Shown piece after piece: positions 1 to 64,000 of a stretch of DNA of 64,000 bases (position 1 is its first letter; the number at the start of each line of letters is the position of its first letter). The notes beneath the pieces were generated by a model. The model was not told the origin of the DNA. It saw only the letters and a program-made list of their open reading frames with translations, and made no database searches. This DNA is from an uncultured Bacteroidales bacterium (GTDB taxonomy: Bacteria; Bacteroidota; Bacteroidia; Bacteroidales; UBA932), in assembly GCA_944322925.1 (NCBI GenBank), contig CALUQM010000010.1, positions 1-64,000 of the forward strand, in the 5' to 3' direction. The translations under genes and the position numbers were made by a program.

Positions 1-4
1 TTCG

Positions 5-76
5 TAGTGGGTAGGGGAATCGAACCCCTATTGCAAGAATGAAAATCTTGAGTACTAACCGTTATACGAACCCACC
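5..76 (-). tRNA. tRNA-Glu (anticodon TTC)
   Basis: Read on the minus strand, the sequence folds as a full cloverleaf. The acceptor stem is GGTGGGT against ACCCACT, with one G-T closing pair. The anticodon stem CAAGA/TCTTG encloses the loop TTTTCAT, so the anticodon is TTC (Glu). The T stem AGGGG/CCCCT carries the TTCGATT loop. The 3' CCA is not encoded; the bases after the discriminator are CGAA. A consensus promoter lies about 110 bases upstream. Confidence 0.95.
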
Positions 77-183
77 ATTTTATTTCCTCTTTTTTCCCGG
101 CGTCGTCCGTCCGTTGGAATCCGCCCTGAAAACAAATCCGGAAATACTCTTAAAGAACTGTTCCCTTTTTTCAATCGGGAGTG

Positions 184-214
184 CAAAGGTATGTAAATAT
201 TTTTTTACTGCAAA
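184..214 (-). promoter_or_regulatory. Bacteroidota-type promoter upstream of tRNA-Glu
   Basis: On the minus strand TTTG (214-211) and TACCTTTG (191-184) are separated by 19 bases, a full match to the -33/-7 promoter consensus of the phylum. The predicted start is near 178-180, giving a leader of about 100 bases before the tRNA. The assignment to the tRNA is inferred from order and orientation. Confidence 0.7.
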
Positions 215-220
215 ATATTT

Positions 221-1228
221 TTACTCTTTTCTTCCGGAATTATTCCATTCGAAAGAATAGAGTATCGATTCGACCTCGCGCATGTAGTTGCGTTTGTCAT
301 ATTTGGGAGCATAGACGAAGCCGTCCAGGACTATGATTTCCTGCCCGTCCTGGCTGTAGAATGCCTGTGAAACGAACGGTCCTCCCATATAGTCGTTGAA
401 TACTTCCCAGAATCCTCTCATTTCGGCAAAATCGCGGCCCCTGTACTTGAGATACTCGACTGACGGAGTTATGATATTGCTCGTCGTCATATATGTGTTC
501 TCGAACATTCCGGGAACATTGTTCTTCAGGTATTCATTCCTTTTTTCGAGAAGATTCTCCGGACTGAAATCATCTTCTCCGGTTACAGGGAACTTATATA
601 CGAGAATATGCTGCTGCACCTGGGTTTTCGTGCCGTATGCTATCCAGATGAAATCGTCGGTCTGTTTCAGGAGTTTGTATCCGGACGGAAAATAAGGAGA
701 GCCTCCGGCAAACTGGCAGACAACCGGCCTGAGCGCTGTTTCCTCATATCTTTTCGAGTTGGTGATTATGCGGTCCCGCTCAGCCTGTTCTATCATGGTC
801 TGGATATCCCTGCCGCGGCTTTTGACCAGTCCGACGGCTGATTCTCCGTCTTTTGCCACTATGCTTATCACGCATTGCGGGCTGGCCCAGACATCCGATC
901 TGAATTCCACTCTGGATGAATCGGTGCCGTGGTCGATGTCTACAAGAAGCAGATTGCGGTGTATCTGGAAAATATTGGTGAAGTTGCCAGGAGTGATATT
1001 GACCAGAGTGTAGAGCGGTTCCTTCTGAGGAAGGAAAGGGCAGTCGCTTGCGAGAAGATCGCGCAATTCATTGCCGAGTTCCCCTTCCCATTCCGCCTGG
1101 TCAATCACGACAATGACTTCCCCGGCTTTTCCGCTGACATTGGGAAGAAGCTTCTTCCCGCTTCCCCCGCAGGAAACCATCGATATAAGGGCGGCAGCAA
1201 TGGCTGTAAATGTCCAAAAGCGTTTCAT
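221..1228 (-). CDS. DUF4837 family lipoprotein
   Basis: A 335-residue protein that starts with a signal peptide and lipobox (Met-Val-Ser-Cys, Cys at residue 20) followed by Gly-Gly-Ser-Gly, so it is predicted to be lipid-anchored and exported. The rest resembles the Bacteroidota-specific DUF4837 family, whose biochemical role is not known. It is the last gene of a leftward series M23 peptidase-dxr-rseP-DUF4837, 49 bases behind rseP, and is probably co-transcribed. I recognise it by its general pattern (VIVVIDQAEW near the N-terminus, SILYSFEW near the end), so the family call is firm but the function is open. Confidence 0.8.
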   Translation of the reverse strand: MKRFWTFTAIAAALISMVSCGGSGKKLLPNVSGKAGEVIVVIDQAEWEGELGNELRDLLASDCPFLPQKEPLYTLVNITPGNFTNIFQIHRNLLLVDIDHGTDSSRVEFRSDVWASPQCVISIVAKDGESAVGLVKSRGRDIQTMIEQAERDRIITNSKRYEETALRPVVCQFAGGSPYFPSGYKLLKQTDDFIWIAYGTKTQVQQHILVYKFPVTGEDDFSPENLLEKRNEYLKNNVPGMFENTYMTTSNIITPSVEYLKYRGRDFAEMRGFWEVFNDYMGGPFVSQAFYSQDGQEIIVLDGFVYAPKYDKRNYMREVESILYSFEWNNSGRKE

Positions 1229-1277
1229 AGTATTTTCATTTAAACGGTATATTCTACGAAATTAGCAAATTTTCCGA

Positions 1278-2585
1278 TTATCTAATCAGTCTCGATATGT
1301 CATTTCCGAAAGCCAGGACCATAAGTCCTATAAGGAGAACCATGCCGATTATCTGGGCGGCGGTAAGGAACTTGTCGCTCGGCTTCTTTCCCGTTATGAT
1401 CTCGTACAGGGTGAACAGTATGTGGCCTCCGTCAAGAGCAGGAATAGGTATGAGATTCATTACGCCGAGCATTATGGACAGCAGGGCAAGGATATTGAGG
1501 AAGGCGTACCAGTTCCATGCGGAAGGGAAAATCTGCCCCATGGCGATAAAGCTCCCGACAGACTTGTAGGCTTCGGTGCTCGGCGTAAACACCAGTTTCA
1601 GGTCCTGGATGTATCCTCCGATAGTATTGAAAGTATGTCTTACTCCGGCCGGAATCGCTGATACAAGTGAATATGTCCGGGTCTTTACCTTGTCCGTCCT
1701 TGCGGGATATACTCCGAGAAATCCGTTCGTGTCTACCTGGACCGGAATCTGCAGAGTATCCTTGTCCCTTATTACCGTGACATTTATGTCCTGTCCTCTG
1801 TTCTGGTCCAGAAGTTTTCTCGAATCCTGGAAAAACTCTGCCGGCTGGCCGTCTATCGCAGTGATTCTGTCTCCTTTCATCAGACCGGATTCATAGTTCG
1901 GCGATGTCGTCATGATCGAGTCCACTATCAGCGGCATGGCCAGGTCGAATATCCCCTGCGAATTGAGAACGTCCTTGATCATGCTCTGGTCGATGTATAC
2001 GTCAGTCGTATCTCCGTCACGCAATACCGTCACTTTCTTTACGGATTTCCGGACAAGGTCTGCCGTCAGCATTTCAAAACGCTCGGGAGTGTAGTCGTCC
2101 ATCTTCAGTATCCTGTCCCCGGTGCGGAATCCCATGTCTTCGGCCAGTTCGCTGGCGTATATCGGAGTATTTTCATTGCTGATGTACGATTCTCCCCATC
2201 CTGCCATCAGACCTATGTAGACAATGATGGCGAAGATGAAGTTGAAAAGTACGCCGCCGGCCATCACGAGAAGTCTCTGCCAGGCCGGCTTGCTCCTGAA
2301 TTCCCATGGCTTCGGTTCGCTTTTCAGGGCTTCGGTATCCAGGGATTCGTCTATCATTCCCGAAATCTTGCAGTATCCTCCGAGCGGGAGCCATCCTATC
2401 CCGTATTCCGTATCGGAATTTTTCGGTTTGAATCTGAACAGTGCGAAACCGGCATCGAAAAACAGATAGAACTTGTCGACCCTGATCCTGAACAGTTTGG
2501 CAAAGCAGAAATGCCCGAGTTCATGTACGAGAATAAGAACCGACAAGGCAAGGATGACTTGCAGTATTTTGATTAATACGACCAT
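1278..2585 (-). CDS. rseP: RseP-like site-2 intramembrane zinc metalloprotease
   Basis: A 435-residue membrane protease of family M50. The first transmembrane segment carries the zinc motif HELGH (His21, Glu22, His25). A C-terminal transmembrane segment carries the second site-2 motif with the zinc-ligand Asp in Leu-Asp-Gly near residue 385. Between them are two PDZ-like regions, one around residues 145-200 and one around 220-290. Members of this family cut anti-sigma factors and leftover signal peptides within the membrane. The length is close to that of other bacterial RseP proteins. It lies 1 base after dxr, as in many Bacteroidales, so translational coupling is likely. Confidence 0.95.
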   Translation of the reverse strand: MVVLIKILQVILALSVLILVHELGHFCFAKLFRIRVDKFYLFFDAGFALFRFKPKNSDTEYGIGWLPLGGYCKISGMIDESLDTEALKSEPKPWEFRSKPAWQRLLVMAGGVLFNFIFAIIVYIGLMAGWGESYISNENTPIYASELAEDMGFRTGDRILKMDDYTPERFEMLTADLVRKSVKKVTVLRDGDTTDVYIDQSMIKDVLNSQGIFDLAMPLIVDSIMTTSPNYESGLMKGDRITAIDGQPAEFFQDSRKLLDQNRGQDINVTVIRDKDTLQIPVQVDTNGFLGVYPARTDKVKTRTYSLVSAIPAGVRHTFNTIGGYIQDLKLVFTPSTEAYKSVGSFIAMGQIFPSAWNWYAFLNILALLSIMLGVMNLIPIPALDGGHILFTLYEIITGKKPSDKFLTAAQIIGMVLLIGLMVLAFGNDISRLIR

Positions 2586-2586
2586 T

Positions 2587-3756
2587 TTAACTGATGTGCT
2601 TTTTTAGAATCTCTCCGGCTCTGGCCAGAGCTTCGTTGTTTGTCTGATAAATAGTATCGAGGTCGGGCTCCTTTACAAAATCCACGCCATCCATAGTCTC
2701 TTCTATGATGCGCGTAATGTCATAGAATCCTGTTTTCCCGTTAAGGAAAGCTTCTACGGCAACTTCGTTGGCCGCATTCATTATACATGGCATGTTCCCT
2801 CCTTTTCCTATGGCGGAATATGCGAGAGAAAGGGCCGGAAACCTGTCCGTGTCAGGATTGTAGAAAGTCAGTTGTCCGAGCTCGGCGAAATCGAGTTTCC
2901 TGTTGTCCAGTGTCAGCCTGTCCGGATATGAGAGCGCATATTGTATGGGTTCCCTCATGTCTGGATGCCCGAGCTGCGCAATGACGGCTCCGTCTTCGAA
3001 TTCCACCATCGAATGAATTATGGACTGGGGATGCACGACGACTTTTATCCTTTCGGGTTCTATCCCGAAAAGCCATTTGGCTTCTATCACTTCAAGCCCC
3101 TTGTTCATCATGGTCGCAGAGTCTATGGTGACCTTGCTCCCCATGTTCCATCTCGGATGATTCAGGGCTTCGTCTCTTCCCGCCTTGGCTATCTTTTCCT
3201 TTGTCCAGCATCTGAACGGACCTCCGGATGCTGTCAGGTGTATCTTTTCGAGCCTGGCGCCGAATGAACCCTGCAGGCACTGGAATATGGCGGAATGTTC
3301 GGAATCTACGGGCAGTATGGGGACGTTCCGGCTGCGGGCCAGTCCCGTTACGATGGCGCCTGCGGCAACGAGGGTTTCCTTGTTCGCCAGAGCTATCGTT
3401 TTTCCGGCTTCCAGGGCTGCTACCGTAGAGCGGAGTCCGCTGAAACCTACCATGGCCGTCAGCACGATATCTATGCTGTCGCTTGCGACAAGGTCGCATA
3501 CGGACTGCATCCCGGCGAAAACCTTGATGAAACGGGGTTGCAGTGCATCTGCCACTTCACGGTATTTGTCCTCGTTGCAGATGACCACGTTGTTCGCTTC
3601 GAATTCTATGGCCTGTTCCGTCAGGAGCCGGCTGTTGTTGTTTGCAGTGAGCAGTTCCACTTCGAAAAGATCTCTGTGCCGGCGTATGACGTCAAGGGCC
3701 TGTGTGCCTATGGAGCCGGTAGACCCGAGAATTGCTATCCGTCTTTTTTCCATCAT
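2587..3756 (-). CDS. dxr: 1-deoxy-D-xylulose 5-phosphate reductoisomerase
   Basis: A 389-residue cytoplasmic enzyme of the non-mevalonate isoprenoid pathway: it converts 1-deoxy-D-xylulose 5-phosphate to 2-C-methyl-D-erythritol 4-phosphate with NADPH. The N-terminal nucleotide-binding loop GSTGSIG is at residues 10-16. The substrate and metal region contains ANKETLV and DSEHSAIFQ, and the flexible loop and helix follow (ASGGPFR, HPRWNMG). The length matches the family. The gene is sandwiched with 1-base gaps between an M23 peptidase gene and rseP. Confidence 0.97.
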   Translation of the reverse strand: MMEKRRIAILGSTGSIGTQALDVIRRHRDLFEVELLTANNNSRLLTEQAIEFEANNVVICNEDKYREVADALQPRFIKVFAGMQSVCDLVASDSIDIVLTAMVGFSGLRSTVAALEAGKTIALANKETLVAAGAIVTGLARSRNVPILPVDSEHSAIFQCLQGSFGARLEKIHLTASGGPFRCWTKEKIAKAGRDEALNHPRWNMGSKVTIDSATMMNKGLEVIEAKWLFGIEPERIKVVVHPQSIIHSMVEFEDGAVIAQLGHPDMREPIQYALSYPDRLTLDNRKLDFAELGQLTFYNPDTDRFPALSLAYSAIGKGGNMPCIMNAANEVAVEAFLNGKTGFYDITRIIEETMDGVDFVKEPDLDTIYQTNNEALARAGEILKKHIS

Positions 3757-3757
3757 T

Positions 3758-4609
3758 TCAGAAATTGATATATTTTGTAGGGTCCACGGCTTCTCCCCTG
3801 TACCAGAGTTCGAAATGCAGATGGTCTCCCGTAGTCAGGGCTCCTGTATTTCCCACTACGGCGATCGGTTCTCCCGCAGTTACCTTGTCCCCCACTTTCT
3901 TGAGCAGTTTCTGATTGTGCTTGTAAATGGAAATAATGTCTCCTGAATGCTGGATCTGGACAGTGTATCCTGATTCGTCGTTCCAGCCGGAAGCTATTAC
4001 AGTCCCGTCAAGGACGGCATAAACCATTGAATTTGCAGGAGCCGTGATGTCTATGAACGGATGGATGGCCTTGTCGTAGCCCTGTGATATTATACCTTTG
4101 AGCGGGCAGAAGAAATGCATGCCTTCTATCGGGAGATTTCTGGTTTCGGCAAGAGAAAGTTCGAACTGCTCTTCGTTGGTGACGTTCAGTCTAAGAAGCG
4201 AATCCTGTTCCCTTGCCTGTTTCTCTGTCATGGCGCTCCTTTCTGCTTCTGCCTTTTGCCTGATAAGGCTGTCGATCCTTACAGGTTCTTCGCCTTCGAA
4301 TACGCGCCGGAGGTTTTCCGAATACAGATCCCATCTCGATACGATCATTTCCAGGGAATCTATCCTGATTGCGTTCTGGATTGCGGCTCTCTTGGCCCTG
4401 GCGTCCGGATATCCAGGAATCAGGGTCCTTACGGGAGTAAAGGCTATCAGCATGTATATGATCAGGAAAACCGATACGGCGGCTATCACGGCGGCAACTA
4501 TGAAACTTGTCCTGGAGAACCGCATTGCCATCAACGGCTTATGAGTCTCGTCCTCTATGAGGATAAGCCGGAAATTCCTGTTTTTTTTCGTTTTATTTTG
4601 ACGGGCCAT
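3758..4609 (-). CDS. M23 family metallopeptidase (LytM-type), membrane-anchored
   Basis: A 283-residue protein with a basic cytoplasmic N-terminus, one transmembrane segment at about residues 32-54, a helical periplasmic linker and a C-terminal LytM/peptidase M23 domain (about residues 165-283). The zinc-ligand motif GDHLHFELW is present near the end, and an upstream His sits in the segment around IHPFIDI. Such proteins hydrolyse or regulate hydrolysis of peptidoglycan cross-links. It is the first gene of the leftward set and is divergent from ruvX, with 29 bases between the two start codons. No clear leftward promoter was seen. Confidence 0.88.
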   Translation of the reverse strand: MARQNKTKKNRNFRLILIEDETHKPLMAMRFSRTSFIVAAVIAAVSVFLIIYMLIAFTPVRTLIPGYPDARAKRAAIQNAIRIDSLEMIVSRWDLYSENLRRVFEGEEPVRIDSLIRQKAEAERSAMTEKQAREQDSLLRLNVTNEEQFELSLAETRNLPIEGMHFFCPLKGIISQGYDKAIHPFIDITAPANSMVYAVLDGTVIASGWNDESGYTVQIQHSGDIISIYKHNQKLLKKVGDKVTAGEPIAVVGNTGALTTGDHLHFELWYRGEAVDPTKYINF

Positions 4610-4629
4610 ACAATTTTGTGTTACCTTTG
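4597..4629 (+). promoter_or_regulatory. Promoter of ruvX
   Basis: TTTG (4597-4600) and TACCTTTG (4622-4629) are separated by 21 bases, a good match to the Bacteroidota -33/-7 consensus. The expected start point is only a few bases before the ATG at 4639, so the transcript would be almost leaderless. The -33 element lies inside the start of the divergent M23 gene. Confidence 0.7.
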
Positions 4630-4638
4630 CATCCGATT

Positions 4639-5067
4639 ATGGACAGAATCATAGGCATAGATTACGGCAGGAAAAGAGTCGGTGTCGCGGTCAGCGATCC
4701 GCTCGGAATCTTTGCGTCCGCATTGGATACAATACATTCTGCAAAGATAATAGATTATCTTAAAAATTACACCGAAAAAGAGAATGTAGTGCTCTTTGTC
4801 GTGGGTTATCCAATGAATATGGACAACCGTCCATCGGAGGCTGCAAAGGATGTCGATGCCTTTCTGAAACTGCTGAAAAAGAATTTTCCGGACATTCCGG
4901 TGGAAACCGAAGACGAGAGATTCACTTCCGTTCTTGCCCACAGGGCCATGATAGACGGCGGCATGAAACTCAAGGACAGAAAAGACAAGGCTTCCGTGGA
5001 CAGGATAAGTGCGGCGATCATTCTGCAGACCTATCTTGACCGCAGAGGCAATACATTAGTAAAATAG
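4639..5067 (+). CDS. ruvX: Putative pre-16S rRNA nuclease / Holliday junction resolvase-like protein RuvX (YqgF)
   Basis: A 142-residue RNase H-fold protein. The N-terminal motif GIDYG with the first catalytic Asp is at residues 6-10, followed by RVGVAVSD. A conserved DERFTS segment comes near residue 100 and the final acidic region VDRISAAIIL near residue 125. The family is implicated in 16S rRNA 5'-end maturation, and some members act on Holliday junctions. I place the start at 4639 because the protein begins directly at the conserved core and the promoter lies immediately upstream; an ATG-less extension to 4618 (TTG) is unlikely. The def gene follows 13 bases later. Confidence 0.9.
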   Translation: MDRIIGIDYGRKRVGVAVSDPLGIFASALDTIHSAKIIDYLKNYTEKENVVLFVVGYPMNMDNRPSEAAKDVDAFLKLLKKNFPDIPVETEDERFTSVLAHRAMIDGGMKLKDRKDKASVDRISAAIILQTYLDRRGNTLVK

Positions 5068-5080
5068 GAGATACGAAGAT

Positions 5081-5635
5081 ATGAAATTACCGATATTTCT
5101 GTATGGTTCCCATGTACTCAGGGAACCGGCAGCAGAGGCTGATCTGGAGAAAAAGGATGATATCAGGGCTTTGATAGCCGATATGAAGGAAACGCTGGCT
5201 TCCGCAGACGGCTGCGGTCTGGCCGCACCTCAGGTAGGCGTGCCGACAAGGATTCTGATTGTGGACGGGCGTGAACTTGTTGATGCGTATCCGTATCTCA
5301 AGGATTTTACGAGGGTCATGATCAATCCGGTTGTCGTGGAAGAAAGCAGCAGGACATGCGAATACTCCGAAGGCTGCCTGAGTGTGCCCGGAATTTATGC
5401 GGACGTGAGACGTCCGGAAAGCATAAGGGTGGAGTATTTCAACGATAATTTCGAAAAAGTCTCCGAAACATTCGACAAGTTCGCCTGCAGAATGATACAG
5501 CACGAACTCGATCATCTTGACGGCAGGATTTTTGTCGACAGGGTCGCCCCGATAAGGAAAAAGATGATAGCGAAGAAGCTCCTCAATATTTCCAGAGGGA
5601 AAGTTTCCGCAAGATATAAGACAAAACTGGACTGA
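5081..5635 (+). CDS. def: Peptide deformylase
   Basis: A 184-residue metalloenzyme that removes the N-formyl group from nascent proteins. All three signature motifs are present: GCGLAAPQVG (motif 1), EGCLSVPG with the metal-ligand Cys (motif 2) and QHELDH with the two metal-ligand His and the catalytic Glu (motif 3). The basic C-terminal tail may help ribosome binding. It lies in a rightward set ruvX-def-pgm, with 2 bases between its stop and the next start. Confidence 0.97.
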   Translation: MKLPIFLYGSHVLREPAAEADLEKKDDIRALIADMKETLASADGCGLAAPQVGVPTRILIVDGRELVDAYPYLKDFTRVMINPVVVEESSRTCEYSEGCLSVPGIYADVRRPESIRVEYFNDNFEKVSETFDKFACRMIQHELDHLDGRIFVDRVAPIRKKMIAKKLLNISRGKVSARYKTKLD

Positions 5636-5637
5636 TT

Positions 5638-6999
5638 ATGGGTGCATTTCATGCTTACGACATCAGAGGTGTCTACAATGTCGATTTCGACAAGGATACG
5701 GTTTACCGGACAGGATTTTTCCTGCCGGAACTTCTGAAGACCGACAAGGTCCTGGTCGGACGGGACTGCCGCGTTTCGTCTCCTGAGATTCATGAATATC
5801 TTGTAAAGGGCATTACGGATGCCGGAGCGGATGTCTGTGATCTCGGTCTGTGTACTACTCCGATGGTTTATTTCGGTACTGCCAAGTACGGATTCAAGGC
5901 GTCGGTGCAGATTACGGCTTCTCACAATCCTGCCTCGTACAACGGTATGAAGGTGTCCATGGAAAACGCTCTTCCGGTAGGCTTCGACAACGGGCTCGGA
6001 CAGATAAAGGAATGGATTGACGAAGGCAGGGAATGCATACCGGCAAAAACCAGGGGAAAGGTGCATGAAATGGATATCCGTGAGGACTATCTGGAGTTTC
6101 TGCTCGGATACAGGGAGGACTATTCGGGACTCAGGCTGGCATTCGATCTGTCGAACGGAATGTCGGTATTGTTCGCCAGGAGGATTTTCGGAGATTCCCC
6201 TGCATATATTTTCGATGAGATGGACGGACGTTTCCCGAATCATGAGCCGAATCCTCTTGTGCCGAAAAATATCGTGTCGCTGCAGTCTCTCGTGAAAGAG
6301 ACCCGGGCCGATATCGGCGTGATATATGACGGGGATGCCGATCGAGTGATGTTTGTGGACGAAACGGGTGCATTTATTTCACCCGATCTGATGATTGCGG
6401 TTCTCGGACATTATTTCCTCGAGTCCCGGGGCGACAGAGGCATTGTCCTGCAGGATATCAGAAGTTCGAAGGCTGTAGGGGAGTATCTTGTTCCGATGGG
6501 GGCTGAAATGCGCACATGGAAAGTCGGCCGGGCCTTTGCCGCTAGAAAACTCAGGGAACTTGACGGCGTTTTCGGCGGAGAACTTGCCGGTCATTATTAT
6601 TTCAGGGATTTCTTCTATTCGGACAGCGGACTTCTGGCTTCGATCCTGATTCTCAACGTAGTGGCGTCCATGAAAAGGAAAGGGGTTTCAGTGAGCAGTC
6701 TCATATCGCGTATCGCAAGATACAGGAATTCCGGAGAGATTAATTTCAGAGTGGAGGACAAGCAGGGGGCGATGGATGCTGTAAGGGAATATTTCGTGTC
6801 GAAAGAAACCCCGACGGCGAGCATGGACTTCGACGGATACAGGGTAGAGTTCCCTGAATGGTGGTTCAATATCCGTCCTTCGAATACGGAGCCGTATCTG
6901 CGCTTTATATGCGAAGCAGTCTCCGATGACCTGCTTTCAGAGAAAGTGGCGGATGTCCGGAGGATACTGTCGGAGAGATTCGGGGCCGTGCAGGAATAA
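5638..6999 (+). CDS. Phosphomannomutase/phosphoglucomutase family enzyme
   Basis: A 453-residue alpha-D-phosphohexomutase. The active-site phosphoserine loop TASHNPASYNG is around residues 98-108. The metal-binding loop DGDADR is around residue 230, the sugar-recognition loop GGELAGH around residue 313, and the C-terminal phosphate-binding motif RPSNTEPYLR around residue 420. It interconverts hexose 1- and 6-phosphates for nucleotide-sugar synthesis; the sequence does not show whether mannose or glucose is preferred. The gene ends at a strong bidirectional terminator at 7021-7050. Confidence 0.92.
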   Translation: MGAFHAYDIRGVYNVDFDKDTVYRTGFFLPELLKTDKVLVGRDCRVSSPEIHEYLVKGITDAGADVCDLGLCTTPMVYFGTAKYGFKASVQITASHNPASYNGMKVSMENALPVGFDNGLGQIKEWIDEGRECIPAKTRGKVHEMDIREDYLEFLLGYREDYSGLRLAFDLSNGMSVLFARRIFGDSPAYIFDEMDGRFPNHEPNPLVPKNIVSLQSLVKETRADIGVIYDGDADRVMFVDETGAFISPDLMIAVLGHYFLESRGDRGIVLQDIRSSKAVGEYLVPMGAEMRTWKVGRAFAARKLRELDGVFGGELAGHYYFRDFFYSDSGLLASILILNVVASMKRKGVSVSSLISRIARYRNSGEINFRVEDKQGAMDAVREYFVSKETPTASMDFDGYRVEFPEWWFNIRPSNTEPYLRFICEAVSDDLLSEKVADVRRILSERFGAVQE

Positions 7000-7020
7000 C
7001 GAAGGCTGAAAATGAAAAAC

Positions 7021-7050
7021 GGAGACTCAAAGGCAATCCTCTGAGTCTCC
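7021..7050. terminator. Bidirectional intrinsic terminator between pgm and the histone-like gene
   Basis: A perfect 9-base inverted repeat (GGAGACTCA / TGAGTCTCC) encloses a 12-base loop. T-rich sequence follows on the plus strand, and an A-rich flank on the other side gives T residues on the minus strand. It stands between the ends of two convergent genes and probably serves both. Confidence 0.8.
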
Positions 7051-7089
7051 GAAATTTTATTAACCTTTAACAGTTCTATTATGAAAAAC

Positions 7090-7263
7090 TTATTTTGCGC
7101 TTTCAACAGAAACTTTCCTAAATTCTTTCATAAGTTTCATGATGTTCAAAGCTGCTTTACGTGCACGTGCTCCGGCGGCCTTGTTGCCTTTTTCAACCTG
7201 AGCGTCAGCATTTGATGCAAATGCTTCGTACTCTGCCTTGATCTGATCTACAAGCTCTTTCAT
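7090..7263 (-). CDS. Histone H1-like DNA-binding protein (Hc1-like), small
   Basis: A 57-residue basic protein starting MKELVDQIKAEYEAF. A Lys/Arg/Ala-rich centre (GNKAAGARARKAAL) is followed by MKEFRKVSVESAK at the end. It closely resembles the short histone-H1-like proteins annotated in Bacteroides and relatives, which are related to chlamydial Hc1 and thought to bind and compact DNA. It is transcribed leftward, alone, towards the terminator at 7021-7050. The gene is short but well supported: an uninterrupted frame, family match, own terminator, and no overlap with other genes. Confidence 0.9.
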   Translation of the reverse strand: MKELVDQIKAEYEAFASNADAQVEKGNKAAGARARKAALNIMKLMKEFRKVSVESAK

Positions 7264-7402
7264 TGTGTTGATATTAATTATATGTTAAACTTTAAGTGCT
7301 AAGCATCAAAACTTTGTGCAAGATATGAATAAAAACTGAAAAAACAAGACAATAAATAAAAAAAGTTTGAACGCCTGCATTCGAGTTGCAATGACCCGTA
7401 TG

Positions 7403-7410
7403 TAATTTTG
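7403..7410 (+). promoter_or_regulatory. -7 element upstream of the copper ATPase gene
   Basis: TAATTTTG matches TAnnTTTG and lies 16 bases before the ATG at 7427. No good TTTG was found at the usual distance upstream, so only the -7 element is supported. No copper-operator motif was recognised. Confidence 0.45.
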
Positions 7411-7426
7411 CAGAAAAATCACGACA

Positions 7427-9964
7427 ATGACTGAAAGGAAAACGATAAAGAAGATGACCTGTCCTGTGCTCGGAATGAGCTGTGCCGCATGTGCTGCAAG
7501 AGTCGAAAAGACCGTGTCGGGACAGCCGGGGGTTGTCCGGGCGGCGGTAAATTATGCGGCGGCCACCCTGACTGTGGAGTATCGTGAAGGCGAGAGCAGT
7601 CCCGCTTCTCTGAAAAAGGCAGTAAGGGATGCCGGTTACGATCTTCTCGCAGACGGAGGGGACGATGCGGCCGATAAAGCCTCGAAAGCGCATGAAGCCA
7701 GATACAGGACTCTGAAAAAAAGGACGGTCTGGGCCGCCGTACTTGCGCTTCCGACAGCGGTTATAGCCATGTTTTTCCCCGACATGCAGTATGCGGGCGT
7801 TATCATGTGCGTACTGTCGACTCCCGTAGTGTTCTGGCTCGGCCGGGGCTTCTTCATCAGTGCCTGGAACCAGCTCAGACACGGGACTGCGAATATGGAT
7901 ACCCTTGTGGCGAACAGCACAGGCATTGCCTATCTTTTCAGCATGTTCAACATGTTGTTTCCTGATTTCTGGCGGTCGCGCGGTATCGAGCCACATCTGT
8001 ATTTCGAAGCGTCATGCGTGATAATCGCATTTATTCTTCTCGGACGTCTTCTCGAAGAAAGGGCCAAGGGCCGGACATCGGATGCCATACGGAAACTGAT
8101 GGGGCTCCAGCCGGGGACGGTAACCGTGGCTGACGGCGAAAATTTCAGGGAAATACCGGTGAACCAGGTACGCGAGGGCGATATCGTAATCGTCCGGCCC
8201 GGGGAACGTGTCGCAGCGGACGGGACAGTGACCGAAGGCGGCTCATACGTGGATGAAAGCATGTTGAGCGGCGAGCCCGTACCCGTGGCAAAGCATCCCG
8301 GCGACAAGACATTCGCCGGTACGATCAATCAGAAAGGAAGTTTCAGATTCAGGGCCGACAAGGTCGGGACGGACACGTTGTTGTCCAGAATAATAGCGAT
8401 GGTACAGGATGCCCAGGGCAGCAAGGCTCCGGTGCAGAAACTCGTGGACAGGATAGCTGCCGTATTCGTTCCGGCAATCATGGGAATCGCCGCCCTGACA
8501 TTTGTCATCTGGTTAGTTTCGGGGGTGGAAAACGGATTTACCTACGGACTTCTGGCGATGGTTACGGTCCTGATCATAGCGTGTCCGTGCGCCCTGGGAC
8601 TTGCTACCCCTACGGCCATTATGGTAGGAATCGGCAAGGGGGCCGGGCGCGGTATTCTGATAAAGGATGCCGAGAGTCTTGAAATAGCCAGGAAAATAGA
8701 TACAGTAGTTCTCGACAAGACGGGTACCCTGACCTGCGGGAAACCTGAAGTGGTCTTTCTCGAATGGTCGGAACAGGCGTCTAACGCGTCTCGGAATACA
8801 TTGTTGGCTGGCATTCTCTACAGTATGGAAAAGATGTCGGAACATCCTCTTGCGGATGCCGTAGTGAAATATCTGCACGGGGCAGACAGCGTGAAGATTG
8901 AAAATTTCGAAAGCATTACCGGGGCAGGGGTAAAGGGGACTTTCAACGGGGAGACCTATTATGCGGGGAACAGGAAGCTGATGGATGCTGGCGGCGTGGA
9001 TATCGGACGCGGATTTGCGGACAGGGCTGCCGCATGGGCCGATTCGGCATATACGGTGATATGGTTTTCCGACAGAAGGGAAGTCCTTGCGGTCGCTGCG
9101 GTGACAGACAGGATAAGGCCGGATTCCGCAAAGGCTGTAGCTGCCCTGGAAAAGCAGGGAATGGAAGTCTGGATGCTGACGGGAGACAATGCGCGCACTG
9201 CCGCGGCCGTTGCCGGACAGGCCGGAATCCGTAATTTCAAGGCCGGAATCCTTCCTCAGGACAAGGCCGCTTTCGTTAAGGGACTGCAGAGCCGGGGACG
9301 CAAGGTCGCAATGGCAGGTGACGGAATCAATGACAGCGCCGCTCTCGCACAGGCTGACCTGGGCATTGCAATGGGGAGCGGAAGCGATATAGCCATGGAA
9401 GCGGCCAAGATGACGATCATATCGTCCGATCTTTCCAAGATATCCGAAGCTGTCCGCCTGTCCGCGCTTACTGTAAGGACGATAAGACAAAACCTGTTCT
9501 GGGCATTCATATATAATATGATAGGAGTCCCGATTGCTGCCGGTGTCCTGTATCCTGTCAACGGTTTTCTCCTCAATCCGATGATTGCCGGGGCTGCGAT
9601 GGCATTCAGCAGCGTTAGTGTCGTGACCAACAGTCTTCGCCTGAAATCGAAGAAAATAGCGGAAGACGACGATACCGGAGGGGACGGGGTTTGCAGCACC
9701 GGATGCCGGGACCGGATTGCCGGAAATAATTGTATTGTATCAAATGATATTGTTATGAAAAAAGAATTCAAGGTTGATGGCATGATGTGCAATCATTGCT
9801 GCATGCACGTGGAAAAGGCGTTGAACGCTCTTGATGGTGTGAAGGCGGAGGTGACGCTGGACCCTCCTGTGGCGCATCTGGAATTTTCGGGCAGGGAATA
9901 TACTCTTGAGGAACTTCAGAAGCAGGTTTCGGAAGAGGCTGGAGAATATACTCTGAGCGAGTAA
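7427..9964 (+). CDS. copA: Copper-translocating P1B-type ATPase with N- and C-terminal heavy-metal (HMA) domains
   Basis: An 845-residue membrane pump for Cu+ export. The N-terminal HMA domain has the metal motif GMSCAAC (Cys19, Cys22). The transmembrane metal site is Cys386-Pro-Cys388. The phosphorylation motif DKTGT begins at Asp430, the SEHPL motif of P1B pumps follows, and the hinge motif GDGIND has Asp632. Unusually, a second HMA domain is fused at the C-terminus (residues about 777-845, CNHCC motif at 788-792). The linker between pump and second HMA domain is AT-rich and contains an in-frame ATG at 9755, so a free copper chaperone might also be made from the same mRNA. A MATE gene follows 18 bases later. 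Confidence 0.93.
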   Translation: MTERKTIKKMTCPVLGMSCAACAARVEKTVSGQPGVVRAAVNYAAATLTVEYREGESSPASLKKAVRDAGYDLLADGGDDAADKASKAHEARYRTLKKRTVWAAVLALPTAVIAMFFPDMQYAGVIMCVLSTPVVFWLGRGFFISAWNQLRHGTANMDTLVANSTGIAYLFSMFNMLFPDFWRSRGIEPHLYFEASCVIIAFILLGRLLEERAKGRTSDAIRKLMGLQPGTVTVADGENFREIPVNQVREGDIVIVRPGERVAADGTVTEGGSYVDESMLSGEPVPVAKHPGDKTFAGTINQKGSFRFRADKVGTDTLLSRIIAMVQDAQGSKAPVQKLVDRIAAVFVPAIMGIAALTFVIWLVSGVENGFTYGLLAMVTVLIIACPCALGLATPTAIMVGIGKGAGRGILIKDAESLEIARKIDTVVLDKTGTLTCGKPEVVFLEWSEQASNASRNTLLAGILYSMEKMSEHPLADAVVKYLHGADSVKIENFESITGAGVKGTFNGETYYAGNRKLMDAGGVDIGRGFADRAAAWADSAYTVIWFSDRREVLAVAAVTDRIRPDSAKAVAALEKQGMEVWMLTGDNARTAAAVAGQAGIRNFKAGILPQDKAAFVKGLQSRGRKVAMAGDGINDSAALAQADLGIAMGSGSDIAMEAAKMTIISSDLSKISEAVRLSALTVRTIRQNLFWAFIYNMIGVPIAAGVLYPVNGFLLNPMIAGAAMAFSSVSVVTNSLRLKSKKIAEDDDTGGDGVCSTGCRDRIAGNNCIVSNDIVMKKEFKVDGMMCNHCCMHVEKALNALDGVKAEVTLDPPVAHLEFSGREYTLEELQKQVSEEAGEYTLSE

Positions 9965-9982
9965 CGCAGATATCTTCCTTCC

Positions 9983-11407
9983 ATGCGGAAAACAGGACAG
10001 AACAGATTGTTGAAAATGGTTCAGGACGGGCTGCCGATGTCTCTCGGACAACAGCTCCGCCTGACTGTGGAACTGAGTATCCCGGCCATAATCTCGCAAC
10101 TGTCCTCGATTCTGATGCAGTTCATAGATGCTTCGATGGTAGGCAGTCTCGGGGCCGAGGCTTCGGCCTCGATCGGTCTTGTTTCCACGACGACATGGCT
10201 TTTTGCCGGAATTTCCGCCGCAGCCGCCACTGGCTTTTATGTTCAGGTATCACATCTGCTCGGGTCGAAAGACACTGCCAATGCCAGGAGCGTCCTCAGG
10301 CAATCCATTGTCATGACGATGATTTTCAGTGCGGCCGTTGTCGCCACAGGCTGTGCAATAAGCTGGCCGCTGCCGCGCTGGCTCGGAGGAGAGGAAGTCA
10401 TACGGCATGACGCGTCGATGTATTTTCTGATATTCATGCTTTCCCTGCCGGCCCTGCAGCTCAACATGCTTGCAAGCGGGATGCTGAGGAGCAGCGGCAA
10501 TATGATTACTCCGAGTCTCCTGAATGTCATGATGTGTCTTCTGGATGTGGTTTTCAACTTTTTCCTGATTTTCCCGACAAGGAGCGTGGAATTTCTGGGG
10601 ATGGACATCATGATGCCGGGGGCCGGACTCGGAGTTACGGGAGCGGCCCTCGGCACGGCGCTGGCTTCAGCGGTCGTGGCTGCCATGCTTATGTATTCCC
10701 TGTGCGTGAAGTCTCCGGAACTTGCGATAGCCGGGGAAAAAGGCAGTTTCCGCCCTACCGGGCAATGTTTCAGGAATGCAATAGGCATTGCCTTGCCGAT
10801 GGGGTGCGAAAGGGTCATAATGTGCGGCGCCCAGATCATGTCGACAGTCATTATAGCCCCGCTCGGTACGATAGCCATAGCTGCAAATTCCTTTGCAATA
10901 ACGGTAGAGAGCCTTTGCTACATGCCCGGACACGGGGTTTCCAATGCGGCCACTACCCTTGTCGGACAGAGCATCGGAGCCAGAAGGAGGGACCTTACAT
11001 GGCGGTTTGCACACATTTCTGTGCTGATGGGCATTGCCGTCATGACCGTAATGGGCATAATAATGTATGCGACATCTTCATTCATGATGGGAATAATGAC
11101 GCCTGATGCAGCAGTCAGGGAACTCGGGGCGACCATCCTTAAAATCGAGGCTTTTGCGGAGCCGATGTATGCGGCTTCGATTGTCGTCTACGGGGTTTTT
11201 GTCGGGGCCGGCGACACTCTTGTGCCGAGTATCATGAATCTTTGCAGCATCTGGGCAGCGCGGCTTTCTCTGGCTGCCTTCCTGGCTCCGGAATTCGGCC
11301 TCGAAGGCGTATGGGTGGCAATGTGCGTCGAGCTTTGTTTCCGCGGCATCATCTTCCTGATAAGACTTTACAGGAAAAAATGGCTCCGCGTTTCCGATTT
11401 CCGCTGA
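9983..11407 (+). CDS. MATE family efflux transporter
   Basis: A 474-residue integral membrane protein with about 12 predicted transmembrane segments in two related halves. The repeated helices that begin LSIPAIISQLSSILMQFID and the internal AIGIALPMGCERVI mark the two MATE bundles. Family members export cationic drugs, flavins or other small molecules in exchange for Na+ or H+; the substrate is not visible. It follows the copper ATPase closely and precedes the PqqD/ABC cassette, but the latter has its own promoter-like element. Confidence 0.88.
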   Translation: MRKTGQNRLLKMVQDGLPMSLGQQLRLTVELSIPAIISQLSSILMQFIDASMVGSLGAEASASIGLVSTTTWLFAGISAAAATGFYVQVSHLLGSKDTANARSVLRQSIVMTMIFSAAVVATGCAISWPLPRWLGGEEVIRHDASMYFLIFMLSLPALQLNMLASGMLRSSGNMITPSLLNVMMCLLDVVFNFFLIFPTRSVEFLGMDIMMPGAGLGVTGAALGTALASAVVAAMLMYSLCVKSPELAIAGEKGSFRPTGQCFRNAIGIALPMGCERVIMCGAQIMSTVIIAPLGTIAIAANSFAITVESLCYMPGHGVSNAATTLVGQSIGARRRDLTWRFAHISVLMGIAVMTVMGIIMYATSSFMMGIMTPDAAVRELGATILKIEAFAEPMYAASIVVYGVFVGAGDTLVPSIMNLCSIWAARLSLAAFLAPEFGLEGVWVAMCVELCFRGIIFLIRLYRKKWLRVSDFR

Positions 11408-11421
11408 TCTTAGTATCTTTG
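11391..11421 (+). promoter_or_regulatory. Promoter of the PqqD/ABC/HprK-like/S26 cassette
   Basis: TATCTTTG (11414-11421) is a perfect TAnnTTTG element. TTTC (11391-11394) lies 19 bases upstream and matches three of four -33 bases. The element overlaps the end of the MATE gene and lies 24 bases before the ATG at 11446. It suggests that the cassette is an independent transcription unit. Confidence 0.6.
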
Positions 11422-11445
11422 CATAATCTGAAACCGATGCCAGTC

Positions 11446-11712
11446 ATGAGAATTTCGAATAAGTACAAGGTCCGCGAAATGGCCGGACAGCATGTAGTCA
11501 TAATACAAGGCAGGAACGGCGAGGACATGACCAGAATCATATCCCTGAACAAGACGTCGCTGTTCCTGTGGAACAGTCTGTACGGCAAGGATTTCGAGAT
11601 CGGAGATGTTGCCTGCGTCCTGATGCGTGAATACGGCATCGATGAAGATCTGGCGATGAAAGATGCAGGTGACTGGTGCGCCAAGCTGGAAGAATGCAAA
11701 CTTCTGGCGTAG
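11446..11712 (+). CDS. PqqD-like protein (RiPP recognition element)
   Basis: An 88-residue protein with the PqqD pattern: a short beta-hairpin start (RISNKYKVREMAG), the LNKTSLFLWNSL segment, then helices ending in CAKLEECKLL. PqqD-like domains bind leader peptides of ribosomally made, modified peptides and present them to tailoring enzymes. ATGs at 11437 and 11446 are both possible; I prefer 11446 because it aligns with the family start. The ABC gene begins 7 bases after the stop. The gene is first in a cassette with an exporter, a kinase-like protein and a peptidase. Confidence 0.8.
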   Translation: MRISNKYKVREMAGQHVVIIQGRNGEDMTRIISLNKTSLFLWNSLYGKDFEIGDVACVLMREYGIDEDLAMKDAGDWCAKLEECKLLA

Positions 11713-11719
11713 TTCTCAG

Positions 11720-13372
11720 ATGGATTTCAGGACCATATTCTCAGTCGTTCCAGACCGTTTCAGGAAGAAAGGCTGGCTCGTGGCGGCTTCCCTGTTTCTG
11801 AGGGCGGTCCTCGATTTTGCAGGAGTAGTTGTTTTCATACCGGTACTTGCCCGTGTCCTGGAAAAGGACGGCACCCCGCGCTCTGTCCTTCCGGTTGCTG
11901 CTGCGGCTCTGACATTCATAATCGTCAAAAGTCTGGCAGTCGTCTTCCTTGCGAGATTCAGAAGCCGCTTCGTCTTTTCCCTTTATGCCGGCCTGGCGGA
12001 TTCGGTATTGATGAATTTTGCAGGAAGAGGTCTTCTGTTCGTAAGGCAGTCGGACAGTACGGACCTTGCCAACAAGGTGAATTCCGTGACGATGACTTTC
12101 ACCTCGGGGGTGATTCTTGCCCTGCTTAACGTCCTTTCGTCGGGACTTCTGCTCGTCATACTCCTGGTTTCGCTTTTCATTTATAATCCTTTGCCTACAC
12201 TGGCCATTGTGGCTGTAATCTGTCCGCTGATGTTTCTGTATTCCTTTTTCATAAGGAAAAGGATGAAACGTCTCGGAACTGAGGAAAACGAGGCGAGACG
12301 TGGGCAGGCGAGAGCCGTATATGAATTTTTCAGAGGCTATCCGGAGTACTATGTCAATAATGCCGAAGATCATCAGTTTTCGGTGTTCCGTTCTCAGCTG
12401 TCGCGAATCAGGGATGTCAGAACGGAAGCCGAATCATGTACGGCGGCATCTTCAGGCTTCATGGAAATTACGGTCATGCTGTCGATTGTCCTGCTTATGC
12501 TGCTGTCCATGTCGCCTGCCTGGGGAATTTCAATGACTTTCGGAATATTCGCCTTGTCTGCCATGAAGATACTTCCGGCAGTGCGGTCGATAGTGGCCGG
12601 CTGGCAGAGTATCCAGTCGTCGTATTACAGTGCAGGGATTCTGAAGGATATTCTCGGCTGGGGCCATGATTCCAGCCAGGTGCGGGAGAAGTCCGGAACC
12701 CTTGCATTTTCCGGCAGTTTTTCCCTGCGCTCAGTCTCGTTCAGTTTCGACGGGAATTCCGCCTGTATTTTCAGGGATTTCGATCTTGAGATAAGGAAAG
12801 GGGAGTATGTCGGTATCAAGGGACGGTCCGGAATCGGAAAAACTACGCTCTTCAATCTGCTGATGGGTTTTTATGTTCCCCGGAAGGGCGGCCTTTATGT
12901 AGATGATGAAAAGATAACTCCCTCCAGCCTTCCGGCATGGCAGGCCATGATAGGGTATGTTCCGCAGGATGTCTTCCTTGTCAACGGTACCTTTGTACAG
13001 AACGTAGCGTTCGGAACAGATCCGCTTGAGGCCGACAGGGAAAAGATCGGACGGATATTCAGAAAGGTCGGATTGTGGGAGTGGATTTCTTCTCTGCCTC
13101 TTGGCATGGATACAAGACTGGCAGAAGCAGGCCATTCGGTCTCCGGAGGACAGAAACAGCGTATAGGTATAGCCAGAGCGCTGTACAAGGGTGCTTCAGT
13201 CCTGTTTCTCGATGAAGCCACGTCTTCCGTGGATGCCGAGGCGGAGTCCGGGATAAATGCTTTCATTTCCGAACTTTCGGAAGAAAATCCGGCCCTTACC
13301 GTTGTAGTCATTGCGCACAGGCAGGAGACTCTGGCATCATGCCGGCGTATAATAGATCTCGATACCTTGTAA
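11720..13372 (+). CDS. ABC transporter, fused permease and ATP-binding protein
   Basis: A 550-residue half-transporter that would act as a dimer. The N-terminal membrane domain (about residues 15-310) has around six transmembrane segments and the ATPase domain covers about 335-550. Motifs are Walker A GRSGIGKT (368-375), Q-loop YVPQD, signature VSGGQKQR (about 474-481), Walker B VLFLDEAT (Asp498) and an H-loop AHRQE. There is no N-terminal C39 peptidase domain, so any leader removal needs another enzyme, and the S26-type gene of the cassette is a candidate. The start at 11720 is chosen because it begins MDFRTIF next to the membrane domain. The next gene starts 1 base after the stop. Confidence 0.9.
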   Translation: MDFRTIFSVVPDRFRKKGWLVAASLFLRAVLDFAGVVVFIPVLARVLEKDGTPRSVLPVAAAALTFIIVKSLAVVFLARFRSRFVFSLYAGLADSVLMNFAGRGLLFVRQSDSTDLANKVNSVTMTFTSGVILALLNVLSSGLLLVILLVSLFIYNPLPTLAIVAVICPLMFLYSFFIRKRMKRLGTEENEARRGQARAVYEFFRGYPEYYVNNAEDHQFSVFRSQLSRIRDVRTEAESCTAASSGFMEITVMLSIVLLMLLSMSPAWGISMTFGIFALSAMKILPAVRSIVAGWQSIQSSYYSAGILKDILGWGHDSSQVREKSGTLAFSGSFSLRSVSFSFDGNSACIFRDFDLEIRKGEYVGIKGRSGIGKTTLFNLLMGFYVPRKGGLYVDDEKITPSSLPAWQAMIGYVPQDVFLVNGTFVQNVAFGTDPLEADREKIGRIFRKVGLWEWISSLPLGMDTRLAEAGHSVSGGQKQRIGIARALYKGASVLFLDEATSSVDAEAESGINAFISELSEENPALTVVVIAHRQETLASCRRIIDLDTL

Positions 13373-13373
13373 T

Positions 13374-14291
13374 ATGAATTCATTGAGCATCAATTTATCC
13401 GGTCCTGCCGAAAGGCGGATTTCAGTCGCGGATCTTGTTTTTTCAGTCACAGGGGATCCGTTCGCTGACTTTATCGACAGGTGCGGGGCTTTCGGGAATT
13501 TTCTTACTGAAAACACTCCTGATTTTCATCTGGAATGCTGTCTGGACGGGCAAAGTGTCCGGGAATCGGAAGCATACGGGTGCCGCGAAAGCTGCTATGA
13601 AATCAGCTTCGAGGGAATAGACTGTTCGTATGGCAGGGCAGGCGGAGACATTTATTTCGAAATGCAGTCTCCGGACAGGAAGTCCGTGCTTGTACTTTTG
13701 TGGAAACCGGGATCCTGCGAAGTGAAATGCACCTGCGGGAAATATCCTCCGGCAATGACGAGATTCGGACTGTGGATGGCATTCAACATGCTGAGCATAA
13801 CGAGGAACTGCGCAGCGATACACAGTTCGGTAAATATCTGCGGCGGGGAGGCGGCGATGTTCCTCGGGGAATCGGGGACAGGAAAGAGTACCCACACCAG
13901 ACTGCTGCGAGAGAGGTATCCGGAGATGTTTCTGCTGAATGACGACAGCCCTTTCGTGAGGGTGCATGAAGACGGGACCGTTATTGTGTACGGGTCGCCC
14001 TGGAGCGGAAAGACACCATGCTACAGACAGGAGAAATATCCTTTGAAAGCGGTCATAAGACTGAGCCAGGCTCCATTCAACAGGATACGCTCCCTTTCTC
14101 CGCTGCAGGCGATAGGAGCTCTCCTTCCTTCCGCCCCGCCTGCATTCAATTATGCAGGAGAGACAGCCGACCTGATCTGCTCCCTTGTCTCGGACATAGT
14201 GTCCGTGACGCCTTTGTACCATCTCGAATGTCTGCCTGACAAGGCTGCGGCGGAATTGTCGTATAAAACGGTTTTCGGCAATGGGCGCTGA
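13374..14291 (+). CDS. HPr kinase-like P-loop protein
   Basis: A 305-residue protein whose C-terminal half resembles the HPr kinase / PEP-carboxykinase-like fold. The P-loop GESGTGKST is near residues 164-172 and the NDD motif near 188-190 matches the paired Asp of HprK. A segment YGSPWSGKTP follows. The N-terminal half (residues 1-150) is unassigned and Cys-rich. Related stand-alone proteins occur in lasso-peptide and other RiPP clusters, where some phosphorylate the precursor peptide. Here the context (PqqD-like protein, exporter and peptidase) suggests such a role, but no substrate is visible. Its end overlaps the S26 peptidase gene by 11 bases. Confidence 0.78.
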   Translation: MNSLSINLSGPAERRISVADLVFSVTGDPFADFIDRCGAFGNFLTENTPDFHLECCLDGQSVRESEAYGCRESCYEISFEGIDCSYGRAGGDIYFEMQSPDRKSVLVLLWKPGSCEVKCTCGKYPPAMTRFGLWMAFNMLSITRNCAAIHSSVNICGGEAAMFLGESGTGKSTHTRLLRERYPEMFLLNDDSPFVRVHEDGTVIVYGSPWSGKTPCYRQEKYPLKAVIRLSQAPFNRIRSLSPLQAIGALLPSAPPAFNYAGETADLICSLVSDIVSVTPLYHLECLPDKAAAELSYKTVFGNGR

Positions 14292-14760
14292 TACGGACAG
14301 GATACTTGTCATCCCGAACGATGTCTTTTTCTCCCGGGTCTGCGAAAGTCTCGGGGAGGGCGGTAAAGTGACTTTTACCGTAAAGGGACACAGTATGTTC
14401 CCGTTCTTGCGCAGCGGTAAGGACAGGGTTTGCGTAGTGAAGCCTGAAAGCGGCGGCCTGACCGCAGGGGATGTAATCCTGTTCAGATTCCGCGGGAATT
14501 ATATTCTTCACAGGATATATCGAATCAGAAAGACTCCTGACGGAGCGCCCCTGTATGTGACAATGGGTGACGGGAATACCAGAGGAACGGAAACTGCCGT
14601 GCCTGCTTCCGTAGCGGGAGTAATGGTGAAAAGAATTACTCCCGAGGGGAGGGAATGGGAATGCGGCTCCCTGTCATGGAAGTTCTGCTCGCTGGTATGG
14701 ATGAAATTACTGTTTGTCAGGAGATGGTGTCTTGCTGTCCTGAGGCGTATCTGCCGTTGA
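14281..14760 (+). CDS. S26-family (SipW/ER-type) signal-peptidase-like protein
   Basis: A 159-residue protein with the signal peptidase motif GHSMFPFL, whose nucleophile would be Ser38. The second conserved block GDVILFRF...HRI has His77 where LepB-type enzymes have Lys. A Ser/His pair is typical of the SipW/eukaryotic ER-type group. MGDGN is the later conserved box. There is no N-terminal membrane anchor; the C-terminal 25 residues are basic and hydrophobic and could touch the membrane. It is the last gene of the cassette and overlaps the end of the convergent pth gene by 54 bases. Confidence 0.78.
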   Translation: MGADTDRILVIPNDVFFSRVCESLGEGGKVTFTVKGHSMFPFLRSGKDRVCVVKPESGGLTAGDVILFRFRGNYILHRIYRIRKTPDGAPLYVTMGDGNTRGTETAVPASVAGVMVKRITPEGREWECGSLSWKFCSLVWMKLLFVRRWCLAVLRRICR

Positions 14761-15336
14761 GATTTTCTTCGGTCTGGCATTGACCGTGTTCATGGCCCTG
14801 TCAGGGCCTGCCGTAGCAAAGGTCTTTATTCCGGTAATGACCCTGTCGCAAATTTCAGGCATTTGCTTCATCTCGTCTTCTCCGAGTTCCCCGAGCACAA
14901 AGTCTATCTGTCCTCCGCGGCAGAAATCATTGCCTATGCCTACTCTGATTCTGGCATATTCCTGGCTGCCGAGCATCTCTGTTATGTTCGTAAGCCCGTT
15001 GTGTCCTCCCGCGCTGCCGTTTTTCCGCATCCTTATGGTGCCGAACGGAAGGTTGAGGTCATCCGAGATGACGATCAGGTTTTCAAGAGGAAGCCCGAGT
15101 TCGTTCATCCAGTACCTTACGGCCTTCCCGCTTAGATTCATGTATGTGGACGGCTTGAGAAGAGTGAATTTGCGTCCCTTGTAGGATATTTCGGCAGTGC
15201 TTCCGTATCTGCCGGACTGAAAAACGATATTGGATGCCTTTGCCCAGGCATCCAATACCATGAAACCCATATTATGTCTGGTATTCGAATATTCTGCGCC
15301 GATATTTCCGAGACCGGCAACCAGAAATCTGTCCAT
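14707..15336 (-). CDS. pth: Peptidyl-tRNA hydrolase
   Basis: A 209-residue enzyme that recycles peptidyl-tRNA by cutting the ester bond between peptide and tRNA. It has the family landmarks GLGNIGAEYSNTRHNMGF (catalytic His in the RHN segment), KPSTYMNLSG, DDLNLPFG and SAGGHNGL. The C-terminal 20 or so residues (Thr/Pro/Lys-rich) extend past the usual end, and that part overlaps the end of the convergent S26 peptidase gene. It lies 17 bases behind rplY, the common order in Bacteroidales. Confidence 0.95.
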   Translation of the reverse strand: MDRFLVAGLGNIGAEYSNTRHNMGFMVLDAWAKASNIVFQSGRYGSTAEISYKGRKFTLLKPSTYMNLSGKAVRYWMNELGLPLENLIVISDDLNLPFGTIRMRKNGSAGGHNGLTNITEMLGSQEYARIRVGIGNDFCRGGQIDFVLGELGEDEMKQMPEICDRVITGIKTFATAGPDRAMNTVNARPKKISTADTPQDSKTPSPDKQ

Positions 15337-15353
15337 ACCTCAGACTTTCGGAA

Positions 15354-15926
15354 TTATGCGTTCTGAGCCTGTGCGGTAGCACGTGTAGCTCTTACGGAGC
15401 AGATAATCGTGGCCTTAGGCGATACGATGTTGATCTTGTCGTAGTGAAGGTCGCCTGCAACGATCTGCTTGCCTATCATGAGGTTCGTTACATCCACTTC
15501 GAGAGTATCAGGAAGGTCCTTGATAAGGGCGCTGATACGGAGTTTGCGGGATGAAACGAGGAGTTTTCCTCCGAGCTTGACACCCTCGGAATGTCCGGTG
15601 ATGACGATAGGTACGTTGATTACAACCGGTTTCTCTTCTGTAACGGCGAGGAAATCCACGTGGAGAGCCTCGTCGGTGACAGGATGCCACTGTACTTCGT
15701 GAAGTACGGCCTTGTATTTCTTGCCGTTGTCGAGCTCGAGGTCGACGATATATGAATTAGGAGTGTGCGTGAGAGATTTCAGGTCCTTTGCAGTCACTGT
15801 GAAAAGTACGTTCTCTATGCCTGAACCATAGATGTTGCAAGGAACGAGACCCTGCTTGCGGATGCTTTTTACTACGGCTTTGTTCCCGACCTCGCGGACA
15901 TTGCCTTTCAATTCGATGTGTTTCAT
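15354..15926 (-). CDS. rplY: 50S ribosomal protein L25 (CTC form)
   Basis: A 190-residue two-domain L25. The N-terminal domain that binds 5S rRNA (residues 1-95, start MKHIELKGNVREVGNKAVV) is followed by the beta-rich CTC domain (residues 96-185), giving the long form typical of this phylum. The Ala-rich tail is ordinary for the family. It is the first gene of a leftward rplY-pth unit, with a promoter at 16012-16005 and a hairpin at the predicted 5' end of the mRNA. Confidence 0.95.
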   Translation of the reverse strand: MKHIELKGNVREVGNKAVVKSIRKQGLVPCNIYGSGIENVLFTVTAKDLKSLTHTPNSYIVDLELDNGKKYKAVLHEVQWHPVTDEALHVDFLAVTEEKPVVINVPIVITGHSEGVKLGGKLLVSSRKLRISALIKDLPDTLEVDVTNLMIGKQIVAGDLHYDKINIVSPKATIICSVRATRATAQAQNA

Positions 15927-15967
15927 TGCATTAATTTTGAAAATGTGTTACTCAGTCCGTCTCCGGA

Positions 15968-16001
15968 CCCCATTGCACCAAAAGCCTGAGGCTTTTAGGG
16001 G
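15968..16001 (-). promoter_or_regulatory. Stem-loop at the predicted 5' end of the rplY mRNA
   Basis: A 7-base inverted repeat AAAAGCC/GGCTTTT with a 3-base loop (15980-15996) lies inside outer CCCC/GGGG repeats (15968-15971 and 15998-16001). The promoter element ends at 16005, so the RNA would begin almost exactly at the outer stem. It could stabilise the message or bind a regulator such as L25. The structure is visible; its function is inferred. Confidence 0.5.
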
Positions 16002-16004
16002 CTG

Positions 16005-16037
16005 CAAAGATAGTAAAAATTTCGGAAGCCGGTCAAG
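16005..16037 (-). promoter_or_regulatory. Promoter of rplY-pth
   Basis: On the minus strand TATCTTTG (16012-16005) is a perfect -7 element. CTTG (16037-16034) lies 21 bases upstream and matches three of four -33 bases. The rplY start codon is about 75 bases downstream, past the stem-loop. Confidence 0.6.
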
Positions 16038-16085
16038 AATCAGGATTAATTTTTCCTGAAAGCCTTTGTCATGGTCTTCCCAGGC

Positions 16086-17321
16086 TTACATGGAAACGTA
16101 GTCCGTAGCCCTGTTCCAGGCAAAGTCCAGATAATATTCATCGAGGATTTCCCGCGCCTGTTTGCCGGCTGCATTCGGAAGATACATGCTGAGGCCTGAA
16201 AATGTGCCGATAGTCAGGTTGAAGAATTTTTCCGTATGGGCCTTGTATGGGATACATGCTTCCAGGGCCGCATCCAGAGCCGACTCCTCTTCAGCCGAGA
16301 GGCCGAGCTGTCCGATGATGTCCCTGAAATCATAGAAGAAGTCCGAAGAATGGTTCAAGGACTGGACGCGGCTCGGATTTATGTCCTGGAGCTGCTCCCT
16401 GTATTTGCTGAAAATATCCCTGCATACCCCGGCAAGGGCATCGAGCCCCTGACAGTCGACCACGGATATGGTCGCGGACTGCTCGATTCCGGTCTTGGAG
16501 TTGTAATGGTTGAAGAAGTCTTCCGCAACTCCGGTGACATTTGACGGATATTCTCCCAGCAGCCTTCGGGTAATGTTGACATAGTCGAAGCCGTCTGCCA
16601 GTATTTCTTCCTGGGAGAAGACTATGCGGTCGCATTTCTCTCGGAGTTCGTATGCCACTTCTACCCCTCCGGCAAGACATGAATCGAAAATCATGTATTT
16701 CATGTGCATGGGAATCGCTGCCGCGAAATCCTTGACATCCATTTCCTCTTTGGTGCCTCCGTCCTGGCCGAGACTTTTCTGCGGACCTCCGGCCGAACCC
16801 GACCTGGCATACGGATAGTCCGAAACGTCTCCGTCGAGAGGGAACTCAGGCGGAAGCCATCCGGTGGCATGGGATGAAAATATGAGTCCGTATTCCCCGG
16901 AACTGAAATTGTCCCTGATATAGGTCAGCACTTCTCTGAATGTATCGGGATCCACGGCCTTCGTATCGGAAGAATATGTCAGGATAGTGTCCCGGTATAT
17001 CTTCTGCCCGGCGCGCGAGATCCTGATAAGGTGAGGGGCCGACGGCTCCGTCCAGTTGTAGTCCGATCCTGCAGTATGGTGCGAGAAGATGAACAGGTTG
17101 TCCCTGTACTTGCGGTCGCCTGCAGGAAGATAGTTGTCGCAGATATCCTCTATGTCGTCCAGCAGTTCGGAAGACAGGCTGTTGTACCCGGCCGAATACA
17201 GTATCATCGTCCTCCTGTTGGCGACATGAGTGTCGGGTGCGAGGCTGTCTCTGCATGATGAAAACATGGACAGCAGCAGGCATGCCGTAAAAATCTGTAT
17301 CAGTGACCGGGCCTTTTTCAT
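16086..17321 (-). CDS. Clostripain family (C11) cysteine peptidase, lipoprotein
   Basis: A 411-residue exported protease. The N-terminal signal peptide ends in a lipobox with Cys23. The catalytic His is in FSSHATGW (His151) and the catalytic Cys in FDSCLAGG (Cys215), the pattern of clostripain and related C11 peptidases, which cut after basic residues. I place the start at 17321 because it gives a normal lipoprotein signal peptide; longer in-frame readings would bury it. It is divergent from the dipeptidyl peptidase gene, and both products would act outside the cytoplasm. Confidence 0.87.
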   Translation of the reverse strand: MKKARSLIQIFTACLLLSMFSSCRDSLAPDTHVANRRTMILYSAGYNSLSSELLDDIEDICDNYLPAGDRKYRDNLFIFSHHTAGSDYNWTEPSAPHLIRISRAGQKIYRDTILTYSSDTKAVDPDTFREVLTYIRDNFSSGEYGLIFSSHATGWLPPEFPLDGDVSDYPYARSGSAGGPQKSLGQDGGTKEEMDVKDFAAAIPMHMKYMIFDSCLAGGVEVAYELREKCDRIVFSQEEILADGFDYVNITRRLLGEYPSNVTGVAEDFFNHYNSKTGIEQSATISVVDCQGLDALAGVCRDIFSKYREQLQDINPSRVQSLNHSSDFFYDFRDIIGQLGLSAEEESALDAALEACIPYKAHTEKFFNLTIGTFSGLSMYLPNAAGKQAREILDEYYLDFAWNRATDYVSM

Positions 17322-17361
17322 GACTTTTCGTTCTGCGGCAAATTTAATGTTTATTTTTCTT

Positions 17362-17369
17362 ATTTTTGC
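17362..17369 (+). promoter_or_regulatory. -7 element upstream of the DPP III gene
   Basis: TATTTTTG matches TAnnTTTG and lies about 24 bases before the start codon near 17393. No convincing TTTG was found at the usual -33 distance. Confidence 0.4.
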
Positions 17370-17392
17370 AACCGGTAAAAATTTTCGGAAAA

Positions 17393-19399
17393 ATGATAAA
17401 AACAGGAAAAATGATCGCTTTTTTGGGAACGGTTGCAATGATGGCATCGTGCGGAAATGCAGACAGGAAAGCAGATGGAGAATTCAAGTATCTGATCGAC
17501 GAGTTTGCCGATCTTAAAATCATGCGTTATCAGATCCCCGGCTGGGACGATCTGACACTGAGCCAGAAAGAATACGTGTACCACCTCGGAGAGGCGGCAA
17601 AATACGGAAGGGATATCATCTGGGTGCAGAACTGCGAGGCAAATCTGCCTGTGAGAAAGGCTATCGAGACCATTATCGCCAAATATGAAGGAGACAGGGA
17701 GTGCAAGGATTTCCAGGATTTTCTCGTATATGCCAAAAGAGTATTCTTCAGCAACGGCATACATCACCATTATGCCGAGGACAAGTTTTTCCCTGAGTGC
17801 CCGAGGGAATATTTCGGTTCGCTAATGGAGTCTGTCGGTCTCGGGGAAGGCTCCGGACAGCTTCTTGACATAATATATGACCCGGATATTTTCCCGCAGA
17901 GAAAGTCTACCGACAAGTCCGGCGACATAGTGGCGGAATCGGCTGTGAACTTCTATGACAACGTGACAAGGCAGGAAGTCGAGAAATTCTATGCGGACAT
18001 GGCCGATCCGAATGACCCTGCACCGGTGTCATACGGACTCAACAGCAGGCTTGTCAAGGGAGAGGACGGCGTCATCAGGGAAGAAGTATACAGGATAGGC
18101 GGACTGTACGGCCCGGCTCTGGAAAAGATAGTCTCGGAACTTGAAAAGGCGCAGGCAGTGGCTGAAAACGATACCCAGAAGAAATACATATCCCTGCTTG
18201 TCGAATATTACAGGACCGGAGACCTCAGGCTTTGGGACGAGTACAATATCGAATGGGTGAAGGATACGCTCGGCACCGTGGATTTCGTCAACGGTTTCGT
18301 GGAAGACTACAATGATCCTCTCGGGCGGAAGGCCACCTGGGAAGGTCTGGTCAACATAAAGGACCATGCCGCATCCGAGCGCACCGAAATCATAAGCGAG
18401 AACGCCCAGTGGTTCGAGGACAATTCGCCCGTAGATCCGAGATTCAGGAAACCTGTCGTGAAAGGCGTATCAGCCAAAGTCATAGACGCTACCACCCTTG
18501 CCGGGGACTGCTACCCGTCCACTCCGATCGGAATCAATCTTCCGAATGCGGACTGGATAAGGCGCGACCATGGCTCCAAATCGGTGACCATAGCGAATAT
18601 CACGCATGCGTACGACCTTGCCGCAGAGGAATCCCCGAACAGCACGCTAAAGGAATTCGCATGGTCCGAGGACGAAATCGCGGCTGCCAGGAAATATCTT
18701 CCGCTGACAGACGAGATCCACACTGACCTGCATGAATGTCTCGGCCACGGTTCAGGCCAGCTTCTTCCGGGTACACCTGCAAATGCGCTGGGAGAATACA
18801 GTTCCACCCTTGAAGAAACGAGGGCCGACCTTTTCGGCCTGTATTATATCGCCGATCCGAAGCTAGTAGAACTCGGGATACTTCCGGATGCGGAAGCATA
18901 TAAGCCGCAGTATGCCAACTATATAAGAAACGGCATCATGGTGCAGTTCACCAGAGTCGAACCGGGCAAGAAGAATACCGAGGCGCACATGCAGAACAGA
19001 AAGCTGATTGCCGAGTGGTGCTATGAGGCTGGCAGGGCCGACAATGTAATAGAAAAGAAGACAAGGGACGGCAAGACGTATTTCGTGGTGAACGATTATG
19101 AAAAGCTCAGGGGCCTTTTCGGAAAACTTCTTGCCGAAGTGCAGAGAATCAAGTCGGAAGGCGATTACGAGGCAGGCAAGGCTCTTGTCGAGAAATATGC
19201 CGTGAACATCGATCCTGAACTGCACAGGGAAGTGAAGGCAAGATACGATGCCCTGAATCTGAAACCTTACGGCGGCTTCGTCAATCCTGAAATCGTACCT
19301 GTGGAAAAGGACGGGAAGATAGTGGACTACAGGGTAGAGTACACTGACGACTATCTCGGGCAGATGATGGAGTACGGCAGGAAATATTCCACTCTTTAG
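17393..19399 (+). CDS. Dipeptidyl peptidase III-like metallopeptidase (M49), lipoprotein
   Basis: A 668-residue zinc exopeptidase that releases N-terminal dipeptides. The M49 zinc motif HECLGH starts at His447, and the second motif EETRAD starts at Glu474 and supplies the third ligand. The N-terminus is a signal peptide with a lipobox Met-Met-Ala-Ser-Cys (Cys20), so this form is exported and lipid-anchored, as in Bacteroides DPP III. The start at 17393 is chosen because it begins the signal peptide; a TTG start a little upstream would also be in frame. The xerD gene begins 3 bases after the stop. Confidence 0.93.
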   Translation: MIKTGKMIAFLGTVAMMASCGNADRKADGEFKYLIDEFADLKIMRYQIPGWDDLTLSQKEYVYHLGEAAKYGRDIIWVQNCEANLPVRKAIETIIAKYEGDRECKDFQDFLVYAKRVFFSNGIHHHYAEDKFFPECPREYFGSLMESVGLGEGSGQLLDIIYDPDIFPQRKSTDKSGDIVAESAVNFYDNVTRQEVEKFYADMADPNDPAPVSYGLNSRLVKGEDGVIREEVYRIGGLYGPALEKIVSELEKAQAVAENDTQKKYISLLVEYYRTGDLRLWDEYNIEWVKDTLGTVDFVNGFVEDYNDPLGRKATWEGLVNIKDHAASERTEIISENAQWFEDNSPVDPRFRKPVVKGVSAKVIDATTLAGDCYPSTPIGINLPNADWIRRDHGSKSVTIANITHAYDLAAEESPNSTLKEFAWSEDEIAAARKYLPLTDEIHTDLHECLGHGSGQLLPGTPANALGEYSSTLEETRADLFGLYYIADPKLVELGILPDAEAYKPQYANYIRNGIMVQFTRVEPGKKNTEAHMQNRKLIAEWCYEAGRADNVIEKKTRDGKTYFVVNDYEKLRGLFGKLLAEVQRIKSEGDYEAGKALVEKYAVNIDPELHREVKARYDALNLKPYGGFVNPEIVPVEKDGKIVDYRVEYTDDYLGQMMEYGRKYSTL

Positions 19400-19402
19400 G
19401 AC

Positions 19403-20278
19403 ATGCTGTCCCCGGGACAAATAATTCCTGAATACGGCTCGTATCTGAGAATAGAAAGGGCGATGTCGGCAAATACCGTATCTTCATACCTTTCTGATCT
19501 GGAACTTTTTTTTGCCGGAACGGAATCGGTCCCGGAAGAGGTCACTGCCGATGACATAGTGGCTTATTTTTCAGGCCGGCCGGAAATATCGAAGAGAACG
19601 CAGGCGCGCATACTGAGCGCCTTGCGTTCTTTTTTCAATTATCTGATAATGGAAGGCTATGTCGCGGACAATCCATGCGACAAGGTAGATGCTCCGAAAA
19701 TCGGACGCAGGCTGCCGGAGGTGCTTTCGGTCGAAGAAGTCGGGGACATGATATCATCTGTCGGGACTGATGACTGGAAGGATCTCAGGGACAGGGCGCT
19801 TCTTGAAGTGATGTACGGATGCGGCCTGCGAGTCTCCGAGGCCGTAGGGCTTAAAATCCGGGAGATATATTTCAGGGAGGGCTTCGTAAGGATAACCGGG
19901 AAAGGGGACAAGCAGAGGCTCGTGCCTATGGGCGACATGGCTTCGGAGGCGCTGCAGTCATATCTTCAGGCCCGTCCCGAACCGGATGACGGCAACAGTG
20001 CCGCCTATGTTTTCCTGAACGCCCGCGGCGGCAGACTGTCGAGGGTCGGCGCCTTCAATATCGTCAGGGCAAGGGCCCTTGCGGCCGGGGTGACCAAACA
20101 TATCTCGCCGCATTCCCTGAGGCATTCATTCGCCACACATCTTATTGCCAACGGAGCGGATCTGAGGGCCGTGCAGGAAATGCTCGGACATGAAAGCATC
20201 CTTACGACGGAAATTTATACGCACATCGATGCCGGTACATGGCAGAATACCATCAGGACCTGCCATCCGAGGAAATGA
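19403..20278 (+). CDS. xerD: Tyrosine recombinase XerD
   Basis: A 291-residue site-specific recombinase that resolves chromosome dimers at dif with its partner XerC. The N-terminal SAM-like domain is at residues 1-95. The catalytic domain has Arg143 (CGLRVSE), His237 and Arg240 (HSLRHSF), His263 (LGHES) and the nucleophile Tyr272 (IYTHID). No inverted repeats or cargo flank it, so it is a housekeeping recombinase and not a mobile-element integrase. It follows the DPP III gene by 3 bases and meets tdk head to tail at the other side. Confidence 0.92.
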   Translation: MLSPGQIIPEYGSYLRIERAMSANTVSSYLSDLELFFAGTESVPEEVTADDIVAYFSGRPEISKRTQARILSALRSFFNYLIMEGYVADNPCDKVDAPKIGRRLPEVLSVEEVGDMISSVGTDDWKDLRDRALLEVMYGCGLRVSEAVGLKIREIYFREGFVRITGKGDKQRLVPMGDMASEALQSYLQARPEPDDGNSAAYVFLNARGGRLSRVGAFNIVRARALAAGVTKHISPHSLRHSFATHLIANGADLRAVQEMLGHESILTTEIYTHIDAGTWQNTIRTCHPRK

Positions 20279-20291
20279 CCGGCGGGACTGA

Positions 20292-20879
20292 TCAGCAGCT
20301 CCGTTTCTCCGCTTCCGCGGCTATGGCTGCATTGTAGCAGTGACGGCACAGCGGCTCGTAGACATCCTTTTCCCCCAGCACTACCAGGCTGTCATCGTGC
20401 GAGAGCCTGTGCGAATTGTTCGCCGGACTTCCGCACTTGACGCATATCGCATGCACTTTCTGGACATCTTCAGCTACGGCCATCAGTGCCGGCATCGGGC
20501 CGAAGGGCTTTCCCGCAAAGTCGGTGTCGAGGCCTGCCACTATTACACGTATCCCTCTGTTGGCGAGGGTCTGGGCCACTTCTACTATAGTGTCGTCGAA
20601 AAACTGGGCTTCGTCTATCCCCACCACGTCAGCATCGCTTGAAAGCAGGAGCATGCTGGCCGGAGTGTCGATGGGAGTCGACGGGATACTGTGCGAATCG
20701 TGCGAAACCACCTGGTCCTCCGAATACCTCACATCTATCGCCGGCTTGTATATTTCGACTTTCTGATTCGCGAACTGGGCCCTTTTCAGCCTTCTGATAA
20801 GTTCTTCGGTCTTGCCTGAAAACATGGAGCCGCATATCACTTCGATCGAACCTGCTTTTTTTACGATTTCTGAAAACAT
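20292..20879 (-). CDS. tdk: Thymidine kinase
   Basis: A 195-residue type II thymidine kinase that phosphorylates thymidine in nucleotide salvage. The P-loop [12 protein letters not shown] is at residues 15-26, the DEAQFFDD motif marks the Walker B/catalytic region, and a zinc-binding set of Cys (CVKCG...CRHC) lies near the C-terminus. The start at 20879 fits the promoter at 20933-20902; longer in-frame readings would run through that promoter. Confidence 0.95.
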
Positions 20880-20901
20880 TTCCTTAATTTTGTATTTCCG
20901 G

Positions 20902-20933
20902 CAAAGATAAAAAGAAGCCGAGAGCAATGCAAA
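20902..20933 (-). promoter_or_regulatory. Promoter of tdk
   Basis: On the minus strand TTTG (20933-20930) and TATCTTTG (20909-20902) are separated by 20 bases, a full match to the consensus. The ATG at 20879 lies 22 bases downstream. Confidence 0.75.
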
Positions 20934-20943
20934 CTTGTTTGTG

Positions 20944-21687
20944 ATGGGAAAACTTTTCATAGTGCCGACTCCTGTCGGAAATCTCGAAGATATGACGTTC
21001 AGGGCCGTGAATGTGCTGAAATCCGTAGATTTGATACTTGCGGAAGACACCAGGACAAGTTCCGTGCTTCTGAAGCATTACGATATCGGCGGCAGGCTGG
21101 AATCGCATCATAAATTCAACGAGCACAGGACAGTGTCCGTGATAAAGGAAAGGATACTGGCGGGTATGGACGTGGCCCTTATAAGCGATGCCGGTACTCC
21201 AGGCATATCGGATCCGGGATTCCTGCTTGCCAGGACCTGCATAGAGGAGGGAATCGAGGTGGAGACCCTGCCTGGAGCCACGGCCTTCGTCCCGGCCCTT
21301 GTGAGTTCGGGCTATCCTTGCGACAGATTCTGCTTCGAAGGTTTCCTTCCCGTCAAGAAAGGACGGATGTCGAGGCTTGCGGAACTTGCCGGCGAGAGGC
21401 GTACAATGATTTTTTATGAATCTCCGTACAGACTGGTAAAGACATTGCAGCAGTTCGCTGAAGTTTTCGGGGAAGACCGCGGCTGCTCCGTGGCAAGGGA
21501 AATCTCCAAGAAATTCGAGGAGCACAGACGGGGACCTTTGGGAGATGTGGCCCGATGGTACTCAGAACATGAGCCGAAAGGCGAGATAGTAATAATCGTG
21601 GAGGGGGCTCCCGAAAGGGAGAAAGTGAAGGAGAAGAACAGATGGAAACGGACGGAAGAAAACCCGCAGACGGAAAACGGGGACTGA
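20944..21687 (+). CDS. rsmI: 16S rRNA (cytidine(1402)-2'-O)-methyltransferase
   Basis: A 247-residue SAM-dependent methyltransferase of the tetrapyrrole-methylase fold. It begins [18 protein letters not shown] and contains [18 protein letters not shown] and [11 protein letters not shown], all typical of RsmI. It methylates C1402 of 16S rRNA in the decoding centre. The Lys/Glu-rich tail (about 15 residues) lies past the usual end and overlaps the next gene by 46 bases. The start at 20944 is the ATG next to the conserved core. Confidence 0.92.
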
Positions 21688-22583
21688 AATCTTCTTTTGC
21701 GGCAGGAATCGCCGCACTTGTATTTATCGTAATCGGCTACCAGTCGGCCCTGTTCATCCACAGGGCGGCGGTGCTCGGGATATTGGACAGGAAGGATGTT
21801 CCGGACACCGTTTTCGTTATCGACAAGACCATGGCCGGAAGAATCCTCGATGCCGTCCCGAAGGAGCAGCTCGTGAACCATGAGCAAAAGCTCCGCGGCA
21901 AGGACGTGTATGTCATCAGAAAAAATGCAGTCCATGAGCCTGAAGTGGAGGCTGTCAGGCAAAAGGCGGCTCCGAGAATTGTCGAGAGCTTCAGATTCAA
22001 TCCCAATACCGTTCCTGTCCCTGATCTTGTACGGCTCGGCTTTTCAGAAAGACAGGCCGTATCCATAGACAATTACAGGAAAAAGGGCGGGATATTCAGA
22101 AGAAAGGAAGATTTTGCGGAATCATACGTTGTCGCGGACAGCGTATATGCCCGTCTCGAAACGTATATCGATATCCCGCTGATCGATCTCAATGCGGCAG
22201 ACTCGGCGGCTTTCGACATGCTGCCGGGAATAGGAGGCTACTTCGCGGCGAAAATGGTGGAGTACAGGACCAGACTCGGCGGTTCCTATTCGTACAAGGA
22301 ACAACTGATGGACATATACAATTTCGACAGGGAGAAATTCGACGCCCTGTCTGATCTCATATCGGTGGATCCGGAGAATATAAGGCCCTATCCTCTATGG
22401 AGTCTCCCTGCCGATTCTCTTAAAAGGCATCCGTACATAGGTTCCTATGCCGCAAGGGGAATCGTCCTTTTCAGGGAGAACAATCCAAGTTCCGAATGGT
22501 CTGTAAAGGCTTTGTCGGAAGCCGGAGTAATCAAGCCCGAAATGGCCGGGAAGCTGGAACGCTGCGTCATAGCCGGCCCTTAG
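21642..22583 (+). CDS. Helix-hairpin-helix (ComEA-like) membrane protein
   Basis: A 313-residue protein with a cytoplasmic N-terminus, one transmembrane segment at about residues 15-40 and a large region with repeated helix-hairpin-helix motifs. The clearest is LIDLNAADSAAFDMLPGIG (about residues 182-200), and another begins FRFNPNTVPVPDLVRLG. Such domains bind DNA without sequence specificity; ComEA uses one in DNA uptake. Membrane-anchored multi-HhH proteins are common in Bacteroidota, but their role is not settled. The gene overlaps rsmI by 46 bases and ends at a weak hairpin facing an aldehyde dehydrogenase gene. Confidence 0.75.
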   Translation: METDGRKPADGKRGLKSSFAAGIAALVFIVIGYQSALFIHRAAVLGILDRKDVPDTVFVIDKTMAGRILDAVPKEQLVNHEQKLRGKDVYVIRKNAVHEPEVEAVRQKAAPRIVESFRFNPNTVPVPDLVRLGFSERQAVSIDNYRKKGGIFRRKEDFAESYVVADSVYARLETYIDIPLIDLNAADSAAFDMLPGIGGYFAAKMVEYRTRLGGSYSYKEQLMDIYNFDREKFDALSDLISVDPENIRPYPLWSLPADSLKRHPYIGSYAARGIVLFRENNPSSEWSVKALSEAGVIKPEMAGKLERCVIAGP

Positions 22584-22586
22584 TCA

Positions 22587-22611
22587 GCAGCCTGACCGCG
22601 GAGCCGGCTGC
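22587..22611. terminator. Possible bidirectional terminator
   Basis: GCAGCC (22587-22592) and GGCTGC (22606-22611) form a 6-base inverted repeat around a GC-rich loop, followed by ATTTATTT on the plus strand. It stands between two convergent genes. The stem is short, so the call is tentative. Confidence 0.4.
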
Positions 22612-22613
22612 AT

Positions 22614-24014
22614 TTATTTCAGGAATTTTCTGATCAGCCTGTCTTTCAATGCAGTGTAAGGCTGGTAACGCATCGGAAGATCCAGCCAGAAGGGTTTGTC
22701 CACGATACTTTTAAGATGGGAGAAAGTCTCGAATCCGTATTTCCCGTGATAATGTCCCATGCCGCTTTCCCCTACACCGCCGAACGGCAGGGTCTCGGAA
22801 GCGAGATGTATGATTGTGTCGTTGACGCAGCCTCCTCCGAAATGCAGTCTCTCGAGGAGCATCCTTTTCATTTTCCGGTCGCGAGTGAAGATGTATGTTG
22901 CCAGAGGTCTGGGATGGCTGTCTATGTAGTTTATGACATCTCCGATGTCCGTGTATGAGAGTACGGGCATGAGCGGACCGAAAATTTCATCCTGCATGAT
23001 GCCCGGCCTGTCGCACTCCGGGTCGGCTATGTCGCCGAGACTGATGACGGTCGGGCTGATCCTGTGCGTTTCGGGATTGTCCGCGCCGCCGAAAATGCAT
23101 TTGTCCCTTACTTCATCGAGCAGGCCTTTCAGCCTGTCGAAATGTTTTTCGTTTACTATTTTTCCGTAGTCCCTGCATGCCAGGGGGTCGAGTCCGTACA
23201 TGCCGAGGATTTCCCTTTTGCAGGCTTCCGTAAATTCCTCCCTTATGCTTTCATGTACAATGACATAGTCCGGGGCTACGCAGGTCTGTCCGCAGTTGAG
23301 GTATTTGCCGAAAACTATTCTTGCGGCCGATACCCGGATATCCGCCGACGGAGTGACTATTACGGGGCTTTTCCCTCCGAGTTCGAGGGTGAGAGGCGTG
23401 AGATGACGGGAGGCCTTTCCCATTACCAGCCTGCCTACGGTCTTGCTCCCGGTAAAGAATATGTAGTCGAATTTCCGGTCCAGAAGATCGGAATTCACGT
23501 CGCGTCCGCCTTCGATAACGGCTGCGGTTTCAGGGGAGAATGCGGAGCCGACGATTTTCCTGACGACTGCCGATGTGGCAGGCGAGTAGGCGCTCGGCTT
23601 TACGATTGCCGTATTTCCGGCCGCTATTGCACTGACAAGAGGGGAGATGCAGAGCAGGAACGGATAATTCCACGGACTCATTATCAGCACGTTGCCGTAT
23701 GGCTCTGGAATGATCCTGCTTCCGGCAGGGAACTGGGCGAGCGGAGTCCTGACTTTGCGCGGCCTGCTCCACCTGCGAAGATTGCGTATGGCCGACGACA
23801 GTTCCGACAGGACCATCCCCGTTTCGGTCATGTAGGCCTCTGTCGGGCTTTTACCGAGATCGGCCGCAAGGGCTGAGGCGATTTCATCCTCACCGGCGGT
23901 TACAGCAGCCCTGAGACGTTTCAGACAGTCGATCCTGAAACCGGCAGACAAGGTCCCTCCTTCACGGAAGAATCTTCTCTGCCCTTCCAGTATTTCTGAC
24001 GGACCGGTATTCAT
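22614..24014 (-). CDS. Aldehyde dehydrogenase family protein
   Basis: A 466-residue NAD(P)-dependent dehydrogenase that oxidises aldehydes to acids. The general base is in TLELGGKSP and the nucleophilic Cys in NCGQTCVAPDY. The Rossmann segment (SPWNYPFLLCISPLVSAIAAGN) and the substrate entry LPFGGVGESGMGHYHG place it near the class 3 fatty-aldehyde dehydrogenases. There is no clear signal peptide. It is the last of a leftward set recA-trpS-ALDH with 4- to 6-base gaps; no functional link with those genes is obvious. Confidence 0.9.
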   Translation of the reverse strand: MNTGPSEILEGQRRFFREGGTLSAGFRIDCLKRLRAAVTAGEDEIASALAADLGKSPTEAYMTETGMVLSELSSAIRNLRRWSRPRKVRTPLAQFPAGSRIIPEPYGNVLIMSPWNYPFLLCISPLVSAIAAGNTAIVKPSAYSPATSAVVRKIVGSAFSPETAAVIEGGRDVNSDLLDRKFDYIFFTGSKTVGRLVMGKASRHLTPLTLELGGKSPVIVTPSADIRVSAARIVFGKYLNCGQTCVAPDYVIVHESIREEFTEACKREILGMYGLDPLACRDYGKIVNEKHFDRLKGLLDEVRDKCIFGGADNPETHRISPTVISLGDIADPECDRPGIMQDEIFGPLMPVLSYTDIGDVINYIDSHPRPLATYIFTRDRKMKRMLLERLHFGGGCVNDTIIHLASETLPFGGVGESGMGHYHGKYGFETFSHLKSIVDKPFWLDLPMRYQPYTALKDRLIRKFLK

Positions 24015-24020
24015 TTTGAA

Positions 24021-25010
24021 TCAGAAAGCCTTGAATCCAATGGCCTTTTTTACCAGGGTGAGGGTTTCAGATGCGCTTGCGCGTGCCTTTTCCCGTCCTG
24101 ACGCCACTACTTTCGAGAGATATGAGTCGTCATTGTAGATGGCGTCGATTCTTTCCCTTATCGGCAGTGTCATTTTGCAGATGTCTGCGGCGAGCTGCTT
24201 TTTCAAGTCTCCGTAGCGGATGCTGCAGTCGTTCCATTTCTCCGTAAAGTAGTCTACGGTGGACTGGTCCGAGACGAGCTTCAGGAGGGTGAACAGGTTT
24301 GCTATGACTTCCGGCATAGGGGAGTCAGGCTCCACAGGTCCCGAGTCGGTCACGGCTTTCATCACCTTTTTGGTAATGGTCTTTTCGTCGTCGTAGAGAT
24401 AAATGCCGTTTCCGTTGCTCTTGCCCATTTTCCCGCTTCCGTCCAGCCCAGGCACCTTTACGGCTCCTCCGGAAAATATGAGATTGTGCGGTTCCGGGAA
24501 CAGTTCCACTCCGTACATGTTGTTGAACCTGCGTGCGAACACCCTGGCAAGTTCCAGGTGCTGTTCCTGGTCTTTCCCGACCGGAACCCATTGTGCGCGA
24601 TGAATGAGGATGTCGGACGCCATCAGTACCGGATAGGTCAGAAGTCCGGCATTTACATTGTTCGGGTTCTGACGCACTTTTTCCTTGAACGTGACGGTCC
24701 GCTCGAGTTCTCCTACGTATGCTATCATGTTGAGGAGAACATTGAGTTCGCTTATTTCGGGCACGTCGCTCTGGATGTATATGGCCGATTTTTCCGGATC
24801 GAGACCGGCAGCCAGATATTCCGCAAGAATGATCTTTACGCTTGAATGGAAATCGTCCGGATGAGGATGGGTGGTCAGCGAATGAAGGTCCGCTATGAAG
24901 AAAAAACATTTGTATTCGTCCTGTATCCTGACGAAATTTCTCAATGCTCCGAAATAGTTGCCGAGATGAAGATGTCCCGTGGAGCGTATTCCGCTCAATA
25001 CCGTATCCAT
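24021..25010 (-). CDS. trpS: Tryptophan-tRNA ligase
   Basis: A 329-residue class I aminoacyl-tRNA synthetase that charges tRNA-Trp. The HIGH-type signature is TGHLHLGNY (near residues 11-19) and the KMSKS-type loop is KMGKSNGN. The Rossmann fold and the C-terminal helical anticodon region are of normal size. It lies 4 bases after recA and 6 bases before the aldehyde dehydrogenase gene, so it is probably in the same transcript. Confidence 0.95.
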   Translation of the reverse strand: MDTVLSGIRSTGHLHLGNYFGALRNFVRIQDEYKCFFFIADLHSLTTHPHPDDFHSSVKIILAEYLAAGLDPEKSAIYIQSDVPEISELNVLLNMIAYVGELERTVTFKEKVRQNPNNVNAGLLTYPVLMASDILIHRAQWVPVGKDQEQHLELARVFARRFNNMYGVELFPEPHNLIFSGGAVKVPGLDGSGKMGKSNGNGIYLYDDEKTITKKVMKAVTDSGPVEPDSPMPEVIANLFTLLKLVSDQSTVDYFTEKWNDCSIRYGDLKKQLAADICKMTLPIRERIDAIYNDDSYLSKVVASGREKARASASETLTLVKKAIGFKAF

Positions 25011-25014
25011 ATCC

Positions 25015-26046
25015 TTAGTCTTTCATGTTGGCCATAGCTTCCCTGATCTTTCCTTCTATCTCTTCGCTCAGTTCCACGTTGTCGGTGAGAAGCTGTTTGA
25101 CCGCTTCGCGTCCCTGCGCGAGTTTCGTGTCGTTGTAGCTGAACCACGAACCGCTCTTCTTTATGATGTCGAATTCCACTCCGAGATCGATGATTTCCCC
25201 TATGTGCGAGATACCTTCTCCGAATACTATGTCGAATTCCGCTTTCTTGAAAGGAGGGGCGAGCTTGTTCTTGACGATTTTGACTCTTGTTCTGTTGCCG
25301 AGGGCTTCCTCTCCGTCCTTGATCTGGGTGGTCCTTCTTACATCCACGCGGACGGAAGCATAGAATTTCAGCGCGTTTCCTCCGGTAGTCGTTTCCGGAT
25401 TTCCGAACATTACGCCGATCTTGTCCCTGAGCTGGTTGATGAAGATGCAGCAGGTGTTGGTCTTGCTGATGTTGGCCGTGAGTTTTCTCAGAGCCTGGCT
25501 CATGAGTCTGGCCTGGAGCCCCATCTTGGCATCTCCCATTTCGCCTTCGATCTCGGCTTTCGGAGTCAGGGCGGCCACGGAGTCTATGACTATGATGTCT
25601 ATCGCCCCGGAGCGGATCAGGTTGTCCGCTATTTCGAGGGCCTGCTCTCCGTTGTCCGGCTGTGATATCAGGAGTGTGTCGAGATTCACTCCAAGATTCT
25701 TGGCGTATGTCCTGTCGAATGCGTGCTCGGCGTCTATGATGGCTGCAATCCCGCCCTGTTTCTGCGCCTGTGCTATCGCATGGATGGCAAGAGTGGTCTT
25801 GCCGCTTGATTCAGGTCCGTATATTTCGATGACCCTTCCTCTCGGATAGCCGCCTATGCCGAGAGCATGGTCCAAAGCAATGGAACCGCTCGGAATCACG
25901 GATACTTCCCATTTAGGCTGATCGTCCCCCATTTTCATGATCGCACCTTTCCCGTAGTCTTTCTCAATCTTGTCGATGGTCGCCTGCAGAGCCTTCAGTT
26001 TGGCAGCGTTCACATCGGCCGTTTCCTTTTCAACTTCCTTAGCCAT
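25015..26046 (-). CDS. recA: Recombinase A
   Basis: A 343-residue DNA-dependent ATPase that forms filaments on single-stranded DNA, catalyses strand exchange and triggers the SOS response. Walker A GPESSGKT is at residues 77-84, Walker B is in [10 protein letters not shown], and the DNA-binding loops L1 and L2 (including [28 protein letters not shown]) are intact. The start at 26046 gives the normal length and is preceded by a full promoter at 26136-26105. No LexA-box palindrome was recognised near it. Confidence 0.97.
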
Positions 26047-26104
26047 AAATGTCTGTTTTATTTTTCGTTTTCCGGCTGTGCGGACATTCCGGCAGCCTAT
26101 CCTA

Positions 26105-26136
26105 CAAAGATATACAAAAGCCGAAAGCATAGCAAA
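26105..26136 (-). promoter_or_regulatory. Promoter of recA
   Basis: On the minus strand TTTG (26136-26133) and TATCTTTG (26112-26105) are separated by 20 bases, a full consensus match. The recA start codon is about 58 bases downstream. Confidence 0.75.
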
Positions 26137-26195
26137 TGTTTTTTTGATGCAGTTATAAAAATCCTCAATAATGTCCGCAGGTGTGGAATAATTCT

Positions 26196-26203
26196 TACAT
26201 TTG
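26196..26203 (+). promoter_or_regulatory. -7 element of the rlmN operon
   Basis: TACATTTG matches TAnnTTTG and lies 21 bases before the ATG at 26225. No good -33 TTTG was found. The element fixes the start at 26225, because an upstream TTG start at 26201 would overlap it. Confidence 0.5.
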
Positions 26204-26224
26204 CATGGATATATAGCGGATTTT

Positions 26225-27244
26225 ATGAAGATCAGACTGCTTGGAAAGACACCTGACGAACTGAAAGAAATCGTAGCCGACGCCGGCCTGCCGGGATATG
26301 CCGCCGGACAGATCGCGCGCTGGATGTATGTCAACAGGGTCCGGTCCATAGATGAAATGACGAACATTTCCAAAGCCGGAAGAGAGCGGCTTTCGGAGAA
26401 ATACGAAGTAGGCGTTACCGGATATGCCGGTCTGCAGGCATCGTCGGACGGGACGAAAAAATATCTGTTCCCTGTCGGGAGCGGTGCCGTGGAGGCAGTG
26501 ATGATTCCGGACGGAGACAGGTCCACGCTGTGCGTCTCCTCGCAGTCCGGATGCAGGATGGGATGCAGGTTCTGCATGACGGGAAGACAGGGCTTCCACG
26601 GACAGTTGGCGGCAGATGTCATTCTTTCCCAGTTCATTGCCGTGGATGAAGCCGACAGGCTCACCAATGCGGTCTTCATGGGAATGGGAGAACCTCTGGA
26701 CAATTATGACAATGTCATGCGCGCCATAGAAGTCCTTACTTCGGACTGGGGCTTCGGGTGGAGCCCCAAGCGTATTACCGTGTCGACGATAGGGGTGCTG
26801 CCGGCCCTGAAAAGATATCTCGATGAGAGCCGCTGCCATCTTGCGGTCAGTCTTCACAATCCTTTCCCGGAAGAACGCCTGTCGGTCATGCCTGCGGAAA
26901 AGGCCTTCCATGAGGAAGATATCGTCAGGCTCATAAGACAGTACGATTTTTCCGGCCAGAGGCGGGTGAGTTTCGAATATACCATGTTTTCAGGCTTCAA
27001 CGACAGTATCCGCCACGCCGATGCCCTCAGCCGCATGCTCAGGGGCCTGGAATGCAGGGTCAATCTGATACGTTTCCACGAAATACCGGATTTTCCGTAC
27101 GGCTGTCCTCCGGATGCAGTTATCAGAAGATTCCAGGAAAGACTGAACGCCAACGGCATACTTGCCACCGTAAGGGCATCCCGCGGGGAGGACATCATGG
27201 CCGCCTGCGGAATGCTTGCCGGCAAATTCAAGGAGGACAGGTAG
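26225..27244 (+). CDS. rlmN: 23S rRNA (adenine(2503)-C(2))-methyltransferase, radical SAM
   Basis: A 339-residue radical SAM methyltransferase that methylates C2 of A2503 in 23S rRNA and A37 of some tRNAs. The cluster-binding motif CxxxCxxC is Cys110, Cys114, Cys117. The C-terminal methyl-carrying Cys is in MAACGMLAG (about Cys328), and an upstream RRVSFEYTM segment fits the family. It heads a rightward set rlmN-patatin-recX-DUF4954. Confidence 0.93.
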
Positions 27245-27277
27245 CTTTTACAACCGGAAACAGGATTTTCAGCCATT

Positions 27278-29710
27278 ATGAACAGAGTCTTTGCTGCCAT
27301 AACATCTATTCTGACTGCGGTCATTGCTTTGTCCGCCTTCGCTCAGGACAGGGCCGTCTCCCCTTTTGTCCCGAAATCCTATCCTATGTCGGCCGCTGAT
27401 TCTTCCGCAGTGTCGGCCATCCGCTCGAGAATGTATGAAATCCGGAAAACGAGGCCTGTCGTCGCCCTTGTTCTGAGCGGGGGCGGAGCCAAGGGGGCTG
27501 CGCATATAGGCGCGATGAAATATCTCGAATCCATAGACATGCCGATAGACATGGTCCTGGGTACGAGCATGGGCGGACTTATCGGAGGCATCTATGCCCT
27601 CGGCTATTCTGCAGATCAGATAGATTCCATTATAAGGACCGTAGACTGGGAGCTTGCAATGAGCGATGCCGTCCCGCGCGAGTATGTTTCATACGCAGAG
27701 TCGAAATACAGGGAAAAATATGTCCTTTCCATACCCTTCTATTACGACACCGATTATTACAGGTTCCTTCTCGAAGACGAGATGAAATATGTCGACACCA
27801 AGAGACACGAGGAAATGATACAGTTCGGAGCCGATGCCGGCAAGACGACAGACCTGTTCAAAAGCAACTTTCTCGGAAGCCTTCCGTCCGGATATATTTT
27901 CGGGCAGAATGTCTACAATCTCATAAACGGTCTTTCGGTAGGCTATCAGGACAGGATCAGTTTTGCCGATCTTCCGATTCCTTTCGCCTGTGCCGCCACG
28001 GAACTTGTGAGCGGGACCGCAAAATACTGGCTCGACGGTTATTTCTCGACTGCGATGCGTTCCACGATGTCGATTCCTGGGGTCTTCGCTCCTGTGAAGG
28101 TCGACGGCATGGTCCTGGTCGACGGAGGAATGCGGGATAATTATCCTACTACCCTTGCGAGAGAGCTCGGGGCCGACATCGTCATAGGGGTAGAGGTCTC
28201 GACCGACAGGAAGCAGTACAATGAAATAAACAATATCGGAGACATAATAAGCCAGGGCATCGACATGCTCGGCCGCTCGGTTTACGAGTACAACATGACT
28301 GTTGCCGACATAAATATCCACCCTGAACTTCCGGAATTCGACATGATGAGTTTCGACAGGGAAAGCATCGACAGAATCATACACCTCGGCTATGTCGCGG
28401 CATATCAGAATGAGGACCGTCTGCTTGCCATAAAGGACAGGATCGGAGCCGATTCTACGGTTCTGCACAACAGAAAGGCGATAGACATAAACATGCAGGC
28501 CGTAGCCATTTCCGGGATAGACATAAGGGGTGTGAGCGAAAAGGAGAAGGCCATACTTATGCGCCGCATAGACCTGCAGCCGGGGGACAAGGTGGACAAG
28601 GCGCAGGTAGAGCATATCGTGGCGGATATTTTCGGAACCCAGTGCTATGACTATGTGACATATGAGATGGAGGGTAGGGAAGAGCCTTTCAATCTCGTGA
28701 TAAACTGCAAGCCGGGACCGGTGCACCAGCTCGGACTCGGTGTCAGGCTCGATTCGGAGGAACTCGTGTCAGTACTCGTGAATGTCGGGCTGAATGCACA
28801 CAGGCAGTTCGGCTCGAAGTTCGGTTTTACGGGCAGGATAAGCGTGAACCCTTACTTCCAGTTCCATTATTCATACGATGCCCCCAAGACACCTACCCTG
28901 AATGCCACGGCTTCGGTGAAATGGACGGACATGAGTTTCACGAGTTTTCTGGACAATTCTTCCGACCGTCTCAACCTGAGTTATCTGAACGTCAGGGAAG
29001 AATTCTATCTGTCGAATCTTAAATGGTCCCTTTTCGACCTCAAGGCCGGGATAAGGAACGATTATTTCGATGTAAGTTCCGTGCTTTCCTCGGGCAACAT
29101 ATTAGGCGATTACGACCTCAGCCAGTTGAGGAACGACTACCTGTCGCTTTTCATGGACGCGAGGACTGATACCTTCGACGACGGCTATTTCCCTTCCAAA
29201 GGCTATTCCGCCGGACTTTCCTACGGATGGACGTTCGCGGGTTTCCCTCAGAAATTCAATAATTTCCATTCGGTGCAGCTCGACGGGAAGATCGTCGTCC
29301 CTGGAGGGAAGGTATTTGCATTCATCCCTTCGGTCAATTTCCGTTTCCTCTTCGGAAAGGATGTGCCACTGGCTTATATAAACGCCATGGGCGGCAGCAT
29401 CGCAGGCCGCTATGCTGACCAGCAGATACCGTTCATAGGCATCAACAATATTGCCGCGATGCGCAATATGCTGACAGTTTTCAGAACTGATTACCGTTTC
29501 AGAGTGGCGAAGAACCATTATGTCACGGGAATACTGAACTATGCAAGGGACTGCAACGACTTTTCCACCTATACGAAGGGTCTCGGATATTTCGGCGCCG
29601 GAGTGGAATACTCTTTCGATGCTGTCTTCGGGCCGGTTTCGGCCAATCTTCACTGGTCCAGTCTGACCAAAAAGGCGGGATTCTATATCAACATAGGCTA
29701 TTATTTTTGA
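27278..29710 (+). CDS. Patatin-like phospholipase fused to an Omp85-type barrel (type Vd-like)
   Basis: An 810-residue protein. A signal peptide ends near Ala-Phe-Ala (residue 22). The patatin domain (about residues 60-300) has the oxyanion loop LSGGGAKG, the nucleophile Ser97 in GTSMGG and the dyad Asp282 in DGG. A POTRA-like region (about 405-475) and a C-terminal beta-barrel ending in Phe follow. This is the layout of PlpD/type Vd proteins, in which the barrel brings the lipase to the cell surface or outer-membrane periplasmic face. The final Tyr-Phe is a typical barrel end signal. recX starts 2 bases after the stop. Confidence 0.88.
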   Translation: MNRVFAAITSILTAVIALSAFAQDRAVSPFVPKSYPMSAADSSAVSAIRSRMYEIRKTRPVVALVLSGGGAKGAAHIGAMKYLESIDMPIDMVLGTSMGGLIGGIYALGYSADQIDSIIRTVDWELAMSDAVPREYVSYAESKYREKYVLSIPFYYDTDYYRFLLEDEMKYVDTKRHEEMIQFGADAGKTTDLFKSNFLGSLPSGYIFGQNVYNLINGLSVGYQDRISFADLPIPFACAATELVSGTAKYWLDGYFSTAMRSTMSIPGVFAPVKVDGMVLVDGGMRDNYPTTLARELGADIVIGVEVSTDRKQYNEINNIGDIISQGIDMLGRSVYEYNMTVADINIHPELPEFDMMSFDRESIDRIIHLGYVAAYQNEDRLLAIKDRIGADSTVLHNRKAIDINMQAVAISGIDIRGVSEKEKAILMRRIDLQPGDKVDKAQVEHIVADIFGTQCYDYVTYEMEGREEPFNLVINCKPGPVHQLGLGVRLDSEELVSVLVNVGLNAHRQFGSKFGFTGRISVNPYFQFHYSYDAPKTPTLNATASVKWTDMSFTSFLDNSSDRLNLSYLNVREEFYLSNLKWSLFDLKAGIRNDYFDVSSVLSSGNILGDYDLSQLRNDYLSLFMDARTDTFDDGYFPSKGYSAGLSYGWTFAGFPQKFNNFHSVQLDGKIVVPGGKVFAFIPSVNFRFLFGKDVPLAYINAMGGSIAGRYADQQIPFIGINNIAAMRNMLTVFRTDYRFRVAKNHYVTGILNYARDCNDFSTYTKGLGYFGAGVEYSFDAVFGPVSANLHWSSLTKKAGFYINIGYYF

Positions 29711-29712
29711 TC

Positions 29713-30213
29713 ATGGAACAGAAAGAAATCCTCGACAGGATGAGGACCCTGTGCGCGAAAAGGGAATATTGCGAGACTGACATAAGGAAAAAACTTGCGA
29801 AACTGTACCGGGACCTGAACGGCCCGTTTTCGGAAATGTCTCCTTCGGACGCCCGCGCCGCCGACGAAACAGTGGCTTCATTGAGGCAGGACGGCTATAT
29901 CGACGATTACAGATATGCCAGAGCCTTTGCAAGGGACAAGTCTTCGCTTTCCGGCTGGGGAAAGGTCAAGATACGGCACAGTCTCGCCGCGAAGGGAATT
30001 CCGAAAGAGTGCATCGACGCCGCCCTTTCGGAAATCGCTGAAGGAGCCGGTACGGAAAGGCTTGCCAGAGCCCTGGAGATGAAGGCTGCCTCACTGCGCG
30101 AGGACCCTCACTGCAAGTTCAAGCTTTTGAGATTCGCTCTCGGCAGAGGGTATGAATATGCCGAAATCAGGGATCTGGTGGACAGAATAATGGAAAAACA
30201 GCAAGAATCATGA
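29713..30213 (+). CDS. recX: Regulatory protein RecX
   Basis: A 166-residue mainly helical protein of the RecX family, which modulates RecA filaments. It has the three-helix repeats of the family, with conserved YIDDYRYARAFARDKSSLSG in the second repeat and a basic character. It is not next to recA but lies 3.7 kb away on the other strand. Its last four bases (ATGA) overlap the start of the DUF4954 gene. The start at 29713 is the first ATG after the patatin stop. Confidence 0.85.
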   Translation: MEQKEILDRMRTLCAKREYCETDIRKKLAKLYRDLNGPFSEMSPSDARAADETVASLRQDGYIDDYRYARAFARDKSSLSGWGKVKIRHSLAAKGIPKECIDAALSEIAEGAGTERLARALEMKAASLREDPHCKFKLLRFALGRGYEYAEIRDLVDRIMEKQQES

Positions 30214-32195
30214 AAGAATATCGAAGACTTACGGCGGATGAAATATCCGTTCTCGAATCCCAGATGTGTTCCGCAGCCGACTGGAACGATGTCGAAGTGT
30301 CGGAAGGTTTTTTGCCTGAATATGTCTGGACGACCAGATTTTCAGGCAGGGTGAAGCTCGGAAAATTCACCAGAGTGTTCGAAATGCCCGGAGGAATAAG
30401 GAAACATTCCGGCGTGTACCATACCACACTGCACAATGTCAGCGTAGGCGATGACTGCTATATAGAGAATGTCAAGAACTATATCGCCAATTACGATATC
30501 GGCCACGATTCCTTCATAGAAAATGTGGATATCATTCTGACTGACGGGCGCAGCAGTTTCGGAAACGGTGTGGAAGTGTCCGTACTCAATGAAACTGGGG
30601 GCAGGGAAGTGATGATTCATGACAGGCTTTCCGCCCATCAGGCGTATTTCATGGCTCTTTACAGACACAGGCCGGAGCTGGTTTCCGCCTTGAAGAAAGT
30701 CGTGTCGGACTACGTGGAATCGGTTTCATCCGAGACAGGTACCATAGCACCGAACTCCACGATAGTGGATGCAGGCTATATCAAGAATGTGAGAATCGGA
30801 GAATACTGCAAGATAGAGGGAACAGCGAGGCTCAAGAACGGAAGCATCAACAGCAACCGCTTTGCCCCTGTCCATGTGGGCGTAGGCGTCATCGGGGATG
30901 ATTTCATCATCAGCAGCGGCTCTTCAGTCGAGGACAGGGCTACCATTTCCAGATGTTTTATAGGTCAGTCCTGCCATATCGGGCATACGTATTCAGCCTC
31001 GGATTCCCTGTTTTTCAGCAACTGTCACGGAGAGAACGGAGAGGCCTGTGCGATTTTCGCCGGTCCTTTCACCGTCACGCACCACAAGTCCACCCTGCTT
31101 ATCGCCGGAATGTTCTCGTTCATGAATGCCGGTTCCGGGTCCAACCAAAGCAACCACATGTACAAGCTGGGCCCTATCCACCAGGGTATCATGGAACGGG
31201 GGGCAAAGACATCTTCCGATTCGTATCTGCTGTGGCCTGCAAAGGTGGGAGCCTTTTCCCTCGTGATGGGACGCCACGTGACTCACCAGGACACGTCTGA
31301 TCTTCCGTTTTCATATCTTATAGAAAACCAGAATACCTCATATATTTTCCCGGGAGTCAACCTGCGCAGCGTCGGCACCATAAGGGATGCCCAGAAATGG
31401 CCGAAAAGGGACAAACGCACCGATCCAGACAGACTCGACTGCATCAACTACAATCTCCTCAGCCCGTACACCATACAGAAAATGCTGAATGCAAGGGAAA
31501 TCCTGCTCAACCTGATAAAGGTCTCGGGGGAAACTTCGGAACAGTATTCATACCAGAGTGCCAAGATCAAGAATTCCTCACTGAAAAAAGGGCTGCACTT
31601 CTATGATCTTGCAATAAACAAGTTCCTCGGAAACTCCCTTATAAAACGACTGGAAACGGTCTCTGACGGAAATATCGAAGCCATAAGGGAAAGGCTCCGT
31701 CCCGATACGGAAACCGGCAGGGGCCAGTGGGTGGATATTTCGGGACTTATTGCCCCGAAATCGGAAATAGAGGCCGTGATCGATGAAATCGTATCCGGCA
31801 GACTTTCCACGGTAGAGGCGATCAATGATAGATTCGTCAGGATACATGCCTGCTATTATACATACGAGTGGACCTGGGCCTACGACAGGATAATCGAATA
31901 TTACGGACTCGATCCGGAAAATATCACAGTCGACGACATCATAGCCATAGCGGAGAAATGGAAGGAATCTGTCGTGACACTCGACAGGATGGTCTATGAA
32001 GATGCGAAGAAGGAATTTTCCCTGTCTGCGATGACGAGTTTCGGCGCCGACGGGGACAATGACCAGAAAAACCGGGATTTCGAAGAGGTCAGGGGCGGAT
32101 TTTTCGAATCCAATACGTTTGTCAGGGCCGTTCTCGACCATATCAGGGTGAAGACGGCGCTCGGAGACGAATTCCTTGCCAGGATGAAAAAGTGA
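30210..32195 (+). CDS. DUF4954 family protein
   Basis: A 661-residue cytoplasmic-looking protein without signal peptide or membrane segments. The central part (about residues 60-400) has many short Gly/Ile/Val-spaced repeats (VSVGDDCYIENVKNY, VRIGEYCKIEG, ISRCFIGQSCHIG) typical of a left-handed beta-helix, as in hexapeptide acyltransferases and nucleotidyltransferase tails. The family is common in Bacteroidota and its function is unknown. The C-terminal third is helical. It overlaps recX by 4 bases (ATGA) and its stop codon abuts that of the convergent glycosyltransferase gene. Confidence 0.82.
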   Translation: MKEYRRLTADEISVLESQMCSAADWNDVEVSEGFLPEYVWTTRFSGRVKLGKFTRVFEMPGGIRKHSGVYHTTLHNVSVGDDCYIENVKNYIANYDIGHDSFIENVDIILTDGRSSFGNGVEVSVLNETGGREVMIHDRLSAHQAYFMALYRHRPELVSALKKVVSDYVESVSSETGTIAPNSTIVDAGYIKNVRIGEYCKIEGTARLKNGSINSNRFAPVHVGVGVIGDDFIISSGSSVEDRATISRCFIGQSCHIGHTYSASDSLFFSNCHGENGEACAIFAGPFTVTHHKSTLLIAGMFSFMNAGSGSNQSNHMYKLGPIHQGIMERGAKTSSDSYLLWPAKVGAFSLVMGRHVTHQDTSDLPFSYLIENQNTSYIFPGVNLRSVGTIRDAQKWPKRDKRTDPDRLDCINYNLLSPYTIQKMLNAREILLNLIKVSGETSEQYSYQSAKIKNSSLKKGLHFYDLAINKFLGNSLIKRLETVSDGNIEAIRERLRPDTETGRGQWVDISGLIAPKSEIEAVIDEIVSGRLSTVEAINDRFVRIHACYYTYEWTWAYDRIIEYYGLDPENITVDDIIAIAEKWKESVVTLDRMVYEDAKKEFSLSAMTSFGADGDNDQKNRDFEEVRGGFFESNTFVRAVLDHIRVKTALGDEFLARMKK

Positions 32196-33170
32196 TCAGA
32201 ACCTGTCCCTGATGTTGTATTTGTTCCTGTCCTGGCTGCTGCGCGATATCATTTCCGCCACGAATCCGGACAGGAACAGCTGTACGCCGATTATGAGGGC
32301 GACAAGGGCCAGATAGAAAAGAGGTTGGTCGGTGACCGGTCTGAATTTCAGCCCGTTGGCCTGTGCAATCAGTTTGGATATGATAAGCCACAGGGCGATT
32401 ATTCCGCCCGCCATGAAGGTAAGGGTCCCCGTGAGCCCGAAAAAGTGCATCGGCTTTTTTCCGAAAGTACTGAGAAACCAGAGTGACAGAAGGTCCAGGA
32501 AGCCGTTGATGAAGCGGTTTATGCCGAACTTGCTTTTCCCGTATTTCCTTTTCTGGTGGCGGACCGGCTTTTCAGTGATTTTGTCGAATCCCGCATTCTT
32601 CGCGAGGTAGGGAATGTAGCGGTGCATTTCCCCGTAGACTTCTATGTTTTTCACGACCTCGTTCCGGTAGGCTTTCAGGCCGCAGTTCATGTCGTGCAGC
32701 TTCAGTCCGGTGATCAGTCTGGCCGTGGCGTTGTACAGCTTCGAAGGCAGGTTCTTTGTCAGTTTGTTGTCCTGGCGATGCTGTTTCCATCCGGATACTA
32801 TATCATAGCCCTGGCCTGCCACCATGGCGTACATTTCAGGTATTTCTTCCGGCGAATCCTGCAGGTCGGCATCCATTGTCACGACAACCCTGCCCGTGGC
32901 GGCTTCGAAACCGCAGTACAGGGCGGCCGACTTGCCGTAGTTCCTTCTGAATGAGATTCCCCTGATATGCCTGTCTTCCGCAGCCATCTGCCGGATTTCC
33001 GCCCAGGAGCCGTCCCTGCTGCCGTCGTCCACCATGATGAGCTCGTAGTCGTACCCCTCCTTCTCCATGACTTTTCTTATCCAGGCCACGAGTTCCGGCA
33101 GGGATTCGGCCTCATTGTACAGTGCTACCACTATCGACAGATTCTTGGGATATTTGTTGCTTGCGTACAT
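32196..33170 (-). CDS. Family 2 glycosyltransferase (GtrB/DPM1-like)
   Basis: A 324-residue enzyme. The GT-A domain (residues 1-225) has the start LSIVVALYNEAESLPELV, the DDGSRDGS motif and the metal-binding MDADLQDSPEE. Two transmembrane segments at the C-terminus (about residues 237-262 and 279-303) make it resemble the polyprenyl-phosphate glycosyltransferases GtrB and DPM1. It probably moves a sugar from a nucleotide donor to a lipid carrier; the sugar is unknown. It starts 1 base after the DUF4199 gene, an order also seen in other Bacteroidales. Confidence 0.9.
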   Translation of the reverse strand: MYASNKYPKNLSIVVALYNEAESLPELVAWIRKVMEKEGYDYELIMVDDGSRDGSWAEIRQMAAEDRHIRGISFRRNYGKSAALYCGFEAATGRVVVTMDADLQDSPEEIPEMYAMVAGQGYDIVSGWKQHRQDNKLTKNLPSKLYNATARLITGLKLHDMNCGLKAYRNEVVKNIEVYGEMHRYIPYLAKNAGFDKITEKPVRHQKRKYGKSKFGINRFINGFLDLLSLWFLSTFGKKPMHFFGLTGTLTFMAGGIIALWLIISKLIAQANGLKFRPVTDQPLFYLALVALIIGVQLFLSGFVAEMISRSSQDRNKYNIRDRF

Positions 33171-33171
33171 G

Positions 33172-33738
33172 TCAGTCGTTTTTGTTCATGAATTCTGCAA
33201 AAGGGTCGTTGGCGGCAATGTGCCGTGCCAGTATAGATGACAGTATTACTCCGTACAGGTAGCTGTAGACCAGTGTCGAGACGAAGGTCACCTGGGGATA
33301 CATGTCCATTGTCTGCCGCAGCGCATTCATGGTATTAGTGTCGATGCCTGTCCCGTACATCTGGCTGAACATTTCCATCATCATGCCTGTCCTGGCTTCA
33401 GTGGATGCAGGATCGATGACCAGCATATAGCACAGAAGCATCGCCGAGAATACGAAGGCCGAAAGCAGGGCGGTCCGCCTTCCGTATCTTGCAGTGTCCG
33501 CCGTTCCGGCATCGGAGTAGCGGCGCGAGAATTTTTCCATGCAGTATTTCATGAACCAAAGGCAGCCTCCGAATTTCACTGCCCAGACTATGCAGCAGAG
33601 TATCGCCATGCCTGCAGAGCCTTCGGCTATCGTCATCCGGTCTATTAGAAGGCGGCATGCCGCGGTGAAAAGGCCGAGAACCAGTCCGTCTCTGGCGGCG
33701 TTGTCCCATAAAATTTTTGATGGAAAGGGGTTGTTCAT
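33172..33738 (-). CDS. DUF4199 family membrane protein
   Basis: A 188-residue protein with four predicted transmembrane segments (around residues 17-35, 42-65, 90-110 and 152-172). The pattern DGLVLGLF near the start matches the Bacteroidota DUF4199 family, which has no known role. The start at 33738 is favoured by a -7 promoter element just upstream and because the family begins there; the open frame continues upstream through thrS only as antisense. It is coupled to the glycosyltransferase gene with a 1-base gap. Confidence 0.85.
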   Translation of the reverse strand: MNNPFPSKILWDNAARDGLVLGLFTAACRLLIDRMTIAEGSAGMAILCCIVWAVKFGGCLWFMKYCMEKFSRRYSDAGTADTARYGRRTALLSAFVFSAMLLCYMLVIDPASTEARTGMMMEMFSQMYGTGIDTNTMNALRQTMDMYPQVTFVSTLVYSYLYGVILSSILARHIAANDPFAEFMNKND

Positions 33739-33759
33739 AAAAATCAGAGTAAGACAGCG

Positions 33760-33767
33760 CAAAGATA
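33760..33767 (-). promoter_or_regulatory. -7 element of the DUF4199-glycosyltransferase operon
   Basis: TATCTTTG on the minus strand lies 21 bases before the DUF4199 start. It stands back to back with the thrS -7 element (33780-33787), so the two promoters are within 28 bases. Confidence 0.5.
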
Positions 33768-33779
33768 GAAAAAAAATTG

Positions 33780-33787
33780 TACCTTTG
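33780..33787 (+). promoter_or_regulatory. -7 element of thrS
   Basis: TACCTTTG matches the consensus and lies 17 bases before the ATG at 33805. No good TTTG was found at -33. The short leader leaves no room for a T-box or other riboswitch. Confidence 0.5.
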
Positions 33788-33804
33788 CAGCCTTGTAGAT
33801 TAAC

Positions 33805-35775
33805 ATGATGACAGATATGATAAATGTAACATTTCCTGACGGCAGCGTGAAGTCTTATGAAAAAGGAATCACTGCATATCAGATAGCTCAGGGCATCAGT
33901 CCGAGACTTGCGGCGGAAGTGCTTGCCGCAGAGGTGAAATTCGCGGATGATGCCGCAGGAAACGCCATGACATACGATCTTGACAGACCTCTTGACAGGG
34001 ATTGCTCTGTCAGGCTGTTGAAATGGGATGACGACGAAGGAAAGCATGTGTTCTGGCATTCTTCGTCCCACCTGATGGCGGCTGCTCTCGAGAGCCTTTA
34101 TCCGGGTGTGAAGTTCGGTATCGGCCCTGCCATAGAAAACGGGTTCTACTATGACGTGGATCCGGGTGACAGGCAGATAACGGAAGCCGACCTGAAGGCT
34201 GTCGAAGACAAGATGATGGAGCTCGCGCGTACCAAGGAGCAGTTCGTCCGCAGGGAAGTGCCAAAGGCCGAGGCCCTGAAGACTTTTGAGGCCAAGGGCG
34301 ACGAATACAAGTGCGAACTGATAGGAGAACTCGAGGACGGGACGATCTCGTTCTATACCAACGGTGATTTCACCGACCTTTGCCGCGGACCGCATCTGAA
34401 GGATACGTCTGTCATCAAGGCCGTAAAGCTCACGTCCATAGCCGGCGCCTACTGGAGAGGTGACGAAAACCGCAAGATGCTTACCAGGATATACGGTATC
34501 ACGTTCCCGAAAAAATCGATGCTCGACGAATATCTCGCCATGCTCGAAGAAGCCAAAAAGAGGGATCACAGGAAGCTCGGGAAAGAAATGGAACTTTTCA
34601 CTTTCTCTTCGCGCGTAGGCCAGGGGCTTCCGATGTGGCTGCCCAAGGGGGCGGAACTCAGGGAGCGTCTCGAAAATTTCCTGAAAAAGATACAGAAGTC
34701 GTACGGCTATCTTCCGGTCATTACCCCGCATATCGGAAACAAGGACCTTTACGTGACCTCGGGCCACTATGCAAAATACGGCAAGGATTCTTTCCAGCCG
34801 ATACATACTCCGCAGGAGGGTGAGGAATTCCTGCTCAAGCCGATGAACTGTCCTCACCACTGTGAAATCTACAGGTCCAAGCCGCGTTCATACAAGGACC
34901 TTCCTTTGAGATATGCCGAATTCGGAACGGTTTACCGTTACGAGCAGAGCGGGGAACTGCACGGTCTTACCAGGGTGCGCGGCTTTACACAGGACGATGC
35001 CCATCTGTTCTGCCGTCCGGACCAGCTGAAGGAGGAATTCTGTAAGGTTATAGATATTATCCTTTATGTGTTCAAGACCTTGAATTTCAACGAATACATA
35101 GCTCAGGTGTCGCTCAGGGACCCTCAGAACAGGGAAAAATACATCGGCAGCGACGAGAACTGGGCCAAGGCCGAGCAGGCGATAATAGATGCCGCCGCAG
35201 AAAAGGGACTCAAGACTGTCGTGGTGCCCGGAGAGGCCGCATTCTACGGTCCGAAACTCGACTTCATGGTGAAGGACGCCATTGGAAGAAGGTGGCAGCT
35301 CGGAACGATCCAGGTCGACTACAACCTGCCTGAGCGCTTCGAACTCGAATATACAGGCAGCGACGGAAAGAAACACAGGCCGATAATGATACACAGGGCT
35401 CCGTTCGGATCACTCGAGAGATTCGTTGCGGTACTTCTCGAACATACCGGAGGAAAACTTCCTCTCTGGCTTACTCCGGAGCAGGTCAAAGTGTTGCCAG
35501 TCAGCGAAAAATTCACCGATTATGCAAAAAAAGTTTGCGATTTGATGAATAATTCCGATATTCGCGCCTCAATTGACGACAGAAACGAAACCATAGGAAA
35601 GAGGATAAGGGAATGCGAGCTGCAGAGGGTTCCTTTCCTCGTAATCGTCGGAGAAAAAGAGCAGGAGAACGGTACGGTATCTGTCAGACGTCAGGGAGGG
35701 AAGGATGAAGGCTCGATGAAAACGGCTGACTTTATCTCTTTGGTACAGAAAGAAGTGGACGAGATGCTTTCATAG
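33805..35775 (+). CDS. thrS: Threonine-tRNA ligase
   Basis: A 656-residue class II synthetase. The N-terminal TGS domain ([21 protein letters not shown]) is followed by the editing domain with its [11 protein letters not shown] motif. The catalytic core has the zinc-ligand Cys in MNCPHHC and motif 2 around [21 protein letters not shown]. The C-terminal anticodon-binding domain ends [10 protein letters not shown]. All parts are present and of normal length. It leads the cluster thrS-infC-rpmI-rplT, which is widely conserved in bacteria. Confidence 0.97.
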
Positions 35776-35795
35776 GCGTCCGCCACTCGCAAAGC

Positions 35796-35865
35796 GGCAG
35801 GGGGATCAAGATTTTTTCGGATTTCGGAGAAATCCTTGACGGTGTTCGGCGGATCCCCTCTTGCC
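35796..35865 (+). promoter_or_regulatory. Structured leader between thrS and infC
   Basis: GGCAGGGGGATC (35796-35807) can pair with GATCCCC (35852-35858) and the TGCC that ends at 35865. Inside is a perfect 7-base hairpin GGATTTC/GAAATCC (35819-35835) with a 3-base loop. The whole element sits directly before the infC ribosome binding site. In other bacteria the infC-rpmI-rplT mRNA is controlled by leader structures bound by L20, or by transcription attenuation; whether this one does so is inferred. Confidence 0.45.
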
Positions 35866-35899
35866 GGAAGTATAATAGATTCGCCGGACATCATAGATT

Positions 35900-35905
35900 G
35901 GGAGG
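35900..35905 (+). promoter_or_regulatory. Strong Shine-Dalgarno sequence for infC with AUC start
   Basis: GGGAGG lies 8 bases before an ATC codon (35914-35916) that is in frame with the IF-3 gene. Shine-Dalgarno motifs are rare in this window. No ATG or GTG is in frame near here, so this motif decides the start. Confidence 0.65.
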
Positions 35906-35913
35906 ATTTTTTT

Positions 35914-36534
35914 ATCGCAGCACCATTTAAACCATCTGCTCCGAGATTCTCGGGACCGAGACCTAACGGTCCTCATGGAGCGGGACGTCCCGGCGCTAAC
36001 GGACAGAGGCCGAAAAAGGATGGAGATGAATTGAGAATCAATGAAGAGATCACTGCTCCAAGGGTCAGACTTGTCGGAGACAATATACCGGAGCAGGGGA
36101 TATATTCTATTTCAGAGGCTTTGAAAAAAGCCGATGAACTTGGACTTGACCTGGTTGAAATTACGGCGAAGGTAGATCCTCCCGTGTGCAAGATAATAGA
36201 TTACCAGAAATATCTCTACCAGCAGAAGAAGAAGGCCAAGGAGATGAAGGCCAATTCCACCAAGGTAGTGATCAAGGAAATAAGATTCGGGCCGAACACC
36301 GACGAGCACGATTTCCAGTTCAAACTCAAGCATGCCATCGAGTTCCTGCAGGAAGGTTCAAAGGTCAAGGCTTCGGTCTTTTTCAAAGGCAGGGCCATCC
36401 TCTATGTCGATCAGGGAGAGAAGCTGCTTCTGAGGTTTGCTGTCGAACTCGAAGAGTACGGACGCGCGGAGCAGATGCCGAAGCTCGAAGGCAAGAGGAT
36501 GATGATGATGATTGCCCCGGTCAAGAAAAAATGA
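35914..36534 (+). CDS. infC: Translation initiation factor IF-3, probable AUC start
   Basis: A 206-residue protein if read from ATC at 35914. After a basic, Pro/Gly-rich N-terminal extension of about 45 residues ([18 protein letters not shown]), the IF-3 N-domain begins at [17 protein letters not shown]. The linker is Lys-rich ([13 protein letters not shown]), and the C-domain includes [15 protein letters not shown] and VFFKGRAI. It ends [11 protein letters not shown]. No canonical start lies upstream of the conserved core in frame, except a TTG at 35836 that has no supporting site. IF-3 genes of other bacteria use AUU starts, which lets IF-3 repress its own translation, so AUC here suggests the same control. 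Confidence 0.9.
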
Positions 36535-36580
36535 TCCGGATGTTCCGGACACTATATTATTAACGTCAAAAAGTTTAACT

Positions 36581-36775
36581 ATGTCAAAGACAAAGACCAA
36601 CTCCGGTGCAAAAAAGCGTTTCAAGCTTACCGGAACGGGAAAGATCAAGAGAAAGCACGCTTACAAAAGCCACATTCTCACCAAGAAGACCAAAAAGCAG
36701 AAGAGGAATCTTACGCACGTAAGCCTTGTCAGCCATGCTGACGAGAAAAGAGTCAAAGCTTTGTTGGGTATCTGA
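36581..36775 (+). CDS. rpmI: 50S ribosomal protein L35
   Basis: A 64-residue basic protein starting [17 protein letters not shown], with the family core [22 protein letters not shown]. It binds 23S rRNA. The start at 36581 is the first ATG at the family N-terminus. It lies between infC and rplT in the conserved order. Confidence 0.97.
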
Positions 36776-36850
36776 TAATTTTATGTCAAACTTGGAATGC
36801 AGTAGAAAAGCTCCGATAGCGGACACTGCCTCCATAAAACAGTTAAATTT

Positions 36851-37195
36851 ATGCCAAGATCGGTAAATTCAGTTGCCTCAAGGGCACGCCGCAAGAAAAT
36901 TCTTAAAAGAACCCGCGGTTATTTTCTGTCAAGAAAAAATGTTTGGACGGTAGCCAAGAACACCTACGAGAAAGGTCTTACATACGCTTACCGTGACCGT
37001 AAAACCAAGAAGCGCAATTTCCGCGCTCTGTGGATCCAGAGGATCAATGCCGCAGCACGTCAGTACGGCATGACTTATTCCCAGTTCATGGGTAAGATCG
37101 GAAAACAGAACATCGGTCTGAACCGTAAGGTTCTTGCAGACCTTGCCATGAATAATCCTCAGGCATTCGAGGCTATTATCAATTCAGTAAAATAG
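36851..37195 (+). CDS. rplT: 50S ribosomal protein L20
   Basis: A 114-residue, highly basic protein that binds 23S rRNA early in large-subunit assembly. It begins [21 protein letters not shown] and carries the conserved [18 protein letters not shown]. In E. coli and B. subtilis L20 is a repressor of its own operon, which fits the structured region before infC. The gap to rpmI is 75 bases, large enough for a regulatory site, but none was identified. Confidence 0.97.
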
Positions 37196-37203
37196 TTCTT
37201 TGA

Positions 37204-38553
37204 ATGGGCTGGAAGGAATTTTACCATAACAGGTGGACGAGGTTCGGATTCTGGGCCTTGCTGTATCTGCTGTGGGTCATCTGGCTTGGAAATTACTGGT
37301 GGCTTCTGGGACTTGCCGTCATTTTCGACCACCATATCACCCGCAAGGTGAAATGGATATTCTGGAAGAAAAACTACAAGGAGGGCGAGAAACGGAATCC
37401 GCTGTATGAATGGCTCGATGCCATCATATTCGCTGTCATCGTAGTGACATTCATAAACACTTTCTTTTTCCAGGCATTCAAGATTCCTTCATCCTCGATG
37501 GAAAGCTCCCTGATGACGGGAGACCATCTTTTCGTCAGCAAACTGACATACGGTCCGCGGATGCCGCAAACGCCTCTTACCATACCTTTTACCCATAACG
37601 TACTTCCGAACGGGAAGGAATCGTATGTGACGTGGATCCAGAGCAAGTACAAAAGGCTCAAGGGATTCCGTGATGTAAGGAGAGGGGATTACGTGGTTTT
37701 CGGTTTTCCTAACGGCGATACGGTGCTGACAAGATATCCGGCTCAGGATTATTATGCCGAGTGCAGGACTATAGGACGAGAGAATGTCATTTCATATTTC
37801 GGACCTGTCAAGGCCCGCCCGATGGACAAGAAGGACCATTATGTCAAAAGGTGCGTAGCCGTTCACGGCGACAGCCTCGAGATACGGGACGGAATCGTCT
37901 ATGTGAATTCGCGGCAGCTGGAAATATATCCGGGAGTCCAGAATTCATACAGGGTGGTCACCGACGGAAAGGAGATCAATGAAGTTTTCCTCGACGAACT
38001 CGGACTCAATATCGCCGAGCTGAAGTTCGACAAGACTCTCCCGGGCTATCCTTACATGCCTCTGACAGCAGAGAGACTGGAGATGCTGAAAGGATATTCC
38101 AACGTACTCTCAGTGGAGCCGAATATCGATGTATATCCTCCGGATGATCCGGATTCGTATCTGACGATCTTTCCTTTTTCCAAGGATTACAGATGGACCA
38201 GGGATAATTTCGGTCCGCTGTGGATTCCTGAAAAAGGCGCGACCGTAGCCCTCGATTCCGTGAGTCTTCCCCTGTACGAGAGGATCATCACTGCCTATGA
38301 GGGCAATGATCTTGAAGTCGGGCCGGACGGGAGGATATTCATCAACGGGGAGGAAGCCCGGAACTATACTTTCAAGCAGGATTATTTCTTCATGATGGGC
38401 GACAACAGACACAATTCGCTCGATTCGAGATACTGGGGCTTCGTACCTGAAGACCATATCGTCGGAAAGCCTGTAATCATCTGGTTGTCCACGGACAGAA
38501 ATAAGCCGTTCCCAAAGAACATAAGGTGGAGTCGCTTCTTAAAAATCGTGTAA
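37204..38553 (+). CDS. lepB: Signal peptidase I
   Basis: A 449-residue membrane-bound serine protease that removes signal peptides of exported proteins. Two hydrophobic segments lie at about residues 13-40 and 75-95. The nucleophile Ser is in the IPSSSMESSL motif just after the second segment, the general-base Lys is in DHYVKRCVAVHGD, and the later box is MGDNRHNSLDSRYWG. The protein is longer than E. coli LepB because of a large insertion between these boxes (about residues 225-375), a form common in Bacteroidota. It follows rplT by 8 bases. Confidence 0.95.
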   Translation: MGWKEFYHNRWTRFGFWALLYLLWVIWLGNYWWLLGLAVIFDHHITRKVKWIFWKKNYKEGEKRNPLYEWLDAIIFAVIVVTFINTFFFQAFKIPSSSMESSLMTGDHLFVSKLTYGPRMPQTPLTIPFTHNVLPNGKESYVTWIQSKYKRLKGFRDVRRGDYVVFGFPNGDTVLTRYPAQDYYAECRTIGRENVISYFGPVKARPMDKKDHYVKRCVAVHGDSLEIRDGIVYVNSRQLEIYPGVQNSYRVVTDGKEINEVFLDELGLNIAELKFDKTLPGYPYMPLTAERLEMLKGYSNVLSVEPNIDVYPPDDPDSYLTIFPFSKDYRWTRDNFGPLWIPEKGATVALDSVSLPLYERIITAYEGNDLEVGPDGRIFINGEEARNYTFKQDYFFMMGDNRHNSLDSRYWGFVPEDHIVGKPVIIWLSTDRNKPFPKNIRWSRFLKIV

Positions 38554-38626
38554 AACCTTGTTTTTTAGTTTTTTTTTAGCGATATTTGCAGCCCCTTAAA
38601 ATGAAAAATTAAAAAAGTTATATACA

Positions 38627-38869
38627 ATGGCAAAGGTTTGTCAAGTTACCGGTAGGAAGAGAATGGTCGGAAACAATGTTTCCCATTCCAAGAGACGCAC
38701 TAAGCGTACATTCGACATCAATCTGAAGACCAAGAAGTTCTGGTCGGAAGAAGAGCAGAGGTTCATTACCTTGAAGGTTTCATGCAAAGGCATGAAGAAT
38801 ATTGCGAAGAACGGTCTGGATGCAACAGTCAAGGCTGCACAGGAGAAGGGATATATCAACATTGTTTAA
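38627..38869 (+). CDS. rpmB: 50S ribosomal protein L28
   Basis: An 80-residue basic protein with the family start MAKVCQVTGRKRMVGNNVSHSKRRTKR and end KAAQEKGYINIV. The upstream 73 bases contain a near match to the -7 element (GATATTTG at about 38580) and no hairpin. It heads the conserved Bacteroidota set rpmB-rpmG-DUF4295-ftsY. Confidence 0.97.
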   Translation: MAKVCQVTGRKRMVGNNVSHSKRRTKRTFDINLKTKKFWSEEEQRFITLKVSCKGMKNIAKNGLDATVKAAQEKGYINIV

Positions 38870-38880
38870 TTCCGTGAGTT

Positions 38881-39069
38881 ATGGCAAAGAAAGCAAAAGG
38901 TAACAGAGTGCAGGTTATATTGGAGTGCACTGAACAGAGAGAGAGCGGTGTACCTGGAATGTCGAGATACATCACGACCAAGAACAAGAAGAATACAACC
39001 CAGCGTCTTGAGCGTATGAAATATAATCCTTACCTCAAGAAGGTCACTCTTCATCGCGAGATCAAATAA
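38881..39069 (+). CDS. rpmG: 50S ribosomal protein L33
   Basis: A 62-residue protein, [19 protein letters not shown] at the start and [15 protein letters not shown] at the end. The zinc-ligand Cys pairs found in some L33 proteins are missing: only one Cys is present, so this is the Cys-free (C-minus) type, which does not need zinc. It lies between rpmB and the DUF4295 gene. Confidence 0.95.
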
Positions 39070-39085
39070 TTAAGAGGAACAGACT

Positions 39086-39244
39086 ATGGCAAAGAAAGCA
39101 GTTGCAACCTTCAGTGCCAAGGCAGGCGCTAAGACTATGGTTAAATGTATCCGTATGGACAAGTCTTCCAAGACAGGAGCATACATGTTCAAGGAAGAGC
39201 TTGTTGAAGCAGACAAGGTCAAGGATTTTTTCGCCAAGAAATAA
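39086..39244 (+). CDS. DUF4295 family small protein
   Basis: A 52-residue basic protein starting MAKKAVATFSAKAGAKTMV and ending KDFFAKK. The family is found next to rpmB and rpmG throughout Bacteroidota, which suggests a ribosome-related role, but none has been shown that I know of. It begins 16 bases after rpmG and ends just before a strong terminator. Confidence 0.9.
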   Translation: MAKKAVATFSAKAGAKTMVKCIRMDKSSKTGAYMFKEELVEADKVKDFFAKK

Positions 39245-39266
39245 TCCTGTCAGCATATCGGTTGTC

Positions 39267-39317
39267 GCAGGGGGACGATTCGAAAGGAGACTTTTGAACC
39301 GTCCCCCTGCCGTTTTT
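39267..39317 (+). terminator. Intrinsic terminator of the rpmB-rpmG-DUF4295 unit
   Basis: GCAGGGGGAC (39267-39276) pairs with GTCCCCCTGC (39301-39310). The stem continues inward with TTCGAAAG/CTTTTGAA around a GAGA loop, for a total of about 18-20 pairs. The T-rich tract CGTTTTTTGC follows at once. This is the strongest terminator in the window. Confidence 0.9.
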
Positions 39318-39391
39318 TGCGCCCGGGCTGGCCGGACGGCCTCTTTTGCCTCTTTTGAGGCGGCTCTATTTCTTTTTTCGCCAATTTTAAG

Positions 39392-39399
39392 TACCTTTG
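39392..39399 (+). promoter_or_regulatory. -7 element of ftsY
   Basis: TACCTTTG matches the consensus and lies 25 bases before the ATG at 39425. It stands after the strong terminator, so ftsY has its own promoter although it is next to the ribosomal genes. Confidence 0.5.
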
Positions 39400-39424
39400 A
39401 AAGTTTGTTACACGAAAACCGATT

Positions 39425-40366
39425 ATGGGAATATTCGATAAAGGAGTACAGAAGACCAAGCGCAGTTTTTTCGAGCGTATTTCCAGGGCTGTCGTCGGCA
39501 AGTCCAAGGTGGACGAGGATACTCTCGATGCCATCGAGGAAGCTCTCATAGCTACCGACATGGGAGTGGATACCACTCTGAAAATCATCGACAATCTTGA
39601 GGAGAGAGTTCAGAAGGACAAATATGTCTCATTCGACGAACTCGTGGATCTCCTTCATGATGAAATCGGCAAACTGCTTGAAGTTTCCGGTGACGGGACG
39701 CCTGCGGATTTCGATTCCATGCCGTTCGATTTTTCCAAAAAACCGTACGTGATCATGGTCGTCGGCGTCAACGGGGTAGGCAAGACGACTACCATCGGCA
39801 AACTTGCAGCCAGGCTCAGGGCCTCGGGAAAGAAGGTGATTCTCGGTGCGGCCGATACTTTCAGGGCGGCGGCGGTGGACCAGCTGACCATCTGGGCGGA
39901 GCGTGCCGGGGTAGACATTGTCCGGCAGGGAATGGGGGCGGATCCGGCTTCGGTTGCCTACGATACCGTAAAGTCAGCCGTTGCAAAAGATGCGGATGTC
40001 GTTCTTATCGACACTGCGGGAAGACTGCACAACAGGATAGACCTGATGAATGAGCTGACCAAGATAAGGAATGTCATGCGGAAAGTCATTCCGGATGCTC
40101 CGCACGAGGTGCTTCTTGTTCTGGACGGCTCCACGGGGCAGAATGCCTTTCAGCAGGCAAGGGAGTTTTCAAGGGCTACCGAAGTCACGTCGCTGGCCGT
40201 CACGAAACTCGACGGTACGGCCAAGGGCGGTGTGGTGATAGGTATAGTGGACCAGTTCAGGATTCCGGTAAAATTCGTGGGAATTGGAGAAGGCGTGGAC
40301 GATCTCAAGGTATTCGACAAGGGAGAATTCGTAAATTCGCTTTTTTCAAAGGAGGATTTACAGTAA
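39425..40366 (+). CDS. ftsY: Signal recognition particle receptor FtsY
   Basis: A 313-residue SRP GTPase that brings ribosome-nascent chain complexes to the SecYEG translocon. The four-helix N domain covers about residues 15-90. The G domain has GVNGVGKTT (G1), DTAGR (G3), TKLDGTAKGG (G4) and GIGEGVDDL near the end. The acidic A domain of E. coli is absent, as in most Bacteroidota, so membrane binding would rely on the N-terminal helix (MGIFDKGVQKTKRSFFERI). Confidence 0.96.
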   Translation: MGIFDKGVQKTKRSFFERISRAVVGKSKVDEDTLDAIEEALIATDMGVDTTLKIIDNLEERVQKDKYVSFDELVDLLHDEIGKLLEVSGDGTPADFDSMPFDFSKKPYVIMVVGVNGVGKTTTIGKLAARLRASGKKVILGAADTFRAAAVDQLTIWAERAGVDIVRQGMGADPASVAYDTVKSAVAKDADVVLIDTAGRLHNRIDLMNELTKIRNVMRKVIPDAPHEVLLVLDGSTGQNAFQQAREFSRATEVTSLAVTKLDGTAKGGVVIGIVDQFRIPVKFVGIGEGVDDLKVFDKGEFVNSLFSKEDLQ

Positions 40367-40394
40367 ACCGCAGCCGGGTAAGGTTTCTTTTAAC

Positions 40395-40428
40395 GGGGAA
40401 TGCCCCTTTAAAGTCGACTTCCGGGGCA
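40395..40428 (+). promoter_or_regulatory. Alternative hairpins in the leader of pheT
   Basis: GGGG (40395-40398) can pair with CCCC (40403-40406), or TGCCCC (40401-40406) can pair with GGGGCA (40423-40428). The two stems exclude each other. No T-run follows the second stem and no Phe-rich leader peptide was seen, so a classic attenuator is not supported; one stem could instead be the end of the ftsY transcript. Confidence 0.35.
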
Positions 40429-40464
40429 CCGCTTGATTGTTAGATTAAAATTAAAGACAGATAT

Positions 40465-42957
40465 ATGAAAGTAGCGTACAAATGGCTTAAAGATTACCTT
40501 AAATGCGATCTCGGTCCAGAAGAGATTGCAGCGGCTCTGACTTCGATCGGACTCGAAGTGGATGCCGTAGAGGAGGTGGAACAGATACCTGGCGGACTTG
40601 CAGGTGTCATCGTGGCTGAAGTGGTGGAATGCTATGACCATCCGGATTCCGACCACCTTCATGTCACCAGACTGAATACTGGCGAAGGGGAATTGCTGCA
40701 GGTAGTCTGCGGTGCGCCGAACGTGGCTGCCGGACAGAAGGTCCTTCTTGCTACAATCGGCACCGTACTCGGAGGGGAATTCAAGATAAAGAAATCGAAA
40801 ATCCGCGGAATCGAGTCTTTCGGCATGATATGCGCTGAAGACGAACTCGGGATCGGCACTTCTCATGACGGTATCATGGTGCTCGACCCGTCCGCTGTGC
40901 CCGGTACTCCGGCAAAAGAGTATCTGCACCTGGAAAGCGACGCTGTCATAGAAATCGGCCTTACGGCCAACAGGGTGGATGCCGCGTCCCATATAGGAGT
41001 GGCCAGGGACCTGTACGCTTATCTGAAACTGAACGGTATCCCTTGCTCTCTCGAATTGCCTGACGTGTCTGCTTTCAGGGAAGGTCCTGAAGGCCTGTGC
41101 TCTTCGGAATCCGGAGAAATAGACGGCGCGATACCAGTGACAGTCGAGGCTCCTGACGGCGCTCCGAGATATACCGGAACTACAATCAGGGGAGTGAAGG
41201 TCGGACCTTCTCCTGAATGGCTGCAGGAAAAACTGCTTTCTGTAGGACTGAGACCGATAAACAATGTGGTGGATGTCACCAATTTCGTCCTGATGGAAAT
41301 CGGGCAGCCCCTCCATGCTTTCGATGCGGCCAGGATCAAGGGCAACAGAGTGATAGTGCGCAGGGCTGCGGAAGGAGAAAAATTCGTAACCCTCGACGGG
41401 GTGGAGAGGACACTTTCCGCGAATGATCTGATGATTGCCGACATAGAGAAGCCGATGTGTCTTGCCGGGGTATTCGGAGGTGAAGATTCCGGAGTAACGG
41501 AGACTACTTCCGATGTCTTTCTTGAAAGCGCCTATTTCAATCCCGTATCGATCAGGAAAAGTGCAAAGAGGCACGGGCTGAGTACGGATGCTTCATTCAG
41601 GTACGAACGCGGGGCCGACCCTCTCGTGGCTGAATATGCGGCAAAAAGGGCTGCGCTTCTGATCTGCGAACTGGCAGGTGGCCATGTCACGGGCAGGATG
41701 CAGGAATTTTATCCGGAGAAGATAGAGAAGAAGACAATCAGTCTCGATTATGACAGAATAGAGGCTTTCGTGGGGAAAAAGATAGGGCATGACGTCATAG
41801 AACGCATCCTGACATATCTGAACTATGAATTCCTTTCGCGTGAATATGCCGCCGACGGTACAGTCGGGGGAGCAGTGGTGGCTGCACCGTCATATATGAT
41901 TGACGTGTACAGGGAATGCGACGTGGTAGAGGAGATACTCCGCATATACGGGTACAACAACATAGAGCTCCCTTCCGGAGTCAGGATGTCGGTGAATACC
42001 TCCGAAAAGCCTGAGCCGGAACTCGTGCGCAATACGGTTTCCGATTTTCTTGCCTCATGCGGTTTCAACGAGATAATGAACAACTCCCTTACGAAGTCCG
42101 AGTATTATTCCAGACTTGCGACTTTCCCGGAGGAGAAATGCGTCAGAATACTCAATCCGCTGAGCTCTGATCTCAATGTCCTTAGGCAGACTCTGCTTCT
42201 GAGCGGTCTCGAGGTCGTGGCATACAATATCAACCGTCAGGAAAACAATCTCCGGCTGTTCGAATACGGTTCTGTGTATTCTTTCAACCCGGGCACTGAC
42301 GGAAAGACTCTCGACTCATACAACGAAAGTACGGCCTTCTCCCTGTTCATTACCGGCCCGGGCGAAAAATTCTGGAGGGAAGGGCAGAGAAAGAGCGACT
42401 ATTTCGAACTCAAAGGTCATCTCGAACATCTGTTCAGACGTTTCGGGGGCAACATATACAACATGGAATATGAACCCGCTCCGTCGGACATGTTCTCCGA
42501 GGGCCTCGTCTACAGGCTGCCGGGGAGTTCGCGCCCTCTTGCTGTCATGGGCACAGTTTCACAGGCAAGGCTCAGACAATTCGGCATAAGGCAGCCGGTA
42601 TATGCCGCCGAGATCAGCTGGCCGGAACTGTTCGCTCTTGTGAAGAGAGACAGGATAAAATACACGGAAATGCCTAAATACCCGGAGGTCAGACGTGACC
42701 TGGCTCTGCTCATAGATGAATCGGTATCATATTCAGACCTTTACAGATGTGCGTGCAGGACAGGGAAAAAACTGCTCAAGAGCGTATCCCTCTTCGATGT
42801 GTACAGAGGCGACAAGATCCCTGGAGACAAAAAGCAGTATGCCTTGAGTTTTGTGCTTCAGGATACGGACAAGACCCTGACGGACAAGGATGTAGAGAAT
42901 GCGATGTCCCGTTTCGTCAATGTATTCTCCAAGGAGTTCGGGGCAGTATTGAGATAG
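40465..42957 (+). CDS. pheT: Phenylalanine-tRNA ligase beta subunit
   Basis: An 830-residue beta chain of the alpha2-beta2 synthetase. Domains in order: N-terminal part and tRNA-binding (OB) domain (about residues 1-160), B3/B4 editing domain (about 215-400), B5 domain (about 415-490), the degenerate catalytic-like core (about 500-720), and the FDX-ACB anticodon domain (about 735-830). The alpha-subunit gene is not in the window, so pheS must be elsewhere. The DUF4296 gene follows 25 bases later. Confidence 0.96.
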   Translation: MKVAYKWLKDYLKCDLGPEEIAAALTSIGLEVDAVEEVEQIPGGLAGVIVAEVVECYDHPDSDHLHVTRLNTGEGELLQVVCGAPNVAAGQKVLLATIGTVLGGEFKIKKSKIRGIESFGMICAEDELGIGTSHDGIMVLDPSAVPGTPAKEYLHLESDAVIEIGLTANRVDAASHIGVARDLYAYLKLNGIPCSLELPDVSAFREGPEGLCSSESGEIDGAIPVTVEAPDGAPRYTGTTIRGVKVGPSPEWLQEKLLSVGLRPINNVVDVTNFVLMEIGQPLHAFDAARIKGNRVIVRRAAEGEKFVTLDGVERTLSANDLMIADIEKPMCLAGVFGGEDSGVTETTSDVFLESAYFNPVSIRKSAKRHGLSTDASFRYERGADPLVAEYAAKRAALLICELAGGHVTGRMQEFYPEKIEKKTISLDYDRIEAFVGKKIGHDVIERILTYLNYEFLSREYAADGTVGGAVVAAPSYMIDVYRECDVVEEILRIYGYNNIELPSGVRMSVNTSEKPEPELVRNTVSDFLASCGFNEIMNNSLTKSEYYSRLATFPEEKCVRILNPLSSDLNVLRQTLLLSGLEVVAYNINRQENNLRLFEYGSVYSFNPGTDGKTLDSYNESTAFSLFITGPGEKFWREGQRKSDYFELKGHLEHLFRRFGGNIYNMEYEPAPSDMFSEGLVYRLPGSSRPLAVMGTVSQARLRQFGIRQPVYAAEISWPELFALVKRDRIKYTEMPKYPEVRRDLALLIDESVSYSDLYRCACRTGKKLLKSVSLFDVYRGDKIPGDKKQYALSFVLQDTDKTLTDKDVENAMSRFVNVFSKEFGAVLR

Positions 42958-42982
42958 TTTTTTGCAGAACAGACGTCGGAAC

Positions 42983-43606
42983 ATGCGGAATTTTATCGGA
43001 CGGACATATTTTTACCTGCTGTTGATCGGTTGCGTACTGGCAGTTTCGTGCAGGAAGGAGGGAAAGATCATTCCCAAGGGGAAGATGTCCGAAATATATG
43101 CGGACATGTTCGTTGCGGACCAGTGGCTTTCCCAGAACTACAGGGCTGCGCGTGTCGCCGATACCACATTTGTCTATGAAGCCGTGTTCAGCAAATACGG
43201 TTATGACATGGATGATTACAGGGCGAGCGTCGATCATTACATAGAAGATCCGGAACGTTTCGCAAGGATATTGAGAAAGACGATAACCATTCTCGATGAC
43301 CGTATTGCTGAGCAGAAGCAGGATCTCAAGGAGCAGAAGTCTCTCGAGGCCGGAAAGCCGACCTCGCCTGTCAGTTTCGACTTCGACCGGATATGGATTT
43401 TCGAGAAGGGGTATCCGCGCCTTGTCCCGAGAGACAGTCTGGACTTTTTCAGGGACAGGAGCGAATATTTCATACTGGATCTGAAAACATTGTTCGAACC
43501 GGTCGTATATGATTCATCCGTATATTTCCCTCAGAAGCCGGAAGATGCCGCAAAGGATACTTCCGCAGTACGCGATACAGTAAAAACATCCGATGAAAAC
43601 AAATAG
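42983..43606 (+). CDS. DUF4296 family lipoprotein
   Basis: A 207-residue protein with a signal peptide and lipobox Leu-Ala-Val-Ser-Cys (Cys23). The following domain (KIIPKGKMSEIYADMFVADQW) matches DUF4296, a family of Bacteroidota surface or periplasmic lipoproteins of unknown role. The second half is helical and charged. The start at 42983 is the ATG at the beginning of the signal peptide. Its last 14 bases overlap the start of the amidohydrolase gene. Confidence 0.85.
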   Translation: MRNFIGRTYFYLLLIGCVLAVSCRKEGKIIPKGKMSEIYADMFVADQWLSQNYRAARVADTTFVYEAVFSKYGYDMDDYRASVDHYIEDPERFARILRKTITILDDRIAEQKQDLKEQKSLEAGKPTSPVSFDFDRIWIFEKGYPRLVPRDSLDFFRDRSEYFILDLKTLFEPVVYDSSVYFPQKPEDAAKDTSAVRDTVKTSDENK

Positions 43607-44786
43607 AACAGCAGCTGAATTCCTTTATACGGGACTGGATCCGGAGCCTGTAAGAAACGGTTACGTCGAGTACGGTGATGACGGGACTATCGTTTCTGCG
43701 GGTATCTGCGATGATATCGCTGCCGAGCCGGACTACCGGAAGGGGGCCATTGTCCCGGGATTCGTCAATTCCCATTGCCATCTCGAACTGTCTCATCTGA
43801 AAGGCAAGTTCAGGAAAAAGACAGGAATGTCCGGCTTTATAGACCAGATCAATGAACTGCGCGACTCTACGTCTGCGGAGAACAGGAAGGCCGAGGCATC
43901 GAAATGGCTCGATATCCTCTGGAAGCAGGGCGTATCCGCCATGGCCGATATCAGCAACTGCGACGATACTTTCCTTGTCAAGGCTGCGAGTCCCCTGTAT
44001 ACCAGGACTTTTCTCGAAGTTTTCGGGACCGAGCCGGAAGATTGCCAGGCAGTAATAGACGGAGTGAGAAAACTTGCATCCGAAGCCGCGCAGGCAGGCA
44101 TCGATGCGGCTCCGACTCCTCACGCATGCTATACCATGAGTCCTGAACTCGTGACGGCGGCTTCCGCCGAAGGACTTGCTGCCGGTTTTCTGTCTTATCA
44201 TTCGGAAGAAAGCCGGGAAGAGGAGGACCTCATGATTTACGGCACGGGCGCGCTTGCGGACAATTACAAAGGGCGCCGTCTCAGCACTCCTCCCGTGACC
44301 GGGAAGCCTTCGCTCTGTTATTTTACCGACAGGCTCCTTCAGGTCCACGAGCCTCCTTTCGACGAACACATCCTTCTCGTACACAATGTGTGTCTGACTC
44401 AGGAAGCCCTCGATTATGCTTCGCAATATCTGAAAAACGTGTGGTGGGCGGTCTGTCCGCTTTCCAACATATTCATACACGATGCCCTGCCTCCAGTGGA
44501 TCTGATGCGCAGGAATCATCTGAGAATAACTGTCGGCACTGATTCCCTGTCGAGCAATGATACTCTGGATATGACAGCTGAAATGTACTGTCTCCAGGAA
44601 GCATTCAAGAATGTGCCTTTCGGGGAAATCCTCGGCTGGGCGACATACAACGGGGCTTCTTTCCTGTCCAAAACCGACCTTCTCGGGTCTATCTCCGAAG
44701 GGAAAAAGCCCGGGATAGTCTGGATAAGGAATATCTCCCAGGACGGAAGGCTTACGAAGGAAAGCGTTTCTGAAAGAATAATATGA
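43593..44786 (+). CDS. Amidohydrolase family protein (cytosine deaminase/chlorohydrolase-like)
   Basis: A 397-residue metal-dependent hydrolase with the amidohydrolase landmarks. NSHCHLELSH gives the first metal His pair, YHSEES and LVHNVC supply later His ligands, and GTDSLSSND contains the catalytic Asp. The pattern is that of aminohydrolases that deaminate or dechlorinate purine, pyrimidine or adenosyl compounds. The substrate cannot be told from the sequence. It overlaps the DUF4296 gene by 14 bases and precedes a radical SAM gene by 9. Confidence 0.87.
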   Translation: MKTNRTAAEFLYTGLDPEPVRNGYVEYGDDGTIVSAGICDDIAAEPDYRKGAIVPGFVNSHCHLELSHLKGKFRKKTGMSGFIDQINELRDSTSAENRKAEASKWLDILWKQGVSAMADISNCDDTFLVKAASPLYTRTFLEVFGTEPEDCQAVIDGVRKLASEAAQAGIDAAPTPHACYTMSPELVTAASAEGLAAGFLSYHSEESREEEDLMIYGTGALADNYKGRRLSTPPVTGKPSLCYFTDRLLQVHEPPFDEHILLVHNVCLTQEALDYASQYLKNVWWAVCPLSNIFIHDALPPVDLMRRNHLRITVGTDSLSSNDTLDMTAEMYCLQEAFKNVPFGEILGWATYNGASFLSKTDLLGSISEGKKPGIVWIRNISQDGRLTKESVSERII

Positions 44787-44795
44787 CATTATTAT

Positions 44796-45554
44796 ATGCT
44801 CAGGTTCCATAATACTGTATTCGGACCTATTCACAGCCGAAGGCTCGGGTCATCCTTGGGTATAAACCTGCTGCCCGAGAACGGAAAACTTTGCAATTTC
44901 GACTGCATTTACTGCGAATGCGGCTGGAACAGGGACGGACAGGGCGACAGACATCTGCCATCGTCGGACGGTGTTGCATCCTGTCTCAAGGCAAAATTGT
45001 GCGAATGCGTCTCGGACGGCGTCCATATAGACTCGATTACTTTTTCCGGCCACGGCGAGCCTACCCTCAATCCGGACTTTCCTGAAATAATAGACAGGAC
45101 ACTGGAACTGCGCGACAGGTTTTATCCTCAGGCCAAAGTGTCGGTGCTTACAAATGCCACGACCGTGTGCAGGCCGGAGATCTTCAATGCCCTGCGCAAG
45201 GTGGACAATCCGATCATGAAAATCGACGCCTCGTCTGCGGACGGCATAGCTACGGTAAACAGGCCTTCAGGCCATTATGACCTGAACGAAATAATGGCAG
45301 GCCTGGAGAAATTCGACGGTAATTTCATCCTCCAGACGATGTTTCTCAAGTCGCCGTCATTCGACACTTCGTCTCCCGGGAATCTTTCCGGATGGATGGA
45401 TATAGTGAGGAAACTCAGACCGAGAGAAATCATGGTCTATACGCTCGACAGGGAAACTCCGGAAAAGGATCTGACCAAGTTTACGGTCGACCGGATGGCG
45501 GAATTCGTACGCCCTCTGACGGAAGAGGGATTCCAGATTCAGATAAGGGGGTGA
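44796..45554 (+). CDS. Radical SAM protein
   Basis: A 252-residue enzyme with the iron-sulfur motif CNFDCIYC in its N-terminal part (Cys around residues 32, 36 and 39). HSRRLGSSLGINLLP comes before it. The pattern matches the COG0731-like group of small radical SAM proteins, in which no reaction is known for most bacterial members. ITFSGHGEPTLNPDF is the GGE-like SAM-binding strand. There is no SPASM or RRE-like extension. dtd starts 3 bases after its stop. Confidence 0.87.
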   Translation: MLRFHNTVFGPIHSRRLGSSLGINLLPENGKLCNFDCIYCECGWNRDGQGDRHLPSSDGVASCLKAKLCECVSDGVHIDSITFSGHGEPTLNPDFPEIIDRTLELRDRFYPQAKVSVLTNATTVCRPEIFNALRKVDNPIMKIDASSADGIATVNRPSGHYDLNEIMAGLEKFDGNFILQTMFLKSPSFDTSSPGNLSGWMDIVRKLRPREIMVYTLDRETPEKDLTKFTVDRMAEFVRPLTEEGFQIQIRG

Positions 45555-45557
45555 TTC

Positions 45558-46013
45558 ATGAGAACGGTAGTGCAACGTGTGGGCAATGCCTCGGTTTCAG
45601 TTCCCGCAGAGAATTATGAAGCCTCCGTCGGGCCGGGCCTTCTTGTGCTTGCGGCATTTGAAGACGGAGACGATGCCCGGGATCTGGACTGGACGGCAAG
45701 GAAAATATCTGCGCTCAGGATATTCGACGACGAGGCTGGCGTGATGAACCTGTCAGTAAGGGATGTAGGCGGGGATGTGCTGTGTGTCAGCCAGTTCACC
45801 CTCTATGCTTCTACGGTAAAAGGTAACAGGCCTTCGTATGTGAGGGCTGCCGGACCGGAAATTTCCAGACCTCTTTACGAGCAGTTCTGCAGGGCCCTTG
45901 AAGATTATTTGGGAAAATCTGTCAAAAAAGGTATTTTTGGTGCGGACATGAAGGTTTCTCTCCTTAATGACGGTCCGGTGACGATTATTATTGATTCAAA
46001 AATAAAGGAATAA
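45558..46013 (+). CDS. dtd: D-aminoacyl-tRNA deacylase
   Basis: A 151-residue enzyme that hydrolyses D-amino acids (for example D-Tyr) from tRNA. The family motifs SVGPGLLVLAAFE, SQFTLYA and GNRPSYVRAAGP are all present, as is the Gly-Pro segment NDGPVTIIIDS at the C-terminus. It overlaps deoC by 1 base. In other Bacteroidales a mazG-like gene often lies between the two; it is absent here. Confidence 0.94.
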   Translation: MRTVVQRVGNASVSVPAENYEASVGPGLLVLAAFEDGDDARDLDWTARKISALRIFDDEAGVMNLSVRDVGGDVLCVSQFTLYASTVKGNRPSYVRAAGPEISRPLYEQFCRALEDYLGKSVKKGIFGADMKVSLLNDGPVTIIIDSKIKE

Positions 46014-46912
46014 TGATTATGACTGACTTGTTGGAAAAATACGGCTACGATCTGGACAGCGACACTATTGAACACGATCTCGATCTCATCGTGAAGAATG
46101 TCGGAAACGTAATTTCACCGGATGTGCTCAGGCAGTGCCTTTCAATGATAGACCTTACTTCGCTGAAGACAGACGACACCCCGGCATCGATATCCAGGCT
46201 TGTCGGCAAGGTAAATGAATTTCACAAGTCGTTCCCGGACTATCCTCTTCCGGCGTCGATATGCGTTTACCCTAATTTTGCAGCGACTGTAAAGTCAGCC
46301 AAGACATGCGATGATGTCCATGTGACAGTGGTTTCCGCATGTTTTCCGTCATCCCAGAGTTTTCTCGAGGTCAAGCTCAGGGAATGCGAACTTGCAGTGC
46401 TGGACGGAGCCGATGAAGTAGATATCGTGCTGTCTCTCGCCGCCTTCCTTTCCGGGGACTATGGAGCCGCCGGAAACGAGATCAGGGCCGTAAGGGAAAC
46501 TGTCGATGCGGCTGCCGCTTCACAGGGACGCAGGGTGACGCTCAAGGTCATTCTCGAAACGGGACTTCTCATGACGCACGAAGACGTCGCAAGGGCATCT
46601 TTCCTTGCAATGGAGTCCGGAGCGGATTTCATCAAGACGTCGACCGGGAAAGTCAGCGTAAACGCGACTCCGGCAGCGGCTTACGTGATGTGCAGCTGCA
46701 TTGCAGCCTATTACAGGGCTACAGGCCGCAAGGTCGGATTCAAGCCTGCAGGAGGCATATCTACCTCGCTCGATGCCGTCTGCTACTATTCTATAGTTTC
46801 CACGATACTCGGCAGGGAATGGCTGAACAGGAATCTGCTCCGTTTCGGCGTCAGCCGTCTTGCCAATACGGTTCTCTCGGATATCGAACAGCGCACGGTA
46901 AACTATTACTGA
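46013..46912 (+). CDS. deoC: Deoxyribose-phosphate aldolase
   Basis: A 299-residue class I aldolase that splits 2-deoxyribose 5-phosphate into glyceraldehyde 3-phosphate and acetaldehyde in deoxynucleoside breakdown. The Schiff-base Lys lies in the VTLKVILETG/FIKTSTGK region, and FKPAGGIST is the second conserved strand. It is longer than E. coli DeoC at the N-terminus. ATGs at 46013 and 46019 are both possible; 46013 overlaps the dtd stop by 1 base. It is convergent with the end of nuoN. Confidence 0.93.
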   Translation: MIMTDLLEKYGYDLDSDTIEHDLDLIVKNVGNVISPDVLRQCLSMIDLTSLKTDDTPASISRLVGKVNEFHKSFPDYPLPASICVYPNFAATVKSAKTCDDVHVTVVSACFPSSQSFLEVKLRECELAVLDGADEVDIVLSLAAFLSGDYGAAGNEIRAVRETVDAAAASQGRRVTLKVILETGLLMTHEDVARASFLAMESGADFIKTSTGKVSVNATPAAAYVMCSCIAAYYRATGRKVGFKPAGGISTSLDAVCYYSIVSTILGREWLNRNLLRFGVSRLANTVLSDIEQRTVNYY

Positions 46913-46916
46913 CAGG

Positions 46917-48350
46917 CTACAGCCCGAAAGAATAGAGGCTGATACCGTCGAAGACCGAGCTGGCTATACCGAGGGCCAGAATTCCTGCAAGACAAAGAAC
47001 CAGACCGATTCTGGTGCTGCGGTCGCTTCTGAACGGTGCGACAGGGTTCTCGTTCGGTGTGATGAACATGGCTTTCACAACAAGAAGGTAGTAGTAAAGC
47101 GATATTACCGTATTGATGAGCGCTATGAACACAAGTACGTGGAAACCCTGGTCGAATGCCGCCGCGAATATAAAGAACTTCGAGAAGAATCCTGCGAACG
47201 GAGGTATTCCTGCAAGGGAGAAAAGCGCGAGCATCATGATTACGGCAAGTTTCGGATTTGTCCTGTAAAGGCCGTTGTAATCGTCCATCCCGACTTTTCC
47301 TCCGCTGTTCTGTTCCACTGCCGAAATCACGCCGAAAGCCGCAAGATTGGCAACCATGTACACGAGTACATAGAAAACGAGAGACGTCATTCCGTACGGA
47401 GTCCCGCTTATTACCGCAAGCATGATGTATCCTGCCTGCGAAATAGACGAGAAGGCAAGGAAACGTTTGAGATTCTTTTGCCTGATGGCAAACAGATTGG
47501 CGACAGTGATGCTCAGTACGATCACTATGTAAAGAAGCATCTGCCAGTATTCCGTCATTGGAGCGAAGACCTTTATCAGGATGACCATGAGGGAGAATGC
47601 GGCTGCAGCCTTCGAGACTACCGACAGATAGGAAGTGACCGAGGTCGGCGCCCCCTCGTATGTGTCTGCCGTCCAGAGATGGAACGGAACGAGGGATATC
47701 TTGAACCCGAGTCCGGTAAAGAAAAATACCAGAGCCAGAATCTGAAGGGCGCTTCCGTTTATTCCGGCTGACATGTCATCGAAATAAAGTGTCCCTGTCG
47801 TCCCGTACAGGAAAGAAATGCCGTACAGCATCAGTCCGCTTGCAAACAGGGCGCTGAGAATGTATTTCGCCCCGGCTTCGGCCGAATTGTGCTTGTATTT
47901 GTCGAATGCCACAAGGCAGGCCATGGGAACCGAGGCGAGTTCAAGCCCGATGAAGAACATAAGGAAATGCCCTGCGCTTACCATGAAATCCATGCCGAGC
48001 AATGTCGAAAGGGTCAGTACGTAGAATTCGCCCCTCTTGAATTCCGTATCTTCTTTCCGCAACCATGAATCCGAAGTCAGGAAGACTATAAGGGTGCCTG
48101 CGGCAAGAACGCTCTTGACTATAACGTACATCGGATCGTAGACGTACATGCCTCCGAATATGGAAGCCGTTTCCTTGTGGAAAGGAAATGCCGTGCCTGC
48201 GGTGAAAAGCAGAAGGACGGTACACATTATGCCGTGAAATGCCCTGCGTCCCTTCTTTCCTGCGATCAGATCGTAGAGAAGGGCCGCTACGATAATGCCG
48301 GCAAGGGCGATTTCAGTGTACATGTATGAAAATATTGCAGAGTAGTCCAT
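46917..48350 (-). CDS. nuoN: NADH-quinone oxidoreductase subunit N
   Basis: A 477-residue antiporter-like membrane subunit of complex I with about 14 transmembrane segments. The conserved Lys of the proton channel lie in [12 protein letters not shown] and [25 protein letters not shown]. It is the last gene of the nuoA-N operon and ends 4 bases from convergent deoC. It is one base after nuoM. Confidence 0.95.
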
Positions 48351-48351
48351 G

Positions 48352-49836
48352 TCAGTTCAGAATATGAGAAATTATAGGATATACGCTTTCGTTTATCATG
48401 TCGCTCATCCACATCGGGGCGAGTCCGAGTCCGGCGATTGCGACTATAAGCACCGTGACAGCCAGTCTTTCGTCCCATGTCGCATCGGTGAGTTTCAGAT
48501 GAGCCGGATTGGTGCAGGTGCCGTAGAGAATCTTCCCGACAAGGCGGAGTATGTACACGGCGGTTATGACGATGGAAGTGCAGGCAATCACGGTTACTGT
48601 CCTGTGGAAAGTGTCGTTCTCCATGAAGGCCCCGTTGAAAATCGTCATTTCGGCTACGAATCCGCTCAGTCCAGGAAGTCCGAGATTGGCCAGTCCTGCT
48701 ATCACATAGCATACGGAAAGGAACGGCATGATTTTCATCAGACCGCTCAGTTCGCGGATATCCCTCGTATGAGTGCGTCCGTATATCATTCCGATAAGTG
48801 CGAAGAAAAGAGCTGTCATGAGACCGTGGCTGAGCATCTGAAGTACTGCGCCTGTAGCAGCAGTGGTATTCATCATCAGTATGGCGAAAAGCACCAGACC
48901 GCAATGCGACACGGAAGAATAGGCGTTTATGTATTTCAGATCCGTCTGAACGCATGCCGAGAAGGCGCCGTAGACTACGGACACTGTCGTGAGGACAATG
49001 AAAATCCAGCTTAGCTCCTGGGCGGCTTCAGGGAGGAGGTACATTGCGATGCGGAAACATCCGTAGCCTCCGAGCTTCATCAAGACGCCGGCATGGAGCA
49101 TGGATACGGCGGTAGGCGCCGACGCATGACCGTCAGGGCTCCATGTGTGAAACGGAAACAGGGCTCCGAGCACTCCGAACCCTATGAAGACTATCGGGAA
49201 CCATATCCGCTGCATGGATACCGGGATATTGTGGAGACTTGCGATTTCAGTTATGTCCATCGTAGTGGCTCCGGCGCCGAAGTAGATGCCGAGGATGCCG
49301 ATCAGTATCAGTGCCGAACCTCCCATGAGCATCAGGGTGAGTTTCATCGCCGAATACTCCTTGCGTCCCGTACCCCAGACTCCGATCAGAAGGTACATCG
49401 GTATAAGGGCTATTTCATAGAACATGAACATCGTGAACATGTCTACAGATATGAAGAAGCCGAACACTCCGACACTGAGAAGGCAGAACCAGATGAAAAA
49501 CTCCTTGACGTCGGAAGTCATTTTCCATGAGGCGAATGTTCCGGTGAAAACAATGATTGCGGACAGCAGTATCATGGCGACCGATATGCCGTCCACTCCG
49601 ACTGCATAGCGTATGTCCAGCGGTTCATACCAGACGAATCCGGCTGTCATCAGCATTTCCGCCGTCTCTCCCTCTGCCCTCAGTCCGAGGTATCTGAATA
49701 CGAGGAAAACGGCAAGGGCAAGAAGCAGCGAGGCTCCTGTCACCATGACGGCATGGATCTGTCTGGTGTTTTTCGAAAGCCACAGCCCCAGCATCATCAG
49801 TACCGGAATAGCCGGAAATATTGACAGTATATTCAT
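48352..49836 (-). CDS. nuoM: NADH-quinone oxidoreductase subunit M
   Basis: A 494-residue antiporter-like complex I subunit. Landmarks are the channel-forming [19 protein letters not shown] segment and [14 protein letters not shown] with its conserved Lys and His. About 14 transmembrane segments are visible. It lies between nuoL (38-base gap) and nuoN (1-base gap). Confidence 0.95.
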
Positions 49837-49874
49837 ATTTAATCTTCCTATCTATTCTATAATAAACGACAATT

Positions 49875-51764
49875 TCAGATCAGGAGCAGTACGATGGTGA
49901 GTCCGAGCGCACCTCCGAGAAACCATATCCCGTATCTCTGCACGTATCCGCTCTGCATTCCCCTTATCATCCATGACACCTTGTTGGATATCCAGGCCAG
50001 CAGGTTCATGAACCCGTCGACGACATGCCTGTCGAACCATGCCACAGGCGTCGAAATACATGCGAAGATGATCCTGTGCGTGATGAACTGGTATATTTCA
50101 TCTATGTAAAAACGGTGGTATGCAGCCTTGTGCAGTCCGCTGAACCGGGAGGCAAGTCCGTCCGCGATCTTCCTGTCTTCTCGAAGATACATCCATGTGG
50201 CCAGGGCAATGCCTGCGGCAGCCACGCAAAGACTTGTTGCGGCCACACTCCAGTCTATATGGATCCGATAGGCCTGTCCGTTGCTGCTTACGAATTCTCC
50301 GAAAGGAATCCAGCCGGCAAGCAGCGTGACAATGGCGAGGAAGACCAGTGGAACGGTCATTGTCAAAGGCGCTTCATGCGGTTTGTGTTCTGCATGGAGT
50401 TCCTTGTTTTCCCTGCCCCAGAATATGCAGTAGTACAGCCTGAACATATAAAAAGCCGTCAGACCTGCAATTGCCGTCATTATCCAGCCCATGACGGGAC
50501 TGAAGCCGAAGCAGGCGGCAAGGATTTCGTCTTTGGAGAAGAAGCCGCTCAGAGGCCAGATGCCGGCGATGGCGAGACATGCGACAAGGAATGTAATGTG
50601 GGTCACAGGCATGTATTTCCTGAGTCCGCCCATTGCGGACATTTCGTTGGAGTGCACTGCGTGTATGATGCAGCCGGCCCCGAGGAAAAGAAGAGCCTTG
50701 AACATTGCATGGGTGAAAAGGTGGAACATGGAAGCCATGTAGCCGAGTCCTCCTTCATGCGGATCGGCAGAGGTACAGACTCCGAGAGCCACTATCATGA
50801 AACCGATCTGCGAGATGGTACTGAATGCCAGCACTCTCTTGATATCGCTCTGGACACATGCCACTACCGCAGCGTACAGTGCAGTGAATGCGCCGACATA
50901 AGCCGTGATGTGCAGGACCTCAGGAGCATATCCTATGAAAAGTGGGAACATCCTTGCCACGAGGTACACTCCGGCGACGACCATGGTTGCGGCATGAATG
51001 AGAGCCGATACCGGAGTCGGGCCTTCCATTGCGTCCGGAAGCCATATATGGAGAGGGAACATCGCACTTTTTCCCGCACCTCCTATGAACATCAGGCCCA
51101 GTGCAAGAGGAAGGAACACCCTGGCAGAGCCGATGACAGCGGAATCTGGCGTGAATGAGAACGATCCGGTATAGAATCCGTATATCAGGATACCGACCAG
51201 AAAACCCAGGTCGGCGAACCTTGTTACGATAAATGCTTTCTTCGATGCCGCTATCGCTTCCTTCCTGGTGTAATAGAAACCGATCAGAAGGTATGAACTT
51301 ACGCCGACAAGTTCCCAGAAAATATACATCTGGAAAATATTGGTGGCGACGACAAGTCCGAGCATGCTCATCGTGAACAGCGACAGGAAAGAATAGTATC
51401 TCTGGAATCCCGTCTCGCCCTTCATGTATCCGAACGAATATATGTGCACCATGAGCGATACTGTGGAAATCACTACCAGCATCATCACGGAAATGGGATC
51501 GAGAAGTATTCCGATGTCTATGTGCAGGTTCCCGCCGAAAGGCAGCCACTCCATGTTCCACGGTATCTGCACTGGAAAGATGCCGTCGGCATTTCGTCCG
51601 GCGCCGAAATACGAGAAAGCCGTCAGGTAGCTCAGTGCCGCCACGATTCCTGTCACGACAGTGCCGACCGTGCCGGCTGCGACAGGTTTCAGTTTTGTCC
51701 CGAGCAGTCCGGTCAGGATAAAACTGAGGAAGGGAAGCAGAAGTATAAAAATCGTATATTCCAT
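49875..51764 (-). CDS. nuoL: NADH-quinone oxidoreductase subunit L
   Basis: A 629-residue antiporter-like subunit, the distal proton pump of complex I. The conserved FPLHIWLPDAMEGPTPVSALIHAATMV stretch is split here as FPLHIWLPDAMEGP and TPVSALIHAA, and DIKRVLAFSTISQIGF carries a key Lys. The C-terminal lateral helix and anchor (about residues 520-629) are present, so the gene is full length. Confidence 0.95.
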   Translation of the reverse strand: MEYTIFILLLPFLSFILTGLLGTKLKPVAAGTVGTVVTGIVAALSYLTAFSYFGAGRNADGIFPVQIPWNMEWLPFGGNLHIDIGILLDPISVMMLVVISTVSLMVHIYSFGYMKGETGFQRYYSFLSLFTMSMLGLVVATNIFQMYIFWELVGVSSYLLIGFYYTRKEAIAASKKAFIVTRFADLGFLVGILIYGFYTGSFSFTPDSAVIGSARVFLPLALGLMFIGGAGKSAMFPLHIWLPDAMEGPTPVSALIHAATMVVAGVYLVARMFPLFIGYAPEVLHITAYVGAFTALYAAVVACVQSDIKRVLAFSTISQIGFMIVALGVCTSADPHEGGLGYMASMFHLFTHAMFKALLFLGAGCIIHAVHSNEMSAMGGLRKYMPVTHITFLVACLAIAGIWPLSGFFSKDEILAACFGFSPVMGWIMTAIAGLTAFYMFRLYYCIFWGRENKELHAEHKPHEAPLTMTVPLVFLAIVTLLAGWIPFGEFVSSNGQAYRIHIDWSVAATSLCVAAAGIALATWMYLREDRKIADGLASRFSGLHKAAYHRFYIDEIYQFITHRIIFACISTPVAWFDRHVVDGFMNLLAWISNKVSWMIRGMQSGYVQRYGIWFLGGALGLTIVLLLI

Positions 51765-51777
51765 ATTCTCGAAATTA

Positions 51778-52086
51778 TTACCATTTCATCTTGTCCAGAT
51801 TCCTGACCTGGATGTTGCGCATGTTACGGTATATGTTGATGATTATGGCTATGGCCACAGCAGTTTCCGCCGCACTGATTCCGATTGCGAAAAGAGAGAA
51901 GAAGAAACCCTCGAGCTGTCCCGGGAACAGGAAGCGGTTGAATACCACGAAATTGATATCTACCGAATTGAGTATCAGCTCTACCGCGATAAGCATCGCC
52001 AGCAGGTTGCGTCTGGTCAGGAATCCGTAGATCCCGACGAACATCATTATCGTGGATACGATCAGGTAATATTCCATCTGTATCAT
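51778..52086 (-). CDS. nuoK: NADH-quinone oxidoreductase subunit K
   Basis: A 102-residue complex I subunit with three transmembrane segments. The membrane Glu residues of the proton path are in LLAMLIAVELILNSVDIN and ISAAETAVAIAI. The family length is normal. It lies 13 bases before nuoL and 12 bases after nuoJ. Confidence 0.95.
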   Translation of the reverse strand: MIQMEYYLIVSTIMMFVGIYGFLTRRNLLAMLIAVELILNSVDINFVVFNRFLFPGQLEGFFFSLFAIGISAAETAVAIAIIINIYRNMRNIQVRNLDKMKW

Positions 52087-52098
52087 AGAACCTCCGTT

Positions 52099-52608
52099 TT
52101 ATCTTTTTCTTGCGATCAGGATACCTCCGATGATGCAGGCCAGCAGCAGTACGCTGATTACTTCGAACGGAAGTACGTAACCGTATTTTTCAGTGCTCAT
52201 CAGCGCATGTCCTATTTCCCTTACCGGGAGTTCTCCGTGTTCGAATACCTGGTTGAGGAACTTGTGCTTGAGCATCACGAAAAGGCAGATGCCGAGAGCT
52301 GCCAGAGTAGCCGCGAGCCCTGCGATGAATTTGCCTTTTTTCAGTTTTTCCGCCTGGTCGCCTTCGCTTGAAGTCAGGAGTATCGAGAATACGTAAAGTA
52401 CGGTGATGCCTCCCGCATATACCAGAAGCTGGACGGCTCCGAGGAAAGAGTAATTGAGCTGGAAATAGATGCCTGCGGTGCCGATAAGGACAAAAAGCAG
52501 GTATGTGGCCGCGCGCAATATCCTTTTCGTGGTGACGGCCATGACGGAACTCACCACTATGAACAGGGCGAGTACGACAAATACAATCAGATCGAGTGTT
52601 ATTTCCAT
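52099..52608 (-). CDS. nuoJ: NADH-quinone oxidoreductase subunit J
   Basis: A 169-residue membrane subunit with about five transmembrane segments. It begins MEITLDLIVFVVLALFIVV and has the conserved LLVYAGGITVLYVFSILL of helix 3. The start at 52608 is chosen because it begins the first helix, 2 bases after the nuoI stop; longer in-frame readings would overlap nuoI. Confidence 0.93.
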   Translation of the reverse strand: MEITLDLIVFVVLALFIVVSSVMAVTTKRILRAATYLLFVLIGTAGIYFQLNYSFLGAVQLLVYAGGITVLYVFSILLTSSEGDQAEKLKKGKFIAGLAATLAALGICLFVMLKHKFLNQVFEHGELPVREIGHALMSTEKYGYVLPFEVISVLLLACIIGGILIARKR

Positions 52609-52610
52609 GA

Positions 52611-53051
52611 CTATTGCTTGTTCAGGGTTTTGATGAGTTTGCTCCTTGTGAAAACGGCATGTTCGAAGGCCGTGGAGAACTCGATGGCCTTGTGCGGACA
52701 TGCGTTCACGCACAGGTGGCAGAACATACATGAGCCGAGGTCATATTCGTACCTGACGAGACGTTTCCTCGGCTTTCCGGTTTCAGGGTCTGTCACGGTT
52801 TCCGAGGTTATGCTTATCGAGCCGTTCGGGCAGGCCATCTGGCACAGACCGCAGGCGATGCATCTGTTGTTTCCGTTCTCGTCGTGAGGCATGGTCAGTT
52901 CTCCGCAGAATCTTTCATTCATCTTCAGGACTGCCCTGTTCTCCGGATACTGTTCGGTGATTTTTTTCGTGAAATACTCCCGGAATGTCACTTTCATGCC
53001 TGTAAGGAGCGAGCCGACACCGCTGAAAATTCCTTTTATATAGCTGCTCAT
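52611..53051 (-). CDS. nuoI: NADH-quinone oxidoreductase subunit I
   Basis: A 146-residue ferredoxin-like subunit that holds clusters N6a and N6b. Two CxxCxxCxxxCP motifs are present, CIACGLCQMACP and CMFCHLCVNACP. The N-terminal amphipathic region (YIKGIFSGVGSLLTGMKVTF) contacts the membrane arm. The start at 53051 is 2 bases after the nuoH frame ends and starts MSSYIKG. Confidence 0.94.
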   Translation of the reverse strand: MSSYIKGIFSGVGSLLTGMKVTFREYFTKKITEQYPENRAVLKMNERFCGELTMPHDENGNNRCIACGLCQMACPNGSISITSETVTDPETGKPRKRLVRYEYDLGSCMFCHLCVNACPHKAIEFSTAFEHAVFTRSKLIKTLNKQ

Positions 53052-53053
53052 AA

Positions 53054-54130
53054 TTAAAAATGCAATTTGAATACGACTACGATTACCATCAGCAGAAGGT
53101 TGCAGAGCCCTATCGGTACGAGATATTTCCATTCGAGAGTGAGGATCTGGTCGATTCTGAGTCTCGGGAAAGTCCATTTTATCCACATCAGCAGCCACAC
53201 TATGAAGAATGCCTTGGCAAAGAACCAGACAAAGCCGGGAATCGCATCCATGACGGCATTGAAACCGTCGAGTCCAGGGATATGCAGAGGCATCCATCCG
53301 CCGAGGAAAATGGTAGCCGCAATGCTGGAAATAACGAACAGATTGACGAATTCGGCCACATAGAACAGACCGAAGTGCATTCCGGAATATTCAGTATGGT
53401 AGCCTGCCGTTAGTTCGGATTCGGCTTCGGGAAGGTCAAAAGGCCCCCTGTTCACTTCGGCGTTGCCGGCTATGAGGTATATGATGAAGGCAATGACTGC
53501 CGGAACGTGTCCCTTGAATATGAACCAGCCGTCGGCCTGCCTTGCCACTATCTCTGAAAACTGCATGGTGTCCGTAAGCACGACGATCGTCAGGATGGAC
53601 AGGCCTACGGAGAGTTCGTAGCTTATCATCTGTGCTCCGCTTCACATGGCGCCGATCAGGGAAAACTTGCTGTTGGAACTCCAGCCTGCAAGCAGGATTC
53701 CGACAATCCCTATCGACGAGGCTGCCATGAAGAACAGCACTCCGACGTTGAAGTCCAGAATCTCAAGCCCGCGGCTTATCGGAATGCAGGCGAATGCAGT
53801 CACGGATGCCAGGATCACGAGATAGGGTGCAAGGTTGTACAGGAACCTGTCGGAATGCCTTATCGTTATGATTTCCTTCGTGAGCATCTTGAAGACGTCG
53901 CATATTACCTGTATGCTTCCCCACGGCCCGACTCTTGTCGGCCCGAGCCGGCACTGGAATGCCGCACATACCTTGCGTTCCATGTAGATCATGATTATTG
54001 CTATCACCACGTAAAGCAGCAGCAGGCAGATTCCGATGAGGACGCATTCCAGAAAAATCGCGAGACTCTCCGACATGACGGCTGTCAGCTGCGTATGGAT
54101 CCAGTTTGTAACAATACCGAAATCAAACAT
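53054..54130 (-). pseudogene. nuoH: NADH-quinone oxidoreductase subunit H, interrupted by one in-frame TGA
   Basis: The two parts read together give a 358-residue NuoH, the normal length. The first part (54130 to 53642) ends SLIGAM, and TGA at 53644-53642 follows; the frame then continues with [15 protein letters not shown] to 53054. In NuoH of other bacteria an Arg stands exactly at this place (GAMR.SAQ), so one base change (CGA or AGA to TGA) explains the interruption. No other damage is seen: transmembrane segments and the quinone-site loops are intact on both sides. A restart at the ATG at 53629 could give a 191-residue C-terminal piece. It may be a real mutation, a sequencing or assembly error, or readthrough. 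Confidence 0.85.
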
Positions 54131-54141
54131 ATTCTGTCCTT

Positions 54142-55764
54142 TTATCTGTCAATATCAGGAATTACATAGTCCAGTGTGCCGCCGATTGCAATCAGGTCGG
54201 CGATCTTGGCATTTCTCGTAATTGTGTCGACGCAGGCTACCAGAGGCAGTCCGGTAGAACGGAACTTGACCCTGTAGGGATATTTGTCGCCGTGGCTTTC
54301 GATGAATACCCCGAATTCGCCGCGGCTTCCTTCCACGGCCGAATACCAGCTTCCTTCCGGAAGTTTGACAACAGGTTTGACCTTCATCTGGTATTCGCCT
54401 TCAGGTATGTTGTCTATCAGCTGTTCGATGATTTTCAGGCTTTCCCCGATTTCCCTGATCCTTACCATGTAGCGTGCGAAGCAGTCGCCTTCGGTGAAGG
54501 TGATTTCATTGAAATCCACCTTGCCGTACATGGCATACGGATGTCTCTTGCGCACGTCGCAGGCCCAGCCCGATGCCCTGCCGGTTCCTCCCGTAGCTCC
54601 GAAAGAGATGGCGTCTTCCCTCGAAAGTACGCCGGTGCCGATGAGTCTCTGCCGTGCAATGACATTGCCGGTGAATATCTCATGATACTCTTTCATTTTC
54701 GGCCGCATGTACCGGATGAATTCCTTGACTTTCCTTACGAAATCAGGATGGATGTCTGCCTGCACTCCTCCTATGGTGTTGTAGGTCTGTATCAGTCTTC
54801 CGCCCGTGGTCTGCTCCAGGATGTCGAGGACTTTTTCCCTGTCCCTGAAGCCGAAGAAGAAGACCGTAAGCGCTCCCATGTCCTGGCAGAGGCAGGAAAT
54901 GTAAAGGAGGTGCGAGTCTATTCTCTGCAGCTCGTCCATTATCGTCCTTATGTACAGGATCCTTTCCGAGACTTCGAGTCCGAGGGCTTTTTCTATGCAC
55001 ATGCACAGTGCGTGGCGGTTCTGCATGGCTCCGAGATAGTCGAGCCTGTCGGTGAATCCGAGGGTCTGGGGATATGTGCTTGTTTCGCAGAGTTTCTCGA
55101 TGCCCCTGTGTATGTATCCGCAGTGAGGGTCGATTTTCTTGATGGTCTCTCCCTCGAGGGAAACGCAGAATCTGAGTACGCCGTGGGTTGCCGGATGCTG
55201 AGGCCCGATATTTATGACATATTCTTCTTCTTCGAAAAGAGGATGCCTTTTCAGGATGTAGCTACCGTCCTTCGTCATCTCGTAGCTCGGTGCGTCATCC
55301 TCCGGAACCTCGTTCTCCATGTTCAGCGGATTGAGTGATTCGTCGTAGTCCTTGCGGAACGGATGGCCTTTCCAGTCGTCTCGAAGGAAAAGCCTTCTTA
55401 GATCCGGATGACCGATGAACTTTATGCCGAAAAAGTCGTAGACTTCGCGCTCGTAGAAATTCGCCCCTTTCCAGAGGTCATGCACCGACGGCAGGCTTGC
55501 GTTGTCCCTGTCCTTGTCAGCGGCGGCTATGACTATGTTTTCTCCTGTCGAGGTATTTTCCAGATGGTAGACGCATCCGAGTCCTTCTTCGCCCCAGTCC
55601 ATTCCTGTAAGGCTGCGCAGGAAATCGAATCCGCATTCATTCCTGAGAATTCCGGCCGTCTGTCTGAGATTTTCCGCCGGTATCCTGTAAAGACCGTCTC
55701 CCGCTTCGGACCATATTCCGCCCGATGCTTCCACTTTCTTCCTGATATCGATAGTGTTGTCCAT
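54142..55764 (-). CDS. nuoCD: NADH-quinone oxidoreductase fused subunits C/D
   Basis: A 540-residue fusion of two hydrophilic complex I subunits. NuoC covers about residues 1-140 and has FYEREVYDFFGIKFIGHPDLRR and FRKDYDE. NuoD follows from about residue 155 (INIGPQHPATHGVLRF) and contains the quinone-site His in this segment, then CGYIHRGIEK and SRGEFGVFIES near the C-terminus. This fusion is usual in Bacteroidota and in E. coli. It lies 11 bases before nuoH and 15 after nuoB. Confidence 0.95.
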   Translation of the reverse strand: MDNTIDIRKKVEASGGIWSEAGDGLYRIPAENLRQTAGILRNECGFDFLRSLTGMDWGEEGLGCVYHLENTSTGENIVIAAADKDRDNASLPSVHDLWKGANFYEREVYDFFGIKFIGHPDLRRLFLRDDWKGHPFRKDYDESLNPLNMENEVPEDDAPSYEMTKDGSYILKRHPLFEEEEYVINIGPQHPATHGVLRFCVSLEGETIKKIDPHCGYIHRGIEKLCETSTYPQTLGFTDRLDYLGAMQNRHALCMCIEKALGLEVSERILYIRTIMDELQRIDSHLLYISCLCQDMGALTVFFFGFRDREKVLDILEQTTGGRLIQTYNTIGGVQADIHPDFVRKVKEFIRYMRPKMKEYHEIFTGNVIARQRLIGTGVLSREDAISFGATGGTGRASGWACDVRKRHPYAMYGKVDFNEITFTEGDCFARYMVRIREIGESLKIIEQLIDNIPEGEYQMKVKPVVKLPEGSWYSAVEGSRGEFGVFIESHGDKYPYRVKFRSTGLPLVACVDTITRNAKIADLIAIGGTLDYVIPDIDR

Positions 55765-55779
55765 ATATCCGTCCTGTCT

Positions 55780-56430
55780 TTATGCAAGTCCTGATTCGTC
55801 GTATTCCCTGTAGTCCTCCGCCGTATTCGTGTCGGCCTTCATCAGTCTTTCATATTCCTTCTCGCTGATGCCCCTGTTGATCCCTCCGAGGAATTTCTGT
55901 GCCTTGACCTTGCGCTGGAGCTGCATCAGCCCGTAAAGCATGGCTTCGGGGCGTGGCGGGCATCCCGGAATGTACACGTCTACGGGAATTATCTTGTCGA
56001 CACCGTTGACCACATGGTATGATTTCTTGAACGGGCCGCCGCTTATGGCGCATCCGCCGGTGGCCACGACATATTTCGGGTCAGCCATCTGGTCGTACAG
56101 ACGTTTCAGTACCGGAGCCATCTTGTGCGTGATGGTTCCGGCCACCATGATGAAGTCGGCCTGGCGTGGCGAGGAACGTGCGACTTCGAAACCGAATCTC
56201 GCGAAATCGTATCTTGCCGCTCCGATTGCCATGAATTCGATGCCGCAGCAGCTTGTGGCGAATGTCAGCGGCCAGAGACTGTTGCTCCGCCCCCATTCGA
56301 TGACATCGTCGAGACATCCGACAATCACGTTGGTACCGTTCTCCCGGAGCTCTTTCAGCATTTCCTCTATATATTCGTTGTCGTTGAAATCCTCATATTT
56401 CATCGACTTTATGTTGACGTTTCTTTTCAT
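55780..56430 (-). CDS. nuoB: NADH-quinone oxidoreductase subunit B
   Basis: A 216-residue subunit that binds cluster N2, the electron donor to quinone. The tandem Cys pair is in TSCCGIEFM, and the other ligands in [11 protein letters not shown] and [11 protein letters not shown]. The N-terminal 25 residues vary in the family; ATG at 56430 and an inner ATG at 56403 are both possible. The C-terminal tail of about 40 charged residues extends past the core. nuoA precedes it by 12 bases. Confidence 0.95.
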
Positions 56431-56442
56431 TGTCTCCGTTGT

Positions 56443-56793
56443 TTATTTCCATTCGAGAGCGCCTTTTCTCCAGGCGTATGCAAGACCGAGTACGAGTATC
56501 AGCAGGAAGAACAGCACGCTGACCAGACCATAGACCCCGAGATCCTGTACGACGACGGCCCATGCGAAAAGGAAGACCGTCTCCACGTCGAACATCAGGA
56601 AAAGAATGGCGAACAGATAATACCCGACCTTGAACTGCATCCAGGATTTTCCCCTCGTAGGAATACCGCATTCATACGGTTCGCTTTTCTGGGGATTGTA
56701 GGAACGCGGTGCGATAGCCTTTGCTATTCCTACTGCAGCTGCCACCATAATGACGGCAATAAGAATCACTACAACCAATAAAATGAAATTCAT
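56443..56793 (-). CDS. nuoA: NADH-quinone oxidoreductase subunit A
   Basis: A 116-residue subunit with three transmembrane segments. The conserved loop YECGIP with its Cys lies between helices 1 and 2, and FDVETVFLFAWA marks helix 2. The start at 56793 gives the usual N-terminus MNFILLVVVILIAVIMV and leaves 42 bases to the promoter element at 56842-56835. It is the first gene of the operon; nuoE, nuoF and nuoG are absent. Confidence 0.94.
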   Translation of the reverse strand: MNFILLVVVILIAVIMVAAAVGIAKAIAPRSYNPQKSEPYECGIPTRGKSWMQFKVGYYLFAILFLMFDVETVFLFAWAVVVQDLGVYGLVSVLFFLLILVLGLAYAWRKGALEWK

Positions 56794-56834
56794 GACTGCG
56801 TCTTTTTTGTCCGGGTTTCCGGATTTTTCGGGCG

Positions 56835-56842
56835 CAAATTTA
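56835..56842 (-). promoter_or_regulatory. -7 element of the nuo operon
   Basis: TAAATTTG on the minus strand matches TAnnTTTG and lies 41 bases before the nuoA start, between nuoA and the 3' end of the AraC gene. No clear -33 element was found. Confidence 0.45.
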
Positions 56843-56882
56843 AACAAATAATTTTTCGGGCTGACAGAAATTTCCGAAAAAA

Positions 56883-57710
56883 TCATTTATTCAGAAATGA
56901 AGACGGCGAACATCCCTTGTAACGTCTGAAAACCCGGCTGAAATAAGCCGTATCGTTGAATCCGCTTTCGTAGCAGGCTTCGGATACGCTGCATCCCTTG
57001 TGGCGAAGCATCTTGCATGCTATGTTTATTCTGTACGAATTCAGGTATTCGGTAAACGTAAGTCCTGTCTTTCTCCGGAAAAACACGCAGAATGCCGACC
57101 GGTTCATTCCGACATGTCCTGAAATTTCATCGATACTTATCCCGTGGCGGTACCTGCATGCTATGTATGCGCGTATTTTCTCCAGACGGAGTTCTGCCTG
57201 GTCCGGCCTGTCGTAAGGTTCGAACAGGATATCCCTACTTCCGGCACTGTCCATGCTCCGGCACAAGGCATATATCAGCCTTACCATCAGTACGGCCCTT
57301 GCCGCTTCATTCCCGGATTTCATCCTGCGGAGCAGTCCCCCTATCTTGCGTGCGGTTCCGGACTTGAAATAAACACAGTCCTGTATTCTGCGGAATCTGT
57401 CCAGATCATCTGCCAGGGGAGGCAGCATTTCCGCCAGCTGGTCCAGAAAAACATCTTCGACCGTTACGGTTATGTTCTCTATGTATCCGTTCCTGTCCGT
57501 ATCCTTGTCGCTGAATTTCCAGCAATGTGGTACCCCGGGAGGAATCATGACCACTTCCCCGCTGGAAAATGGTTCGGTCTTTCCTCCGATGATATGCCTG
57601 CCGCTGCCGGTCACGATATGGCTGAGTTCCCATGATTCCTGGGTGTGCAGCGATATCTGCGTCTGCGGAGGAATGCAGACATGATTGAAAGAGTACGACG
57701 GAGCATCCAT
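56883..57710 (-). CDS. AraC family transcriptional regulator
   Basis: A 275-residue regulator. The N-terminal cupin-like sensing domain (about residues 1-100, HTQESWELSHIVTGSGRH and IPPGVPHCWKF) is followed by a linker and a C-terminal double helix-turn-helix domain (about 175-275, ISIDEISGHVGMNRSAFCVFF and SEACYESGFNDTAYFSRVFR). Cupin-AraC proteins bind small sugars or similar ligands. The gene is divergent from an acyltransferase gene with 132 bases between starts, so it may regulate that gene and itself. The nuo operon lies downstream in the same direction. Confidence 0.92.
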   Translation of the reverse strand: MDAPSYSFNHVCIPPQTQISLHTQESWELSHIVTGSGRHIIGGKTEPFSSGEVVMIPPGVPHCWKFSDKDTDRNGYIENITVTVEDVFLDQLAEMLPPLADDLDRFRRIQDCVYFKSGTARKIGGLLRRMKSGNEAARAVLMVRLIYALCRSMDSAGSRDILFEPYDRPDQAELRLEKIRAYIACRYRHGISIDEISGHVGMNRSAFCVFFRRKTGLTFTEYLNSYRINIACKMLRHKGCSVSEACYESGFNDTAYFSRVFRRYKGCSPSSFLNK

Positions 57711-57748
57711 TTTTATATGTATCGATTTATATGCAACGACTGCATGTG

Positions 57749-57756
57749 CAAATATA
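57749..57756 (-). promoter_or_regulatory. -7 element of the AraC-type regulator gene
   Basis: TATATTTG on the minus strand matches TAnnTTTG and lies 38 bases before the regulator's start codon. It is 49 bases from the divergent -7 element at 57805-57812, and the AT-rich stretch between them is a likely place for operators. Confidence 0.45.
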
Positions 57757-57804
57757 AGTCAAATTTTAATAACGATAAGTCAATATGGTTACAGTCGGGG
57801 GCGA

Positions 57805-57812
57805 TAACTTTG
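57805..57812 (+). promoter_or_regulatory. -7 element of the acyltransferase gene
   Basis: TAACTTTG matches the consensus and lies 24 bases before ATG 57837 and 30 before ATG 57843. It excludes longer in-frame starts upstream. Confidence 0.5.
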
Positions 57813-57842
57813 TGCTGTTTTTTATTAATCGGGATAATGAGC

Positions 57843-59015
57843 ATGAATCAGAAGAATGTTTACCTTTCATCGAAGCCCAGATATGAGATCCTGGACGGAT
57901 TGCGCGGAGTGGCTTCTGTAGCCGTAGTATTGTTCCATCTTTTCGAGACTTACGCTTCGTCGGCTGCGACGCAGATAATCAATCACGGATACCTGGCAGT
58001 GGATTTCTTTTTCGTGCTTTCAGGCTTCGTGATCGGCTACGCGTACGATGACAGGTGGGACAGAATGTCGATCGGAGGCTTTTTCAAGCGCAGGATAGTC
58101 AGGCTCCATCCAATGGTTATAGCCGGTACGGTAATAGGGGCGTGCCTGTATTTCTTCGGACAGGGCGAAGTCTCTCCTGCAATAGGCAATGTCCCTGCAT
58201 GGAAGATAGTCCTTGTGTTCTTCATGGCGTGTCTCATGATACCGTGCGGCCAGAAAATGGATATCCGAGGATGGAACGAAACCAATCCTCTCAACGGACC
58301 GACCTGGTCCCTGATGTGGGAATATATAGGGAATATCCTGTACGCCTTCGTATTCAGGCGCTTGCCGAACATTATGCTCGCCATTCTGGTGGCGTTTGCC
58401 GGATTCTGCACCCTGGACCTGTGCCTGAATCTCAATGTATTCGATCTTCTTACCGAAGCCCGCGGTTCCAAAATCTATACTCCGATAGGGGGCTGGAGCC
58501 TGACTTCGGAACAATTGTACATAGGTGCGACGCGGCTTTTCTATCCTTTCCTCTGCGGCCTGCTTTTGTCCAGGCTGAAATCTTCCATCAAGGTAAAAGG
58601 GGGATTCTGGTGGTGTTCCGTCATGCTTGTCGCAGCATTGTCTGTCCCTTGCGTGGGCGGTCCGGACAATATCCTCAACGGTGTCTACAATTCATTCTGC
58701 ATAATAGTGCTTTTCCCCCTGATTGTCATCATCGGAGCCGGCAGTGAAATAAAAGGCGGCCGAAGCGCCGGGATATGCAATTTCCTCGGGGAAATCTCCT
58801 ATCCTCTGTATCTGACACACTATCCTCTGATGTACATGCAGATGGAATGGGCACTGTCTCATCCGGAGATGCCTCTGTATGCGCATGTGATGACAGGAGC
58901 CGGTGTCTTCGTACTTTCGATATTCCTGGCCTGGGCCTGCCTGAAACTTTACGATCTGCCGGTAAGAAACTGGCTGAAGGAACACTGGCTGATGAAGCGG
59001 ACGGTAAACGGATAG
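57843..59015 (+). CDS. Acyltransferase 3 family membrane protein (OafA-like)
   Basis: A 390-residue integral membrane protein with about ten transmembrane segments. The first helix contains RYEILDGLRGVASVAVVLFH, with the conserved Arg and His of the family (the His of LFH is the proposed catalytic residue). GYLAVDFFFVLSGFVIG and FFKRRIVRLHPM are the next landmarks. Such proteins O-acylate surface sugars, peptidoglycan or lipids. ATG at 57837 gives two more residues. The divergent AraC-type gene is the obvious candidate regulator. Confidence 0.9.
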   Translation: MNQKNVYLSSKPRYEILDGLRGVASVAVVLFHLFETYASSAATQIINHGYLAVDFFFVLSGFVIGYAYDDRWDRMSIGGFFKRRIVRLHPMVIAGTVIGACLYFFGQGEVSPAIGNVPAWKIVLVFFMACLMIPCGQKMDIRGWNETNPLNGPTWSLMWEYIGNILYAFVFRRLPNIMLAILVAFAGFCTLDLCLNLNVFDLLTEARGSKIYTPIGGWSLTSEQLYIGATRLFYPFLCGLLLSRLKSSIKVKGGFWWCSVMLVAALSVPCVGGPDNILNGVYNSFCIIVLFPLIVIIGAGSEIKGGRSAGICNFLGEISYPLYLTHYPLMYMQMEWALSHPEMPLYAHVMTGAGVFVLSIFLAWACLKLYDLPVRNWLKEHWLMKRTVNG

Positions 59016-59109
59016 GTTGTCAGGCCTGTTCGAAATCCGTCCTGAAGGTGCGTGGAGACGTTTTTTCTCAATTAAACGTTTAAAACTTCATAACACCCTT
59101 GTCTCAATC

Positions 59110-59117
59110 TACTTTTG
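59110..59117 (+). promoter_or_regulatory. -7 element of the metalloprotease-fimbrial operon
   Basis: TACTTTTG matches TAnnTTTG and lies 53 bases before the start at 59171. The four rightward genes that follow are separated by short or no gaps (31 bases at most), so they are probably expressed from here. Confidence 0.5.
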
Positions 59118-59170
59118 CACAGTAATCATTGCCGGAGGCTCTGAGCCGAAGGCGTCAAAACGAATGAATT

Positions 59171-60745
59171 ATGTGCAGATTGATCGGATTGTTGATTTTG
59201 TATGCAATGCTGGCGGCTTGCAGCAAAGACGGTGTTGACTCCGGCGGATATTCTGCCCCTGTGCAGACTGCCGGAACATTGTCCCACGGGATGATAGTGC
59301 TCGGAGACAGGCTGGAGAACCCCTACCGGACAGAGACGATAAGGGATGCTGTCGTTTCTCTCTATCCCACCAAGTCAAGGAACGAGATAGAGACATCCCA
59401 TCTGTATGTGAGATTCCTGCCCGAGAATCAGGAAGAGTTCGACTTTCTTGTTTCATCCGGGTTGGATCTTCTGGACTATCCCGTCGACTATGAGATTCTC
59501 GTCGACGGAGACTATTACCACGACCCTTCCGTCGCGGAAGACAGGATCACGTGGCAGTATGCCGTCGTCCCGGCGGATTATGATTTTCCGGATATACGCC
59601 ATGAGATCATCGATGAATGTGTGATAACGGAGTATGATCCCGTATCCAGATCATCAGACGGCATAGACTGGGAGGCGGTGGAAGCCGAAGCCTACCGTCT
59701 TTCTGGCAACGCCGGCATGCTCGTATCGGGGACCAAAGGCCCCAAGACCTATCCCTCGGGAAGAATTACCATTGTCGATGAGGATGCCAACGGAGGAAAG
59801 CCGTTCGGACTTGCCGGAGTCAAGGTACAGTGCAATACCTTCGTGAAATTCGCGTCTGCCTATACGGACAGGGACGGCTATTATTCCATGCCGAAAAAAT
59901 ATTCGTCACAGCTGAAGTACCGTCTGGTGTTCAAGAATGAAAAGGGATTTGCGATAGGATTCAATCTGATTCTCCGTCCGGCGTCCGCATCTACATTGGG
60001 GAAAGGACCTGCGGAAGGCATAAGCGTAACTGTTTCTGAAGATTCGGACAGAAAACTCTTCCTGCGTTCGGCTGTAAATAATGCAGCATACGATTACATT
60101 TCGAGATGCGCTTCTACGGACATGGACCTGACCCTGCCTCCCGGAGATCTCAGGATATGGCTTTTCCCGAAACTGAGTGCAAGCAGCGCCGTAATGGTGC
60201 ATCACGATGCTGTCACTTCCCATTCCTCCATCAAAAACCTCATCGGCGTTTTCGGCTCCATAATTTCGTTTTTCGCTCCCGATGTCACCATTGGTACGGC
60301 AAACATGCAGAGTTATGCCGATGTCTACAGGGCCGTATGTCATGAACTCGCCCACTGCAGTCATTTCTCTCAGGTCGGCAAGGATTACTGGAACAGATAC
60401 ATCGAATATATCATAGCGTCATATCTGAAATCGGGCGGAACTACATACGGGGACGGGACGGCCGAGGGAGCAGGATACTGCGAAGTCGGCGAGATGTGGG
60501 CCTACTATCTGGAAAGCGTCATGTATCAGGAAAGATACGGCGGGCCGATGCCCCAGTTCGGGACACAGTACTGGTTCAGTCCGCAGATTTTCCGTTATCT
60601 CGACGACAGAGGGTTTTCCCGCTCGGATTTCCTGAATGCCCTGCAGCCTGACGTAACGAGCCTCGATGCCCTGCAGAACAGCCTGACGGCCGCCCATCCG
60701 GACAAGGCCAGGACCCTCGAACAGGTTTTCTTCAGATACAGATGA
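59171..60745 (+). CDS. Putative zinc metalloprotease lipoprotein of the fimbrial operon
   Basis: A 524-residue exported protein. A signal peptide and lipobox (Leu-Ala-Ala-Cys, Cys17) anchor it. A likely beta-sandwich (about residues 185-270, FGLAGVKVQCNTF...SAYTDRDGYYS) resembles carboxypeptidase-regulatory-like domains. The motif CHELAHCSHF has HExxH at residues 391-395, and conserved acidic residues Glu438 and Glu441 (EVGEMWAYYLESVMY) about 45 residues later could be the third metal ligand, as in gluzincins. I do not recognise a named family. It starts the operon that continues with DUF3575, an OmpA-like lipoprotein and a fimbrillin, so it may process or anchor surface proteins. Confidence 0.7.
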   Translation: MCRLIGLLILYAMLAACSKDGVDSGGYSAPVQTAGTLSHGMIVLGDRLENPYRTETIRDAVVSLYPTKSRNEIETSHLYVRFLPENQEEFDFLVSSGLDLLDYPVDYEILVDGDYYHDPSVAEDRITWQYAVVPADYDFPDIRHEIIDECVITEYDPVSRSSDGIDWEAVEAEAYRLSGNAGMLVSGTKGPKTYPSGRITIVDEDANGGKPFGLAGVKVQCNTFVKFASAYTDRDGYYSMPKKYSSQLKYRLVFKNEKGFAIGFNLILRPASASTLGKGPAEGISVTVSEDSDRKLFLRSAVNNAAYDYISRCASTDMDLTLPPGDLRIWLFPKLSASSAVMVHHDAVTSHSSIKNLIGVFGSIISFFAPDVTIGTANMQSYADVYRAVCHELAHCSHFSQVGKDYWNRYIEYIIASYLKSGGTTYGDGTAEGAGYCEVGEMWAYYLESVMYQERYGGPMPQFGTQYWFSPQIFRYLDDRGFSRSDFLNALQPDVTSLDALQNSLTAAHPDKARTLEQVFFRYR

Positions 60746-60746
60746 C

Positions 60747-61301
60747 ATGAAACGGATCCTGATTATGGTTGCCCTTCTTCTGGCAGCCGTGTCTTCCGAG
60801 GCCAGACGCTATTCCGTATCGACCAACATACTCGGCTACCTGTATCTCGGTACGATCAACATGGAAGCCTCTTACGGCCTGTCGCAGCACTGGAGTGTCA
60901 ATGCCGGAGCCAGATTCAATCCTTTTACCTTCCGTCTTCCGGGAGACGGAAGGCAGTTCCAGAACAGGCAGCAGTCGTACGATCTCGGAGTGAGGCTCTG
61001 GCCGTGGCACATATTCTCTGGCTGGTGGGTGGCTGCAAAAGTCAAGTATGAGGAATACAATGCCGGCGGTATCTTTTCTCAGGAAACAGAGGAAGGGGAC
61101 GGTGTCGGGATAGGCCTTTCGGCAGGCTATTCCTATATGTTGCATCCCAATCTGAATATCGAATTCGGCGTAGGCCTGTGGTCCGGAGTGAAAAAATACA
61201 CTGTATATGACTGTCCTGCGTGCGGGCTGACTGTCGATTCGGGAACAAAAGGCTTTATAATGCCCAATGAAATACTCTTGTCGCTCGTATATGTTTTCTG
61301 A
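60747..61301 (+). CDS. DUF3575 family outer-membrane protein
   Basis: A 184-residue protein with a short signal peptide (cut near Ala-Ala-Val-Ser-Ser-Glu-Ala, about residue 19) and a beta-strand-rich remainder ending in Phe, typical of a small outer-membrane barrel. The pattern (TNILGYLYLGTINMEASYGLSQHWSVNAG) matches DUF3575, which is often found next to fimbrial genes of Bacteroidales. It starts 1 base after the metalloprotease gene and ends within the next gene. Confidence 0.8.
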   Translation: MKRILIMVALLLAAVSSEARRYSVSTNILGYLYLGTINMEASYGLSQHWSVNAGARFNPFTFRLPGDGRQFQNRQQSYDLGVRLWPWHIFSGWWVAAKVKYEEYNAGGIFSQETEEGDGVGIGLSAGYSYMLHPNLNIEFGVGLWSGVKKYTVYDCPACGLTVDSGTKGFIMPNEILLSLVYVF

Positions 61302-63159
61302 ATGTAAAATATTTATACTGACGGCAGTGTTGTCGGCAGCTCTGGCGGTTTCATGTTCATCCGTCCGCAGATATTCCGGCGACAGCGGGATTTACGGACA
61401 GCTTGCACTGACGCTGCCGGAAGACGAATCCCGCGAGACAGACGAAGAAGATCCTCTTCCTGTAGTGGATTCGTCTGAAATCCATGAAGGTCCGGTGATA
61501 ATGAAAGCTGTCAGAGACAGCCGTACCGGCGAGATGACGGCAACGGATGTCATCAAGGCATCCAAAGTCGTCGCGAGATTCAGAAACGTGGCTGAAAGGG
61601 GAGGGAAAATATCCCTTGTCTTCGATATTACGGTACCGGAGGATCTAATATCATCGGATTTCCAGCTCAGGTTTTCGCCTGTTCTGGATGCGCATCAGAC
61701 ACGGTCGGTACTGGAACCGGTCTTCATTACCGGAGAGCGGTACAGGAAACGCCAGCTCAGAGGGTATGAGAGATACCGGAATTTCGTGGAGTCGATTGTC
61801 ACCGACAGCCTGTTTTTCATAAGGATGGACCAGCTCGAGAAATTCCTCGAAAGGTACTTCCCTGAAACATACGCCATGAAGAACGACAGTACGGTGGTTT
61901 CCGAGCCTGAGGCTGAAAATCTTTTCGGCGTAAACCAGGCATCCGCCCTTGTCCATTATACGAGACATGCCAGGAAAAGGCGCAATGCCATGAAAGAGAG
62001 CATGAAGGATGAAATGTTCAGACGGTTCGTGAAGGACCCCTTCAGGTCCGGCGTGCGTCTCGACACGGTAATGACTGACGGAAAGGGCTCTCTTGTCTAC
62101 CGGTATTCCCATTTGATGCAGTCTTTTCCTGGTCTGAGGAAAATAGATGTCAGCCTTTTCGGGACGGTGTTCAGGGACGGTGAACAGGTTGCGGAAATGC
62201 CCTCTCCGGAGAAACTGACGTTTTATGTCAGTTCTCTTTCTTCGCTTGCCGACAATACTCCGCGGTACATGTTCAAGGTTGTAGACAGGATCGTCAGGGA
62301 CAATACGGCAGCCTTTCTGGATTTCAGCCAGGGCAGTGCCGGCCTCGATACGCTGAGGGAAGGCAACTCTTCCGAACTTGCCAGAATACGGGGCTGCTTC
62401 AGGGATGTCTGCTCCAGAGAGGGACTCGTCATCGATTCGATAGTGGTTACTGCATCATGTTCTCCGGAAGGCAGGTGGGAGTACAATACGAAACTGGCGG
62501 AAGCCCGCGCGGAAACGGTGAGGTCATACGTAAGGGACAATATCTCCGGCGTGGATGATTCGCTGCTCAGATCCAGATACATTCCCGAAAACTGGGAGTA
62601 TCTGAAGCGCATCGTGGCCGGAGATACCCTTATTTCTTCCGAAAGCAAGAGACTCGTTGCGGAAATAGCCGGAATGCAGGACAAGGACAGGGCGGAAGAA
62701 GAGTTGTCGCGCCTTCCGGAATTCATCCATATCCGCACAAGGATATATCCTATGCTGAGAATAGTGGATTTCAGCTTTTTCATGCACCGCCCGGACGTGA
62801 AGAAGGATACTGTCCATACCATGGAGATAGATACTGTCTATATGAACGGACTTCTCGCACTTAAGAATCTGAACTACAAGAAAGCGGCTTCGGTCCTGTC
62901 TCCGTATAAAGACTACAACACGGCTCTTGCCCTTGCTTCGTCCGGATATGACGACAAGGCTCTGGAGATACTTTGCGAGATAGACAGTCACGATGCAAGG
63001 TCATACTATCTGGAAGCGCTGCTGCTGTCCAGAATGGGGGAAACGGAAGCCGCCGAAACGGTATTCAGAGAATGTGTCAGAAAGGATCCGTCCATGCGTC
63101 ACAGGGCAAATCTTGATCCGGAAATGGCCTCGTTCGTGAGACAGGAACCGGATGAATGA
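61291..63159 (+). CDS. Large lipoprotein with OmpA-like region (DUF3868-like)
   Basis: A 622-residue protein with a signal peptide and lipobox (Ala-Val-Ser-Cys, Cys22). The first third is beta-rich, the middle is unassigned, and an OmpA-like segment begins near VVTASCSPEGRWEYNTKLAEAR (shown in parts: VVTASCSPEG, then NTKLAEARAE), which may bind peptidoglycan. The C-terminus has helical, tetratricopeptide-like repeats. The combination resembles proteins with DUF3868 and OmpA domains that lie next to DUF3575 and fimbrillin genes in Bacteroidales; the DUF3868 assignment is tentative. ATGs at 61267 and 61291 are in frame; 61291 gives a clean signal peptide and an 11-base overlap with the previous gene. 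Confidence 0.65.
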   Translation: MFSECKIFILTAVLSAALAVSCSSVRRYSGDSGIYGQLALTLPEDESRETDEEDPLPVVDSSEIHEGPVIMKAVRDSRTGEMTATDVIKASKVVARFRNVAERGGKISLVFDITVPEDLISSDFQLRFSPVLDAHQTRSVLEPVFITGERYRKRQLRGYERYRNFVESIVTDSLFFIRMDQLEKFLERYFPETYAMKNDSTVVSEPEAENLFGVNQASALVHYTRHARKRRNAMKESMKDEMFRRFVKDPFRSGVRLDTVMTDGKGSLVYRYSHLMQSFPGLRKIDVSLFGTVFRDGEQVAEMPSPEKLTFYVSSLSSLADNTPRYMFKVVDRIVRDNTAAFLDFSQGSAGLDTLREGNSSELARIRGCFRDVCSREGLVIDSIVVTASCSPEGRWEYNTKLAEARAETVRSYVRDNISGVDDSLLRSRYIPENWEYLKRIVAGDTLISSESKRLVAEIAGMQDKDRAEEELSRLPEFIHIRTRIYPMLRIVDFSFFMHRPDVKKDTVHTMEIDTVYMNGLLALKNLNYKKAASVLSPYKDYNTALALASSGYDDKALEILCEIDSHDARSYYLEALLLSRMGETEAAETVFRECVRKDPSMRHRANLDPEMASFVRQEPDE

Positions 63160-63190
63160 GTTTATACACATTGTTTTAATTTTTTATTTT

Positions 63191-64000
63191 ATGAAAAAAA
63201 CATTTTACAGGAAAATCCAGGCTATCCCTGGTATGGCAGCCATGCTGATTGCGTCCGTACTGGCGCTGTCATGTGAAAAGGAAAAAGTGAGTGTCCGGGA
63301 AGTCATTTCCGGCGACAGGATCCCGGTAACAGTATCCGTCCCGTCTCTCGAAACCAAGTATACGGGTACGTCCGGAGAGGCGCAGGTGTCCGATCTGCAG
63401 ATTCTGGTCTTCCGTTCAGACGGAACACTCGACGCATACGCGAAATGCGAAGACGGGCTTTCTCTCGAACTCGACTGTACGGCAGGTGAAAAGGAATTCG
63501 TCGCCGTCGTGAACGGAACCGACCTGTCCGGCATATCGTCGAGATCGGATATGAACGGCCTGAAGACCGTACTTTCTGAAAACGTCCCGGGAAAGATGAT
63601 AATGACAGGCTCGGTGAAACAGAATGTCACGACCGGCGAAAACGAGGTATTCATAACTGTGTCGAGGCTGGTGGCGAGAGTCTCCATCGCCAAAGTCACA
63701 AATGCCATCACCAGCAGCGCTTATGCGGATTCTCCGATAAAAATAACCGCAATATATCTGTCGAATGTAACGGGAGACAGGCCGTACATGAGTGTCGGCA
63801 CTCCTTCCGTCTGGTATAACAAGTTCGGCACCCAGGCCGATCTTCCGGCCCTTCTGCACAGCGGCAAGCTGTCTGTCGAGGTGCCGAAAGGGTCGAGCGG
63901 CAATACAACTCATTATTTCTACTGTTTCCCGAATTCCACCTCGAAGGACTCTTCGTCTTCAGTCTGGTGTCCGAGATATACGAGGCTCGTAGTGGAGACG
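63191..64000 (+). CDS. FimA/Mfa1-type fimbrillin-like lipoprotein, partial (runs off the window)
   Basis: The first 270 codons of a longer gene. A signal peptide ends in a lipobox (Leu-Ala-Leu-Ser-Cys, Cys28), typical of type V pilus subunits, which are exported as lipoproteins and later cut by a trypsin-like protease. The N-terminal beta-sandwich then begins (DRIPVTVSVPSLETKYTG, DLQILVFRSDGTL), and SRLVARVSIAKV near residue 158 is the conserved segment of FimA/Mfa proteins. The 3' end is beyond 64000, so total length and tip-versus-stalk role are unknown. It begins 31 bases after the previous stop. Confidence 0.82.
   Translation, partial: MKKTFYRKIQAIPGMAAMLIASVLALSCEKEKVSVREVISGDRIPVTVSVPSLETKYTGTSGEAQVSDLQILVFRSDGTLDAYAKCEDGLSLELDCTAGEKEFVAVVNGTDLSGISSRSDMNGLKTVLSENVPGKMIMTGSVKQNVTTGENEVFITVSRLVARVSIAKVTNAITSSAYADSPIKITAIYLSNVTGDRPYMSVGTPSVWYNKFGTQADLPALLHSGKLSVEVPKGSSGNTTHYFYCFPNSTSKDSSSSVWCPRYTRLVVET

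Follow-up and report, generated by a model that had tools for sequence, protein, structure and literature searches.

A predicted trans-acting, non-lasso phosphopeptide maturation cassette in an uncultured Bacteroidales bacterium, with dispersed candidate precursors

Results

Organization of the cassette

We analyzed a 64,000-nucleotide stretch of the genome of an uncultured Bacteroidales bacterium (hereafter, the window). ORF analysis revealed four genes, all on the forward strand, with gaps of 7 and 1 bases and one 11-base overlap. These coordinates bear out the compact cassette reported in a preliminary description of the sequence.

11414..11422, + strand: -7-like promoter box TATCTTTGC, 14 nt upstream of the ATG at 11437
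11437..11712, + strand: PqqD-like RRE protein (PF05402), with an alternative start ATG at 11446
11720..13372, + strand: ABC exporter, membrane part and ATPase (PF00005)
13374..14291, + strand: predicted HprK-like peptide kinase with invariant H150, K171, D190, and D191 and a PEPCK/HprK fold
14281..14760, + strand: S26-family peptidase with a Ser38/His77 dyad, TIGR02228 match below cut-off, no strong transmembrane segment

The Bacteroidetes -7 consensus is TAnnTTTG. The TANNTTTGC pattern matched 16 times within the window, compared with 5.6 matches expected. The promoter-like element claimed earlier stands as far as the TATCTTTGC box is concerned, but no TTTG partner was found 16-22 bases upstream of it.

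The PqqD-like protein matched PF05402 at 36.6 bits (cut-off 23.4) and was the sole PqqD match of its genome at E 0.001. A sequence search of solved structures gave no match. Its structural model (pLDDT 90.7) adopts an RRE fold, and the nearest solved structures were lasso RREs with bound leader (best E 1.2e-3), with the TbiB1-leader complex 5v1u as the top PDB match and another leader-bound lasso B1 also close. Family match and model together support the PqqD-type recognition domain and the peptide-binding fold on which the preliminary reading depended, and the protein has the PqqD-type RRE of lasso B1 proteins. The model also resembles the RRE fold 5sxy of PqqD, the fold common to this protein and the PQQ pathway, but the Pfam scan found no PQQ partner within the cassette. 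The leader of the PQQ pathway differs from that of the peptides described below.

The exporter matched ABC_tran (PF00005, 103.1 bits) and, below cut-off, ABC_membrane (25.5 bits) and the MsbA and NHLP exporter models of NCBIfam. There was no peptidase domain among its Pfam matches, in agreement with the initial account.

The predicted kinase matched no HprK model in Pfam and PEPCK weakly (19.8 bits, cut-off 26.5); by sequence, the closest solved structures were weak PEPCK and transporter P-loops. The model (pLDDT 95.1) is nearest to PEPCK (TM by query 0.48), followed by HPr kinase/phosphatase (TM by query at most 0.33). H150, K171, D190, and D191 were invariant in 43/43 kinase sequences (alignment A5). 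PMC9266682 describes a His-Lys-Asp-Asp motif common to lasso kinases. These four residues may correspond to that motif, as mapped by order only, and with this mapping the protein carries the residue set of an HprK-type peptide kinase. The fold and the invariant catalytic residues uphold the earlier assignment as a P-loop protein with HprK-like motifs. A P-loop PEPCK-like kinase core is common to this protein and HPr kinase/phosphatase (HprK/P), whereas its fold match to HprK/P (1knx, 1kkl) is weak and behind PEPCK, no Pfam HprK match exists, and it is accompanied by an RRE protein and an exporter.

The peptidase matched Peptidase_S24 of Pfam at 18.5 bits (cut-off 23.3) and the NCBIfam signal peptidase I model TIGR02228 at 38.7 bits, below its 51.85; matches to solved structures by sequence were weak (Sec11 and a bacterial signal peptidase). 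We aligned 106 peptidases of at least 110 aa, including that of the window. Ser38 and His77, the pair named at the outset, were invariant in 106/106, and G-x-S-M-x-P was invariant or nearly so. The Ser/His dyad and this motif are shared with type I signal peptidases (Sec11/SipW-like). The cassette peptidases differ in being encoded in a peptide-maturation cassette and in their hydropathy: in a plain hydropathy scan, the maximum over 19 residues was 1.45 in the window's protein and 14/106 had a 19-residue stretch above 1.6, so most show no clear membrane anchor at this level of analysis.

Conservation and a fifth component

The four families occur together elsewhere, as a synteny check proposed with the preliminary description revealed: in 35/58 database loci with enough flank, the kinase had PqqD, S26, and ABC exporter genes all at a distance of no more than 6 kb. 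The nucleotidyltransferase NTP_transf_5 (PF14907) is a fifth member of the set. It was found in 33/38 kinase genomes vs 2/61 others, and in the genome studied here it is unlinked (G000:C4). The isolate Phocaeicola faecalis FXJYN30E22 (L202) carries a run of peptide, lipoprotein, PqqD, NTP_transf_5, ABC, HprK, and S26 genes on one strand. Part of the gene picks for synteny and co-occurrence came from a simple ORF picker instead of a gene caller. A defence-system reading of the cassette was rejected, as PADLOC at E 0.1 returned no match for the three non-ABC proteins.

Candidate precursor peptides

Some relatives' cassettes hold a 35-65 aa peptide with a Y-x-x-P...E-x-G-F leader and an acidic core. 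Profile searches found dispersed copies, including three in the genome studied here, of which two are intact and one has no in-frame start; one peptide of this genome is encoded on contig C48. The match on its contig C33 (L099) lies inside a transporter-like ORF and was rejected as a peptide. Whole-genome searches with two peptide profiles found no family peptide on the window's contig (C10) and matches elsewhere, so the earlier statement that no precursor is visible is true locally and false for the genome. A loose six-frame motif scan of the window gave three short matches, which were rejected as precursors, none having the family leader:

13655-13798, - strand: rejected short motif match
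22448-22570, - strand: rejected short motif match
49286-49417, + strand: rejected short motif match

The profiles yielded 128 matches, 113 of them distinct. Our script demanded an aromatic-x-x-Pro anchor, which none failed (113/113). Re-anchoring by a score on positions 6, 13, 16, 17, and 19 (minimum score 4 of 6 points) kept 111 peptides, dropped one (L176, spacing one shorter), and merged one; the rejected L099 remains in this count. Tyr opened the motif in 111/111, and I/L/V/M occupied the Leu position of YxxPxL in 87/111; the lasso leader motif is thus present with a looser last letter. A hydrophobic residue was found at +16 in 111/111, and Ser/Thr 19 or 20 residues past the Tyr in 110/111, with L099 as the single exception; selection contributes to the former count and, in part, to that at position 19, because the anchor score uses those positions. 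Peptides without Ser/Thr at 19 had one at 20 in 15/16 cases, vs 14/95 of the others (p 8e-10).

A signal-peptidase-like -3/-1 rule for the cleavage site looked clean in 27 sequences and less so in the larger set. Met or Asn occupied +19 in 3/15 peptides with Ser/Thr at +20, and we therefore make no claim on the cleavage site. Being short, with a conserved YxxP leader of fixed length and a variable core, the genes resemble precursors of RRE-dependent RiPPs in the broad sense. Five peptides scanned against Pfam belonged to no known family, and eight scanned against NCBIfam gave only two chance-level matches of one peptide. No Sec signal was apparent by eye. Among the literature matches listed (titles and abstract starts), no paper treated the cassette together with these peptides.

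Co-occurrence of peptides and cassette

In the family sample, the peptide was found in 32/38 kinase genomes vs 4/61 others (p 1e-15), leaving six kinase genomes without a detected peptide and four peptide genomes without a kinase. Profile A1 was built on peptides from 10 of the 38 kinase genomes; excluding these, the association was 22/28 vs 4/61 (p 1e-11). It recurred in the order-level sample, where no counted genome was a profile seed (11/16 vs 4/275, p 2e-13), and covers several families of the order. At this level, the peptide was missing in 5/18 genomes with a strong kinase match (E 2e-39 or better) and in 22/23 with a weak one (1.6e-26 or worse), a post hoc split made after the gap was seen. 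Most peptide copies are unlinked to the cassette. At E 0.01, 24/116 cassette loci had a peptide in the same fetched locus: 13/80 in the database set, which holds no profile seeds, and 11/36 in the family set, 10 of them seeds.

Comparison with lasso peptide systems

ABC exporters are part of lasso clusters. The phosphorylated lasso clusters of paeninodin, pseudomycoidin, and Bsf of Bradymonas resemble the present system in this and in the PqqD-type B1 RRE, the YxxPxL-type leader, the K kinase with His-Lys-Asp-Asp, and a nucleotidyltransferase in the broad sense (PsmN). The spacing agrees as well: PMC10368454 places YxxPxL of the precursor BsfA from -17 and the phosphorylated residue at Ser3, a Tyr-Ser distance of 19, which matches the Ser/Thr spacing found here. 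There, the RRE speeds up the kinase, and triple Ala replacement of Y, P, and L left phosphorylation unaffected (PMC10368454).

So many shared parts could suggest that this is a lasso-peptide system after all, with a cyclase and a B2 peptidase that went unrecognised or have their genes in other places, which we regard as quite improbable. An S26 serine peptidase stands in place of the B2 type, whose family (PF13471) had no match in the genome studied here and was above cut-off in 1/99 family genomes (18 more below). No Asn-synthetase-like cyclase was found in the cassette or the scanned neighbours; the family-level Asn_synthase matches of this genome lie on C22 and C18. The ring residues are unconserved. 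With the core starting at +17 or +20, D/E at core 7-9 (69/111 or 65/111) was no commoner than in adjacent windows and Gly at core 1 occurred in 1/111 or 27/111. Thr stood at -2 in 1/111 if cut after +16 and in 14/111 if after +19. Unlike in lasso clusters, the precursor genes are also dispersed, away from the cassette that would act on them in trans, and many have a lipoprotein gene as partner. The distinction from a lasso-peptide cluster drawn earlier thus held in the B2 search and the ring-residue counts.

Lipoprotein neighbours

Peptide genes of the family sample usually lie directly upstream of large lipoprotein genes. A lipoprotein-like ORF adjoined the peptide in 47/58 family places vs 111/686 ordinary gene ends, and in just 12/24 in the order-level sample; one adjacency survey covered the peptide loci L068-L100 except L096 and L099, 31 of 33 in all. 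Mfa_like_1 was found in 4/9 scanned neighbouring ORFs.

Discussion

This pairing, the Mfa_like_1 matches, and the apparent lack of a Sec signal are what one might expect if the modified peptides were assembly cofactors, working within the cell or at the lipoprotein as, say, a phosphopeptide chaperone or an anchor for fimbrillin-like proteins, with the ABC protein exporting something else. We consider this unlikely, given that the exporter accompanies the PqqD and S26 genes near the kinase in 35/58 loci. That the cassette acts on another substrate altogether, its co-occurrence with the peptides reflecting shared ancestry or lifestyle, seems highly improbable. Related genomes are indeed non-independent and most peptide copies unlinked, but the association spans several families, the peptide shares the locus in some cassettes even in the seed-free set, and the leader motif suits the RRE type.

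We interpret the cassette as probably a single trans-acting, non-lasso phosphopeptide maturation unit, whose chemistry, cleavage site, and role we infer. The earlier scheme of a peptide that is recognised, phosphorylated, exported, and cut remains the best reading in light of the synteny and the RRE fold, but has to be amended by precursors in trans, NTP_transf_5 as a fifth component, and the lipoprotein neighbours. The PqqD-like protein would bind the YxxP leader and present the peptide to the kinase, which would phosphorylate the Ser/Thr 19-20 residues past the Tyr. NTP_transf_5 may put a further group on the phosphate, which appears to be the role of PsmN in pseudomycoidin. The S26 peptidase could then cut off the leader near the G-F-A/C-x-S stretch and the ABC protein export the acidic core, with presumably no ring formed on the peptide. 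For many cores, the lipoprotein gene immediately downstream probably encodes their target or partner.

More tentatively, we propose a class of Bacteroidales linear phosphopeptides, in which one trans-acting RRE-kinase-peptidase-exporter cassette plus NTP_transf_5 might serve up to a dozen dispersed precursors. Each would typically form a bicistron with the gene of a large surface lipoprotein, fimbrillin-like or of another kind, and the modified acidic core would become a ligand, cap, or covalently attached part of that lipoprotein on the cell surface.

The peptides are a candidate substrate family, with a predicted modified residue, for a widespread Bacteroidales gene set that had none. Cluster-based mining would tend to overlook one unlinked cassette with many scattered peptide-lipoprotein pairs. 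What the HprK-like, NTP_transf_5, and S26 proteins do in maturing peptides is directly testable, also in cultured strains (Phocaeicola). If the proposal is true, linear phosphopeptides would be an added surface or signalling layer in animal-gut bacteria.

Organization and conservation of the cassette

The four-gene cassette of the preliminary description was reproduced in the window, with the same coordinates, gaps and overlap.

Cassette genes and their surroundings in the window
9983-11407: MATE transporter, upstream of the cassette
11414-11422: TATCTTTGC box, promoter-like, resembling the Bacteroidetes -7 element
11437-11712, + strand: PqqD-like protein, cassette gene 1
11720-13372, + strand: ABC exporter, 7 bases after the PqqD-like gene
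13374-14291, + strand: HprK-like kinase, 1 base after the ABC gene
14281-14760, + strand: S26 peptidase, overlapping the kinase gene by 11 bases
14707-15336, - strand (opposite to the cassette): peptidyl-tRNA hydrolase, downstream

The 3' ends of the S26 and peptidyl-tRNA hydrolase genes overlap by 54 bases (14707-14760). The assembly is 2.25 Mb and 94% complete.

The kinase is present in 38 of the 99 genomes of the same family. Locus contents were counted by profile scans in all frames; 36 of the 38 family loci were fetched, excluding the window's own genome and a contig-edge locus (G030).

Loci containing each component
Family loci, anywhere in the locus (n=36): PqqD 33, ABC 26, S26 31, NTP_transf_5 13, peptide 11
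Titled database loci (n=80): PqqD 61, ABC 51, S26 74, NTP_transf_5 14, peptide 13
Database loci with at least 3.5 kb on either side (n=58): PqqD 48, ABC 41, S26 53, NTP_transf_5 13, peptide 12

All three of PqqD, ABC and S26 were found no more than 6 kb from the kinase in 23/36 family loci and 39/80 titled loci. The synteny that the preliminary description proposed to look for in relatives was kept in 35 of the 58 well-flanked database loci, the full set not being seen in the other 23. Gene order differs from locus to locus, which argues for a functional linkage of the cassette genes beyond inherited position alone. The window's order, PqqD-ABC-HprK-S26, is shared with a congener (L032) and with the loci of the kinase's four closest titled database relatives (L179-L182; 69-74% identity), which come from three uncultured Bacteroidales and Candidatus Cryptobacteroides merdigallinarum.

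A dispersed family of candidate precursor peptides

Short genes of a common pattern were found beside the cassettes of relatives and aligned (A1, 10 rows). The A1 profile matched 36 of the 99 family genomes, with at most 12 matches per genome, the majority on other contigs than the kinase's or far from it. The peptide occurred in 32/38 kinase genomes compared with 4/61 others (p = 1e-15), and in 22/28 compared with 4/61 after removal of the 10 seed genomes (p = 1e-11). When 295 order-level genomes were searched with a second profile (A3, 27 peptides) and with the kinase profile, 17 and 41 genomes matched, respectively. Excluding the window's genus and two other genomes of its family, the peptide was present in 11/16 strong-kinase genomes compared with 4/275 others (p = 2e-13); one of these four was among the 23 weak-kinase genomes.

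The preliminary description saw no precursor gene. Indeed none lies beside the window's cassette, but two intact copies are present elsewhere in the genome.

Peptide copies in the window's genome (G000)
C48:5204-5344: intact
C47:7446-7550: intact
G000:C7:16474-16578 (about 9470-9610 of fetched locus L101): third copy, without an in-frame start

The first ATG upstream of the C7 copy belongs to a different frame and is separated from it by runs of seven A and seven G; the missing start may reflect sequence error, decay or phase variation. A fourth match, inside a transporter-like ORF, was rejected as false.

Anatomy of the peptides

We analyzed 111 distinct leader-anchored sequences, counting from the leader Tyr. 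Tyr, and Pro at +3, occur in all 111 (the selection demanded an aromatic-x-x-Pro anchor, which every match possessed), as does a hydrophobic residue at +16, a position that contributed to anchor choice. I/L/V/M is found at +5 in 87 and Glu at +13 in 98. Ser/Thr occupies +19 in 95 peptides, and +20 in 15 of the 16 lacking it at +19 compared with 14 of the 95 having it (p = 8e-10); the sole peptide with neither is the false transporter-like match. Two subtypes are therefore distinguished by position +17: Ala or Cys in 87 of the 95 peptides whose Ser/Thr is at +19, and Leu or Met in 15 of the 15 that have it at +20 instead. Profile selection can inflate individual columns, but does not readily explain the compensation of +19 by +20, which may equally be seen as a spacer longer by one residue. 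The core from +20 is acidic (median charge -4), without Lys/Arg in 71 and without Cys in 109 of the 111, and 68 have Trp within the last six residues.

Some peptides combine the usual leader with other cores. Those of L159, L160, L172 and L173 (genomes G208 and G388) end in YRNSLWGDDE(D), and no lipoprotein neighbor was found for them by the looser adjacency rule described below. Those of L164 and L165 (G278, G175) have basic cores (RDAR...PFG) and lie upstream of ORFs resembling, by eye, periplasmic binding proteins. At G116:C102:133854-133985 (- strand; L268), a peptide whose leader is shorter by one residue, the single row dropped from the 111-peptide set, immediately precedes a kinase gene of the same orientation.

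Lipoprotein genes beside the peptides

A lipobox ORF of at least 150 aa starts -59 to +70 nt from the peptide stop at 28 of 31 best-match family places, and a lipobox and TK/TR ORF of at least 400 aa follows the peptide at 22/31, compared with 4/691 ordinary genes. Under a looser adjacency rule, applied identically to all sets and the control, the counts were 47/58 family, 12/24 order-level and 19/25 cassette-linked places, and 111/686 in the control. Mfa_like_1 (fimbrillin-like) was above cut-off in 4 of 9 scanned peptide-adjacent proteins. The pairing is not general to Mfa_like_1, because among six matches in the window's genome (four above cut-off) only that on C47 has an adjoining peptide-profile match. 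Phocaeicola faecalis FXJYN30E22 (L202) carries on one strand the peptide, a lipoprotein-like ORF (1103 aa, starting >100 nt after the peptide), PqqD, NTP_transf_5, ABC, HprK and S26, the kinase and peptidase being identified by profiles built in this analysis.

The cassette proteins

The PqqD-like protein exceeds the Pfam cut-off for PqqD and is the only PqqD match in a genome-wide profile search. Its predicted structure (pLDDT 90.7, from 42 sequences) came closest to leader-bound TbiB1, a lasso RRE (5v1u; E 1.2e-3, TM 0.73); the lasso B1 6jx3 and then PqqD 5sxy followed, and none of the matches reached E 1e-3. Because of these matches, the model supports the RRE fold, whose absence the preliminary description regarded as refuting its reading.

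The kinase model (pLDDT 95.1) matched PEPCK first and HPr kinase/phosphatase second, with modest TM-scores (by query, no higher than 0.48 for PEPCK and 0.33 for HPr kinase/phosphatase in the matches listed). H150, K171, D190 and D191 are invariant among 43 aligned sequences and, mapped by order, would correspond to the His-Lys-Asp-Asp motif that PMC9266682 ascribes to lasso kinases. A possible fusion occurs in one genus, where the kinase and a GcpE/IspG domain share one uninterrupted ORF (L050 6556-8742, PF04551, 379.7 bits; the L044 8390-10567 ORF begins like it by eye).

The peptidase residues Ser38 and His77 are kept in 106/106 S26 sequences, 14 of which have a clear membrane hydropathy stretch. 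Pfam found no peptidase domain in the ABC protein.

Many relatives carry a gene of about 370 aa between the PqqD and ABC genes, identified as NTP_transf_5 (PF14907) in 4/4 scanned. It is present in 35/99 family genomes: 33/38 with the kinase compared with 2/61 others (p = 1e-18). The window's genome encodes it on another contig (G000:C4, L265 7709-8872, - strand) among genes resembling, by eye, sugar-nucleotide and polysaccharide genes; the congener's copy (L266) has, by eye, a similar setting. In the pseudomycoidin lasso cluster, hexose on phosphorylated Ser requires the nucleotidyltransferase PsmN, and the review is non-committal on PsmN as the glycosyltransferase itself (PMC9266682). The two are likened here as nucleotidyltransferases, whether or not PsmN belongs to PF14907.

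Comparison with phosphorylated lasso peptides

The lasso precursor BsfA has YxxPxL at -17 to -12, and its kinase modifies Ser3, accelerated by the RRE, according to PMC10368454; Ser3 lies 19 residues after Tyr(-17), which matches the Tyr-to-Ser/Thr spacing here. The YxxP motif alone is no proof of mechanism, since the same study reports BsfA phosphorylation unaffected when Y, P and L were replaced together (PMC10368454).

A lasso cluster was considered and rejected on the features tested. The B2 peptidase (PF13471) had no match in the window's genome and was above cut-off in 1/99 family genomes; among the 111 peptides, D/E at core 7-9 was not enriched over nearby windows and Gly1 was not conserved. 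Thr at -2 occurs in 1/111 if cleavage follows +16 and in 14/111 if it follows +19. Asn_synthase matches, counted regardless of lasso type, are present in the window's genome and likewise in 11/14 control genomes. The single above-cut-off B2 match (G089:C1:11658-11987, L119) shares its contig with an NTP_transf_5 match some 3 kb away. By the features tested, the cassette is outside the phosphorylated lasso class, and its mode of action resembles that of the tailoring half of such a system.

The proposed reading, a peptide recognised, phosphorylated, exported and cut, was largely right but incomplete. The cassette proteins are predicted to carry out substrate binding, modification, cleavage and export. 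In our best reading, the cassette is a maturation unit that acts in trans on a dispersed set of linear, acidic peptides, which are probably phosphorylated at a predictable Ser/Thr.
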